A stretch of 64,000 bases of DNA from the NCBI RefSeq assembly GCF_029633865.1, contig NC_079214.1:16790753-16854752 (forward strand), written 5' to 3'. Origin of the DNA: Lampris incognitus. Taxonomy: Eukaryota > Chordata > Actinopteri > Lampriformes > Lampridae. Made by a program: the position numbers and the translations under genes. Below the pieces are notes generated by a model that worked only from the letters and a program-made list of their open reading frames with translations, did no database searches and was not told the DNA's origin. Positions 1-64,000 of the stretch are shown piece by piece; position 1 is the stretch's first letter, and each line of letters begins with the position of its first letter.

Positions 1-1280
1 TTTGGAATTAAAAAAAAAACAATTGCACAAATGCTCCTTGGTGGCACGATTTCAGACCATAAGTCTTAATGACAATATAGATGGACAATTAAAAACGTCC
101 CTCTCCCTCAATGTACATGTTATTCACCGATGTATTTTCGATTAACCAAAATGCCATAATAATTATGCAGTACTTTTGGAGAATGATTGACGCTGATTCT
201 TACAAGTTACCCCTTTAAACCTGTAGTACACTCTTCCAAGTGCTAACCAGACGGGAACAGCCAATTAACTAGAACTAGCTAGCCTAGCTATTATCTAGAC
301 TCTGATTAAAGACCCAGTGCCAGAGAGAAAGTCATTCAGTTTAAGCACCTTACCCGGGTATCTGCGGTTGTGGCATGAGATTGTCAAGTTAACAAATGTA
401 TATTTATTAGAGAGCCGTAACGCAAATTGTTGCTAAAACTGACTTGGGTTAACCTTGCTCGCTCGCTAACCTAACTGCAGCTTAGCGTTAGCTTGTAAAC
501 TACCCAATACTGGACGACATTAACAGATCTAACATCCCAAATAGCTTTGTTTGTTTTAAATTGTCTTATACCAGTTTGTTACCCAATGATATTCTTCAGT
601 TAAGTGGGTAAAAGTTATGTGCTGTAGCTGGCCAAACGTTTGACTGTGCGTTCACTTTACCCTATGTAGTCGCCGTCGGGCTTACTTGCTAAGTTTAGCT
701 TCGCTTGATATCGTTAGCTAGCTAGCTAGCTAGCAGTCAACCACTCGGACACGAACATCGGTAAAGCACGCAAGGCCTAACAGTTCAATTCCCAGCCGTC
801 TGCTACAGCTTGCATATGTTGCCGAGGGCATCCGAAAAATGCTAAATGTCAATATGATTATTTCAGTTAATGATATCGTCTTACAGTCGTTTCGTTTCCC
901 TTGCCCCTTCTCGATCCTCAGGTGACACAAGTTCTGCTACTCAGGTAGAATCTCGCGAGATCGTGCACGATGTTCCCAAAGTCTACAGGAGCGTTAAAAC
1001 CCGGCTTGATTTCTTAAAAAAAAAAAAGTTAAAAAAAATCCAATTAACGTTTGCAAATATTTGGAATCACATTGTAAACCTAATTTTAAATTTAGCGATG
1101 ACAGTTGTGGATGCAATTTAATAGCTTTTCTCTCCTGTTCCAAGACCAAAGGTAGGTGCAAAGTGAAGGGGACGGGGGCGACTGGGAATGTAGAGCCCTG
1201 GTGTAAAGTCCACTGCTCGCTGTTGACTACTTGTCCAAAAGTATCCTACAGGATAGCTGCTGAAGTTCTGTTACACGATA
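1..1280. other. Upstream region of pbld
   Basis: No coding exon was recognised here. The stretch holds a short GCTA-rich simple tract near 715-735 and A-rich runs near 1018-1040. It presumably contains the promoter and 5' untranslated sequence of pbld, because an in-frame TAG at 1254-1256 shows that translation starts no earlier than 1281. In human the neighbour on this side is HNRNPH3, but no exon of that gene was found. I cannot place a TATA box or transcription start. Confidence 0.4.
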
Positions 1281-4200
1281 ATGGAGATTTCAATCTTTAC
1301 AGTCGATGCCTTCACCAACTTACCGTTCAAAGGAAACCCCGCGGCGATTTGTCCACTCTCGCATGTAAGTCGGCTAATTAAAAAAAAGTCTATTTAAATA
1401 CTGGAATCTCGTCTCCACTATATTTATGATCAGTAAGATTATATATTACGGTGTTGTCAAATCAAAATTAATTTTTTTAAAAAGTGTCTCAGTAGTAAAA
1501 AAAAAAGAAGAAAGAAGAATTCCCGACTTCTCCAATCAAAGTGTGCTGGAGGTGTCAGTGCTCATTTATAATAAAGCAACCCTGCAGATTCTCACAGTTT
1601 GATCAGTTCATCTGGACACAACGTTTATGGAGAGAAACGTGTCATCACTCATCTAAGTGACCTCTCCAGTCTCGACTGACTGCAGGTATCCTCACCCTTA
1701 GAAACGATACAGTGGCATAACGACCGAAAACAACGATCGGTTTCAAATGCAAACTGTCGTCATCATGTAACTAGTTACAATGGCAATGTGTACTATTCAC
1801 AGAGGATTTGGGGAATAGTTGCAATCACAGCATTGAAAGATGGCGACGGATGTACCTTAGACAGCTGTTGTCCTCCTATCTGATCGGCTGGTGCAGCCTG
1901 GGCGTCTTCCTGGCTTTGACAAGCACCCAGTTAGGATAACCACACTTAACCAGGGCCTGTTTAGTGTGGGATTTCTCCCTTTCCCTGGCTGCTGTGTCGG
2001 TGGGCACGTTGTCAGCTCAGTGGTACAGCTCCAGTGGATGAGTCAAGCCTTTAGTACTGATCAGTATGTGTGGGTTTACGGTAAACATCAGTCAAATGTT
2101 CCCCATCACCAGTTGCAATTTCATAGTGTAAGAAGGCTAACCTGTCATTTTTCACATCCTCCCTGGTGTATCATGTACTATGATAACAACACAAACTTGA
2201 TGTGGTTGTCCAGAGTTAATGAGGTCTGTGGTACGTCTGAGATATAATTTTAACCCAGGTGTCAGCCACAAATCTGACTAAACTACTCCCCACTCCACCA
2301 TGAATAGTACACATGGCCATTGTAACTCTAGTTAATGGTCAAAGCAATTTGTGTATGAAACTGATCGTTATGTCACTGTACTGTTTATAAGGGTGGGGAT
2401 ACCTGCAGTCAGTTGAGACTGAAGAGGTCACTTAGATATGTGATGAAACGTTTCTCAATAAACGTTGTGTCCAGATGAACTGATTCAACTTTCTGTGATT
2501 TCTTTACCTGGATTATTTAGCATGCACAATGACAACCCTGCAGAACCTTACTTAAGGTGAAAAAGAAAAACTATCGAGTTTTTACACTCGTCTGCAGCAA
2601 TAACCTGCCACGGTGACGATGGCTTGTCATATTAAATGTTACATTTAATTGGTCGTCCAATTCGGGGATCTGAATTGCTTTTTTTCTACTTAATGGTCAT
2701 GATAAAATACTGAATGGAAATTTCAGTGAAGTTTAATGTACCTTAATATATGTTTTGCAACAGGCGCTTCGTGACGAGTTGTACCAAAGGATAGCAACAG
2801 AAATGAACCTGTCGGAGACAGCTTTCATCACCAAAATCAACCCGTCCGACAACTTCACTACAGGTCAAATAATCAAGTGTAGACCTCATCATGGGTTATC
2901 ACCATGGGCTACAGAGAGGATGGGAGGACAGAGCATCCACACAACAATTCAGATCATTTAGTTTTGAATCATAGGAAGGAAATGGAAAAGGGAGTGGCAG
3001 TTTACCTCTCCACTTATTCCAGTAATTATATGTCGACAAATCAACATCAGTGTGAAGAAATGTAAACAAAAAACAAAAACAAAAAAACCCCATACAGGCC
3101 ATGTTAGCATAAACGAAACCTAGAATAAACAGATATCTATCAAGCTGTATTCTTTTCATTCTTCATGCTGCACTGTGCAGGATGAAGTCAAAGTGTGAGG
3201 GTAGCCTACTATTTATGCATAAGGTCACTGAACAAAGATCAATAAAGTGACAATAAGTAACAAAAGCAGAATAACAGTTTAGAAAGAAGCTATCAGTCAG
3301 CCTCGAGATAGACTGTTACCCATGGTCAGAGCTGTTTATAGTTCAAGGCTAAATGAAAAGTAAGCAAACATGCAGATTCATTACACAAGAGCAGATTTCA
3401 ACGCTGGATAGCAAGGCCACGGTTTGCCAGTGACAACAGTTTATCAAGTCAAATTCCTTGTGTGTGAGGATTTGACAGCAGAGCCAGATGGAGACAACCA
3501 TAGAAGGTTAGATTGATAATGTATTACAAATTAGTAACAGCAATTAGAAACGGGTTGTACTAGACAGATGCAGTAAAGCAAGGGGTAGTTTATAAACCTT
3601 TTAGATTCTCTCTCAAACAAAGTATGATGGGGATTCATTCAGCCCAATATGGAGGATATTATAGAGGATATTACCTTATGGAATTCCAGCTTGGTTTGGT
3701 AACATATCAGCTAAGTTAAAATCACAAATAAACAGACTGATCCACACAGCAATGAAAGTGGTGGGGGTTGAAGGAGCATCCCTCCCTCCAAATGCTCTTC
3801 AAGAAGACCAAGGAAAGTTGAATCAGTTCATCTGGACTTTGAGAGAAACGTTTCATCACTAATTAAAGTGATTTCTTCAGTCTAAACTGACTGCAGGTAT
3901 CCAAACCCTTGTAAACAATACAGTGGCATAACGACCGAAAACGATCGGCTTCATATGCAAATAGGCTTGACCATTAACTAGAGTTTCAATGGCCATGTGC
4001 ACTGTTCACAGAGGATTTGGGAAAGTTTGCAATCACAGCTTTGTAAAATGGCGACAGATATACTCTTAACCCCCCCAGGTTCTGGGATGGTCATTCTCTC
4101 TTCACATAGATGGCATAGATCTGTCGCCATCTTACAATGCGGTGATTGCAAACATTCCCAAATCCTCTGTGAATGGTACACATGAAAGTGATCGTTGGTT

Positions 4201-7200
4201 TCAGGCAACTGTATTGTTTATAAGGGTGGGGATACTTGCAGTCAGTTGAGACTGAAGGGGTCGCTTAGATGAGTGATGAAACGTGTCTCTCAATAAACCT
4301 TGTGTTCAGATGAACTAATTCAACTTTCTTTGATTTTCTAACCTGGATTATTGGGCACGCATCAAGACTCTTTGAGAAGACGATATCTAAACAGGCTATG
4401 AAAATTATTGCTGACCCCTCTCATGTCCTTTATTTAGAATACGAACTGCTCCCATCACATAGACGCCACAGGTTTCCAATTAAATACAGGAAAAGATACC
4501 TGAACAGGTATAAAAATTCTTTCATCCCTCTATCAGTGAATCTCCTAAACTCAGGACATGAGGAGGGAGTGAAATGAGGGGCTGTGTTGCACGTATTTGA
4601 ATGTACTTTATGTCTGCACTCACCTGTGCTATGCACTTTATGTCGATGCCCCCCCTTTTTTTTCTCCCCAATTGTATCTGGCCAATTATCCCACTCTTCC
4701 AAGCCGTCCCAGTTGTTCCATCCCCTCTGCTGGGGAGGGCTGCAGACTACCACATCTCCTCTGATACATGTGGAGCCGCCAGCTGCTTCTTTTCACCTTA
4801 CAGTGAGGAGTTTCGCCATGGGAACGTAGCACGTGGGAGGATCATGCTATTCCCCCCAGTTCCCCCTCCCCCCCAAACAGATGCCCCAACTGACCAGAGG
4901 AGGCGCTAATGCAGTGACCAGGACACATACCTACATCCAGCTTCCTACCCGAAGACACCGCCAATTGTGTCTGTAGGGACGCCCGACCAAGTCGGAGGTA
5001 ACACAGGGATTCGAACCGGCGATTCTCGTGTTTGTAGGCAATGGAATGGACGGATTAGGTGTCCGGGTAGCTACGCTACCCTACCTGGACACTCAATGTA
5101 TGTATTTTTATATGGCAGCCTTTATGGCCTAGACTAATTTCCCTAGCTACTTGGATGCTCAATGTATGTATTTTTATATGGCAGCCTTTATGTCCTAGAC
5201 TAATTTCCCTAGGGACAAATAATCTTTAATCTGGGCGTCCGGGTGGTGTAGTGTTCTATTCCGTTGACTTCCAACATGGGGGGCTTGGTCGGGCATCCCT
5301 ACAGACACAATTGGCCGTGTCTGCAGGTGGGAAGACGGATGTGGGTATGTGTTCTCGTTGCTGCACTAGTGCCCCCTCTGGTCAGGTGGGGTGCCTGTTC
5401 AAGGGAGAGGGGGAACTTGGGGGAATAGCCTGATCCTCCCACGTGCTACGTCCCCCTGGTGAAACTCCTCACTGTCAGGTGAGAAGAAGTGGCTGGTGAC
5501 TCCACATGTATCGGAGGAAGCATGTGGTAGTCTGCAGCCCTCCCTGGATCGACAGAGGGGGTGGAGCAGCGACCAGGACGGCTCGGAAGAGAGGGATAGT
5601 TGACCGGGTACAATTGGGTTGGGAAAAAAAAGGGGGGGGGGTCTTGACTTTTCTTCAATGACCTCTAACACCACTTTAAACAGTATATAGACACTCGACT
5701 TTTTAAAAGAATAAAACACACACAAGATTTCTAATTCACCGTTTTTGCACAGGACAATTATGCACTTATTCTCATTCTAAATGTAATTAGAGTTATACAA
5801 ACATTAGGGATTTGGTACTTATGTGAGCTCCCCTCTTCCAAACGCTCCACCACAATCCCGGTCCTGAAGAACCCTGGGATTACAGGATTTAATGACTCAA
5901 CGTGACATCTTTGGTCATTAAGTCCTTCAAGAGGATGATGCTGGCCCACCTGAAGAACATCACTGGACCTCCTCTAGTTTGCCTATAGGGTAAACGGTTC
6001 AGCGGAGAATGCAGTCAACTTTGGAATACATTACATCCTGAAACACCTCAACAGCCAAGGGATCTATGCAAGGATCCTATTCGTGAACTACAGCTCAGCA
6101 TTCAACACCATAGTTCCAGAATTTCTTCATAACAAACTGAGCCAGCTCAGCTCACCGCAACAAAAGGTGGGGCTGGGGAAAACTCACATTCATCACTTGA
6201 ACCCCACAGGGATGTGTGTTCTCCCCTCTGCTCTTCTCCCTTTACAAACAACTGTACCTCAAAAGACCCCTCTGTCAGACGACACAACAGTCATCAGCCT
6301 CATCCAAGACAGCGACAAGTCTGCTTACAGAAGAGAAGTTGAACTGCTGGAGGCCTGGTGCAGTCAGAACAACTTAGAACTGAACACACTCAAGACAGTG
6401 GAGATGACAGTGGACTTTAGGAAAAACTTCCCCTAGCACAGCCCCCCCTCATCATATTTAACAGCACTGTTGGCTGTGGAGTCCTTTAGGTTCCTCGGTT
6501 CTACAATCTCTCAGGAACAGAAGTGGGAGACCAACATAGACTCCATTTTTGAAGAAGGCCCAGCAGAGGATGTTCTTCCTATGCCAGCTGAGGAAGTTCA
6601 AGCTACCACAGGAGCTGATGATCAGTTTTTACTTAAGACTTCGTTGAGTCTGTCCTATGTACTTCAATCTGTCTGGTTTGGTTCAGCCACCAAGCAGGAC
6701 AGAAGGCTACAAATTATTTTCAGGGCTGCAGAGATCATCAGTGTCCACTTGCCCCCTCTGGAAAGCGCTACAGAGCACTGCGCAAAACAGCCAGACACAA
6801 GCACAGCTTTTTCACACAGGCTATGTCTCTTATGAACCATTAACACAGCCTATAGGGTCTCCCCACGGGGCCGTGCCTATAGTCCCCGGGTCCTATATTC
6901 CCCGGGTCCTATGTTCCCCGATCGGGGAACATAGGACCCTTTCGAAAAAAAAGGGTCCCATATTCCCCGTTTTCCCCTAAAAAGGTCCTATAATCCCCGT
7001 TGCAATAGACACCGGGGAACATAGGACCCTCTTTTGGAAAAAGGGTCCTATATTCCCGGCTGTTTCCAGGGGAACATAGGACCTTTTTCCAAATAAAGGG
7101 TCCTATATTCCCCGCTTATGCCAATCGAGGAACAAACCGGGGAACTTAGAACCCTTTTTGCAAATTATTTCCTTAACGGGTCCAAAATAATAAAAACTGG

Positions 7201-10200
7201 GGTCAAGGCTGAGATGTAGGCTACGATAATCTATTCCTCCGCTGATTAAATTAGGCCGTATTACCATTGTTGGCTGTTGTATATCGCAGGCCACCTTGAG
7301 TGTGTATCCAAATTCGGCCTATAGAGGAGGCTGTAATTTGCTTTATTGTTATTTCTTACCAATATTTACTGCAGTAGGCCTAGTTAGTTGGCTCTCCGGC
7401 TCAGCATGGACAGTCGGCAACCAACGCAAGTTTGTCTTGCAGTAGGCCCGCCTACCAGTATAACCTAGCCATTTCCACCTTCGCTCAAAGTTCAATTTGC
7501 ACAGCACTGGACACTTCAGCCACTTTCTTGTTACTTTGCAGTTCGTTTTCCATATTAAATCACTTGGCAGACTTTCTTTCAAAAAGACTTTAATGATGAA
7601 CTTTTTAGGCAGAGAACTTAGACCAGGACTTGAAATTTAGGACCAGCACAAAGTATCCATCAACGGGGGCCGCCTACCTTACACAATAGGCTAATTGCCC
7701 AATAATAATAATATGTGCTTCTCAAAAAACTAAAGGCTTGTGGAGGTGCTAAACCAAAAACATGAATCAAAGACGAACATCAAAGGATGTAAGGTAACAC
7801 TCACCAAATGGTAAGAAAATAACAGAGGCAGTCCTCTATTTCACCATTTTATTGTCTGGCATCAGTCATTAAGGTTTCTGAAGAAGACCACCCGGCCAAG
7901 TTAATGACTGATGCCAAACAATGAAATGGTAAAATAGAGAATTGTGTCTTTTTTTTTCATTTGATGAGTGCTACCTTACATCCTTTGATGTTCTTCTTTA
8001 ATAATAATAATAATAATAATAGTAATGGTAATAGTAATAATACCAATAATAATAATAAGAAATAATACATAATAATAATAATAATAATAACAGCCTAATA
8101 ATGATAATAATAATAATAGCCTAATTATAAAAGAGGCCTAATAACAAATAACAATTACAGGCACAATACTATCAATAGTAATGCTGATAATAGGCTATTA
8201 ATAACAAAATGCTTCTAGTAAAAGCTTGGCTGAAAAAGGGTTGGTCTATGGCAGAAGCCCCCCAGAAAAGGCATGGTCTAAAACAAAAATCTCCAAGGCC
8301 TAACTAGCCTAACGTTAAGGCTTTTTTCTTCTTCAAAAAATCAAAATGAGTAGTCCTAGTCCATCAGGCTACTCAACAAAGAGGGGCTAAAACCCTGGAT
8401 TTGACATTGCCGACGCTGCAGGACCCTTTGCGCATTATAGATCCTTCTGATTGGGACTGTTGGCTCCCTCGCAACTTCTGCAATCACCCCCTGTCGGAAT
8501 TCTGCACGGTGCACCATTTCTCCGTCAGGGGGATGCACGTGTTCCCCAACATCGTGCACAATAATGTTAGCATCCACGTCCTCCACTTCAAATCTATTTG
8601 TGATCAGTGGCACTCTACAGTTCCACCTCCAGCACCTCCATCTAATGGTGTCTTGATTGGTGCGGTGCTTCTGATATCTGAAGTTCTCATGTACCAACAC
8701 TTTGCCCCCTCGATCACCATCCATAACTATCGCCATTGTTTGTCTTCTTGTAGGCTAGTAAGCACATGACAGTGAGTCCACGAGTTATCGCCGATAACAA
8801 CCGATTGTTGCAAATTGTTGCAAGTTGGCGGGCGGTTTAGACATTGGTGAATTTTGATCATGTGGTTTAGAACGCCAGGAAACTTGCGTGCAGATGACCA
8901 CACATCCACGACAAGTCTTAAATATTTCCAAACTCGAAATCATGTGTGCATTTGGCTATTTATAAATTATTTTTCGAGCAATATGTGTTTTGTGATTCAG
9001 CTTTAGCGTTGTTGATTAGCCTTTCATTCATATTTTGTCAAAAAGGCGTATTCATTAGCCTAGGCCCATGTCCCGTTATTTCTGTAGCATACAGCATCTT
9101 AGAATCTTAAGAGACCAGGCAGATATTGTTATTATTTTATTGTTATTACCATGCTATATTAGCCTACTTTATAATTATAAATATTTCAATTATCCAATTT
9201 TTAGCATTTCTAATATAAGGCTATATTGTTATTATTATTATTATCATCATCATCATTATTATTACGCTATTATTATTATTATTATTGTTCTGATCCGTTA
9301 TTCCCACCTATATGCTTATTTAGGTGTCATTGATTATAAATGATCAGGCACACCGTTATTACACAATGCCTAACGTGGCTTGCTTTATTCCACCGTATTG
9401 CAAGACTGCCCGAACAATATTCCTCGCGCTTCTCCCCACGTCAACAGGTGACGTCACATACATACGGGTGCCCTTACATGCAGAACCGGTACATGACAAT
9501 TATTGTCATTATTATTATGTTATTATTATTATCATTACAATTATGATGCTTAAAGGGCCTTACTGAGCAGATGGTTTCTATCTAATATCTGTCAGATGCT
9601 TTTCCCAATAAGCTGGTGTGGTTATAATGGGAACGACGGCTTTCAAGGGAACATAGAAGAAGTGGGTCGGAATTGGCCTCTTGTCGGTATCAGCCAGCTT
9701 TTGCAGGAGTCTATCCCTGGTACAATGCGCTAGACCTCTGGGAGATGGACTGCTGAGGACGGAACACAACACCTATCCTCAGCTCCCAGCACTTCTCGCA
9801 CAATGTGCTACTCATACGCTGAGTTGGCGGCACCCGGGATCGAACTCACGACCTTGCGATCCATAGGCGAGAGCTCTACCGACTGAGCTATGCCCGGATA
9901 CAGTTGCTCAAGGAACATAGGCTTACTATATTACATTCAGACACATACGAGCCAGCTCACCTACTCGGCGAGGCGCATTTTCCTCGGTAAGTGACACATT
10001 TCGCGCATAAATATCAGAGAACTACCGCGGTGGGTTATGCGCCCAAATGTAGGCTATAGCCTAATAAATTGAAATTGGTGTAGTGTCGAAAGTTTCCACA
10101 TACTTTAGCCAACCTGGACTTTGTGAATTCGTTTTTGTGATATAAAAATAGAAATCATATGATTCATTGTCTTCTTAATAATCTGCCCTAAATAATGCAT

Positions 10201-13200
10201 TATTGAAAATGCACTTTTTGCGCCAAACAGCGTCAAACCTGCTGACCGGGGAACATAGGACCTTTCTTATAAAAAGGGTCCTATGTTCCCCGGGTACCCT
10301 AGGGGAACATAGGACCCTTTTTATAAAGAAAGGTCCTATGTTCCCCTGCACATACAAAACGGGGAACATAGGACCCTTTTGGGGAAAAGTGGGGAATATA
10401 GGGCCCTCTGTATACAAAAAGGTCCGATATTCCCCGGTCTCATACAAAGCGGGGAACATAGGACCCGGGGACTATAGGACCCGGGGACTATAGGGGGGAC
10501 CCCCTCCCCACAATGCAACACCCATTCCATCATTGTGCAATATAAAGAACAGTTTAAATTTTCATACTTCTGTTAATCACGTCCTGGGTACGACGTTAAA
10601 CTTCAACCGCCGGGTCGTCGGCGACTAAACCGGCACTCCCACTTCAACCCTTGGGTTATTGTGAGGAGAGTGTGTGGACACCCAGCAGGACTAATAACAA
10701 AACTTGTCAAACGGCGGATGAGTTCCTCTGTGAACCAACGGCCAGCCATACCTGGAGAAGAGATAGGGACCACCAGGTACTCCCCCTGCTGAAACACAAT
10801 GATGAGTCAACCTGTTGAGGCATCAGCTGTGCTCCTACAACCTCCATAGGTTACGGAACTGATGATGATGATGATGATGATGTTAATCGCCCCCCAACCA
10901 CACTCTATCCCCCACTAGAGATAGTCTTGTGACCTATTCCAGGGTAACAGACTGCCCCCCCCACTTCTCTTTATCCTATGCGAAATATTGTTGCCTTAGG
11001 TCTTCATGCATGCTCAATAATCCAGGTAAGAAAATCACAGAAAACTGGATCAGATTTCTGATCCAACTTTCTGTGATTGTTGCCTTAGGTTTGGCCCCAA
11101 GTTTTTTTTTTTTTTTTTTTTTTTAAATGGGATTCACTTTGAAGATATTTTGTGACAGAGCCATTCATGCTGTGGTCCGTTAGACTTTATGTTGGTTACA
11201 GAGCTCTCTTTAGGTAGTGAGCTCGAGCTAACATTGCATAAGGGCTGTCAACAGTAGTTTGTAAAGCGCTTATCTAGCAATGTGTTTGCTTTACAGGTTC
11301 CAGGTTCTGCCTCCGATGGTTCACACCCACCAAAGAGGTGGATTTGTGTGGTCATGCCACTCTGGCTTCTGCTGCAGTGCTGTTTCAGCATATGAGTGAG
11401 ATTTCAAAGAAAAAAAAGACACCCACAGAGATAAAACCTCCTGCCGCCCAATGACTGCTGGGATAGGCTCCAGCATCCCCGCGACCCTGACAGCAGGATA
11501 AGCGGTTTGGATAATGGATGGATCATGTTTCGTTTGTATTAACCCATCTTGTTGTTATATGGGTGGTGTTTGTCACAGAAAATGGCAAGGTTTTTCCAAC
11601 TTTCACTACTAGAAGAGTAGTTTGTGTTGATGCCAAGAACACCACCAAACTAATACAGATGAAGAAATGACTACTTGCGCAACTATCACATACAAACATC
11701 CGTAGAGATAGATTCACATACCACAGAAACAAATTCACATTGAAAAACCAAAAAAATTAAAAAAAAAAAACCAACAAACCACACACCCTCTCTTTCCCTC
11801 TCTCTTCAGGCATATTGATGTGAGATTTCTACACAAACATTTGAACAAATCTCGACTGTCTAGTAATAATTGCCTGTATGGTATATTCTCCCCCCCCCCA
11901 GAAAACATGAATCCCACAGTGGTTTTTGAGACGAGGAGCGGAGATCTTTCTGTCACCCGGTGTGGAGAACAAATTGTCATGGACTTCCCTCTCAATCCAC
12001 CCACCAGGGAGGTAGGGTTACCAATATCATACATACCCACCGACCTATGTGGTCGGAAGGAGAGCTGGACAATATGGCATCAGACACCCCCAACAACACA
12101 GAATAATGTATTGGAAACAAAAGTTCATTAACTTCGCAGTTTAAACCCACACAGAGCCCAGAGGCACAGACAGTCATGTCAAACACAGAGCCCATTCCAC
12201 TGCAGCCGTGGGGAATTCACCATCACGAAAATACTTAACTCATCCAGTTCAACCGAACAGGCACAAAAAACCCAGAAGCTATTTCCTTATGTACTAGTTT
12301 TATCTAGAGAAGTGATCCCACATACACCATGCTTCCGCAGTGCAGGAGCTAGTTTTTAGTGAGACTTGTACAAACATCACCACACAACGCTGAGCATCAA
12401 TAAGCCATTCTGACCATCTCTGTAATGAACCTTCTCAGGATCCTAAGGAATTCAAAGATATCATCAAGGTCAGTAAGATTATTACTGCCGATACCTGCTC
12501 TTTTTGATTACAACTCACGCTAAAGTTCCCTCCTTTGTCTGACTAAATGTTTACTCTTAATCCCTGTACATGTGCACATACCTGTCCATGATTGAATCTG
12601 TATGCACATATGCTTAAATGTGGGGCTGTGGATGTCTGTGTCTGCCCAGGCTGCTGTAGGGGATCATCCAATCCAGGATGTATATTTGAGTTCCAGCACT
12701 AAGAAGCTGATGATTCGCTTGGCTGACAGCTGTGACAGGTTGGAGGAAACGGACATATGCAAACACTTACATACCATCCTGATTTGTGACAACTGTAAGA
12801 CTAATTATTGCAGTTAAAAAAAAGGAGGATGAAGCACCTTGTTTAACAGCTTGAAAATAGTTTCAGGGAGAGGAATGCAATTTTTACTTTTCTCAGTCCC
12901 CTTCTTCTCTTTAACCATGTCTCGACACCACTGTGTGTATGTGTGTGCATATATGTTTGTTTTCTCTAGGTCCGTTTTGACCAGTCTTAAGGTGGACTCA
13001 ACCACCCTTCTGTCCAGCGAGAGAAGTGGCAGAGTAACTGGGCTCATCATCACTATAATAGGTAATAATAGGATTTAGTAACTCTGACTGGATTACATAT
13101 TATACTACACTGACAAAATGTTGGACACAAAGATCCAGCATTCTAACATGTTTAAAGTGCTAACCAAAACGACTTCCCCTGTATATCTTGTTTTCATTTA

Positions 13201-14948
13201 ACCCTTAACACAAAAAAAGCTTTGTTGAGATTAATAATCTGTTTGACAAAAGTGTTCTGGCCAACACGGGCAATATCATATGGTTGCAGACAGACAACAC
13301 ACATCAACATGCAAACAATAAATACAATCATAAAAAGTCCCAGCAGAGGATGTACTTTCTCTGCCAGCTCAAGAAGTTCAACCTGCCTCAGGTGCTGTTG
13401 ATTCAGTTCAACACTGCAATAATCCAGTCTGTCCTCTGCACATCCATCACTGTCTGGTTTGGTTCGGCCACCAAACAGGACAGGGACAGACTACAACGGA
13501 CAGTTAGGTCTGCAGAGAAAATCACTGGTGCCAACCTGCCCTCCATTCAGGACTTAAACACCTCCAGACTCAGGAAACGGGCAGGCACCGTCACTGCAGA
13601 CCCATCAGACCCTGGTCACAATCTGTTCCAACTTCTCCCCTCTGGCAGGCGCTACAGAGCACTGTACCCCAAAATAACCAGAAATAAAAAAGTTTCTTTC
13701 CATGGGCTGTCATTCAAATGAGTGCTTAACGCTGTCAATAAATCCAACCATTTTGTAAACACTATACTGTACATTGTACATATACTGGTACGCTCTGTCA
13801 TGTCCATCTACCTCAGGCATGCATGTAAGTAACCTGCTAACATCTATTTCCGCATCGCTGATATATTCTCTGCACCATTGCACTTTATCACCTCTTATTT
13901 CGCCTGTATAAGTCAATCCTTGTGTATATATTTGAAGATTGTTGTGTTGTTATTCTACGTTAAGTACAATTGAGAGAGCCACGAAACCGGAGTCAAATTC
14001 CATGCAAATCTACATGGCCAATAAACATGACTCTGATGACGAATGTCCTTTCCTCTGTCCGTTTACCGATAGGATCCCCAGACTGCCAGCCTGGCTATGA
14101 CTTCTACTCCAGATATTTTGCTCCATGGAACGGTATTCCAGAGGACCCCGTCACTGGTGGGACTACACAGCACACAGACACACTCACAAGGTTCCACCAT
14201 TAATCATGTGTCTGCATAATAAATAATAATAGCGTCCCAACAATACTAGAACACTTTAGTTATTTAGAAGGTGACTGTAGTTGAAAATTAAACTGTTGAC
14301 GTAATGCCAAAACACTCAGGAAACAGAATTTTTCCCTCAAATACTCGAGACTTGAAATCAAAATATCTGGAAAAATTACTAGGAGTAATTATGTAAAAGT
14401 GAATAAAACATATGCAAGATGAGGCATGAGCACAAAATTGAACTGTTCACAAATCAAGACGGGTTAACTGCCTTTCGTTTTCTTTTCTAGTACCTATAAA
14501 GCCGATGTGTGTGCCCTGTTCAACATTATGTTTGAATGAGTCAATTTTTACCTCTGCCCTTCCAGGTTCTGCCCACACGGTCCTAGCTAGTTACTGGTTG
14601 GAGAAACTTGGCAAGAGAAAGATGCTGGGTAAATCAACATCATGTTATTTATTTATTTCATGACTTTTTTCCCCAGTAACAATTGTATAGCTGTTAAAGT
14701 ATTTGTTTTTATTCAGCCAATTTGTTAGCATTGATATCAGTCTGTCAACAGCCAAATATTTGAAAAGGCTCAACTGTATTTGTACCTCACTTCATTTGTA
14801 TTTCAATATTACCGTGTGTGTGTGTGTGTGTGTAGCTTACCAATGCTCCAGTCGAGGCGGAGAGCTGGAACTAGAAGTGAGGGAAGATGGAAGAGTCAAC
14901 ATTGCTGGGCGGACGGTCACCATACTGCAGGGAACAATCACATTATAG
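1281..14948 (+). CDS. pbld: Phenazine biosynthesis-like domain-containing protein (PhzF family), 10 coding exons
   Basis: Coding exons: 1281-1364, 2764-2863, 11297-11395, 11902-12011, 12439-12468, 12650-12738, 12970-13061, 14073-14156, 14566-14628 and 14836-14948. They sum to 864 nt, 287 residues plus stop, against about 288 in human PBLD. All phases match and all introns are GT-AG. PhzF-family signatures are in order: FTVDAFT and GNPAA in residues 6-22, NLSETAF with the presumed catalytic Glu46, [10 protein letters not shown] near residues 78-87, [10 protein letters not shown], and a C-terminal EDPVTGSAH. The last exon has SSRGGELE and ends in TITL. The ATG is preceded in frame by TAG at 1254. 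By family the protein is a soluble two-domain isomerase-like enzyme of unknown substrate; mammalian PBLD is also called MAWBP. The second intron is 8.4 kb and full of mobile elements, whereas the 3' exons are compact. No frameshift or stop was found. Identity is secure; the exact enzymatic role is unknown even in mammals. Confidence 0.95.
1598..2515. mobile_element. Foldback (long inverted repeat) element, copy A
   Basis: A left arm (about 1598-1852) reads through a segment starting near GATCAGTTCATCTGGACAC. It returns in reverse complement at about 2277-2515, which ends in GATGAACTGATTCAAC. The arms include matching blocks for the ACGTTT/AAACGT tract, the CTGCAGGTATCC block and the CATGGCCATTG block. 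Copies recur at 3818-4368, 40862-41095 and, as fragments, near 11005 and 59708. The unit has no ORF of its own, so it is a non-autonomous family. Superfamily not determined. Confidence 0.7.
3818..4368. mobile_element. Foldback element, copy B
   Basis: Same family as 1598-2515. The left arm runs about 3818-4060 and the inverted right arm about 4140-4368. The right end shows the family terminus, a CCTGGATTATTGGGCACGC stretch followed by ATCAAGACT. The central part between the arms is much shorter than in copy A. Confidence 0.7.
4645..5090 (-). mobile_element. tRNA-derived SINE (family 1), antisense copy
   Basis: Read on the minus strand, the element has a tRNA-like head with a B-box-like GGTTCGAATCCC. 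It is followed by the family body (TGGTCGGGCGTCCCTACAG, a segment after GACACAATTGG) and an A-rich/G-rich tail at 4645-4665. The same family recurs at 5232-5645, 16035-16442 and 16560-16998. The several ORFs that cross it are by-products of the repeat. Confidence 0.8.
5091..5212 (+). repeat. Two-copy tandem duplication of about 65 bp
   Basis: A unit beginning CTCAATGTATGTATTTTTAT and ending CTAGACTAATTTCCCTAG occurs twice in direct tandem (about 5092-5152 and 5157-5212), with one clear substitution. It sits between two opposed SINEs of the same family. Confidence 0.75.
5232..5645 (+). mobile_element. tRNA-derived SINE (family 1), sense copy
   Basis: Sense copy of the SINE at 4645-5090, beginning with a GCGTCCGGGTGGTGTAGTG head and ending in an A-run plus G-run at 5625-5642. 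The internal B-box region is damaged, so this is an old copy. With its neighbour it makes a head-to-head pair separated by the short tandem duplication. Confidence 0.8.
5940..6866 (+). mobile_element. LINE fragment, L2/Rex-like (CR1-group) reverse transcriptase, degenerate
   Basis: Translated fragments give the middle and end of a non-LTR reverse transcriptase: [10 protein letters not shown], a DDTTVISLI segment, the [17 protein letters not shown] block, then [12 protein letters not shown]. Frameshifts and deletions break the frame. The 3' end is interrupted at 6866 by the Mutator-like element, and LINE sequence resumes at 10512. A better-preserved 3' part of the same family lies at 13330-14040. 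Confidence 0.75.
7765..8000. repeat. Nested inverted repeat (MITE-like hairpin)
   Basis: Arms at about 7765-7876 and 7900-8000 are inverted copies of one another. The left arm has CATCAAAGGATGTAAGGTA and the right arm has TACCTTACATCCTTTGATG; the innermost part is ATGACTGATGCC against GGCATCAGTCAT. It is followed immediately by an ATA-type microsatellite. No coding content. Confidence 0.7.
8356..8736 (-). CDS. FLYWCH zinc-finger domain protein of a Mutator-like element (126 residues)
   Basis: An intact ORF from ATG at 8736 to the stop at 8356. Residues about 10-70 match the FLYWCH pattern: an N-terminal [13 protein letters not shown] stretch, then WRCWRWNCR with the C-x4-C pair, and a terminal HVHPP with the H-x-H pair. 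The tail ([16 protein letters not shown]) resembles the linker that follows FLYWCH domains in Mutator-type transposase proteins. In such proteins a MULE transposase domain normally comes next; here the ORF stops, so this is either a stand-alone DNA-binding ORF or a truncated remnant. Family function is sequence-specific DNA binding through one zinc site, here plausibly to the element's own ends. Not a shadow of a host gene, because no host exon overlaps. Confidence 0.65.
   Translation of the reverse strand: MAIVMDGDRGGKVLVHENFRYQKHRTNQDTIRWRCWRWNCRVPLITNRFEVEDVDANIIVHDVGEHVHPPDGEMVHRAEFRQGVIAEVAREPTVPIRRIYNAQRVLQRRQCQIQGFSPSLLSSLMD
9585..9900 (-). mobile_element. tRNA-derived SINE (family 2), antisense
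   Basis: On the minus strand the 5' end (9895 downward) reads CATAGCTCAGTCGGTAGAGC, a good A-box, then GGTCGTGAGTTCGATCCC, a good B-box. A non-tRNA body follows down to about 9585. The putative acceptor stem does not close, so it is a SINE head and not a working tRNA gene. It lies inside the Mutator-like element and inserted after it. Confidence 0.7.
10512..10570 (+). mobile_element. 3' continuation of the LINE split by the Mutator-like element
   Basis: The sequence AATGCAACACCCATTCCATC and the following TGTGCAATATAAAGAAC fit the 3' untranslated part of the L2/Rex-like LINE that ends at 6866. Together with the 8-bp duplication this gives the pre-insertion order. Confidence 0.5.
11005..11090. 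repeat. Collapsed foldback-family fragment (short hairpin)
   Basis: Contains the family end CATGCATGCTCAATAATCC and a short inverted pair (CACAGAAAACTGGATCAGA against CTGATCCAACTTTCTGTG). It looks like a copy of the 1598-2515 family with almost all of the interior deleted. Confidence 0.6.
11446..11525 (+). repeat. Interspersed repeat tail ending in ATGG units
   Basis: The core CCCAATGACTGCTGGGATAG followed by GGATAAGCGGTTTGGATAAT and ATGGATGG is repeated at 24050-24155, 45408-45443, 47025-47156, 47196-47315 (inverted) and 56370-56508. It is most likely the 3' tail of an RTE-like LINE or a SINE partner, judged by the short tandem tail; family not verified. Confidence 0.6.
13330..14040 (+). 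mobile_element. LINE 3' end, L2/Rex-like, in a pbld intron
   Basis: An open stretch encodes the C-terminal part of a non-LTR reverse transcriptase: [35 protein letters not shown] and [18 protein letters not shown] 3' untranslated region follows, ending with GGCCAATAAACATGACTCTG. It is 5'-truncated, as expected for target-primed insertion, and lies in the sense orientation between pbld exons 7 and 8. Confidence 0.8.
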
Positions 14949-15095
14949 GCACATTTCCATGCGCTGAAGCAGGGTTGGGGGCCACGGGAGAATCACCATC
15001 GCGGGACACAACGTCAACACATGAACAAAGCTCACGTTCACCAGCTGCTCTACTGCACGAGACACCACGCACACATGGAAACAGATGCATATATC

Positions 15096-15311
15096 CAAGG
15101 CTCAGCGTTTTCGGTTTTTAATTTTCAAAGCCACCCAGCATGCCGTATTTCTCCACAAGAGGACACTGTTACATAACCTCACACGAACAACTTTTGGATC
15201 CGCGGAAACATAAAAACCTGGGTGAAAATCAGTTTAAACCGATCTGCTGCTTTTAAAATATCTGGGTATATTTCGGTGAAAATTGGTAAAAACCAAAGAT
15301 GCTGAGCCTTG
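15096..15311. mobile_element. hAT-type MITE, copy 1
   Basis: Terminal inverted repeats CAAGGCTCAGCG and CTGAGCCTTG are flanked by the 8-bp direct repeat CATATATC (15088-15095 and 15312-15319). A second copy in the opposite orientation lies at 58379-58579. No ORF. It sits about 150 bp past the pbld stop codon, so it is probably part of the pbld 3' untranslated region or just beyond it. Confidence 0.75.
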
Positions 15312-15347
15312 CATATATCATACCATTTGATAAAATGGGATGGAGTA

Positions 15348-15353
15348 AATAAA
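15348..15353 (+). promoter_or_regulatory. Candidate polyadenylation signal for pbld
   Basis: AATAAA lies 400 bp after the pbld stop, just past the MITE. No closer canonical signal was noticed. Position is the only evidence. Confidence 0.25.
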
Positions 15354-16034
15354 TGGGGAAATTGTACTGTTAAATCTAATTCAGTATTATTCAGCCTGCA
15401 GTGAGTCCAGAAAAGAACAGAAACTGTCAGAATTTAAATTATTTATTCACATAAAACAAATAAACAATCGTAAAAATTTAAAAAGGCAAATTGTAAACAA
15501 GGCTCAGATGTCAGAAATCAGAATCAGCAGAGGTAGAATCAGTGGTATTGTGGTAGCTAGACTTCATTTGAAGATCACTATTGACTATGGTGAATGTAAT
15601 ACAATTTGGAAGAAAAAAAAGTCAAGAAAATTGGAGAAAACTGGAGAGATTTTTTTCTTGGAGAAAACGCCAAGAAAATTTTAGGAAAAAAAAAGTCAAG
15701 AAAATTGCAAGAAAACTTTGCAAAATCATTTTTCGTTGGACAGTACTTTGCAATTAGCCACTTCAGGCTATCGCCAGTAAGAACTGAAATTGGTTACCAT
15801 GATGCACCAGTAAGTGTCCTTTCTAATCACGATGTGTATATCTGAGTAACTGTGCTGCCTTCCATTTCTTTATTGAAATGGTGAAACTGAAGAAAAATTA
15901 CTCCAAAGCCTTGCTTTTCTTTTTGTTCACCTGTATTTTTGGTCCAGACTTGTTATTTATACACGTTGTGAATGTGTCTTAATTTTTTTTCATAATTTGT
16001 GTTAAATTACTTCTATATACCCCAGCTCTATTTT

Positions 16035-16442
16035 GCTTTTTTCCTCCCCAACTGTATCCGGTCAATTACCCCACTCTACTGAGCCCCCTCTGCCGACCCG
16101 GGGAGGGCTACAGACTACCACGTCTCCTCCGATACATGTGGAGTCGCCAGCCGCTTCTTTTCACCTGACAGTGAGGAGTTTCGCCAGGGTGATGTAGTGC
16201 GTGGGAGGATCACGCTATTCCCCCCCAGTTCCCCCTCCCCCCCCGAACAGGCAACCCGACCGACCAGAGGAGGTGCTAGTGCAGCGATCACAACACATGC
16301 CCACATCCGGCTTCCCACCCACAGACACGGCCAATTGTGTCTGTAGGGACGCCCAACCAAGCCGGAGGTAACGCGGGGATTCGAACTGCCGATCTCTGTG
16401 TTGGTAGGCAACGGAACAGACTGCTATGCTATCCGGTCACCC
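16035..16442 (-). mobile_element. tRNA-derived SINE (family 1), antisense
   Basis: Same family as 4645-5090 with the same internal landmarks (ATGTGGAGTCGCCAGCCGC on the plus strand, GCCAATTGTGTCTGTAGGG, and a tRNA-like head at the right end). ORFs on both strands here are products of this repeat. Confidence 0.8.
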
Positions 16443-16559
16443 AAAGACCATTCCTTTTAATTACAGCCTTGTTTGGCTATATAGCATATTTGAACATTTC
16501 ACAGCATAAAAAAACCATGTATGAATCTTCTAAAACTGATCTCCACTCTTTTTTTTCCC

Positions 16560-16998
16560 CCTTTGGATTTTCCCCTTTTTCTCCCCAATCATACCTGGCC
16601 AATTAACCTGCTCTCTGAGCTGTCCTGGCTGCTGCTCCACCCTCTCTGCCGATCCGGGGAGGGCTGCAGACTACCACATGCTTCCTCCGATACATGTGGA
16701 GTTGCCAGCCGCTTCTTTTCACCTGACGGCGAGGAGTTTCGCCAGGGGGACGTAGCGCATGGGAGGATCATGCTATTCACCCCAGTTCCCCCTCCCCCCC
16801 GACAGGCGCCCCAACCGACCAGAGAAGGCGCCAGTGCAGCGACCAGGACACATACCCACATCCGGCTTCCCATCCACAGACACGGCCAATTGTGTCTGTA
16901 GGGACGCCCGACCAAGCCGGAGGCAACACAGGATTCGATCAGGCGATTCCCGTATTGGTAGGCAACGGAATAGACCGCTACGCTACCCGGACACCCCA
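16560..16998 (-). mobile_element. tRNA-derived SINE (family 1), antisense, tandem neighbour
   Basis: Second antisense copy, about 120 bp after the copy at 16035-16442, ending with CGCTACCCGGACACCCC at the tRNA-like head. Two same-orientation copies so close could be independent insertions or one duplication. The body differs at many sites, which favours independent insertion. Confidence 0.8.
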
Positions 16999-16999
16999 C

Positions 17000-18600
17000 T
17001 GATCTCCACTCTTGAGAACTTTAGACACTCTACAGTAAAAATGTCAGTTATAAAAACCTCAGTATCAAAACACATGTAGTAGACATTGCAAGTAGTACCT
17101 GTTAAGATATAATAGTATATTCTTCCAGGGTGCAGAGTCATGTTCAACTTTCTTTATAGCTTAGTCTCCCATCTCAACAAAGCCATTTTACATCCCAAAT
17201 TGAATTCAATAATTGAACAAACACTGAGTTGGAGGGATACAAAAAATATTGGTGCCAAAGAACGGTACCAAAGGGAAGGTGTGTCATTAAATGAGCAAAA
17301 GATTTTCAATATACATCCCATTGACATGTCAGATGATTTTGTTCCAACAGAGTGCGAGTACCATTGTCTGTATAAATTGTCAGTTGCTGGACAAACTGCA
17401 CCTGTTGGAAGGTAGAAAACAAATTTTACTGTATTAACACATTATAGCTGATTGCTAGAGCTTACACTGACTGTATCAGTGTTTGAAAATTAAGCCAGTC
17501 CAAAGTATGGTATGTAATCATGCCATTCAGCTGAGGTGTCACACAACCACTGGTTTTAGTGTTGCAAGAGAGGTAAGGAGAAATTACCCGAAAGACCATC
17601 ATAGCTTTTGGCTGAGTGGGGACTTTCATCACATGAGCATGTTGGGTTGAACCTTGTGGGCAGCCGGAGGGAGCTGGATAATGTTAGAATTGGGTTCAGG
17701 AAAGCATTAGGAGAAGAAATATTGTAGGCAGAAGACTCATTACACAAGCTCAGGCAAGTGAAATCCATTAAGTGAAAGAATGCACATAAACAGTGAAGTA
17801 GTACAACATTTTATAGCGTACTTTAGTTTACTACTTGACATTCCCACAAATGTTCTTGTTTGTGTAACAATGTCAATAAAGTTTTAAAGGAAACTATTGA
17901 AGCCAGTAACATTAGTGAACGGTTCTTCACAGCCATGCGGCTATCAATAAAGGCGATATTCAAGATCTACCACTAATTATGCGGACATGCTGATATATAT
18001 AACTAAAAACACAGGTATAGTTTTGTTTTTTGTTTTGAATTCCCAAGTCTTATCTGGATAATAACCTTCTTTGGGTTCCTGGTGAAGCCTATATCACCTA
18101 AATTCTAGAGTTAGCATTTATTATTTTACATAAATCAAACAAGGAAATGGTTTATTAGCAGTGAGCCAAATCCTAAATCTGCAGTCTATGGAGGATTTCA
18201 TTGGGTTTTTCTTTTGCATACATATTAATTGTCCTACACATCCTATCAGTTGGGTACATAAAGTTCTCCAAAGCATAGTATTGATCTCTGGCCTTTTAAG
18301 CCCGGACTCTCACAAACTCATGCGTAATGTAGCTTGCGAAGCTAGTTGAGTCCTGCAAACACAGATTATTAATTTGAGTAAATGTTGATCAAGAACAATA
18401 TTCACATGGGGAGCCCCACTTACAATACAGTTGCACTGCAGTTTCCAGCCATTTGTTTGAAAATTATGACCTTTCATTTGCACCTGGTGACTAGTTGTTA
18501 CATAGCATATGTGTTCAGTCAGTAGGCAGCCTTATAACTAATGCAGGGTAGATATGGGATGAATGGTTTCATCTAGTCTATGTGAACGTATTTAAAATAA
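17000..18600. other. Intergenic stretch between pbld and dna2
   Basis: No recognised exon or repeat. An open frame at 17140-17415 (+) has no domain that I recognise and no splice or start context worth calling. The stretch separates the two convergent 3' ends. Confidence 0.4.
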
Positions 18601-18628
18601 AAGTGCTACATGATTTACAGCAGTAATC

Positions 18629-18634
18629 TTTATT
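18629..18634 (-). promoter_or_regulatory. Candidate polyadenylation signal for dna2
   Basis: TTTATT on the plus strand is AATAAA on the dna2 strand, about 550 bp past the dna2 stop. If used, the 3' untranslated region would contain the SINE at 18770-19095. Weak evidence. Confidence 0.25.
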
Positions 18635-18769
18635 AATAATAAGGGAAGTATTAGAAGTAGTACCCTCCATTAGTTTTTCTAAAAGCTACTACAATAATTG
18701 TTAGTATTAATCACTGTATTAGTGCTACTAGTACAAAGGCTATTAGAAGAAAAAGAAGAAAGCCACTTA

Positions 18770-19095
18770 ATTCTGTCCTTGTAGGTTACAATGAAAGTTG
18801 TTCTCTGCATTTTAACCCAACCTATTGTATAGGAGCAGTGGGCAGCTGCAGCACCTGGGGACCAACTCCAGTTCTTCTTTCCATTGCTTTGGTCAGGGGT
18901 ACAAGGCAGAAGTATTAACCCTAACATTCATGTCTTTTTGATGGTGGGAGGAAATCGGAGCACCCAGAGGAAACCCACACAGACACATGCAAACTCCACA
19001 CAGAAAGGACCTGGGACGGGCTGGGGTTCAAACCCAGGATCTTCTTGCTGTGAGGCAACAGTGCTAACCACTGGGCCACCGTGCCACCCACGAGA
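18770..19095 (-). mobile_element. tRNA-related SINE (family 3), antisense
   Basis: On the minus strand it starts GGCACGGTGGCCCAGTGG, then a GGGTTTGAACCC B-box-like block, and runs into the CTCCGATTTCCTCCCACCAT and GGAGTTGGTCCCC landmarks. A partial copy of its 3' body lies at 32745-32890. It sits about 90 bp beyond the dna2 stop codon, probably in the transcript. Confidence 0.65.
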
Positions 19096-19181
19096 AACTA
19101 ATTTTAAAAGCTACCATGTTTTAAAGATTGCTGAGAATTTCTGTTTGTGGTACAAAACTAATAATCGCAAACACTTTTTTT

Positions 19182-22100
19182 TTAAAAGGATATCATGTTC
19201 TCTTGCTTGAGATGATTTAGTAGTTTCTCTAATGGTGCATAGCGTCGTAGTGTAGAGGCAGAGCCCACCATCAGCAGCTTATGTTTTGCTCTGGTCACTG
19301 CTACGTTCAGACGACGCCAGTCCTTCAACAACTCCCCTAACTAGTGTGCAGAAAGGAAGAGACAGACAAAAATAAAGAGACAGAATTTGTTTGTCAATTA
19401 TTCATCCAGTTTTTCTTCTGTTTCTTTTAGGGTCACATTCTTTCTCCTAGTATCCTTCCTTACAGCCAAAAAGAGTGAACAGCAAACAGAGTGAATCAAA
19501 GGAGGGAAGGAGGGTGTGAAAGAGAGAGATACTTACATTTCCCTCTTCTGCAGAACTCCTGACAAATGACAGCACTATTACACTCTTGTCCCGTCCTTGG
19601 TATCTGTCTACAGTGTTTACCTCCACACTGCTGAACACAGAGCTCTGCAGCAAAGCAGAAATACTCTTCAACTGCTGTCTGTAAGGGGCGATGATGCCGA
19701 TATCACCAGGCTTACAACCTGCCTAAATAAGATAAAGAGAAAAGAGTGGTAGTCATAGAAAATTCTCCTGAACCTGTCCTGCACCTGAAAGCATTTCCTA
19801 TGGGTATAAAATGTTTTACAACTAAGGAACCAAGCCAAGCAACTTAAAATGCACATAAGTATTATTGGGGCTAATTGTAAGTAAATTATATCCAATTACC
19901 TTTAACAGCAGTGACAGCAGTATGTGTATAAGGACTGCCTCTGTGTTGTTGCTAATGCCGCCCTGCTCCACTGACTCCAAGGCTGGTACCTATGAGGGGA
20001 CGGCAGGACAAATGTTATGGCAGATTGTCCCCCCCCCAAAAAAAATTTTTTTTTAACCATTAGCTCCTAAGTTTTGATGATCTATGCTGAATGTTTACAT
20101 TAATTATATTTATGTTACTGCCAGAGCTGATCTTAAAGAATATTTGAGAAATGACAATCTACCAATTTTCAGGCAATTAACCTGCCAGCCTACAGTGATT
20201 TAATTCAGCCAGTCTCCCATTTCAGGTATTTGACAAAGCTGTGCCAGTATAACATGACTATAGGTATTCTGTCCTACGTGTTTGTGTCCATCCATGTATA
20301 AACAGGCCGACAGACAGCCAACATGAAGAATCCCAAAGAAATACAGAGTCCCGGTCAAAGTTGAGGAACTTTACTGAAGAACTTTGAGAATTCAAACCTT
20401 TTTTGTAAAACTGTATAGGGGGGCAATACAGAGAAAGAATGTTTCAATAAACATTGCATAAATTATAAAATGTTATCACATGTCTATGACATAACTACAT
20501 AACACATGTAAATAACTGCACATGACTGCATTTAAATAATAATTGTAGGCTATATAACTGCATGTAAATAGCTGTACATAACCTAGGAATTACGAAATCA
20601 CACATGACTTATGAATGACTTATGAACTAATTGTAAATAATGTACGTATAACATAGACCAGTATGCTATAATATAGGCGGAATACGGGCAGACAGAATAA
20701 CGTGACATTTCTACCACGGAGCTGACACAGCTAACTAGCAACCGAAAGCCTGGCTGGCTAACTAGCCAACAGAAAATGGGAGAAGCTAACGTTACACATA
20801 GCTATTTTCGTATTAACATGAATACAACGAAGTTCTTATGACGGACATCATCAATCACTTAAATAATGTCGCAACTGAACTTACAGACGATGCTCTCCAA
20901 GGCACAAATGTAGATAGAACCTATAAACACAGGAGCTGGGCAAACATATGAAACTCTGCATGGAAAGCTGGACTGTACTGCTACCATGACTATCAGGCAG
21001 CAAACTATTTCTTGAAGTAAAGTCGCGTGAGGAAGGCTAGAGGAGTAAATAAACTTCAAAATAAAAGTACTCTTCTCACATTCTAATAAAGTAACGTCAC
21101 AATAGGTTTGTTCAAAAATAGGGCTTCACAGTTTATTACATAAGGGTTTTTTTTTCTGGAGGAGTCCAAAGAACCTTATTATTCTCTACAACCTGCTCTG
21201 GGTCCTACCACAAGCTATGAAACAGTTAAAAATCTACCAACCAGTGAGGTATCCAGGAAGCAAACTGGGTTGCTAGGCAACAGGGAAGTTTGTATCCAGG
21301 CAAAGTCCTGCTGCGTTGTAGACAGGGAGCTGAGCTCAGACTGGACAGACACCAGGAAGGGCATGGATAGCAAGGCAGTAGCGGTCCTCTCAGAACCGCA
21401 CTCAAGACGGCCGTCATACATGAGAGTGTTACTGAGGGACATAATCTGCCTGTAAACAGTCACAAAAAAGCACATGAAACCTTGAAGTCAATAAATTAAT
21501 TTTTCGGACTGTAGTATTTTTCAGACTCAAGGTGTACTTTCAGTTCAGGTAAGAGCTCTACAACAACAGTTTAGGTAGTTGACGTAATGAATTGCTGCAA
21601 GGTTTGACAAAAAAAAGTAATATCTTTGGTTTAAAAGTATATACAGGCCAGGGACAACCTGTGCAAAAAATTGTGTTTGAGTGATGGATGACTTCATGAT
21701 AAATGAAACAGAATTCTTGAAGTACACAGGCAGTGTTGTATGTACCTATTCATCCTATACTGTACGGTCAGTTGAACCACTGCATCACTGTGGCGCGCCA
21801 AACGCTTAAATAGGCTTTCATCCATCCCCTTCAATCTAAAGATATGAAAAATTGACCATGCATAAAGACATGAAAAATTAGTACAAACAGAAGTGAACAG
21901 ACATATTTGTCGATTTATAAAGACAACTGGTTAAGATTTACGACCACCCTAACCAAATACCTATAATGACCAAACGCACAAAAAATATCTACATAAGCCT
22001 GTGCACAGACCCATAACATGTTATCTGGCCTCCTGTTTTTATGCTATGGCAGATTGTTGTTAATATTCACTGACAAGCACAACTCAGCACCGAACACAAA

Positions 22101-25100
22101 TACAGTTTTATCTTTCTCTCATATTACCGAGCTTCCTGGTTTTGTACTATGGGTGGGAGTTGTTGGTGGTCTCCCACGAGTACAAATTTCTTGGCAAAGA
22201 ATAGAGGTCCCAGGCAGACAGGCTGACTGATCTGTGAGGCCTCATCCACGATGCAGAAATCGAATTGGCGTCGGGTGAAAATAGGGTGTCTTATGCCCAT
22301 ACAGGTGGTGCCCACTATCAGCTAGAAGGAAAGGTTAATTTATTTTTTTGATTCACAATATTAAGGACATTTCAAGTCAAACTATCTCAGAGCACTGACA
22401 GACTGAATTCTTCTGGTTTCGCTTGTCACTTAAACATACTTTGTTCAAGCAAACATTCAAAAACAAGTTAAATTCTCATGGAAGTTATTAAAGCAGGTAA
22501 AATTACTTGCCAGTGAAACTAAACCATATTGAATTATGCTTGAGAAGTCCTGATACAAGGCAAAAATCAATTGCTAAGGATATAATGTTATGCTCAGTAA
22601 ATCCACAACTTCACCTCTTTGTTATACAGCTGTTCCAGTTCTGACAGAGTGGAAACTCCATTCCTCCTCCCACTCTCCTCCGTGTACGGCAAGATGTCTG
22701 GATGGACCTAGCGAGGAGGGCAGGCAGAGAAAGGGAAGAGAGGAAAATTATGAAAAGGGTTGTTTTGATCTGATAATAACTACTCAATACTTGAAAAACA
22801 AACAAAATGAAACATATTAGTAGTAGTAGATTACCCAGTCCTCCAATTGTTACTATTTTAATCATATCTGAGTTTAACGTCCTCTACAGACAGAGTGACC
22901 GATTCACATATCAGCAAGAACGTACCTTTTGTCCCCGCCCCAGACGTAGGAAACCAACCCGGAAGCGCTTGAGCTTCAGCAGGATGTTGTCCACAGCAGA
23001 GTGGGTGTAGCTGGTCAACAAGACACTATAACCACATGCATAGAGGATGCGGACCTGAGAGTGAGGAATGGAAAGATAGAGGGGGTAAAGATGGAAGGGG
23101 GAGGGGGGGGGGCAGACAAAAACCGAGACAGGCAAATAAGTTGAGAAAAAGAGTGAGAACAGAAACAACATAGGGTTAGGGCTCTGATTTTCTGATCATT
23201 GTAATTTTGGGTGGAAATTAGGTTTACCAGAGTGCAAATTGTAGTGGTTTTTCCTGTCCCGGGCATGCCAACAATCAGTGTATAGTCCTTAGACAATAAC
23301 ACTTTCTTCATGGCCTGTTTCTGGGGCTTGTTCAGACCTGCACACGCACACGCACACACACATGAATATTTGTAAATTTTGTTTTCATCAAAAAAAAATT
23401 TTTTTTAAATCACCAGGGAGAAGAAAGAACCAAAACCCTCGAGCAGGTAACACAAAGGGAAGGTAATAGGATCAAAAGAGCAAGGGCAGTGTGGTGGACA
23501 AATAAGAGCAGAACATAGAAGAAAAGAAGAGAATGAGAATGAACAGCAAAGCAGAGGAGGGAAAAGGGCCTGGCGATGTATTCGCCATTTCCCAATGTAA
23601 ATCCATCACCAGCCTATTTAAAATCACGTTGTGTGTTAGGAGAGCCCTAGCTTTAGCGTTAGCCTTGGCCATGCCGTAGTGTCACGTTGTTGTTGTTATA
23701 AAGAGACCGGGATTACTTACTAGATGCCGAATGACTGACAGAATTTATATCCAACAGACAGAAGTTCTTGTACGTTTTAAGTTCAAATTATTCAATTTTC
23801 AAGGTTTTGCTACTCGGAGCTGTTGACAGTATGTCTGCTCCCTCCGCCATCTTGCCAAGTCCCCTGTATGCACATATCTACCCATTGAGCATTTCTACCC
23901 ACTATTGAAGTTGTGTTGGACCTCGGCCCTGCATTTAAGGCTGCACAACGCAGATGGAGCATTTCTTTCCTCCTCCTTCTTCTTCCTCCTCCAATGGTTT
24001 TAAATTTCATTTTATCAGGTTGGCAATCATTGTGATGGCCTGGCAGCCTGTCCAGGATGTCTCCCCACCTGCCACCCAATGACTGCTGGGATAGGCTCCA
24101 GCATCCTCGTGACCCTGAGAGCAGGATAAGCGGTTTGGATAATGGATTGATGGCTATTCAAAATCCTTTCATTTGGTTACTGAATGTTTGAGGTCACAGA
24201 AATTTAAAGGTGTTCAACAAGTTGCAGTGGAACATGCAGCTTGGGCCTCATTCAGGATATGTAGCCTAGGTCGGACAACACAAGTGAGTCCCTGTGTACC
24301 AATCAAGGCACAATCATCTCCACACAGTTGTTAGTGTAATGTGGATCATTTGACTAGCAGGTTAGTTCTGTTATTCCCAACTGTTTCTTCATTTGGGGGT
24401 TGCAAGCTTGAGCTTTAGGAGGACGTTGCATGCAACGGCATTGTTCATTGGAATCTCTGAAATAGCAAACGCATTTTGTGCTGTCCGTTGTGCTTCATAT
24501 ATGCACACCTATGTTCATGTAATTCTGAGGATACTTTTTGGTGACATGCCATTAAGTCTTGAGTGCAGTAAAGAAAAAAGAACGATTTTCATGGTTCATA
24601 GGACCAGGGCTCGAAATTAACGATGTCCCGATGTCCCGGGGACCATAAAAAATCCTACTGGGACACAAATATATTTTGTCTGGGACAATTCCGGGACAGT
24701 GAAAAAAAATGTCAAAGTAAACTTCGAAATAGGTGTTATTTGCAAAGTCATTAATTATGAGTATCTAGACGTTACTTTGTCGTTTGAATAATTTAATAAA
24801 AACGTGTGAACGGCAAAACTACAGAAGACTTACGTTCTTGTGGCACCTCACGATAGGGCAGTCAATCACCTGTTCGTGCAAATCATGGAATGCATTCTAC
24901 GTCATCCACTCTGCCAGTGGCTGCTGCTTGACTCGCGCCAATGCAACATTCATAGAGCCAGAGCGATAGACCATCATCAACGACAGTTAAAAGAAGAAGT
25001 CCGCGGTGGTGTAGCGGTCTAAGCATCGGCTTTGTGTCGATGCAGTTGCCCACTGGGGACCGGGGTTCGCGCCTCGGTCTCGTCAGATCCGACTATGGCC

Positions 25101-27603
25101 GGACTCGATGAAGCAGCGATAATTGGCAATGCTGTCTTCGGGAGGGAGGCGGAGTCAGCTTGTGTTTGCCACATGACTGCGTCTCTGTGTGTTGGAAAAA
25201 GCAGTGGTTCGGCCTGGAGTCGCCTCGTCATGAAGGTGGTGAGGCGACTCCTTCGAGACTGCCGGCCGGAGAGATGCAGTTGGCGAACGCATACAGTACG
25301 AGGGTGGGTGTTTGAATTAAAATAGGGATCGATTGGCCACTAAATTGGGAGAAAAAGGGGAAAATCAGAAATAATTTTTTTTTTAAAAAAGAAGAAAGAA
25401 ATGCTGAGGTGGTTGAATAAACAGCCCCCTGATGCAAGCCCCAATACTGCCGACTCCCGAAACTAATATTCATATGTTTAATAAAAGAATAAGTATTTTA
25501 AACTTATGTGGTGGACCAGAGTCCATGATGTGATGATTAAGTGACAAAAAAGGATCAAATTATATGTATCCTGCATAATTGAGGGGGCGACGACAAGAAT
25601 TAAAATTTGGGACACTGTTGGTTATATCCGGGACAATACAAAGTAGAATTCGGGACAGTTGTGGGACACCGAGGAAAAAAGTTAATTTCGAGCCCTGCAT
25701 AGGACCATCATTCAGCAGTGTGCACAGGAAAGCAATGAAGAGACCATGGATGTCAGAGAATAAGCTAAAGGCAGATTTTAAAAGCAGAATAAATATTTGT
25801 TAGGCCAATAAAATAAATAAATAAATAAATAAAATTTTAGGAAATCATACACATAATAACCTTTTCCCACAATGAAAAAATAGACAACAAATAAATCCAA
25901 AGAAATTGTTGGACCCTCTACCACATTTGAATAATCTCAAATCAGAGAAATTAACCAGTTTTTTTTTTTCCAGTGCTCACCCGCCCTTTCCTCAAAATAC
26001 ATCTGCAATCTCCAACTGAAGGGGTAGTAGTAGCCGATGGGAAATGTTTGACACATCACCCATCCCTACTGGCCACACTATCGTCACCACTTTTGGTAGA
26101 AGAGAGCTAAATATAGCAGAGTAGTTTAAGGAACACAATACGTTTCTGAGACGTCAGAATTCATTCGATTAACTGAATATATCAGCCTCCTCCTCGGCCT
26201 CTCATCGTGTCTGAGTAGAAGAACAGAAGCTCTAACCTTTGAGTATGTTAGCAACAGTATCCTTGGCATCTCTGGGCAGGACAGAACTGAGGTTGGAAAT
26301 GAATTCTGGGGGACGGAGGTCAACAACCAGCTCCCTTAAACGATCACTTGATAAAAAAGAGACATATGGGTACAGAGAAAGAGTTGGAGCTGGAGGCAAA
26401 CAATTAAACAATGACAGATCAGTTGTTACTTTTCATACAATTTAAATATATTATTGGGGTCACAAGGCCAGGGTTTCTCCAAGGCAGTATAACATATGCA
26501 TCTGACCAGATGCATCCTCACTATTTTACAAAATGATCGCATCTTTGTACCTTTAACTTGCAGAATAAGGCTGCTTAAGAGCTTAATGTCAGTAATAAGA
26601 AAAATCATGGTTTTCACTCACCTCTTCTTTACACAAACAAGAAAATGTATACAAGGAGATGCTTAAGATGGTGACAGTTTGCATTATACAATGCCTCCTA
26701 CTGTCTCAAACAATAATGTATTGCCTCTAGAACGAGCTACGCTGTGTGTGTGAGATGGATATATAATAACAGAACAAAAAATATACAAAAATCCAAAGAG
26801 TGAACAAGCCAGATTGGTGACTGCCATACATGTTTTGTACTTTAAAATGAATACTGATGTACTTGGACACACTCAAGTCAGAGACATCAACCCTGGTGCT
26901 TAGTGACATTTTAGCTCAATCTACATGATCCATATGCAAAGCAGTGAATTTCAGCCAAGTACTGCTTCTGTGGTTAAAACTGTGTTATTACAACCATGGA
27001 TTGCCATAGGCTTGACTATGTGATATGATACAAGTCACAACCCCCCAGCTACGCCCTTCCTCCTTCTACTATACATAAAAAAAAAAAATTTCAAGTTCTC
27101 CCGTTGAAGAGAGCAGTGTTTGAGCGAGAGACGTCTTGAAAGAGAGAGAGAGCAGATACTTATCCAAAGAGAGAGACCAAAGTTGCATATTTTTGTATTT
27201 TTCAGTAGTTCCAATTTGATATTGGGTTTTTTTTTAAACATAATTTTTGTTTGAGTACACAGTTTCTTTTATGAGTGAAACCAGACAGCATTAAGAAAGG
27301 AGGTGGAGTTGCCATTTTGTTTAATGATTTGCTCCAATGCAAGAAGATATCTAATGGAAATTTTGCTCCTTTTGAATATGTGGCTCTTCAGTTGAATTCC
27401 TCTCCTCAAGTTATATTTTTAATATCTATAGGCCACCTAAATACAATGCAAACTTTTTTGATGACTTAACTGAGCCGCTGTCTACAATCTGTATTGAATT
27501 TGACAGTGTACACGGGGAGATAAATAAATTTATTGACAGCTGATGACTGCTTATGGCATGAAACAGGCTTGTACTGTCTCATAAGGAATTTACTTGACTC
27601 ACT

Positions 27604-27665
<62 letters not shown>

Positions 27666-30600
27666 GGCTGCTGGTCAGTCCTCAGCTCTATTGCTGCTAG
27701 ATCTGTCAGCTGCCTTCTACACAGTTAACCACCAAATCCTCCTCTCCACTACTTGAGCTTGGTATCTCAGGAACTGCCCTCCGTTGGTTCATGTCCTACC
27801 CCTCAGGGAGATACTATTTTTGAGAATCTTGGAGGGGAGATGTGTCCAAACAGCACGGCTTATCCACAGGGGTTCCTCAAGGGTCCCCTTCTCTTCTCCA
27901 TATACACCACCTCATTTGGTGCCGTCATCTGCTCCCATGGTTTCTCATACCATTGCTATGCTGACGATACCCAGCTCTTCCTGCCATTACCACCGGAAGA
28001 CTACAGAGTCTCGGCTCAGATCTCAATATATCGGCATGGATGAAAGAACGCCAACTTCAACTTAACCTCTCTGAGACCAAGCTCCTTGTCATCCAAGCCA
28101 GTCCAGTCTTTACAACAACAAATCAGTATCCAGTTTGAATCAACCCAACTCATGCCCAAAAAGTCTGCACGAAACTTGGGTGTCATGATTGATGACCAAC
28201 TAACCTTTAAGGTTCACATGGCCTCACTTGCTCAGTCGTGTCAATTTGCCCTTTACAACATCAGGAAGATCAGACCCTACCTGTCTGAGCATGCAGCACA
28301 ACTCCTAGTACAGGATCTCGTAATATCACACATTGACTACACAACTCCTTACTGGCAAGCCTCCCCGTATGTATGTTCAAACCTCTGCAGTTAATCCAGA
28401 AGGCAGCGGCACATCTGGTCTTCAACCGGCCCAAAAGAGCACATGTCACCCCACTGTTCATATCCCTTCACCAGCTCTTAGTCACTGTTCACATCAAATC
28501 TAATACATTGACACTCACTTACAAAATTGCAACTAAAACAGCTCCTGCCTACCTGAACTCCCTAATTCAGGTCTACACTCTCTCCCGCTCACTACGCTCC
28601 GTCAATGAAAGGCACCTGGTACTACCATAACAGGGTCCTAAGTCGCTAGCTAGACTTTTTTTCTGTAGTTCTGTGATGGTGGAACGAGTTACCAAACTCC
28701 ATTCAATTGGCAGAGTACCTCTCAATCTTCAAGAAAAGACTGAAGACCCAGCTCTTTGACAAACACCTCTGCACTTGATTGACTAAAGAAAAAAAAAAAC
28801 CCTGCTTCTCTGCACTCTATGCGTTGCCTCTTTGCACTACCTATTGGCACCCAGTATGTCCTATCAGACTTGAACGTAGCTTTATGGCACTTACTCATGT
28901 TGTTCTCTCCTGCTTAGATCCTTACTTATGTTGTATCAGCTCTCAGATGCGCATCGCTTTGGATAAAAGCGTCTGCTAAATGAAATTGTAATTATAATTT
29001 ATATATAGTTAATTTATTGAATTATCACTCTCCCCTCCTTCCATGGTTGCTGTTGACTCAAGAGTTGTCCAGAGTAGACTGAGTTATTCCCAAAAGTAAA
29101 AAAACAAAAAACTGCAGGGCATGGTTTGATACCTGTAGCCCATCCCATCATTTTCCCCCAGATTCTGGCATTTTTTTAATCTCAGATGGGGTCATGGTCT
29201 ATGTAAACTGGGGTGTTTTGTTGACCTTTAACAACTTCAATGTGCATTGGATCAAGGTACAACACTTCCCTTGTCATTAAGAAATGTCGCTGAGACGAAT
29301 TACACATTTACTGTAATTTGCCACTAAACCAATCCTTACATACCTGTTTTTGTTATGAAATTATCAGTTTATTATTATATGCTACCATACATACCCGTTG
29401 TGACAGCTTTCCATTAGCTTGGAGAGGTTTGTGAGGTGAGTACTGAAACCGACCACCCCCTCATCATGGTCCAGCCGAAACAATACACTACTGAACTTAG
29501 TCAGGTCCCTACAAAAAAAAAAAAAAGCGCAGAATGGAAATTTCAGATGCTATATTCACCAAGCACACTTCAGATTACAACACAGTTACAGAAATATTAC
29601 ATGAGACACAAGCAGTTATGATAAAATGATAAAGACAAAAATCCAGCTTGAAACAAAATTGTTTTATGACAACAACTAATTTCTTTGTTAGTCATCTTAG
29701 TTTGAACTGAAAGATTTTGACATGGCAAACCAGGAAGTGCTCTCTTTGCATTCTAAGTGACTGGTACTTTGTTTGATACCATGTGGTATCTTAAAACGTG
29801 GTCTCTTCAGTAATTCCAGTTAACTAATACATTAAACGACCTGATGTTTAGTTCTGTTGTACTTAGCCAAAATCTGGTATTTGCATGTATAGTATTTTCA
29901 GATTTGCTACATTGTGTTTTCCATTCTCATTTTGGCTTTTTTGAGACATTATGTTAAACAAGACATGACTTTTACTTAGAACAACCAAGATGGTCATTAT
30001 GACCGTTTTGGATTTTCAAAGTTTAATGACTTTGTGAAGAAAAAAAAAGATACAGACCTGCCGCTCCCTGAATTCTCCCTAAATTGCATATATTTGCATT
30101 TAAAATGAGTTTTAGATCAATTACACAAAAAAGTTTAGATAAGAGCTACCTAAAACGACCATGAGCAATCAAAATGACCATCTTGTAATTTGTGTGCGAT
30201 TATGTGCGTCATGTCACCACTTATGATGCGTTTTCATCGCATCATTTCTTTCGCAAAATTCATTGCTCTGTCCTAGAAAAAAAAACTAGCATTCTCCAGT
30301 GCAGAGAAATAGTCTAAATTTGATTTTTGATTATGTCTGGTTACAGACGCCGTTTCAGACACACCATGACTACCACCGAGGCATTGCAGTGTTTACAGCC
30401 GTTGGACAGCCGTCATTTTAAATGGTTTGAAAAATAATATTAAAGGTTGTTAAAATGTTTAATTTTGGTTTTTCAGTTTCTTAACAGACATACTAACATA
30501 ATGCACTAATATCCCAATTTGGTATTTATCTTGACAGAATATAGAGTTCAAAAACCGTGGCGGTCAAAATGACCGTCCACAGTCATTCTAGTAGTTTTTA

Positions 30601-33600
30601 AGTTCCGGTCGTTGTTTGGGACTGTTTCAATATTTATTTTCAGTTTTTTTACTTTTCACGTTTTATAGGCCTTGTTACGTTTGTTAGATTAGCAATATGT
30701 GTTTTCCGTTTTGTTTTTCAGGTAATACTTTCACTTTTTCAATTTTGCTATTCAAGTTTGACCATGTCTCTCTGAAGTTTAAATTGTTTAAAAATAGTAT
30801 TATAGTTGTTAAAATGTTAATTATGGTGTCAGTCATTTCCTAACAGACATACTAATATATGCAATGCATTAATAGCTCAATTGGGTATTTATCTTGACAG
30901 AATATAGTTTAAAAACCGGTGCTCATTTTGACGAGTGAAATCCCTGCCGTTTAAGTATTGAAATGAAACAGGCAAAATAATTGTAATGTCGAACAATTTT
31001 CAAATAAAATATAATACACATGGATGCGTTTCCATGTTCTAAACTTTAAACCAAGTATGTCAACTTGTATGTGGTGACAATGCAAAAAGACAGCCATTAG
31101 AATTGGAATGGGGCATTTTTAATACTAGAAACAGTCAGACTGAAAAATCATCCGGTGAGCAAACAGATTTATACACCTTGCCATTAAAACAGGTAACTGT
31201 CGGTCTGTGTGTGTGTGTGAATCTTCACCTGTCCAGCGTGCAAGTGACCGATGACCCGCTGACCCGGCACAGGTAGCCCGTGGCCAAACCAACTAGACGG
31301 CCTTCCTGGTCACTCATGACGATTCGGTCCCCATCAGCTAAACCGCTAACACCATGCTGTAAGGCAACGCCTCTTCGCTCAAAGTGATGTAGGAAAATAC
31401 CCTCAGGCTGGGCAATCACCTTGCCCGTGAGCTGTAGATTTCCCAGACAGCCCCCACTCTTCTCCCTGGCAAAAAAAGTTATAGTCTGTAAATTAAACTG
31501 AAAGTTAAGAAAGCCAAGGAACGTTCATTTGATTATCTCCAACTCATCGTTAACTATCTGAGGGATTTACATTCAATTTACATTCTTCAAAACAAGTAAA
31601 TGACAATGTGCGGCAGCCCCTATCCTTTGACCCTCGACTCGGATGGGTCAGGTTTCTTTATAAAAAAAAACGTTTTTTTGTAACAGTGTGATTTATTATG
31701 GACACTGAGAGGCTAGTGTCTGACAATACTGTCACAATGCCAAAGTGTTGAACTTCGACATAAGGCTAGTAAAAATTTTGATATTTGATACCATTTTCAA
31801 TACCACTGTGAGAAAATTAAAAGCACAAAATTCCACAAGATGGAAAAAAAAACCCATTGACTGAGTAATTTCTATCACCTAAAACCAAAAAAGTATGTCT
31901 ACTGAATTATAAAGCCGTTTCCTTTCTATATAAAAACTTCATCCATTTAAAAATAGAGAAATAGCAATGGTGAGTATGAAAAAAGTATGGTACATTGTAT
32001 TTGGGAGAGCGAGAGAGATGCGTCTCTTTCCCCTCCCTGCCCATTTCCATTTGGGTGCTTTTCTAAGTCATTTTGACAAACCAGCTTTGGTTCCCTTGTA
32101 TGTAAACTGCAGAATAATGCGGCTGATAACACTCTGAACAGCAAGTCTAATCTCACTCAGGGAAGCGAAAACTTTTGCAAGCAAGTCATTTGAATGGCAA
32201 CCAGGCTACAGACGGCTACAGGAAGCAGCAAAACCACCTGCTACTATCTACCGTCTATGGGTGTGTTGTCATGACTCAGGAAGAACTCAACCGGCCATTT
32301 ATTTCTCCATTCTCAGCTGAGATGGACGGCGTAGCGGTGCTACACGTGTCTTTCGATTTAATTAAAGGCATTAATTGTTAAGGATTCTGTTGTTCTACAG
32401 TATTGTTCTTTGTGTTGTTATTTGTTAATAAAAAAATTTTTCCAAAAGTTTTGGTGTATTTGATGCATGTTTGTAATCCCGAGGGATTTAGTTGAAAGAG
32501 GTCCTATCTATGCACTTCTTGTGACATTAAAAGCTTGCGACATTTTTTTATTATCATGGATATATAGACCTGCATAAATGCTCATAACAGGCTCCGAATC
32601 CAAGAGAACACCCGACAAAGCGCTGTGAAACAGAAACGCAGAAACAGCATACTAGCTCCGATAAATTTAAGATTTGAGACTGATAAGATTTATATTTATT
32701 TATAACTTATTTATTGACATTTCTTAGTACTCATGAAGTTTGTCCTCTGCATTTGACCCTTCCTATACACTAGGTGCATTGGGCAGCCACAGTGCAGTGT
32801 GCGGGGACCAACTCCAGTTCCAGATTCCATCAGCTATTGGCCTAAGTCTATAACGTTTCACAACCTGAACCTAACAAGAGTCAAACAGAGATACAAAACA
32901 CCCATGTTTCTGTTATGAGATACCCGTAACAGTAGGCTTAACAGTGTTAACAGTGTAACGCCAAAATTCTTCTGACAAAGAAATCACAAATCACTCAGCA
33001 ACTTTGCCACTTTCAGTGTGACATCAGTCAGGCTGGTATAGAATGTGTGGCATACTGCAGATTGACATCATAAACATTCCGAATCGATACATAGAGAGAA
33101 AAAAAAAAGATATTTTTGTCAACCCTAGTGTCTTGAGCAAAGATGAAAAGCCAAAAACTAAGTTTGAGGGAAACTGGTATCCCTGTAAGCAAGTCCTTCC
33201 CTTTTACCTCTCTTCACTAGTCTGCAGCCAGACATGCCTGCGGCCACTTTTGGTCTCCATGGTAACCGCCTCAAGACAGCAGAGCAATAGCCAATGGGAG
33301 AAGTAGTTTAAGTGTGTTGCAGTCAGGTGACTGGTCTCCTCTTGAAGGAAGTCACGCACAGCATCATGGGAGATGTCTCGAGAACCATTCTCCACCACTC
33401 TGAGGGAGGGAGGGAGAGATCGACAAATGTAGAGACAGAAGGAAGCGAGAAAACACATGATCAGACAGAGGGAGACGTGAGGACTATTGGTGAACATGAA
33501 TAGAACAGAGAATTAAGCGTTTTGGCTTCCAACCAGTCCCTATACAGATTCTGGTTACTGTAAAAAATTTATATAACCCAATCAATTGCATCTATAGGAT

Positions 33601-36600
33601 GGCAACTACTGGTGGATTCTGAGAGGAAGGTAAAACTTTGTAATTTTCCTCTATCATTGCAGTTTTACCGATTATGTGTCTGCTCATTTTACAGGAGTTT
33701 TTCAAGTTCTAGAAAAGTAGACAGTGTTTAGGAGAGTTTCAGCAGATCAGTTGGTCTGTAGTTAGTACCTCCCATATAAGGCACAATTTCTTCTCTGTGG
33801 ACAGTACTGGCAAGTTTGTCTGTTGGTCAGGATGTCAGGAAGACTGGACAGACGGCTCTCCCCTGCCACTTTCTCCACTCTGTTGCCGAGATGATGGGCC
33901 AGGGTATTCCTAATCTTCAATAACTCTAAGGCAAATACAGAGAGATATACTGGGTAGAGAGAGAGCCATCAATTACCTGAATGTAGGGAAGAAATTGCTA
34001 ATTTTTGGTTCCAAAACATCGTTTTGTATAATTACCTGGAGTCATGATTTATTGAGCTCTAGCTGAGGTAACAAAAGTTTAATTTATCGGTACTGTCTTT
34101 CAATCAAGGCAAGAGAGAAGTATGGCACCCAGAGCACAATGTACTACCCAGTTAAAATCAACCAATTCTGGCAAATATTTAAAGAAAACCATTTTCTTAA
34201 TGGTAAGCAAAACACTCAAGAGTGTGTACATGCATGTCTGTCTTTCGCTATCCTTGCAGGTAAAAACTACAGGGACCAGCCTGTGTCTTGGTGTACGTAT
34301 AATGTATACCTCTGCGGTCCATGTGGTCAGCCACTACTGGGTAAAGGTTGCCCGTCTTTAGGTAAAGCAGAAAGCCAGCTTCAGCATCCACATGCCTCGC
34401 CACGCTCATCAGTGTGTATAGTATTACCTATATTGCACAAGCGCGCACACCCACACACCCACACAGAAACAAACAAACAAAAATATGGAAACCTCAGACA
34501 ACCGCCAACTCCTTCCTAATCCAAAAACTCCACAACATGGAGGATCAGGCATTCTGTAAAACTGCAAATCTTCTCTGGGGGAAATTTTCTACCGGATTCT
34601 TCAGGCACCACAGACCCTGGCCTCTTTTACAGTGGGGTTTAAAACACTGTCTTGTACAAGAAGGCCTCTCCTTCCTTCTTGCACAGCCAACTCCACTCGA
34701 AATGCCTATTGGGGTAATCTGGTCTGGGGTGTTTTACTTTTTATCTACTTTAAGTGTGCTGCACTTGGAGACTTGGATGGAAAATGTGTTACTAATGAAA
34801 TGTAGTACCATCAATGTATTAATATAGCATTATTAAAGAGGTCATATGCCTTTTGGGTTTTTCCCTTTCCTTTAGTGTGTTACATAGCTGGGAGGTGCAT
34901 GTACAACGTCTGCAGTTACAAAGCCCAAAGTCTACGCCAAAGGGGAGTTCTCTCCGACAGAAAACACTGCCTGAAACGCCCTGTTTGTAGTCAATCGTTT
35001 TCTTCCATTACTTCTCTACATCACTATGGAACACATTTTCATAATGCCATAATGGTAGTTTGGCCCGCCCTCAAACAAAGTTCAGTAGAGAGGACGGGTC
35101 ACAGATTTTGGTGCAACACCAGGAAGACTTTGGTTAGCACGTATGGCAATGTCAAGAAGATGTCGTTTTCTTCGGTGCGAAGGCAAATTGTATGGACTCC
35201 CAAAAGAAAACCAAATGGGGTAAAATCAGTGGGGTAAAATTCCTTTTTACCACTATTCCTCAGCCGTACAACCCCAACCTTTTATGTCCCCTTCATTTTA
35301 CCAAGGACTGTGTTCTGAACCAGGCACAGTTCAATGCTCGATTTTCGATTTGTTCACCTTTCCTAAAGAAGAAAGCACCAGACAACATTGGATACAGTTC
35401 CTTTTTTTTTTTGGGCCAACAACATCCATATGCCAATGTCTTTGTTCACGCCAGGTTTTCAGCTAGGCTAATGTTAAAAGATGGGGCCGTTCCATCTGTA
35501 AAGGGCCGTGTTGAGAGTCAGAAGCGGAAGCTGTAAGCAACATTATATCACTTGAAATGTTTGTCGGACCAAATGGCTTGTGAATACGATTTCAGTGCAG
35601 ACAATGGGCATATAGAATGAAGCTAAAGTTATTTAGGGAGCTAACAGCGATTTGCTCAAAACAATACAGCTGTGCAACAAGCAGTCAAATTACATGCCTT
35701 TATTTCAACCATATCCACGCAAAATCAGAGTGTCATTTTCACACCACCGAGCATAAATGTCACCATCCCACAAACACTTTTCAAGTAATAAGGAATCAAC
35801 TATAATTTCTATAATACCAAAAGCAGTTATGCTTAATTAAAGATATTCCCAGACAAAAGCCTGTCTACGGTCTTCTTGGTAAATGTATGTACACATTCTC
35901 GCAAAACAGTCTACTTGATTAGTATTATAGGCATTTAATATACTCCAGCATACAAATAACCAGCGATGCAGGGAGACGCTATACAGTCGTTTGGCGACTG
36001 CAGAATAGCATTTTACTAGCTATGTAACCTTATTTCCTGACAGCAGACGTTTTCCAATTCAGTTGGCATTTTATCGCATTTCCCATATGTAATCCGATTA
36101 ATAGGGACATATATATAAAAACACCTTTATATACGGCTTGTGATTGAAAGATCTGAATCTTTGTTGCTGCGGATGTTTATGCTGTCTGCTCTCATATTTC
36201 GGATCGTATTCGGACTCAAATTTGTACGGAAGGATTTAGCCATTTCCAATCAAGAGTGAGAAACTATGTTACTTAGTAGGGTTATAGTTTGCTTACAGAA
36301 CCTCCTACACTGGTGTCGCATCGAATTCTGTTTCCCCATCGAGCTCCGTTTCCCCCTGAGGCTGAGGCAGTGCTAAAAGCACTGAGCAATGACTGCTTCC
36401 CCTTGGGAGGCTTCCGGAAGTTGGCCAGTCAGAAGAAAGCAGTGGGCTTTTAGGGCAGCAGGTCCTAAATAGACAGCTAAAACGGCTTGTTTCATACAGA
36501 GGATGAACTGAGGGGCTGCATAAAGGGCCAGTTTAAGATAAATAAAGATTTTTTTGAACTGTGACTCATTTAAAGCTCCAGATAAAAATATAGAGCTGGA

Positions 36601-39600
36601 ACGAGCATGATATGGCCACTTTAATAATATTGACAGAGGCAGATAACAAGAAAGGGGGGGGGGTTGCATTTGTGAGGACAGAGTCACCTTCAACATGCCT
36701 CTCAAAACTCAGTGTACAGAATTACCCAACCACCCACCAAAAACCTTTGTCATTAACTGTAGTCTGACATTATCCATTGGTTGGTTTGCATGTGTACGCA
36801 TGTATGTTCTTATGTATGGTGTTATACAGTTTCTCTGGATGTCTAAATTTTAAGTGTAGCCTGTGCATGTTTACTTTCCTGATCTATGTCAATATGTATT
36901 TGCACTTGTGTCTAACTGCCCAGCTACAGTTTACAATTTAATGTATGAGAGTTAAGATCTGTCATCATCATTGGCTCTCAATCCTGTAATACTGCTGGTT
37001 TTCTATTCTGCTAGGTAGCTATTTACATTCACCTGTCCTGTATTCTAGCCATCTCATCAGGGAGGTTTTACACCTGGAACAGCAACCGAACATGATTGAC
37101 TTCCTGGAAGAATAGAAAGCCAACAGTACTGAGGACTCCCTGCAGACAACACTGAGAACCATCAAACTACATGACCAAGACTTGGTATGTCAAAATTCCA
37201 ATCTGAAATAAGCGTGTAGATATACGTACTTGGCTTCGATGCTCAACTGAGTTTGTCTCCCTTCCAGTTTTCAGTTCCAGGGGCATAATCATTTCCTGTG
37301 GTGTTCTGCGACTATCATTGCGTGCTCTCTGGATTTTGACACGCGCTGTCACATCTATCTTCCCCTTCAAGCCAAACCGTGGAGCCCACACATTCTCCTC
37401 GATATCTGCTAACTCTGTTAAGGTGACGACAGGTGCTGAAGAGTCCTGCCCCCTGCCAAGAGCTCCTCTTTTGCTGGGGAGGGAGCACCAGGGGAAGGAG
37501 GAGAAAGGGTATAAAGAGAGCAGAAAGAGAATTTCATCAGTTAACACTCATTAACAGTACATGGTAACACTGTGGTTTTATACATAGTATAAAAACCCAT
37601 TGTAAATTTGAATGCATTTTGCTTCAAATCAAGGCGATGTGTTGATTTGGCTGTACATAATACTGTTAAATTTCTTGAAAATAAAAATCAACAGACTTTA
37701 CAGATCCTCGGATGAAATTTAGCAGGTTTGTGCCGTATAGTTTAGGAATGTTTTAACTGTTTAGTGGTATGTATGTGTCTACATACAGTTTTAGGTTGAT
37801 TGGTTTTGGTTTTGAAGGATCGAGGTATTTGTTTGCCCAGTCTTTGAGTGATGGCAGATAACTATGCAGCTCCTGTTTCATCTCTTCCTGTTTCACGCCC
37901 AAACTGTACCTAGAAAGTGAAATCAACACAAAAAAACACACAAAAGCATACAGTAAGACAAAGATATCAAACAGGTACAAGTCAACCAAACACTAGAAAA
38001 TTGTTGTGCATTTAAACATGCCATTTCTTCAACACTGTACATTTTTAAGGGGCAAATGAAAATAATAAAGACTAAATTATGTATATACAGTCATACAAAA
38101 CCTCAGAGATCCATCAAGACATACTGAGAGTGACTTCAGATCACAACAAACCAGGTGCCAGTAGCCCCCCCCCCCACACACACACACACATCCAGAAGAG
38201 TTAGCACATTGCTTTTTTTTCAAGAAAATTATGCACGGCCGAACTTAAATGGGCAGACATACAGTCACTAAATCTTGCCATACTGTAGCCCATGTTCTAC
38301 TTTTTGCTGCGACACCATCAGGACTACAGCTGACAAGCATGCTAAACCAGCCATCATACAGCAGAATGAAGATGCGGAGAGGCCTAGCTGCTTACATATC
38401 ACCCAGGTGCTGTGGGCTGAGTAGGACTTGGTCAGCCAGGTGAGAAAGTGTCTCCTCAGAGAAGTCCTTAGCCATAGCAGCCTTCTGGAAAACTTCATGA
38501 ACCATGGTACCATTCAGCATCTGTTTTGAACCGCCGTCAAAACTCTGAATAGAGGGAATAGGACAGAAAAGAAAGAGGAAGGGTAAAGAGAAGGGGACAG
38601 TAAGGAAGAAGAGTTGAGAGACCAATTGGAAAAGAAGAAAACATTGTCAAAACTTATAGCAGTAAATTGAAAAAACTAAATAAATATTTTCGATCTTTAA
38701 CTGCGATTCTACAGCTATGAGTTGGTCTTCTATTTTGTGCCAACAAATGCATTTTTGAACGGCAAAATAGTCTTTTTTCTAACAGCTCTTTAATACCATT
38801 AACAACTGATTAATGGAGAGACTTTGGTTGTTCGTGGTGGCTGGCAAAGTGAACGGATGTAATGTTAATTTATTAAATTATGTTTTAAACCATGCAAGGT
38901 TTGCTGTCAAGCTAAGGAGGAACATAGCCCATTATGAAAAAAGGAAAGTTGAGGTGTGGAATATTTTTAGGAGTATAATGGAAAGAGATGTTAATATGTT
39001 GTATGGTTGTGTTAAGAGAAGAAGAGTTTGTTGGTAGATTTGTAGAGGGAAGCGCTTTTGTTGTGATTGGGGAAGGAGGGAGGGTAATGTTGGATTTTAG
39101 TTAAACGGTATACTATGCGTGGTTTATGTGTATTTTTTGTTCGATTTCTTTGATTTGGTGGGGGGGGGGGTCTGTAGGCTGGAAGCCATGCCAAGGCCTA
39201 CAGGTCACCTCACCATTTTCTGTTTTTGTCAACCTGTGTTGTTAATCTTTGATTCTGTAGAGTTCGATGGGTTTGTAAAATGTTTTATTTCCCTATTTGT
39301 TTGGTATATGTGTGTTGTATTTTCAATGTTTTTAATTCTATAGAATAAAAGAGAGGACAACTGGTATTATAGCCTCTTGCCACTAGATGGGGATTATTAG
39401 GGGAGCTTCCTTTTTGTGCACTGAAAATTCTCGACAGTGACATCTAATACCTCTCAAAGTCAGAAAACTCCTCTTCTTTCTTGAAAGCACTATATAAAAT
39501 GTAACTTGATTGATTGAAACTAAATAACCCAAGGTCATATTCTAATTTGATTCCAGCAAGTACCATCACATCTGGACAGTGACACCAGATCTTTCACACG

Positions 39601-42600
39601 GTTCTTGATCAGTGCTTGAAGTTGTTGTTGCGAGCATTTTTTTTAAAAATTTAACTAGTTGCCAAATGTTAATAAGAGAGCAATAATTGATACAAAATAC
39701 AGTCAATGGAGAAAGGATCGCCGGTGTAAAAATAGAGAAAAAAAAGAATTAATTTCTCTGCGGTAAATTAACCTTGAACATGTCTCCCAACACAGCACGC
39801 CTCATGCAGCGGATGGCACTGGAAATGTTTGTCCCTGATATCAGCAAATCAGGAAATAAAACCAGGAGGCCCTGCTCCTTGTTCACCAACCAGCAGCCAG
39901 CATCACATCGGCCTTCCAAATGCACTATGTCGCCTATGGACACCGGACTAGTTTCCCTGCAAACACGTGTTATTATACACATGGTCAGATACAAGCACCA
40001 GAAAATTACAGAAAGATATGACACACAAGTACAGTGAAAACAGCCATGAGACAGACAGAGACAGGCATAGATGCAGTGCATATTTATTGGGGTTGGCAGA
40101 GCCAAGCAGACAATGGAGTGGATAGATAAATAAATAAGAAGAGGAACAGGGAAATGGAGTAAACAAAGAAAGCTATACACTAACCATTCATCTTTCAGCA
40201 GACATGTCTCAGTGGGCTGCAGCGTTTTAGAACTGGAGATGGTCAGTATTTTTTGATCAGGGGCCTCTTTCACATCCAAAACCCAATAACGGTTGTTTAG
40301 GCCCCCAGACAGGATCACATGGTCTGGTACCTTACTATAGGGGGAGAGAGGAAACACAAAATAAATGCAAAGCCCAATAGGTAACTGAGTTATTAATAAA
40401 CCACATAGATAACCATAAAGAAATTATGCAAGCAAAACATCTAACTTCTCAGTGAAATTTATGTTTAAAATAGCCAAAGGTCTTTTTTTTTTCAAAAATC
40501 AGAATAATCTTTTTATGAAGTACAATGAATGCGCAGAAGTTTTGTCTCCTGCATTTCCCAGATTGTCGGTTAAGGAATTTGAACCAGTGACCTTTGAGTC
40601 ATGACCTCAATTCTTCCACTATCTTGCTATCATCACCCCCCCATAGAGACCAGATGATTCAGTAACATACTCTTCTCTGGTCCCAATTTGAAAAGAACAA
40701 TATACTGGTGGGAAACCTGGTAGGTCAGCAGCCTGCAATTCAAACTGCAGTTTGATCTAGTCTACCAAAACTACTGACCAACAAACAAATTGAATCCACC
40801 ACATGATGATTGTTTGATGCCATCCTCTACATCTTAATTTTAATCAGACTCTTTCTACTAAATCAAAGAAGGTTGAATCAGTTCATCTGGATACAATGTT
40901 TATTGACAGACACATTTTATCACTCAACTAAGTGACATCTTCACTCAGACTGATGATGTCATTTAGTTGAGTGATGAACTTAGTTGAGTGACGAAACGAA
41001 ACGTTATCTGTCAATAAACGTATCCAGATGAACTGATTCAACCTTCTTTGATTTTCTTACCTGGACTATTGAGCATGCATCAAGACTTTCAACTAAACAT
41101 TTGCAAAGCAAATTTACTGAAGAAAGATAAACCACCTCATAGAATCAAACTAAACCTTTCATTATCCCAGCCTGTGTTCATGCGTTACTTACGGTGGTGG
41201 ATTTAATTTCTCTCCCCTGACAAGGTCAGCATCCAGATCTATCTGTTCATCAAACCAATTGTCCTCAACTATCACCTCAATGGGACTCTGCAATGATGTT
41301 AGGCCTGCAACTTTTTCATGGTGACATAAAAAAACAAAAACATATCGGCAAGGAATTAAAACACAGTTTAAGTAGGAAATGTAATTATAATGACAACAAA
41401 ATACAATAAAAAACATAACATGGTTTATGATCTACAAGGTCTTAAGTTTCTACACTTCCATACCTTGTGCTCCCTCTTGACCCGGTAATGGCACAGCAGT
41501 TTTGTCTAGCACCGATGATTTCATGGCCATTCCTTCATCCACTTCTTTGTCCACGCCAGATTCTCCCTCGACAGCTATCTCCTGTGTTGTGACTGTGATA
41601 GTGTGTGTATCATGTTTGAGCACATGAGCATCAAGTGTGTGTGAAAAAGCTTTACATGCATCACCTTTAACAGCGTGTATATCTATATCGCATGCAGTGC
41701 CCAAAGTGTGTGTTGGGCTGTGGGCCGCTACAGTGACTTTGGCCTCAGCAACTCTCTGCTCCGTTAGGACAGTAAATGTACACTTGTCTTCATCTTCAGC
41801 TTTCTCTTCCTGGTGTAGTTTTGAGCCCTTGAAAGTTTGGATGGATACTCCTCTTACAGGCAAAGGCTTCAGAGACGTCCCTTCCTTTCTGCTGCCAATA
41901 AGCCCCACTTGATCCACCCCCAAGAGATTCACTTTTAACCCCTGACTTTTTAACTTCCCAGGCTGCGCAACTGATTGGAAGTGGCCTTTGGGTGAGCAAA
42001 GTTTGCTCCGGGGACCAATGGCAGGCCTTTCTAATTTTGGGCCTTTAGGTTTGGAGCCAATCATAGATTTTGTTACGTCTGTTTCAGTAGTTCTGGGCCT
42101 CTTAGCATTGTGGGATACTTCAGGTGGACTGAGGAGTCTCCTAACTGAAGAAAATCCCTCTTTTTTCCCCTCCCCTAACATTACAGTCCGCAGACCCAAC
42201 CCTCTGGAGCGGGGACTTCGGCAGAGAGGGGACAGCTGGCCTACCCTGAAGAGATTTGATATCCGTTTGTGATGCTGTGGGAAGGGCTGGCCTGGGTCTC
42301 CAGAGGTAGAAGTGAAAGTGGGTCGGAGCTGACTATGTGGAGTCTCAGGAATAGCTTGCAGAAGACCCGGGGAGGAGGGGGCAAGGTTCTCAAGCTCCTG
42401 AAGGATGCTTCTACTGGAGGTGGAGAGGATGGGGGAGTTAATACCATCTTTAATCTGATGCACAGTAGAAGTGAGTCTGGTAGCAGTTGTTGGTGATTTG
42501 TTGGAAGGTGTTGAGGCCTGAAAGAAATTAAGTACAAATCTGAGGATTTTTTCAAATAAACTCAGAAACAATAAAGGAAAAACATACACTCAAATGTAAC

Positions 42601-44136
42601 AAGACCGAAAACACTCACAAAATAAGAGAATAAGGTCAAATGTGCAAAGATGAACAAAAAACAAGCACAAGAAAAATTAAGACAAAAGAGATAAAGAACT
42701 AAAGAACAAAAATTTCTGCCCCTCCTACCTTCTGTTTCTGAGGAGAGAAAAAGAAGGCGATGTTTCCCTGTCCTGTTGATTTCACCTTGAAGACAGAAAC
42801 CACCCAGAGACATTTAAATGGGACTTGTACTTCAATCACCTTAAAAGGAGACACTGTGGTCCATCATTTAAGGATGGTAGTACATTTTGTTCCTCATTCA
42901 TTTCTAGATTGAAAAAAAAAGGATGTATATTCTCAGAAACATCCGTTGAGCATTGGTCGAGGTACGTTTATTTATATTAGTACATTTCATATGGAGGTGC
43001 TCATGAGTCCACTGCCAGAACTTCTTTGAATGACCCCCAGGTTTCATGCAGCTTGACCAGGGGCAAAAAGCAAGCTGCAGGCTGTAAAGCAATGGAGAGG
43101 CTTCCTCTTGCTCTTCACGCTTTGGCAATGTCTGGTCACAGAGCACAATTCCTTCATGTACCAGAAAGCATCAAAGATGGAGGAGGTTGGTACATGCAGC
43201 CATGTTTCGTTTCACTGTCACAGAACATCACTATGCAGTGACAGCTGCGGTTGGTTGCGAGAGTTGCATAAAGGACAGTTTGAAATCTGATCTGAGCAGC
43301 CAGACTGAGACACATATATCTAAAAATTCAATTTGAATTACATTTCAAACCATCCATGAATGTGGTTTAAATCTGATTTGCAAAAAAATAAATTCTGCAT
43401 TTTATTCATTTATTTATGCTGTCCAGAGTTGATAAAAGTAGGAGGATTCTAATCTGGATATGCCAAAAATCAGACTTGAGCGGTCAGTCTTAACATTGCC
43501 ATAGTCTCGGTGAATCCTAGCTCCATTTGAGACCCCATCTTTTTTTACCTGTTTTCAAATAAGGCATCTTTAAGGGTATACTAGTGTTTTCAAAGGTCTC
43601 TCTCTCTTTTACGGCTGGGGTAAATTGTTTAGCCCGGATAAAACGGATGTTTAAATCCATTAGCCCGGGAAGTGGGGGGCTGGAGGGGCTGCAACGCCCC
43701 CTAGTGGTGGGTACAGCCCCCCAGTAGTGGCAGGTGGTTGTATAGCATCTTAGATCCAACAGTATGCCTAACTTTTCCTAACGTACAAATGTAAAAACAA
43801 AACAAAAACATATCTTTAATTTAAACTGTACATTCCATCTGCCACACGCGCAATTTACAAACAAAACAATGGCGTCATACTGTGCCGACCGGGGGAGGTG
43901 GTCGCTCTGACTGTCGGCGGTTCTGCGCTGGGGCTGGGGGGCGCAATGGCTGATGGGACTGTTAATGTTAGATTTAAAATTGTGTTTTAATGATATGCTG
44001 TTCACGTTGTGGTTATTCTTGTGTTTTGGGGGTTCGACTCAGACTAAGTAGGAGACTGTTTACTGACTAATTAACTGTAGCACCGTTTTCTTAACAAAAC
44101 TTTATTTAAATCCAATTCAAAACATTACAAAGAGAA

Positions 44137-44187
<51 letters not shown>

Positions 44188-47100
44188 TATTATAAACAAT
44201 ATAGCAGGGGACATAAAAAACGAGAAAATCAAATACATATGTTCAAGACATTGTATAGTTTCTAAGTTTGGAGGTCACAACGAACTTTTTCTCAGCTAAG
44301 TGAAACATACATTCTTATATAATTCAAATTTCTACAAATGGAAATGGAAAAAGGCAGATAATCAATGAAATATGCAAAGTAAACAATTAACAAGTACAAA
44401 GTATCTATCTAAACATGATAAACAAACAATAACCTAAATAAAGACAATGAAACTTAATCAGGGGCTACAGAAAATAGTTCCTTATAATATGACAGTGTGC
44501 GTTCACTTGTTTATTCGTCATAAGGGCCAGTGTGTCTCCGGACGTCATGTGAATAGTTTTGTTTAAACGGCCATTTTGGCAGGAAGAAAAGCGTGTGCAC
44601 TGAGCAAAAATTGATGGCGCCAGCGTCGATTTCAAGCCATCAGAGTTCACTGCACATTTTAATTCCAAAGACATTGAACGCTCTATTGCGAAACTTGACA
44701 GATTAAACATTAACTTATAATGCCCCCGGGTTGCTTTTCACGAGTACTGAAACAGCCGGAACGGGCAACGTTCCAGACCTTCCAGACATCTACAATTACC
44801 TGATCAACCTACCCTCGTCCTACTCTGGAGAGTCTTTGAAAGCCTACAAAAGCCCGGAGGGGTACAAATGGCCGAAATCTGGATTCGTGACAAATATTGA
44901 GCTTTGGAGTCTAGCGACTAAAAACTGCTTTCTCGTCACTGAAAGCAAGTATCACTTCATGTTAGGTAAAGATAGCATAAGCAGTGGTCAGTGTAATGTA
45001 ATCGGTGTCATAACGTGTATGTATCGTTAGCTAGTCTGTATCTTCGATTTACCAAAACTTAACTACATTATCACTGTGCGAATGAATTTCGAAAGGCACC
45101 ACCTCATACATTAAATTATACCTTTATTATAAATCTTTATGATAAACAGCAGTTACTGTAAAACGCTTTGTTCAGCAAAGCGTTTTAAATGGATGGGACG
45201 TAGTCGGGTGACAGAGGGCCATCACTCTTTTCCCCTAAAACATAAGTAAACAGAAAATGTCCAGTCACGTTTTAGAGAGCAACAGGCTTAGTTCTTTTAT
45301 TTTAGCCTTTGTTAGCCCCGCAAAATCCACGCCATAACGCATAGGTCGAACTTGCCTTTTAGTGTAATAAAATTGTCAGAAACCGTAATAAAAACCTGTT
45401 AAATAAATAGCAGGATAAGCGGTTGGGATAATGGATGGATGGAAGTGCTGTATTCTGTACCTGATGTGAAGTGGTCACTTCACAAGCGGAATCCGTTGCT
45501 TGTGGGGTGCCATTGCTCAGTTTTCCTCTGTTCGCTTCTAGCACGTTTTATGGCTGTAATCCAATAATATCGTCTTTCGGGAGCTTCGGGAATCAGATAA
45601 AATGCGCTCCCTTTTACTTGTCCGCGACTGTTCTGGCATCCCGGCGCACATCAGCTGTCCACCATATTCACTGCATAAATACTGCAGGCGAAGAGACTTG
45701 CTGCTAGCCAGCAGGCCCGCTTTCCTGCCAAAATGGCGGTATTTAGGTTTCGACTATTGCGTGACGTCAACTACTGGCGTCGGTACTTGAGCTACTCGCC
45801 GCCCGCCTTGTTTTTTTCCCGACCCGCATCCGGGAACTTTGCCTCTGATTGGCTAGTACTCGTTGCCTCCGTTGATAAGGTTGGTTAAGGGTGGGGATGG
45901 TTAGCCAATCAGAGATAGAGTAGGGGCGGGTCTTCCCGGAATCCAGGTGGGAAAAATAATAACGCCTCGGCCCTCCTCGGGGTCCTGTGACTACAGATGA
46001 CATCATTGCTTCACGCATTATGATTGGGTAGGAGCTTGGGTTCAGTTTAGGACCAGCGGGAAACAGCAAATTGCCGCGTTCGCTCGTCCCTGCGGCCTCG
46101 CTCCTTATATGCAGCTCGGCTCGCACCTTTACTAACCAACTCTATGTCAACGTGGATTGTAAAAAAAAAAAACACACACAGCTAAATAACTATAAAGCTA
46201 ACGTTAAACAACGCTAGCTAGCAACATAATCCGTGACGTCATATGTAGTCGGAGGACCCCGAGTCGATATTGTACCCGAGCAGAAATAGAACCCACACCG
46301 GAGCCCTATACATATTGAAAAGCGCTATATAAAATGCAACTTGATTGATTGATTGATTGATATCGAACTCAACCAGAAATGCACCAAGGTTTGGGAGGGA
46401 CCTAGAGAACCTTTCTTCATGTATGTGAAATTTACCAAGTGCAATTGTAAGATCCGTCATGTAACTTAAAAGATTTATTTTCACGTTCAAATTTAGTAAC
46501 AATGTCTTTAGGCATAATTATTATAGACTGTAGGACCGTGCCCGTGACTGATGTCGCCACTTGCGACATGGGGGTGGCTCGTTACGTTGTCAGTTCTGGC
46601 CGTTGTGAATGGATGAGCACTCCCGGGGTCGTGCGGTGTATGGGGGGGGGGCATGGGAGTTGCGATTAAAAAGAGATCTCTGGCTCTCGACTCATTCTTC
46701 CACGCCGACTCGCCACAATACTGTTCGTTTTAGTTGTCAGCCCCCCTACTTAAAACATCTTCCCGCGCGCCTGTTTAAATCCCATATTTCGACGCTCTGT
46801 GCTGCTGATCTTGATCAAGTTCGAAGACGGCTTGGTCTTCTGCAACTTTTTGTTGTACGTTACGGTAACAGACAGTGAAGTTCGAAGAAGCGCCGTTTTG
46901 CACTGTCTACTGCACTTACGTTACCGTAGCGTACAGCGAAGAAGTGCAGCATACGAGGTCATATTCGATTTATTCCTCATGTGCGTCTATGATACATTTA
47001 TGTGATCCTGTGACGTCGGCCCTGTGATGGCCTGGCGGCCTGTCCAGGGTGTCTCCCCGCCTGCCGCCCAATGACTGCTGGGATAGGCTGCAACATCCCG

Positions 47101-47856
47101 CGACCCGAATTCGGATAAGCGGCTTGGATAATGGATGGATGGATGGATGGATGGATTATGTCACATCTAGATCGCAGTCCAAGACCAGCGTTGCTGAATC
47201 CATCCATCCATCCATTATCCAAACCGCTTATCCTTAGCTAGGGTCGTGGGGATGCTGAAGCCTATCCCAGCAGTCATTGGGCGGCAGGCGGGGAGACACC
47301 CTGAACAGGCCATTGCGGCTAAATGTTAGCAACCCGAATTAGCTGTGTATTTGCTGTCTTGAACATACCCTATTCCTCCTGCGAACGAATGACTTGAATC
47401 ACTCGGAGCGTGTCCCTGCACGTTCGCTCGCAAATGACTGAGAATGAACGGATCGTTTCAGGACGTGATTCAGTTCGGTTCGTTCACCCAAAATATTCGT
47501 TCAAAAAAACGAAAACAACGCTTCGTTCGCGAACCACACGACGTTAATATGACCCCATCTCAAAGTAACAGGTTACGAAACGACGGATCACAAACGGGGC
47601 TAGAACTGATTTCTCCAACCCTTGAATTTACGTCTTCATCCGAGAGATCGACTGCAAAGTGACAGGGAATTAGGATGACTAAAGACACTCGCGCTAACCA
47701 AATGAACCAAGAACACTGTCGCGTCAGTTACGCGTCGGTTGCGATAGTTGTCGGCTTTGACAGTTGCGCCACAGGGGTGCTATAATAAATATATTACCCC
47801 TGAAAACGATTAAAACTTAAACTTACCGTGGTTTTATTCGATTTGGTCTTGAGCAT
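19182..47856 (-). CDS. dna2: DNA replication ATP-dependent nuclease/helicase Dna2, 24 coding exons
   Basis: Exons in order: 47827-47856, 42729-42785, 41464-42517, 41193-41304, 40185-40334, 39773-39956, 38396-38544, 37787-37909, 37230-37473, 34310-34427, 33769-33925, 33208-33399, 31229-31465, 29395-29508, 26237-26346, 23228-23337, 22926-23054, 22615-22707, 22128-22321, 21746-21835, 21242-21449, 19900-19989, 19537-19722 and 19182-19340. All phases agree; the total is 4290 nt, 1429 residues. Dna2 trims Okazaki and recombination flaps in the nucleus and mitochondria. RecB-type nuclease: GKIDVT with D660, LELKTG with E686 and K688, and Q701-x3-Y705. Fe-S cysteines: C518, C779, C782 and C788. SF1 helicase: Walker A GMPGTGKT (1034-1041), DEASQ (1147-1151), GDHQQLPP (1171-1178), YQGRDKS (1356-1362) and [12 protein letters not shown] near the end. 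About 380 residues precede the part aligned to human DNA2 (about 1060). Residues 16-23, QGNIAFFF, form a PIP-box. Exon 1 is the least certain. Exon 21 uses a GTTGGT donor, and the C-terminus stops early. Confidence 0.93.
24050..24155 (+). repeat. Interspersed repeat tail ending in ATGG-like units
   Basis: Same family as 11446-11525, with the core CCCAATGACTGCTGGGATAG and the end GCGGTTTGGATAATGG. It lies in a dna2 intron, antisense to the gene. Confidence 0.6.
24605..25697. mobile_element. Non-autonomous hAT transposon carrying a nested SINE
   Basis: Perfect 17-bp terminal inverted repeats CAGGGCTCGAAATTAAC, flanked by a perfect 8-bp direct repeat CATAGGAC (24597-24604 and 25698-25705). The subterminal regions are rich in GGGACA units on both sides. 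No transposase was found. A SINE occupies 25000-25385. The element is in a dna2 intron between exons 15 and 16. Confidence 0.85.
25000..25385 (+). mobile_element. tRNA-derived SINE (family 4) inside the hAT element
   Basis: The head reads GCGGTGGTGTAGCGGTCTAA (A-box-like), then GGGGTTCGCGCCTCGG (B-box-like). The body ends in an A-rich/T-rich tail after GGGAGAAAAAGGGGAAAATC. An approximate direct repeat AAAAGAAGAA flanks it (left about 24989-24998, right about 25386-25395). Confidence 0.75.
27265..27540 (+). mobile_element. LINE endonuclease fragment
   Basis: The translation [20 protein letters not shown], continuing [11 protein letters not shown], matches the apurinic-type endonuclease domain of L2/CR1-type LINEs. 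Only a short fragment remains, with a frame break after about 60 residues. It is in a dna2 intron. Confidence 0.6.
27605..27662. repeat. (TA)n microsatellite
   Basis: An uninterrupted alternating TA run of nearly 60 bp lies between two LINE fragments in a dna2 intron. Confidence 0.95.
27690..28990 (+). mobile_element. L2-type LINE, 5'-truncated and degenerate
   Basis: Reverse transcriptase remnants in order: [47 protein letters not shown] (catalytic YADD kept), [16 protein letters not shown] and [15 protein letters not shown]. The 3' end has the tail TTTGGATAAAAGCGTCTGCT then AAATG-type units. Several frameshifts and stops are present. Antisense to dna2, in the intron between exons 14 and 15. 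Confidence 0.85.
30420..30960 (+). repeat. Diverged tandem duplication of about 150 bp units
   Basis: The segments at about 30420-30585 and 30775-30925 share ordered blocks: GTTGTTAAAATGTT, TTAACAGACATACTAA or its CTAACAGACATACTAA variant, and GGTATTTATCTTGACAGAAT. Each is followed by a block with GACCG or GACGAG. The spacing is about 360 bp. The source element was not identified. Confidence 0.6.
32745..32890 (-). mobile_element. SINE (family 3) fragment
   Basis: Shares TTGTCCTCTGCATTTGACCC, GGGCAGCC and GGGGACCAACTCCAGTTC with the SINE at 18770-19095. Only the 3' half is present. Confidence 0.55.
40862..41095. mobile_element. Compact foldback element, copy C, in dna2 intron 4
   Basis: A nearly complete hairpin. 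The left arm begins AATCAAAGAAGGTTGAATCA; the right arm ends TGATTCAACCTTCTTTGATT, then the family end with CTATTGAGCATGCATCAAG. Almost no loop, unlike copies A and B. Confidence 0.75.
43000..44040. other. Part of dna2 intron 1, no feature recognised
   Basis: No exon with acceptable splice sites or family similarity was seen on either strand. A GC-richer patch with repeated GCCCCC and GGGGGC tracts lies at 43660-43740. Confidence 0.35.
44141..44182. repeat. (AT)n microsatellite
   Basis: An alternating AT run of about 40 bp in dna2 intron 1. Confidence 0.95.
44740..45030 (+). pseudogene. Fragment of a transposon-borne multi-domain protein (YqaJ-type family)
   Basis: The open frame encodes [20 protein letters not shown] followed by [11 protein letters not shown] and a [11 protein letters not shown] segment. 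I recognise this motif order from uncharacterised teleost proteins that also carry a YqaJ-like exonuclease domain and are tied to DNA transposons. A GTAAAG donor after the last conserved residues (about 44965) could end the exon. No further exon was found. It lies in dna2 intron 1, opposite to dna2. Confidence 0.4.
45461..45650 (-). pseudogene. Broken THAP zinc-finger exon
   Basis: On the minus strand the frame gives the start of a THAP C2CH domain, CAPGC (cysteines at 45648-45650 and about 45636-45638). It continues [20 protein letters not shown], then the conserved Trp-rich TEQWHPTSN, and ends SDHFTSG at a GTACAG donor. A TGA at 45480-45482 stands where THAP domains have the third cysteine, so the frame is closed. 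It lies 500 bp from the opposite-strand fragment at 44740-45030; both may be remains of one element. It is not part of dna2, whose phase does not fit. Confidence 0.5.
45843..45914. repeat. Inverted repeat with paired CCAAT boxes
   Basis: Perfect 13-bp arms CTCTGATTGGCTA (45843-45855) and TAGCCAATCAGAG (45902-45914). A related sequence with CTCTGATTGGCTAACC is at about 57035. It therefore looks like a short repeat family and not a unique promoter. Confidence 0.6.
47025..47315. repeat. Inverted pair of ATGG-tailed repeats
   Basis: A sense copy (47025-47156) ends in a run of GGAT units. An antisense copy (47196-47315) starts with CCATCCATCCATCC. Both carry the CAATGACTGCTGGGATAGG core or its complement. 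The two tails face each other about 40 bp apart. Confidence 0.75.
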
Positions 47857-48320
47857 GGTTATTTTGGACACTAGCGGAACAAGCACCAGATGCCTTGGCT
47901 AATTGGGCTTTACTCCGCCAGTTTTTCCTATCAGCTGTCGTCCGTTGGTTCCACATATGCCGATAAATGACAGGTAGCTAATGGTTTATAACTCGGGTCA
48001 AACGGCAATCAGATTAAATTCTCTTTGTTCTGTTTGACAGGTGAAAACATCCAAACCGACATTTCCACAGCATGGAGATCCGTTGCCAACAGTGGAACTT
48101 TTCCCCAAGGCGACGTTTTGTTATGAAAGTCTTCGCTCCATAGAGTTCGACCAAAGGTCCATGGCGCCAAATGTCTTTCGTGTTTTTGCACAACGGAAAT
48201 GACGTTTTCGAATTTCCTCCTTCTGCTCCAATGGCGCTCGAGCGTCTTCTTTTTAATTTATTAGCGGTTGGTAAACACTGAAATGACACATTATCGCCAC
48301 CACCTGGTATGGAGTGTGGG
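47857..48320 (-). promoter_or_regulatory. Presumed dna2 promoter and 5' untranslated region
   Basis: This stretch lies directly upstream of the proposed dna2 initiator ATG (47854-47856). CpG dinucleotides are fairly frequent (CTCGAGCG, GACGTTTTCG). No TATA box was found. Two overlapping minus-strand ORFs (48009-48289) carry no recognised domain. Inferred from position only. Confidence 0.35.
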
Positions 48321-48506
48321 TGGGTTTTAATCTAATTCTCTGATCAACTTTATTGGCCAAGTGTGCCTATGCACACAAGGAATTTGACCCCGGTTCACAG
48401 CAGCTTCTAGTACTTGCGGACATCTCACAGACATAAAAAAAGAAAAACAGAAGAAATAAATGGAAGAACAAACAGGACATTGGATGCAAGTATGTATGCA
48501 CAACAG

Positions 48507-49845
48507 GTATGTCGCTACTTTTCATCATCTACATCCTCCCTCTTGGTCAGATACTCCGCCATTTCAACTTGGACTTCCACTGTTATGCTGATGACATCCA
48601 GATATACCTCAGCACCAAATCCCCTCACAATCCATCCCTCTCTCACATCGACTCCTGTCTGTCTGCCTTTAAAGTCTGGGTGCAGCAAAACCTTCTCAAA
48701 CTCAACAGTGACAAAACTGTACTCCTCTTCATTGGCTCCAAGTCCACTCTCAGCCAAATCAACAGCCTTGCACTCACCATCGATGGCACTACTGTCTCCC
48801 CTTCCTCCCAGGCACGCAACCTTGGTGTGATCCTTGATCCCCACCCTCTCCCTTCAGCCACATATCCGCCACATGGTCAAATCCTCCTTCTATCACCTTC
48901 GCAACATTGCGAAAATAAGATCCTCTCTCACACGTCCTGCTGCTGAGACACTGATCCATACCTTCATCCCCTCCCGCCTTGATTACTGCAACTCACTCCT
49001 CTATGGCATCAGTGCTAGCTCTATCAAGAGACTCCAATTGGTCCAGAACGCATCCGCCCGACTATTAACTTTCACCAAATCCTGGCACCACATCACCTCA
49101 GTCCTAAAATACCTCCACTGGCTACCTATCTCCCATCGGATCAATTACAAAATCCTGGTTCTTACTTATAAAGCCCTTCACAAACTGGCTCCCCCATACC
49201 TCACCGACCTCCTCTCCCCCTACCAACCCTCTCGGTCCCTCAGATCCACCTCAGCCTCCCTTTTCTCTACCCCCAAGTCCAACCTTCGCGGCTTTGGTGA
49301 ATGAGCCTTCTATAGGACAGCTCCCAGGCCCTGGAACTCACTCCCCCAAATCATTAGAGACTCAGAATCCCTCCCCCCCACTCTTCCAATCCCGTCTCAA
49401 GACACACCTCTTCTCCATCGCCTTCTCGTACCCCCCCCCCCCCCCGTCTGCTCATCCACCCCTGGTCTGGGGCAGGCTGGGGACCGAGCGCTCGACCTGC
49501 CCCCTCCCTCAACTCCCTCCCCAAGCGCATCGGACACTGCTGCGGGCTGCCCACATTCAGGTCAATGGTCGGGATTCACCTCTTCAGACTTCACCTGTGA
49601 TTTATGTGATTTATGATGTTTGTTTTTCTTCTCCTTTTGTATCCGTCCAAGTGGGAGAGTACTGCTGGCGCCGTGTGTGGCTGCCGCTTCTCCCTCTCGT
49701 AGCCCCCCTTCCCACCCACCCCTGTATGTCTGTGTTATGTTTATATGTCGTCTTGTTTCACTGCCGTTTATTGTAAAGCGACTTTGAGGATTAGAAAAGC
49801 GCTATATAAGTTTAATTTATTATTATTATTATTATTATTATATAC
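48507..49845 (+). mobile_element. L2-type LINE, 5'-truncated, late insertion
   Basis: Reverse transcriptase remnants: FHCYADDIQIYLSTKS (YADD kept), KVWVQQNLLKLNSDKT, SQARNLGVILD, KSSFYHLRNIAKIRSSLT and LDYCNSLLYG. The 3' end is the classical GCGCTATATAAGTTTAATTT followed by TTA repeats to about 49843. A frameshift near 48840 breaks the frame. It interrupts the antisense LINE. Confidence 0.85.
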
Positions 49846-50931
49846 TCCCACTATATTATACCATATTATCTTATGTACCAAAAGTATACACTATAGTCAC
49901 CAACCATCCACCTCACTACTACATAGCTATGTTATATACCTATGTTGCAACCACAACAATAATACCAATAATTTGTAACCAGTATACAGCAGTTGTATGT
50001 GTATTTACAATTGCACATTTGTATTGCACATCTGGTTTAAAGAGAGTGCACATATGTTGGCCAAGTCAAGTCATGTCAAGTTTTTTTTTTGTATAGCCCA
50101 AAATCAAAAGGTAGTCACTGAGGGCTTTAAAGGTGAGACATCTTGATCAGAGAAGGCCATTTACAGTGTAATATTTACATAATAAGTGTCTATTCCTGCA
50201 CCATGCCGTTACGTGTTCACGAGAAAGTTGGCCTGTGGGAAAAACTGTTCCTATGTCGGGTGGTTATGGTACACATTGCTCTGTAGCGTTTGCCAGAGGG
50301 TAGGAGTTCAAACAGACTGTGACCTGGGTGTGGGGGTCTGTGCTGATTCTGGCCACCCTTTTCCAGGCTCTAGAGGTGTACAAGTCCTGCAGGGTGGGCA
50401 GGGGAGAGCCAATGATTTTTTTCTGTTCTCCTTACTGTTCGCTGCAGTCTGTCCCTTTGCTACCCCGAACTAGGCTGTGATTGATGTGCACAGGACAGAT
50501 TCAATGACTGCGGTGTAGAACTGGCTCAACAGCTACTGTGGCGAACTGAATTTCCTCAATTGCTGCAGAAAGAACATCCTCTGCTGGGCCTTTTTGAGGA
50601 TGGAGTTGATGTTGGTCTCCCACTTCAGGTCTTTGGAAATGGTAGTTCCCAGAAACTTGAAGGTCTCTATGGTTGGATTATGGTTATGGATATTTTGAGG
50701 GGGAGCAGTGCTGAGGGGTGTCTCCTAAATTCCACTGTCATCTCTGCAGTCTTCAGCATGTTCAGCTTCAAGTTGTTCTGACTACACTAGCGCACCAGCC
50801 GCTAAACCTCCCACCGATATACAGACTCGTCGCCATCCTGGGTAAATCCACCGTAGTGTCGTCTGCAAACTTCAGTAGTTTAACAGCTGGGTCCTTGGAG
50901 GAGCAGTCGTTGGTGTAGAGGGAGAAGAGCC

Positions 50932-50934
50932 GTG
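50932..50934. repeat. Left target-site duplication GTG
   Basis: GTG directly before the transposon is matched by GTG at 54894-54896. Removing the element and one copy restores a continuous LINE reading AGAGCCGTGGGGAGAGG. Confidence 0.7.
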
Positions 50935-51325
50935 TAGTCTAGTCAGTTAAGGCAAAATGGCTGCAAAAAGTCATTCACATTTGAGCCTATGTTTTTCTGT
51001 TAATTTAGAGTCCAATAAAGAAAAAAATGCAAGGAGCCCAAAATTTTAGGTGGGGGAGGTCTCTGAAATGGCCACGCCCACTTTTTAGGCCTGGAAATCA
51101 GTATCTCGGCTCCTGAATGTCGCAGAGAGCTGATCATGGGCTCAAAAGAAGCAGAAGCACCACATTTATATAAGCATTATGAACAAACATATACCCCAAA
51201 ACCTTTACTTTTTCAGATATTTTAAGAAAACTAATTTTTACTGGTCACGTTTCACGTATCAGCTCCTGAAGGTTGTAAAAAGCTATATTTGACATGAATC
51301 TCATTCGCTGCCTATGTTATAAAGC

Positions 51326-54191
51326 ATGAAGCACAATACACACACGAATCATGAGTTTAGAAAATATCTTAGTTGTCTTCAGCTCCATGTCATGAGAATA
51401 GCAGTATCATACACAAGATATCTTAACCCAGGCCAGGTTGCAGTGGGTGGATCCGATCAGCCCCTTTATGCCATCAAGAAGATGATACAGTGGGCCATGG
51501 GGGAAGAGTTTTCTCATTCATACTTCGCATTCATGGGTGGGCTGCACCTTGAGAAGGTTTCTCTTGTCTGTGTTGGGCAGTTGATAAAAGGAACTGGCCT
51601 TGATACCATCTTAACCTCAGCTAATCTGAATATCACAGGTCTGACAACTGCTGTCTGCGATGTGAATTCCATAAAGAAGGCTAGATACTGTATTCAACTC
51701 CTGGCTGTGGTGCTGGCCAAGAAGAGAGATGAAGCATTTCAGGCAAAACGTCTAGAGGACAACAGTTTGACTTGGAGTAACTGGGTGGCCAATGAAAACA
51801 GCCCCATGTTTCACTACTGGAACAATGTTGTTGACACAATCAAGAAGGTTCTTATCTTCATAAGATCCTTTCGAGAGGCAAACTTCATCATGATGATCAG
51901 TGCACTTGAGCAGCTCATTCCTCTTTTCTTTGCACTTGATCATACACACTATGCCAGATGGGCATCAGTGTTTCTTCAGGATCTCAAAGAGCTCAAATGG
52001 AGACACCCATACTTGTTCAAGGAATTTCTTTCAGGCTCTTTCACAGTAAACACCAGAGACAACCCATTCTCAAAGATTGCATGTGATCAAAAGCAGGAAC
52101 ATAACATAAAGGTCATCAAGTCTGACACTGGATATGTCGATATCATCAATCGGGAAGATCAAGAGTTCTTCAGGAAACTCGAACTTGCGCTACCCGAAAT
52201 CCAGCGCTACCTAGATGAGGTCGAAGGTCAAGATCCATCACACGGGCACAAAGAAATGCTGGATTCCTTCAAGGAAACATTTTCAAGCCACACACTCAAG
52301 GTGTACCAGGGTATCCTTACCAACCCGTTCGATGAAGCTCAGTTCATGAGGTTGAACTCATCCATTCCCTTCCCAGATGTCATAAGTAAAGACTCCAGTT
52401 TTGTCTTTACAGTCGGCAAAACTCAGCATGACCAGTTTGTGCAGGAGCGAATTGTATTAAGTAAGAAGGATGTCAATGCAACCATCTCACGAAATGCCCT
52501 GAAACTCCCAAGTTCATGTGCAAAAGTCCAACTCGCTAGCCCTGCAATCAAGCCACCCAAAGGAACCTTTGCAAAGCTGAAGGAGGCCTGCAGATCAAGA
52601 GAAGAAGAGACAAGGAAGTTATTTGGTGGTGAATTCACAGGTGAAACTAATTGATATAAAGTCAGTTATTCAAATATTTTAGATGTTACTTAAGTCTTAC
52701 CAGATTTTTAATACAGTGATATTCATTGATTCAATTTCACATTCAAGTTAATTGATTTGACAGTAAGCCCAAGAGTTACACTTAGCTTAACTATTCATTT
52801 CAATTTCAGGTTTACCCGACGCCTTGTCAACAAAGGATGGAGATATTTATCATAGCCAAAAGTCTCAAATTCTTAAGGACATCGGTGTACAAGTTCAATC
52901 TACATCCTCAGAAGGACTTGTGATAGATTTGTCTGTGCAAGTACGAATCATGGCAAAGTCTCTCACCAAAGGCATGACATTCCAAGACTTTGTAATCAAA
53001 GTGTTGAACAGCATTGCCAGGATCGGTCATGAGAAGAAAGCCAATCGTATTGACATTGTGGCTGACCTCTACCAGAATATGAGTATCAAGACTGCGACTA
53101 GGAAGAACCGGGGATCAGCAGGTAGTTCACAGATGGCTTTCAGTGAGAATGACACCATGCCAGAATCTAAGCAATTCTTTGAAGCTTTTCTGTCTAATGT
53201 AGACAACAAAGTAGCCCTGAATCTAATGTTCGCCAGGATTGCTAAGGCACAAGCGTGGAACTGGGACAAGGAGTTCAGCATCACCTACGGCAGAAAGGTG
53301 CTTGCAAACTTCGGCGAAAGCTTCGAGATCCAGCTTTATGACAGCATAGATATGCTTGAGGAGGCTGACAACCGCATCGTTTGCCATGTGATGCACATGC
53401 TAAACAAGGGGATCAAGTCAGTTACAGTTAGAACAGTCGACTCCGATGTGGTAGTCATCCTACTAGGGTTCACTACACAGTTCCTATCAGTATGTAATGA
53501 CTTGCAACTTATAGTTGACTTTGCAGTTCCTGGCAAACGCCAATTCTACTCAATCACAGAAGCACACAAGAAGCTTGGTGGAGATGTGGCCGATGCCATG
53601 CCTGTGTTCCATTCTTTTAGTGGCTGTGATTCTGTGAGCGCCTTCTTTGGCCACTCAAAGACTGCTCAATACAAAGCCTGGATAAACCACAGTAAGTCCA
53701 CAGAACTCACTGCTGCTTTGAGAGGACTAAGTTGCTGCCCTAGTATCGAGACAGTTAAGGAAAGCATGGAAGTTATTGAGCCCTGGGTAATGAGCTGGTA
53801 CAACAAGACTGGACTGTACAACTGTGTCAGTATAGATGAGCTCAGATTCCAGCTGTTCAAGCACTCAGTTAATGATGAGCTGAGAGACCTACCCCCAAGT
53901 CAGGATGCGCTTCTACAGCATCTGTTGAGAGCTACATTCCAGGCAGGATGGCTGTGGGGAAACAGCCTGCTACAACTCCCTTGTCCCCCTGTCATTGAAT
54001 GGGGTTGGACTACCGAAGGAGAGGAACTCTTCGTCAAGTGGAGCACAGTTTCCACAAGAGATACATTGTCTCAAGTAACAGGGGTGTGTAGTTGCAGATC
54101 TAATAAGTGTACCTCATGTTCTTGTGCTGGCAGAGGGATGAAATGTCTCATTTATTGCAAGTGCCTCAGCAAGTGTTTGAATCCAGTCTGA
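51326..54191 (+). CDS. Academ-like transposase with FEN1/XPG-type nuclease signature (898 residues, two exons)
   Basis: Exon 1 is 51326-52640, the intron 52641-52809 (GT-AG, 169 bp, phase 1), exon 2 52810-54191; no stop or frameshift in 2,697 nt. The N-terminal part has RYLNPGQ, SDQPLYA (D44) and FMGGLHLE (H74), a pattern I recall from large uncharacterised proteins of fish and marine invertebrates. Exon 2 holds IDIVADLYQNMSIK (about 519-532), then three acidic clusters in FEN1/XPG order: LEEADNR (E622, E623, D625), TVDSDVVVILLG (D649, D651) and SFSGCDSVSAFFGHSK (D712). The last resembles the GCDY...GIG segment before the helix-2-turn-helix of flap endonucleases. The C-terminus is a cysteine cluster, VCSCRSNKCTSCSC then KCLIYCKC. 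Expected role: nuclear nuclease excising or integrating the element. The ATG at 51326 has an in-frame TAA just upstream. Relatives that I recall are longer, so the N-terminus may be lost. An AATAAA is at 54210. Confidence 0.7.
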
Positions 54192-54209
54192 TGGGATGTG
54201 TGAGGTTAA

Positions 54210-54215
54210 AATAAA
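54210..54215 (+). promoter_or_regulatory. Polyadenylation signal of the transposon gene
   Basis: AATAAA begins 19 bp after the transposase stop codon, followed by a T-rich run. Confidence 0.5.
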
Positions 54216-54893
54216 GATTTTTTTGGACCTCACATGGTTTGCTTTGTTTCTTTGGTGGTTACTGGGTTCCTCCTCTTATAACAAAGAGTCAACTTGAATA
54301 CTAGCACTCCATGAGTAGATGTAACACTTTTACTCAAACAAACTGTATAGCCTTCTTGCACAGATTTGGCTAAAGTTGATTGCATGCTGCTGATCAATTC
54401 AATGGAAAAAAGAACATGTTCATGAATAGCTCAAAACGTGAAGGTTTTAGGGCATACAGTATATTTGTTCAGAGCACTAATATAAATAGTTATTTCCACA
54501 TCTTTTGAGCCCAATATCAACTCGGGGCAACCTCCGAGAGCTGAGCCTGAGATGGGCGTGGCCATGTATGTGACCAGTGAAAATTAGTTTTTTGTAAATA
54601 CCTGAAAAAGTAAAGGTTTTGGGGTATATGTTTGTTCATAATGCTTATATAAATGTGGTGCTTCTGCTTCTTTTGAGCCCATGATCAGCTCTCTGCGACA
54701 TTCAGGAGCCGAGATACTGATTTCCAGGCCTAAAAAGTGGGCGTGGCCATTTCAGAGACTTCCCCCACCTAAAATTTTGGGCTCCTTGCATTTTTTTCTT
54801 TATTGGACCCTAAATTAACAGAAAAACATTGGCTCAAATGTGAATGACTTTTTGCAGCCTTGACCCCATATTTGCCCTTAACTGACCAGACTA

Positions 54894-54896
54894 GTG
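54894..54896. repeat. Right target-site duplication GTG
   Basis: Direct repeat of 50932-50934. Confidence 0.7.
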
Positions 54897-55250
54897 GGGA
54901 GAGGACACATCCCCGGGGAGCATCAGTGCTGACTGTCCGTATACCAGAAGTAACTTCCCCCAGCCTAACCTGCTGTTTCCTGCCAGTCTGGAAGCTATCC
55001 GCTGAAAGATGGCGGGGGATATAGTGAGTTGGGAGAGTTTGCCGGAGAGGATTTCTGGAATGATGGTGTTGAACACTGAGCTGGAGTCCACAAACGGGAT
55101 CCTTGCATATGTCACTGGGCCATATGTCACTGGGCAGTCTAGGTGTTGCAGGACGTAGTGCAGTCCCATGCTGACTGCATCATCCACTGAACTGTTTGCA
55201 CGGTAGCTAAAGTGCAGGGGGTCCAGCAGGTGGTGCTGTCCTCAGATACT
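54897..55250 (-). mobile_element. Antisense LINE, right part after the transposon
   Basis: The complement encodes an upstream part of the same reverse transcriptase (SVDDAVSMGLHYVLQHLD, then FVDSSSVFNTIIPEIL). It continues the LINE interrupted at 50934. A short duplicated CATATGTCACTGGGC lies near 55110-55135. Confidence 0.75.
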
Positions 55251-55415
55251 GAAACAAAAGCAAGAAACACTGTGCCCCAGAACTTCTCTTTAAATCGTAG
55301 TTCAAATTTATTTCCCTAAGGCTTAGAGTCAAATCTCTTCTCTCTCTCGAGAATATCTCGGCAGTGAAGCATTGTATGCTCTACTGTCTCTTCCTGACCA
55401 CAAAAATCACATCTT

Positions 55416-55536
<121 letters not shown>

Positions 55537-55539
55537 AAT

Positions 55540-56365
55540 GTTAAACAATGCATTGTTGGAGTCCTGTATGACCAAAATTCTTAGTCTCGATATTATTGTT
55601 CCTTCCTCCAGGTTATCGCATTGCCTTCTGGTGTTTAACGTGCAACCTGATTGGATTTCTTTTTACGGTAGCTGACAACCATTTTCAAGTGTATGTGTTG
55701 TTTATTACTGCCAACATGCAACCCTCTGAGTTTTATAAAGAGCTTTATATTTGTGTTGTAATATGTGTTACAAATATTTCCATCTTGATTTTCTGATTTT
55801 TGAATTACTTCGTCTGAGCCCACAACTCACCTGACACTAAATTGATAGTTGTATATGTTGGCACATGGTTTGTTTTTAATTGTGTTTTCATGTATTTACT
55901 GATATGTTGAAGGAAAAATTGTATGAAGCAACAGCAAAATAGTATGTCTCAGTAGAACACCAGGCCACAATGAGTTAAACCACCAGAAAAGTTACATCAG
56001 TATGCCATGATGGCACAAAGGATACAAAAATACTGTATAAGTATAAAATTTCAATTTAATGCGCCTGTGCTTTGTAACAGTCATGATGAAAAATGCCATC
56101 TCAGATGCAGCTCCAGTATTAGATAATTGTTGCCCAATGGGGCCAAGATCCAGGGACTGAGAAGAATGCAGTGAAAGAATGTTCCAAGATTTGAAAAGAA
56201 CAGACTGAAATTTGTAAAAGTTAATACCTATAGCACTACTTCCTGACTTCTTATCTTCCATATGCAGATTTTTTTTTTAATTCTAGTTTGATAATGTAGG
56301 TCAGGTGAATCAGCCATACTAAAATTGTCTCTAGGTGTGAATATGTGTGTGTGTGTCAGTGTGTG
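55540..56365. other. Intergenic, nothing recognised
   Basis: AT-rich, with no exon or repeat family that I can name. Short TG tracts occur at 56340-56370. Confidence 0.35.
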
Positions 56366-56369
56366 TGTG

Positions 56370-56508
56370 TGTCCTGTGATGGTCTGGCAGTCTGTCCAGG
56401 GTGCCCCGCCGCCTGCCACCCAATGACTGCTGGGATAGACTCCAGCATCCCTGCAACCCTGCGTAAGGATAAACATTTTGAATAATGAATGAACGAATGA
56501 ATGAATGG
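56370..56508 (+). repeat. Interspersed repeat tail ending in GAAT units
   Basis: Same family as 11446-11525 (CCACCCAATGACTGCTGGGA core), here with a tail of GAATGAAC/GAATGAAT units. Confidence 0.6.
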
Positions 56509-56509
56509 T

Positions 56510-58378
56510 TTGATAATGTCATGCTGTACGCTAATTGTCTCAATCAAATTTCAGGAGATTCCAGAAGATTCCAATGCATGTTGGGGGAAGAGGGACCAGG
56601 ATGGGAGCCTGGTACCCCAATATTTAAACAAGTGTTGTTCCCACTCTGGTTAGTGAATTCAAATACATCAATCCTATTATTGACTACAGTGATACTGTCC
56701 AGTAAGCAGTTGTTTACTTCTTACACTTCGTTTCTATATTTACATCTGCCTGCAACTGTGGGCTTCAGAAAGATGAGGGCGCCTTAAGAAGTACCAAGTC
56801 TTGGTAGGTATATTGAATTCTGGCAGCTAAACAAAAGACACTGCTTATTTGCTCTTAAATATCCTAAAATAATCACGCTCCAGTCCATCCCAACTTACTT
56901 TGCACACACAAAGGCACAAAACTTTGGAGTGACGTCACAGGATGTAGAAGTTATGACTTACTTGTATAGCTCTTCGTTAACTCAGAGTTTCCTCAAGACA
57001 GCATCGTCTCCGGGTGACGAAGGCGTTTGTATGCCTCTGATTGGCTAACCCTAAGCTTAACCACTCACCTTAACCGAATGCCCAGAGCGTCAACATTTGC
57101 CTGACAGCGAAACAACCAATCACAGCAAGAGCGCCACTCCGGCCAATCCACTCCAGCACCAACCCTGGCGCAAGGCTCTATTTTATATCCGGCGACTGAT
57201 TCAGGGCAACAGCAAACTGGGCATGGCAAAAACAAAAACAAACAAACAGGAGGCAGTTTTGTTTTTTTTTACTTTCCATTTTTATAAAAGTTCTGAATAT
57301 GGCAGACTCATTGAATTTAATTCATGAACGCAATTATCACACGACTACAGAAACGTCTCCCAGAAAAAAAACTATTCCAATTTGAAAAGGGTTTCAGGGG
57401 AGCTGGGTTTCTTTAACCAGCCCCATTAATACAGAGCACTGGATTTAAAGGCATACTGAGAGGCATCCCACTGCTTGTGGCTTGTAAACACAATTTGAAA
57501 AGTTGGTTCCTTCTCCCTAGCTAAAGGCATGAAGCCCACGTCCCCTGAACTCAGCTGTCAGATCACAGCACAGTGCACCACCAGTACCAAAACAACTGAG
57601 GCAGTGTTGTGCAAGAAGTGATATAAAGATTGTTACGTTTTCAAAGCGCTGCCAGTGTTATACCAACATGTTACCCATCAGATTGTGTCTGTATGATTAG
57701 ACAATGCCTTCTACTTTAATCTTTTACAAAACTTTTTTGTTTACCGCAAGCTATACATAGTAAGAAAGCTTAGCATCTCAGCTTTTAAAATATGTAAACG
57801 GTAAGTATGTTAATCCTCAGTTTTGCCTCGCTGTGCTGTGTCTGCTATTATGTATTATTTCAGTTGTAACGATGTGGCACATTCACTGCATGCCACAGTT
57901 TCAAAGAATCCCACCTTCACAGGCAGTGCTGTTGGCTTCAGGCTTTGACCTGACAGACCCACTGCCAAAAGGATAACGCCCAGAAACATTCGGAAAACAA
58001 GAAATGCAAGTAGAATGCAGGGTCTCTGCAAACAGAGACTAACAGACTACCATAGGTAATGTTTGATTAGGTACATTCCTGGATAAATTCATGCTATTTC
58101 AGGGGGAGAAATACTTGTTAGTATGCCTTTAAGATAAGCTGCTTCTGACTCAATGGAATGCAAGTTTTTCTCTTTATATAGTCAAGTGTGAATTAGATGT
58201 ATACATTGTACATTGTAGTTACTCTCTTCCGGTGCGATTCCTCAGGTGAACATTTATGTATCCAGTTTAACTAATGATGATAAGATGTTTTGCTCTGCTT
58301 CCGGGGCATTTGGAACGTTGTATAGGGTAGGACTTTATATGGAAGATACAAAAGCAAGACCTAACAATGAACAATAGT
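56510..58378. other. Intergenic region downstream of the zinc-finger gene
   Basis: No exon recognised. A CCAAT-rich patch at 57030-57180 is related to the repeat at 45843-45914. Otherwise unremarkable. Confidence 0.35.
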
Positions 58379-58579
58379 GAAGGCTCAGCGTTTTTGGTTT
58401 TTATCGATTTTCACCGAAAAATACCCAGATTTTTAAACTGATTTTCACCCGGATTTTATGTTTCTGCGTATCCAAAAGTTGTTCCTGTTCGTATGAGGTT
58501 ATGTAACAGCGTCTTCTTGCGGTGAAATTCGGCATGCTGGATGGCTTTGAAAAATAAAACCCGAAAACGCTGAGCATTG
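58379..58579. mobile_element. hAT-type MITE, copy 2
   Basis: Ends GAAGGCTCAGCG and, inverted, CAATGCTCAGCG, flanked by the 8-bp repeat ACAATAGT (58371-58378 and 58580-58587). The interior matches copy 1 (15096-15311) in opposite orientation. It lies about 30 bp past the stop of the zinc-finger gene. Confidence 0.7.
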
Positions 58580-58611
58580 ACAATAGTCCTTTAGAGATAA
58601 TCAATGTGATT

Positions 58612-61600
58612 CTATAGATTCTCTACAGCATGAGTCTTTATGTGAATGTTGACATGAGAACGTCGGATAAACCTTTTACCACAAATACCACAACTATATG
58701 GCCTCTCTCCTGAATGAGTTTTCATATGGCGTGTTAGATTGGACTGAGCACTGAATTTCATATTACAAGTGCTGCAACTGTATGGTTTCTCACCAGTATG
58801 AATTATTGTGTGTTTGATTAGATCTGCCTTCTCCCTGAAACTTTTACCACAGTCAGTACAACTATGTGGTTTCTCTCCTGTATGGATTCTGATGTGGGCA
58901 TTCATGTTTCCAACCTGAGTGAATCCTTTGCCGCAAAAATTACAAGTGTAAGGTTTCTGTCCCAGGTGAGAATTCATGTGAGTCTGCAGATAAGAGCGCT
59001 GAATAAAGCCTTTATTGCATACACTGCAAGTGTATGGTTTCTCTCCTGTGTGTGTCTTCATGTGGCGTGTCAGTATGGATTTAATGCTGAACTTTTTGTT
59101 GCAAATGCTGCAATTATATGGTTTCTCTGCCACAGTTCCACTTCTTTGTGTTTTTATGGGGTTACTGCCTGAATGTGGTCCTCCCCTATCCCTCCATTCT
59201 TCATCACTGTTACTGTCTTCACTCTCAGAACGGTTTGAAGATGTCTGACACCCGCTGGTTGCTTCTGATATGTCACAGCCCTCGGTATCTTGTTCAACTT
59301 TCATCTGTTCAGTTGAGGTGCTGGGTACAGGGTCTCCTTCTGTGTTTTCTGTACTTTGGTTTACATGTAGGGACTGTCTTTCATTTGCATCACTTCTTTG
59401 CACATAAATTACATTTAACATGGAGTCTTTGCTATCAGTATCCTCTTGCCGTTGAAGCCGCTCCCCTGCCTTGCTGGCCCACAAATCCTCCTGTTCCTCT
59501 TTAAACTGTGGCAGCTCTGGGTCCTCCTGTGGTGGGAGCTGTGGGGGGACTGGAGAGAATAACAAAAAATAAATTAAGGCCTTATTTTTACAAGCTCCAA
59601 AATGGGATTTTTACACCTGGCTTTAAAGACACTAGTGAAGCACAAGAGGTAGAATCCGTAAAATATATGTATTCCTGTTTAAAGCTAGGCAGACACTGTA
59701 CAAATTAAGTGTCTTGATGCATGCTCAACAATCAAGGTAAGGAAATCAAAGAGGGTTGAATCAGTTCATCTGAATACAACATTTATTGACAGATACGTTT
59801 CTACTACGGAAATAGAGAAAGATGAATAAAAATGTTTGTAAAAGCTATCGAGTTGAAATATTTAGAATGACTAATACGCTATTGGAATGGTTTACTATAA
59901 TTACTCACTTGTTGAGTATTTAGTTAAGTCATCAAGGACTATTTAGAAGGGATGAAATGGTGCAAAGCGGTGCATGCAATGCCTGACCTTGCATTATCAG
60001 AGTATTTGGTAAGAGTACTCCAGCGTGAGTTTCTTTTTTCAGGGACAGAGTGGGTTTTTTTGTTTTTGGCTGAAAATGTCAAGTGGCTTGTGAGCCTGAT
60101 CTGATTAGCCCTACCAAGACTGTGCAGCATCTTGGAGCTAGACTTAATGCTGTGCTATTCCAACACATCTGTCTGTGCTTGGAGTTTTGCTGACTGGCAC
60201 GTTTCTAAAGGGAGATCAATGACCGACCCTCCATTAGTCACATATTGCCCTGTGTGCCACATTCTACTGTAAAACTACCCCCACCGTACAATTTCCCTAA
60301 AGTGCGTAGAGCTAACTGGGCACCAAACAGGCCTTTTTCAATCTGGCCAGTTTCCCTAATTCAAACGGTGCCATAGACTGCACTTGTGATCTGTTTGCCG
60401 AAAGCTCTTGGAAAAGTTCTTCATTTCTTTTTGCCACCATCTCTAACATGATAATCGGCTTTGTGGTTTTTGGGTGCTGTGCCTTATATATAGTGATTCT
60501 GGAGGACCATGAGGTCCAGTGTTTGTTTACCCCACTGATTTTATGCAGCTCAAAGAGAGGTCTGCTATCTAATTTTGATCAATGTATTTTCATGTAAGAC
60601 TACATTAGCCAAATTATACATTTGGTGTCCATGTTAAATAAAATGTTAATGGGCAAGCTACTAAATCTGCAGAGAACTGTAATCTTTCTTTCTCACATCT
60701 TCAGTTTTGTTACATGCATCACGTCAATGGGGCAAATCATGTTTAAAAGTTTGTGAGGTAAAACTGTTTAACCTAAACTAAAATTAAACATTGATGTGAG
60801 TTCAAGTAAATCCAGACAGCAGGGAAACGGAGAAAGAAAGGGTTGATCGGCTATGTTTGGATTTACTTTGACTCGTTTGCAGGAAAAACAAAATATGTTG
60901 AAGCAAGTTCTTTGTTGGGGAGAACTACTCTGGTCTGTGTCTCCGCAGTTCTGCTCTCTCCTTGTCTCCCGTGTGTCTCTGCTTGGGGTTGTGGTTGCTA
61001 TATAACATGCCCTAAGTTGGCCTATTTAACTCTAAAACTGAACACAGAGTGCATTTCTATTGAAAATGTGTTAGGGTGATGTATCTTTATGCATTGTCTC
61101 TTTTAATGTCTCTACTGCTTTAAACATGTTTACATGATAGTTTACCAGTGCTGATAAATCTATATCCCATATTGTAGCAATCATTATTGTTTGCCTGTCT
61201 GCAAGTGTCACCCTTTAATGAGTTAAATGAGACACCTCTTAATTTTATGTTTTAAGTGTTGTCCTGCTAAGTTATATCTAGGCATGATCGAGACAAGATG
61301 GGTGTTAATTCCAAGTGTCAAGGGTGCACAAGACCTGCATCCATTGACTTCGCTTTATGGAAATTCCATATAATAGTGATTGAAGGCGTAAAGTAGTAGA
61401 AACAAGAAAAAAGCACAGACTTTCACTCATTCAAGACAGAGCCATCTTCCTGTGCTTTTGCTTTTTTTTTTGAATGTAAAAAGATAAACTACTCTCCTTC
61501 TACTAGGTTTTGCAAAAGACTGATGAGGTATGCAATGTATGGAACATGTTGATTAGGCTTCAAGGACACACACAATGTGTTTTGGTGAGACATTGTGAAT

Positions 61601-62189
61601 GAAGACAAAACCGAGTGTGTTTAGTATATGGGAAACTACACTGGGTACCTTTTAATGTCATGCTCTACATCCCTGGAGAGCAGTGCATCCTGAGTAAAGA
61701 GTCTGACAGCTTTCGGGGAGAAAACTTGAATCTGTGTACCTTATTTTGAGGTTCTTGGTAAAACATCAATGTTAAATGAAGACCCCAATATTGTACTATG
61801 TCCCTGTTTATGGCGACCATTTTGCGTCCCACACCAGGGACGCAAAATGTCGCTGGTAGTCCTTCTATGTTCAGTCTGGGTCTCCAGATTTTAATGGGAT
61901 TTGGCAACCATGACCCGTGTATACGAATTTACGACCTCGTTTTCTTTCCCCACAAACCCAGGGGACGAGGTCCAGCAGTCACGTGTTCTAACATTACATG
62001 TAGCGTTAAGTGATTAAACTAACCTTTCCATCCACACAGCAGCCTCCGTTGGCGGTCGATCTCCCGCATTGAGCGTGAAACTTCCTCCTCGTAGTCTTTA
62101 ATTGTTTTCTCAAACAGGCCACAAATTTCTTCCGCGGCCGCTTTCAGACGCTCACTGACCAGCGCTTTAAGTTTGTCCGTTTTGGACAT
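58612..62189 (-). CDS. C2H2 zinc-finger protein, two exons, six fingers (367 residues)
   Basis: Exon 1 is 62024-62189 and exon 2 is 58612-59549, with a phase-1 GT-AG intron; together 1,104 nt. Exon 1 encodes a helical, acidic leader (SKTDKLKALVSERLKAAAEE, then ICGLFEKTIKDYEEEVSRSM). That leader is typical of the large teleost family of two- to three-exon zinc-finger genes. Exon 2 starts with a proline- and acid-rich linker (PQLPPQEDPELPQFKEEQ) and a Ser-rich acidic stretch. Residues about 200-365 are six consecutive C2H2 fingers: CSIC, CSVC, CNFC, CTDC, CSTC and CGIC as the cysteine pairs, joined by TGEKPY-type linkers. No KRAB, SCAN or BTB domain. Expected role: nuclear sequence-specific DNA binding; target unknown. 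The family is too large for an orthologue name. Intron 1 (2.5 kb) holds a foldback fragment and otherwise nothing recognised. Confidence 0.92.
59708..59800. repeat. Foldback-family fragment, copy D
   Basis: Contains CTTGATGCATGCTCAACAAT, then AATCAAAGAGGGTTGAATCA and CATTTATTGACAGATACG, one arm of the family seen at 40862-41095. It lies in the intron of the zinc-finger gene. Confidence 0.65.
61813..61853. repeat. Short near-perfect hairpin
   Basis: ATTTTGCGTCCC, six bases (ACACCA), then GGGACGCAAAAT; the arms extend to GCGAC and GTCGC with one extra C. It is in the zinc-finger gene's intron, about 170 bp from exon 1. Confidence 0.7.
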
Positions 62190-62356
62190 CGCTGACCGCG
62201 CCGGTTGACAGGTTCAGTTGTCTCATTCGTGACGTCCTCCAGCGGAAGACAGCGATAGGCAGACTTCCTCTACTGCGGGATTTGTGAGCCGGAGGCGATT
62301 TGCTGCCATCTGCTGGTAAAGATGCGACATACTAACTCCACTCATAAAATCACCTG

Positions 62357-62450
62357 TCCGCCATTTGACCCAAAGTCAAATGAAAATTTTACCCAAAGTC
62401 AAATGAAAATTTTATAAGATTTTCATTTGACTTTGGGTCATAATGGCGGA
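62357..62450. repeat. Palindrome with an internally duplicated arm
   Basis: TCCGCC-ATTTGACCCAAAGTC is mirrored by GACTTTGGGTCA-TAATGGCGGA. In the left half the unit CCCAAAGTCAAATGAAAATT is present twice in tandem. It lies about 170 bp upstream of the zinc-finger gene start codon. Confidence 0.8.
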
Positions 62451-62679
62451 ATAAAACAAACAGAAAATTATATACATGTTATAAAAGCGTGTGTATTGCA
62501 TAGACTTATTACATCGATTCTTGCACATTGGGGGTGGGGCAGGGTGTGGAGTGCCCACTTGCCCCTATCTCCCATGATGTCGAAGTTAATCGTTAAATGG
62601 AGAAACGTGCACTTCTGTTATCGTGCTTCAAATTTCGGTACATCGTCTCAATATGCGGGAGGGCAGCCTGATAAAAGGC

Positions 62680-63165
<486 letters not shown>

Positions 63166-63858
63166 TCTCGGCCATGTTTTGCCACACGGTCTGCGCGCGC
63201 ATCTTGTGTACAACGCAGCTTTTACGTCACGCTATATACAGCAGGACGCCCCGTCACTACTTGTAACGTTAAACATAACACTAAACACACATTTGTGCAC
63301 GTTTCTCCATCTAAACATTTCGATTATCACCCAATATTCTTCTCCGCTCTCTCACGTCGCAGTTTGATTGGTCAGAAATTAAAGCGCTTTTTGGGGGGGG
63401 GGGGCATCACAGCACACGGACGCCGCTCACCCCAATCTACCGTTAATCTTTGCTGTAGCGGTTTATCTTCTCATCTGTCAGTCAAACATAACATGTAATG
63501 TCAGGACACAACGGTGTCAAATCACTTCTGCGACGCATTATATCAGCGTTCAACACATTTTTGCGTTGGTAACCTGTAGAGTGGACATCTGTTTTTCCTG
63601 CATCTAGATATTGCACCCTCAAATATCAAATACTTCAATGACCAAAAACATGAACTGAAAAAAAAGAATTTTAAATCAACCTAAGTTAAATGATACACTT
63701 AAAAAAGTTTGTAAGCCTGTGAAGTGGATAGGGAACATAAATTGTATGTTCCTCTGGATTGCAAGCATTTGGGTGGGTCATCTCAGCTCAGTGTTACTGA
63801 GACTTGATGCTTTCACAATATCATGTATTATAACAGTTGACTCAATGTAAACCTATAT
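63166..63858. other. Intergenic, nothing recognised
   Basis: No exon or named repeat. A G-run is at 63393-63404. The ORFs starting in the CT repeat just upstream are repeat artefacts. Confidence 0.35.
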
Positions 63859-64000
63859 ATACACTACCGTTCAAAAGTTTGGGATCATCCAAACAATTTC
63901 GTGTTTTCCATGAAAAGTCACACTTATTCACCACCATATGTTGTGAAATGAATAGAAAATAGAGTCAAGACATTGACAAGGTTAGAAATAATGATTTGTA
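63859..64000 (+). mobile_element. Tc1/mariner-type MITE, cut by the window end
   Basis: Begins TACACTACCGTTCAAAAGTT after a TATA context, consistent with a TA target. It then reads CATGAAAAGTCACACTTATT and GAAATGAATAGAAAATAGAG, the left end of a widespread fish Tc1-like MITE. The right end lies outside the window. Confidence 0.85.

Follow-up and report, generated by a model that had tools for sequence, protein, structure and literature searches.

Ds and KP are internally deleted derivatives of cut-and-paste transposons, and their spread is attributed to an enzyme supplied in trans. For the transposons that come closest to the element described here, it is reported that Academ is classed among the DDE/D superfamilies (PMC10294476), that Academ copies occur in zebrafish, medaka and stickleback (PMC4746887), and that the AcademX lineage (Kojima 2020) makes target-site duplications of 3-4 bp and encodes a nuclease, whereas the AcademH lineage makes duplications of 9-10 bp and encodes a helicase (PMC10045372). 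The author relates the difference in duplication length to the encoded nuclease versus helicase (PMC10045372). Our literature search for Academ together with XPG found no paper, and a search for an Academ transposition assay found none, the papers retrieved concerning other transposons by title.

Here, we analyzed a transposon in a 64,000-nucleotide stretch of the Lampris incognitus genome (hereafter, the window). Overall, the element is very probably a non-autonomous, internally deleted copy, of a form that we call type A, which belongs to a very young AcademX-type family and depends for its movement on transposase that full-length copies supply in trans.

The ends and the insertion site of the window copy are clear (Table 1). 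Its terminal inverted repeats are about 315-324 bp long and 93.5% identical over 324 columns, several of the differences between them being short indels close to the tip, and a GTG triplet stands on either flank. The first 40 bases of the copy have 150 exact occurrences genome-wide. When the flanks were joined without the element, a stop-to-stop frame of 149 residues ran across the junction, which we take to resemble a LINE reverse transcriptase. The joined 118-bp empty site gave 1,238 candidates in the genome, and the best 40 of them all cross the junction, with 91-94% identity. Within the element, the spliced frame (one GT..AG intron) encodes 898 residues with zero internal stops, and the acidic motifs EEAD, DSD and GCD start at residues 622, 649 and 710 of this protein. 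The initial annotation had described inverted repeats of about 315 bp, a 3-bp GTG duplication, a LINE that is continuous once the element is removed, a two-exon gene of 898 codons without stops, and three acidic clusters with a C-terminal cysteine cluster; each of these descriptions held, and all the clusters were located in the last exon.

Beside the right inverted repeat lies a degenerate extra copy of the inner part of the repeat, present in the siblings too, which may carry putative transposase binding sites. Elsewhere in the window, we noted a tandem repeat of two 66-bp units (5081-5212), a (TG)n array (55418-55536) and a (CA)n array (62951-63027). An Rfam search over the window gave nothing at the gathering score.

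Table 1. Features of the window copy, its full-length relatives and the diverged family. Positions refer to the window unless stated otherwise.
Feature	Position	Strand	Remark
Left target-site duplication, GTG	50932..50934	.	Exact match to right-hand GTG
Left terminal inverted repeat	50935..51248	+	Repeat comparison
Spliced open frame of the window copy	51326-52640 + 52810-54191		898 residues
17 former leader codons	51326..51376	+	In-frame fusion caused by the deletion
Deletion junction, 2-bp overlap (CT)	51377..51378	+	2,853 bp of the full-length element gone
Third transposase exon, remaining 3' part	51379..52640	+	Below-cut-off DUF6589 match
Candidate second acidic residue (D), third-exon remnant	51455-51457	+	
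Candidate third acidic residue (E), third-exon remnant	52097-52099	+	
Last intron	52641..52809	+	GT..AG
Last exon	52810..54191	+	XPG/FEN1-like acidic motifs and C-terminal cysteine cluster
Last-exon motif VIDLS	from 52920		
Last-exon motif RIDIVAD	from 53046		
Last-exon motif EEAD	53358-53369		
Last-exon motif DSD	53439-53447		
Last-exon motif GCD	53622-53630		
Degenerate extra copy (~72%), inner inverted-repeat part	54425..54523	-	Beside right repeat; in siblings too
21-bp deletion site, private to the window copy	54552..54553	.	Gap without counterpart in the other 21 aligned type A copies
Right terminal inverted repeat	54570..54893	-	
Right target-site duplication, GTG	54894..54896	.	
Interrupted LINE, part	54897..55241	-	Continues left of 50934; joined frame and empty-site matches
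Full-length gene, four exons (element coordinates)	1152-1190; 1335-1885; 1987-4559; 4729-6110		GT..AG at all three introns
Diverged-family copy L052 (own coordinates)	1-3864		
Diverged-family copy L053 (own coordinates)	1-3867		

The 1.48 Gb genome was searched with the left inverted repeat as query, which returned 310 candidates, and the best 40 were scored; minus the window copy itself, these provided a sample of 39 fetched siblings. In four of the 39, about 2.85 kb of additional sequence stands at element position 444. Refetched with wider flanks, three of these four long copies are 6,833 bp in length with the duplications CTG, TAA and TTG, and L049, the fourth, is missing its right tip. 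The two copies that were read through, L048 and L050, contain an open spliced gene of four exons encoding 1,514 residues, the exon joins being a model from sequence; the last-exon frame of L051 is shorter, at 424 instead of 466. In the 1,514-residue protein, the N-terminal part holds two Cys/His modules (CIVC..HKSC, then CFYC..HRKCH), the middle contains in order DDN (D483), SDQPLY (D660), GGLH and QEHN (E874), and the C-terminal part contains in order VIDLS, RIDIVAD, EEAD, DSD, GCD and a cysteine-rich tail.

Comparison with these copies revealed what the window copy has lost. Type A siblings measure 3,980 bp versus 6,833 bp for the full-length element; thus, 2,853 bp are missing, corresponding to element positions 445-3297 or, equally, 443-3295, and the window copy carries a further private gap of 21 bp. 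Its protein begins to match at residue 18, which is residue 634 of the full-length protein, and over the 882 positions compared, including the stop, it shows one difference from L050 and three from L048. The first 17 codons of the window frame are the leader codons (MKHNTHTN...) that open a short frame upstream of the gene in L050. Residues 1-633 of 1,514 are therefore lacking, so that a complete transposase gene is absent, and the loss includes both Cys/His modules and the first of the candidate DDE/D residues.

The type A structure was found in 21 of the 39 siblings, and L040 is a type A copy with a further deletion (1/39). Other deletion forms, in full-length coordinates, are 2306/5879 (7/39), 637/3725 (3/39), 364/2935 (2/39) and 1674/4255 (1/39). 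Of these, 2306/5879 (L019, L027, L028, L030, L031, L036 and L039) keeps the first exons but has lost the candidate DDE/D and XPG residues. All forms seen among the siblings share only two stretches of the full-length element, its first 364 bp and its last 926 bp, which may set a first bound on the sequences required in cis. An exact 3-bp duplication, comprising 25 different triplets, flanks 34 of the 35 siblings with both ends among the 39 fetched. Because the scored set is the best 40 of 310 inverted-repeat matches and is skewed accordingly, these duplications, like the ages given below, reflect young copies. The sole exception, L031, has no duplication at its assumed end. Its right end (near base 3560) bears an extra tandem repeat of the last 16 bp, followed by AGA, which is ambiguous within an AG repeat; the tip repeat is perhaps a trace of aberrant end processing.

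The genome search with the inverted repeat, which the initial annotation had proposed as a check, thus yielded near-identical copies and 3-bp duplications, and the duplications support its description of the element as Academ-like. Within the superfamily, the 3-bp duplications and the nuclease-like region fit the AcademX type, an assignment made from these features. The likeness to AcademX extends to 3-bp duplications, inverted repeats and one large gene with DDE/D-like and C-terminal nuclease-like regions, and the window copy differs in being a derivative from which a deletion has removed the N-terminal 633 residues. With AcademH, the family shares the superfamily, but its duplications of 3 bp (34/35) differ from the 9-10 bp reported for AcademH (PMC10045372). 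Unlike in AcademH, no helicase in exons 2-4 was among the Pfam matches up to E = 1.

We next consider the two putative catalytic regions. The Pfam family DUF6589 (PF20231), itself a family of unknown function, matches the DDE/D-like region of the window family, scoring 23.1 bits in both the window and the L050 proteins, under the cut-off of 27; the other Pfam matches were at chance level. Searching the genome with DUF6589 gave eight matches, all above the cut-off, and one of them is a copy of the window's family (27.3 bits). A further two, L052 and L053, belong to a second Academ-like family that has diverged from the window's, and L053 reaches 40 bits, above the cut-off. Their parts follow the same order as in the window family, with DUF6589 and then HEE[AV]D, DTD, GCD and GIGKRTA. 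The DDE/D-like parts of the window family and L052 align over 124 residues with 35% identity, and D660 and E874 (D469 and E683 in alignment numbering) are invariant with L052 and L053. BLASTP between the window family and L052 gave an alignment confined to parts of the later DDE/D region; the first aspartate (D483; TDDNIN in one family, ANDNID in the other) is aligned to the relative by MAFFT only, with a shared DNI motif. We regard D483, D660 and E874 as candidates for a DDE/D site and, on motif-level support, DUF6589 as a candidate for the catalytic region of Academ-type transposases. This last link is drawn here, and a literature search for the term DUF6589 found no paper.

The nuclease of Academ is of the XPG type, and the order of the acidic motifs in the last exon is that of FEN1. 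The assignment of the C-terminal part as XPG/FEN1-like is made by this motif order and should be read at the motif level. Profile and sequence searches lent it no support. Pfam scans and PDB sequence searches gave no nuclease or transposase, each of two PDB searches returning one chance-level match, and an NCBIfam search gave no match. In an hhalign comparison with the host XPG_I exons, there was no signal, as 148 of 200 shuffles scored no lower than the real comparison; the profile comparison with PIN/XPG that the initial annotation had suggested therefore did not bear its reading out. A single-sequence fold of the last exon alone, made without relatives, had a mean pLDDT of 38.9, too low to be of use, and relatives sought in viral and prokaryote genome contigs yielded none that was confirmed. 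The silence of Pfam, the PDB sequences and hhalign favors the alternative that the C-terminal part is no nuclease of the XPG/FEN1 type and that its acidic motifs reflect chance or another fold. However, the FEN1-order acidic pattern, which was defined after inspection of the sequence, appeared in only two of 20,000 shuffles, and EE.D, D.D and GCD do not vary when two copies of a 26-28% identical relative are aligned with the window family. Moreover, this relative has GIGKRTA in both copies and VFD...KSG...KR in one, both of which resemble FEN1 motifs. We consider it unlikely that the C-terminal part is of another kind.

The initial annotation had described the Academ transposase as carrying an XPG-type nuclease and had placed it among DNA transposons that use a PIN/XPG-fold nuclease. 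The motifs are present in the C-terminal part, but a nuclease acting alone is doubtful because, upstream of it, there are candidate DDE/D residues as well as a DUF6589 match of borderline score and because Academ is treated as DDE/D in PMC10294476.

The type A form is both abundant and young. A 40-mer spanning its junction has 79 exact occurrences in the genome, compared with 23 for the undeleted right edge. Matched by place, these 23 sites include seven with a 552-residue frame (another deletion form), eleven with an 867-residue frame, one of which has an internal TAG, and five with frames of other lengths. A search with the exon-1 protein gave 1,985 candidates. The 99 that were scored were tallied by hand as 75, 11, 7 and 6; the 75 share the type A frame of 442-443 residues, which in two of them contains an internal stop. 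Across 3,980 columns, each of the 22 aligned type A copies lies 0-7 substitutions from their majority, and the window copy differs by two substitutions and its one 21-bp gap. If neutral change proceeds at a few per 10^9 sites per year, this would correspond to an age on the scale of some hundred thousand years, in a sample biased to young copies. Judged from its sequence, the window copy is a very recent insertion, and in this respect the initial annotation, which had called it young, was well founded.

All 22 aligned copies have an open 443-residue frame, and the length of the last-exon frame differs in five of them. Private coding changes in type A comprise 27 non-synonymous, 10 synonymous and no stop changes, and the neutral shares are 0.70, 0.27 and 0.04. 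Since the private changes match the neutral shares, the open frame requires no selection, and we rejected purifying selection as its cause. The shared coding cells (eight at three sites, six non-synonymous and two synonymous) are too few for a selection test.

These numbers bear on whether the truncated type A protein itself has a role in trans, either by repressing transposition or by adding to the supply of nuclease, and so aids the spread of type A. As a repressor, it would bring half of the DDE/D domain and the XPG-like part into competition within the complex. Both the 79 junctions against 23 undeleted edges and the frame that is open in 22 of 22 copies speak for such a role. Nevertheless, the private changes fit neutrality, the last-exon deviations and the two internal stops described above tell against it, and the 2306/5879 form has spread without the candidate DDE/D and XPG residues; youth alone accounts for the open frames. 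We regard a trans-acting type A protein as quite improbable. Likewise improbable to us is that its abundant open frame provides a half-DDE/D, XPG-like protein that tunes the transposition of the whole family in trans. If this were true, the transposon would have split two enzyme activities between two element types.

That the window copy is complete and autonomous, with its 898-residue protein working as an Academ transposase, is scarcely credible: the inverted repeats, the duplication and the open two-exon frame are all there and no other form is as common (75 of the 99 scored exon-1 matches), but the 6,833-bp copies add 633 N-terminal residues to the gene, part of that region aligns by MAFFT with the diverged relative, and the window frame begins in former leader sequence. 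The initial annotation had called the copy apparently complete and thought that it may still encode active enzyme. Because the missing 633 N-terminal residues include the Cys/His modules and the acidic residue that is the first DDE/D candidate, neither statement is supported, and a complete autonomous copy was rejected given the 6,833-bp copies, whose four-exon gene was read through in two.

We now return to the internally deleted copy moved in trans, for which we provide a putative mechanism. Type A would have a single origin in one 2,853-bp deletion event, and its copies would be moved in trans by transposase from full-length copies. This transposase would bind the element ends, probably by means of its N-terminal Cys/His modules, which are missing from type A; its DDE/D site, with D483, D660 and E874 as candidates, would cut and join strands, and its C-terminal XPG-like domain would cleave the second strand or trim flaps. 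The shortened frame of type A would largely be a passive remnant that has stayed open owing to the youth of the copies. Type A copies with one common deletion occupy many different sites, with both ends intact and with 3-bp duplications. Since these one-deletion copies have spread widely and forms without other parts of the gene have spread as well, the coding parts seem dispensable in cis. From these patterns in the sequence, we infer that type A probably moves in trans and that the family may be presently active. In having the same ends, an internal deletion and a spread attributed to an enzyme supplied in trans, type A resembles Ds and KP; it differs from them in that a long open frame still spans its C-terminal part.

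Overall, the window holds an ordinary but well-resolved case, namely, a very young, internally deleted and non-autonomous AcademX-type copy whose complete relatives are found in the same genome. The claim of completeness for this copy is corrected, and the complete copies sit elsewhere in the genome of the same fish. With open full-length genes and several deletion forms that have spread, this young family offers material for testing the role of an XPG-like nuclease beside a DDE/D site.
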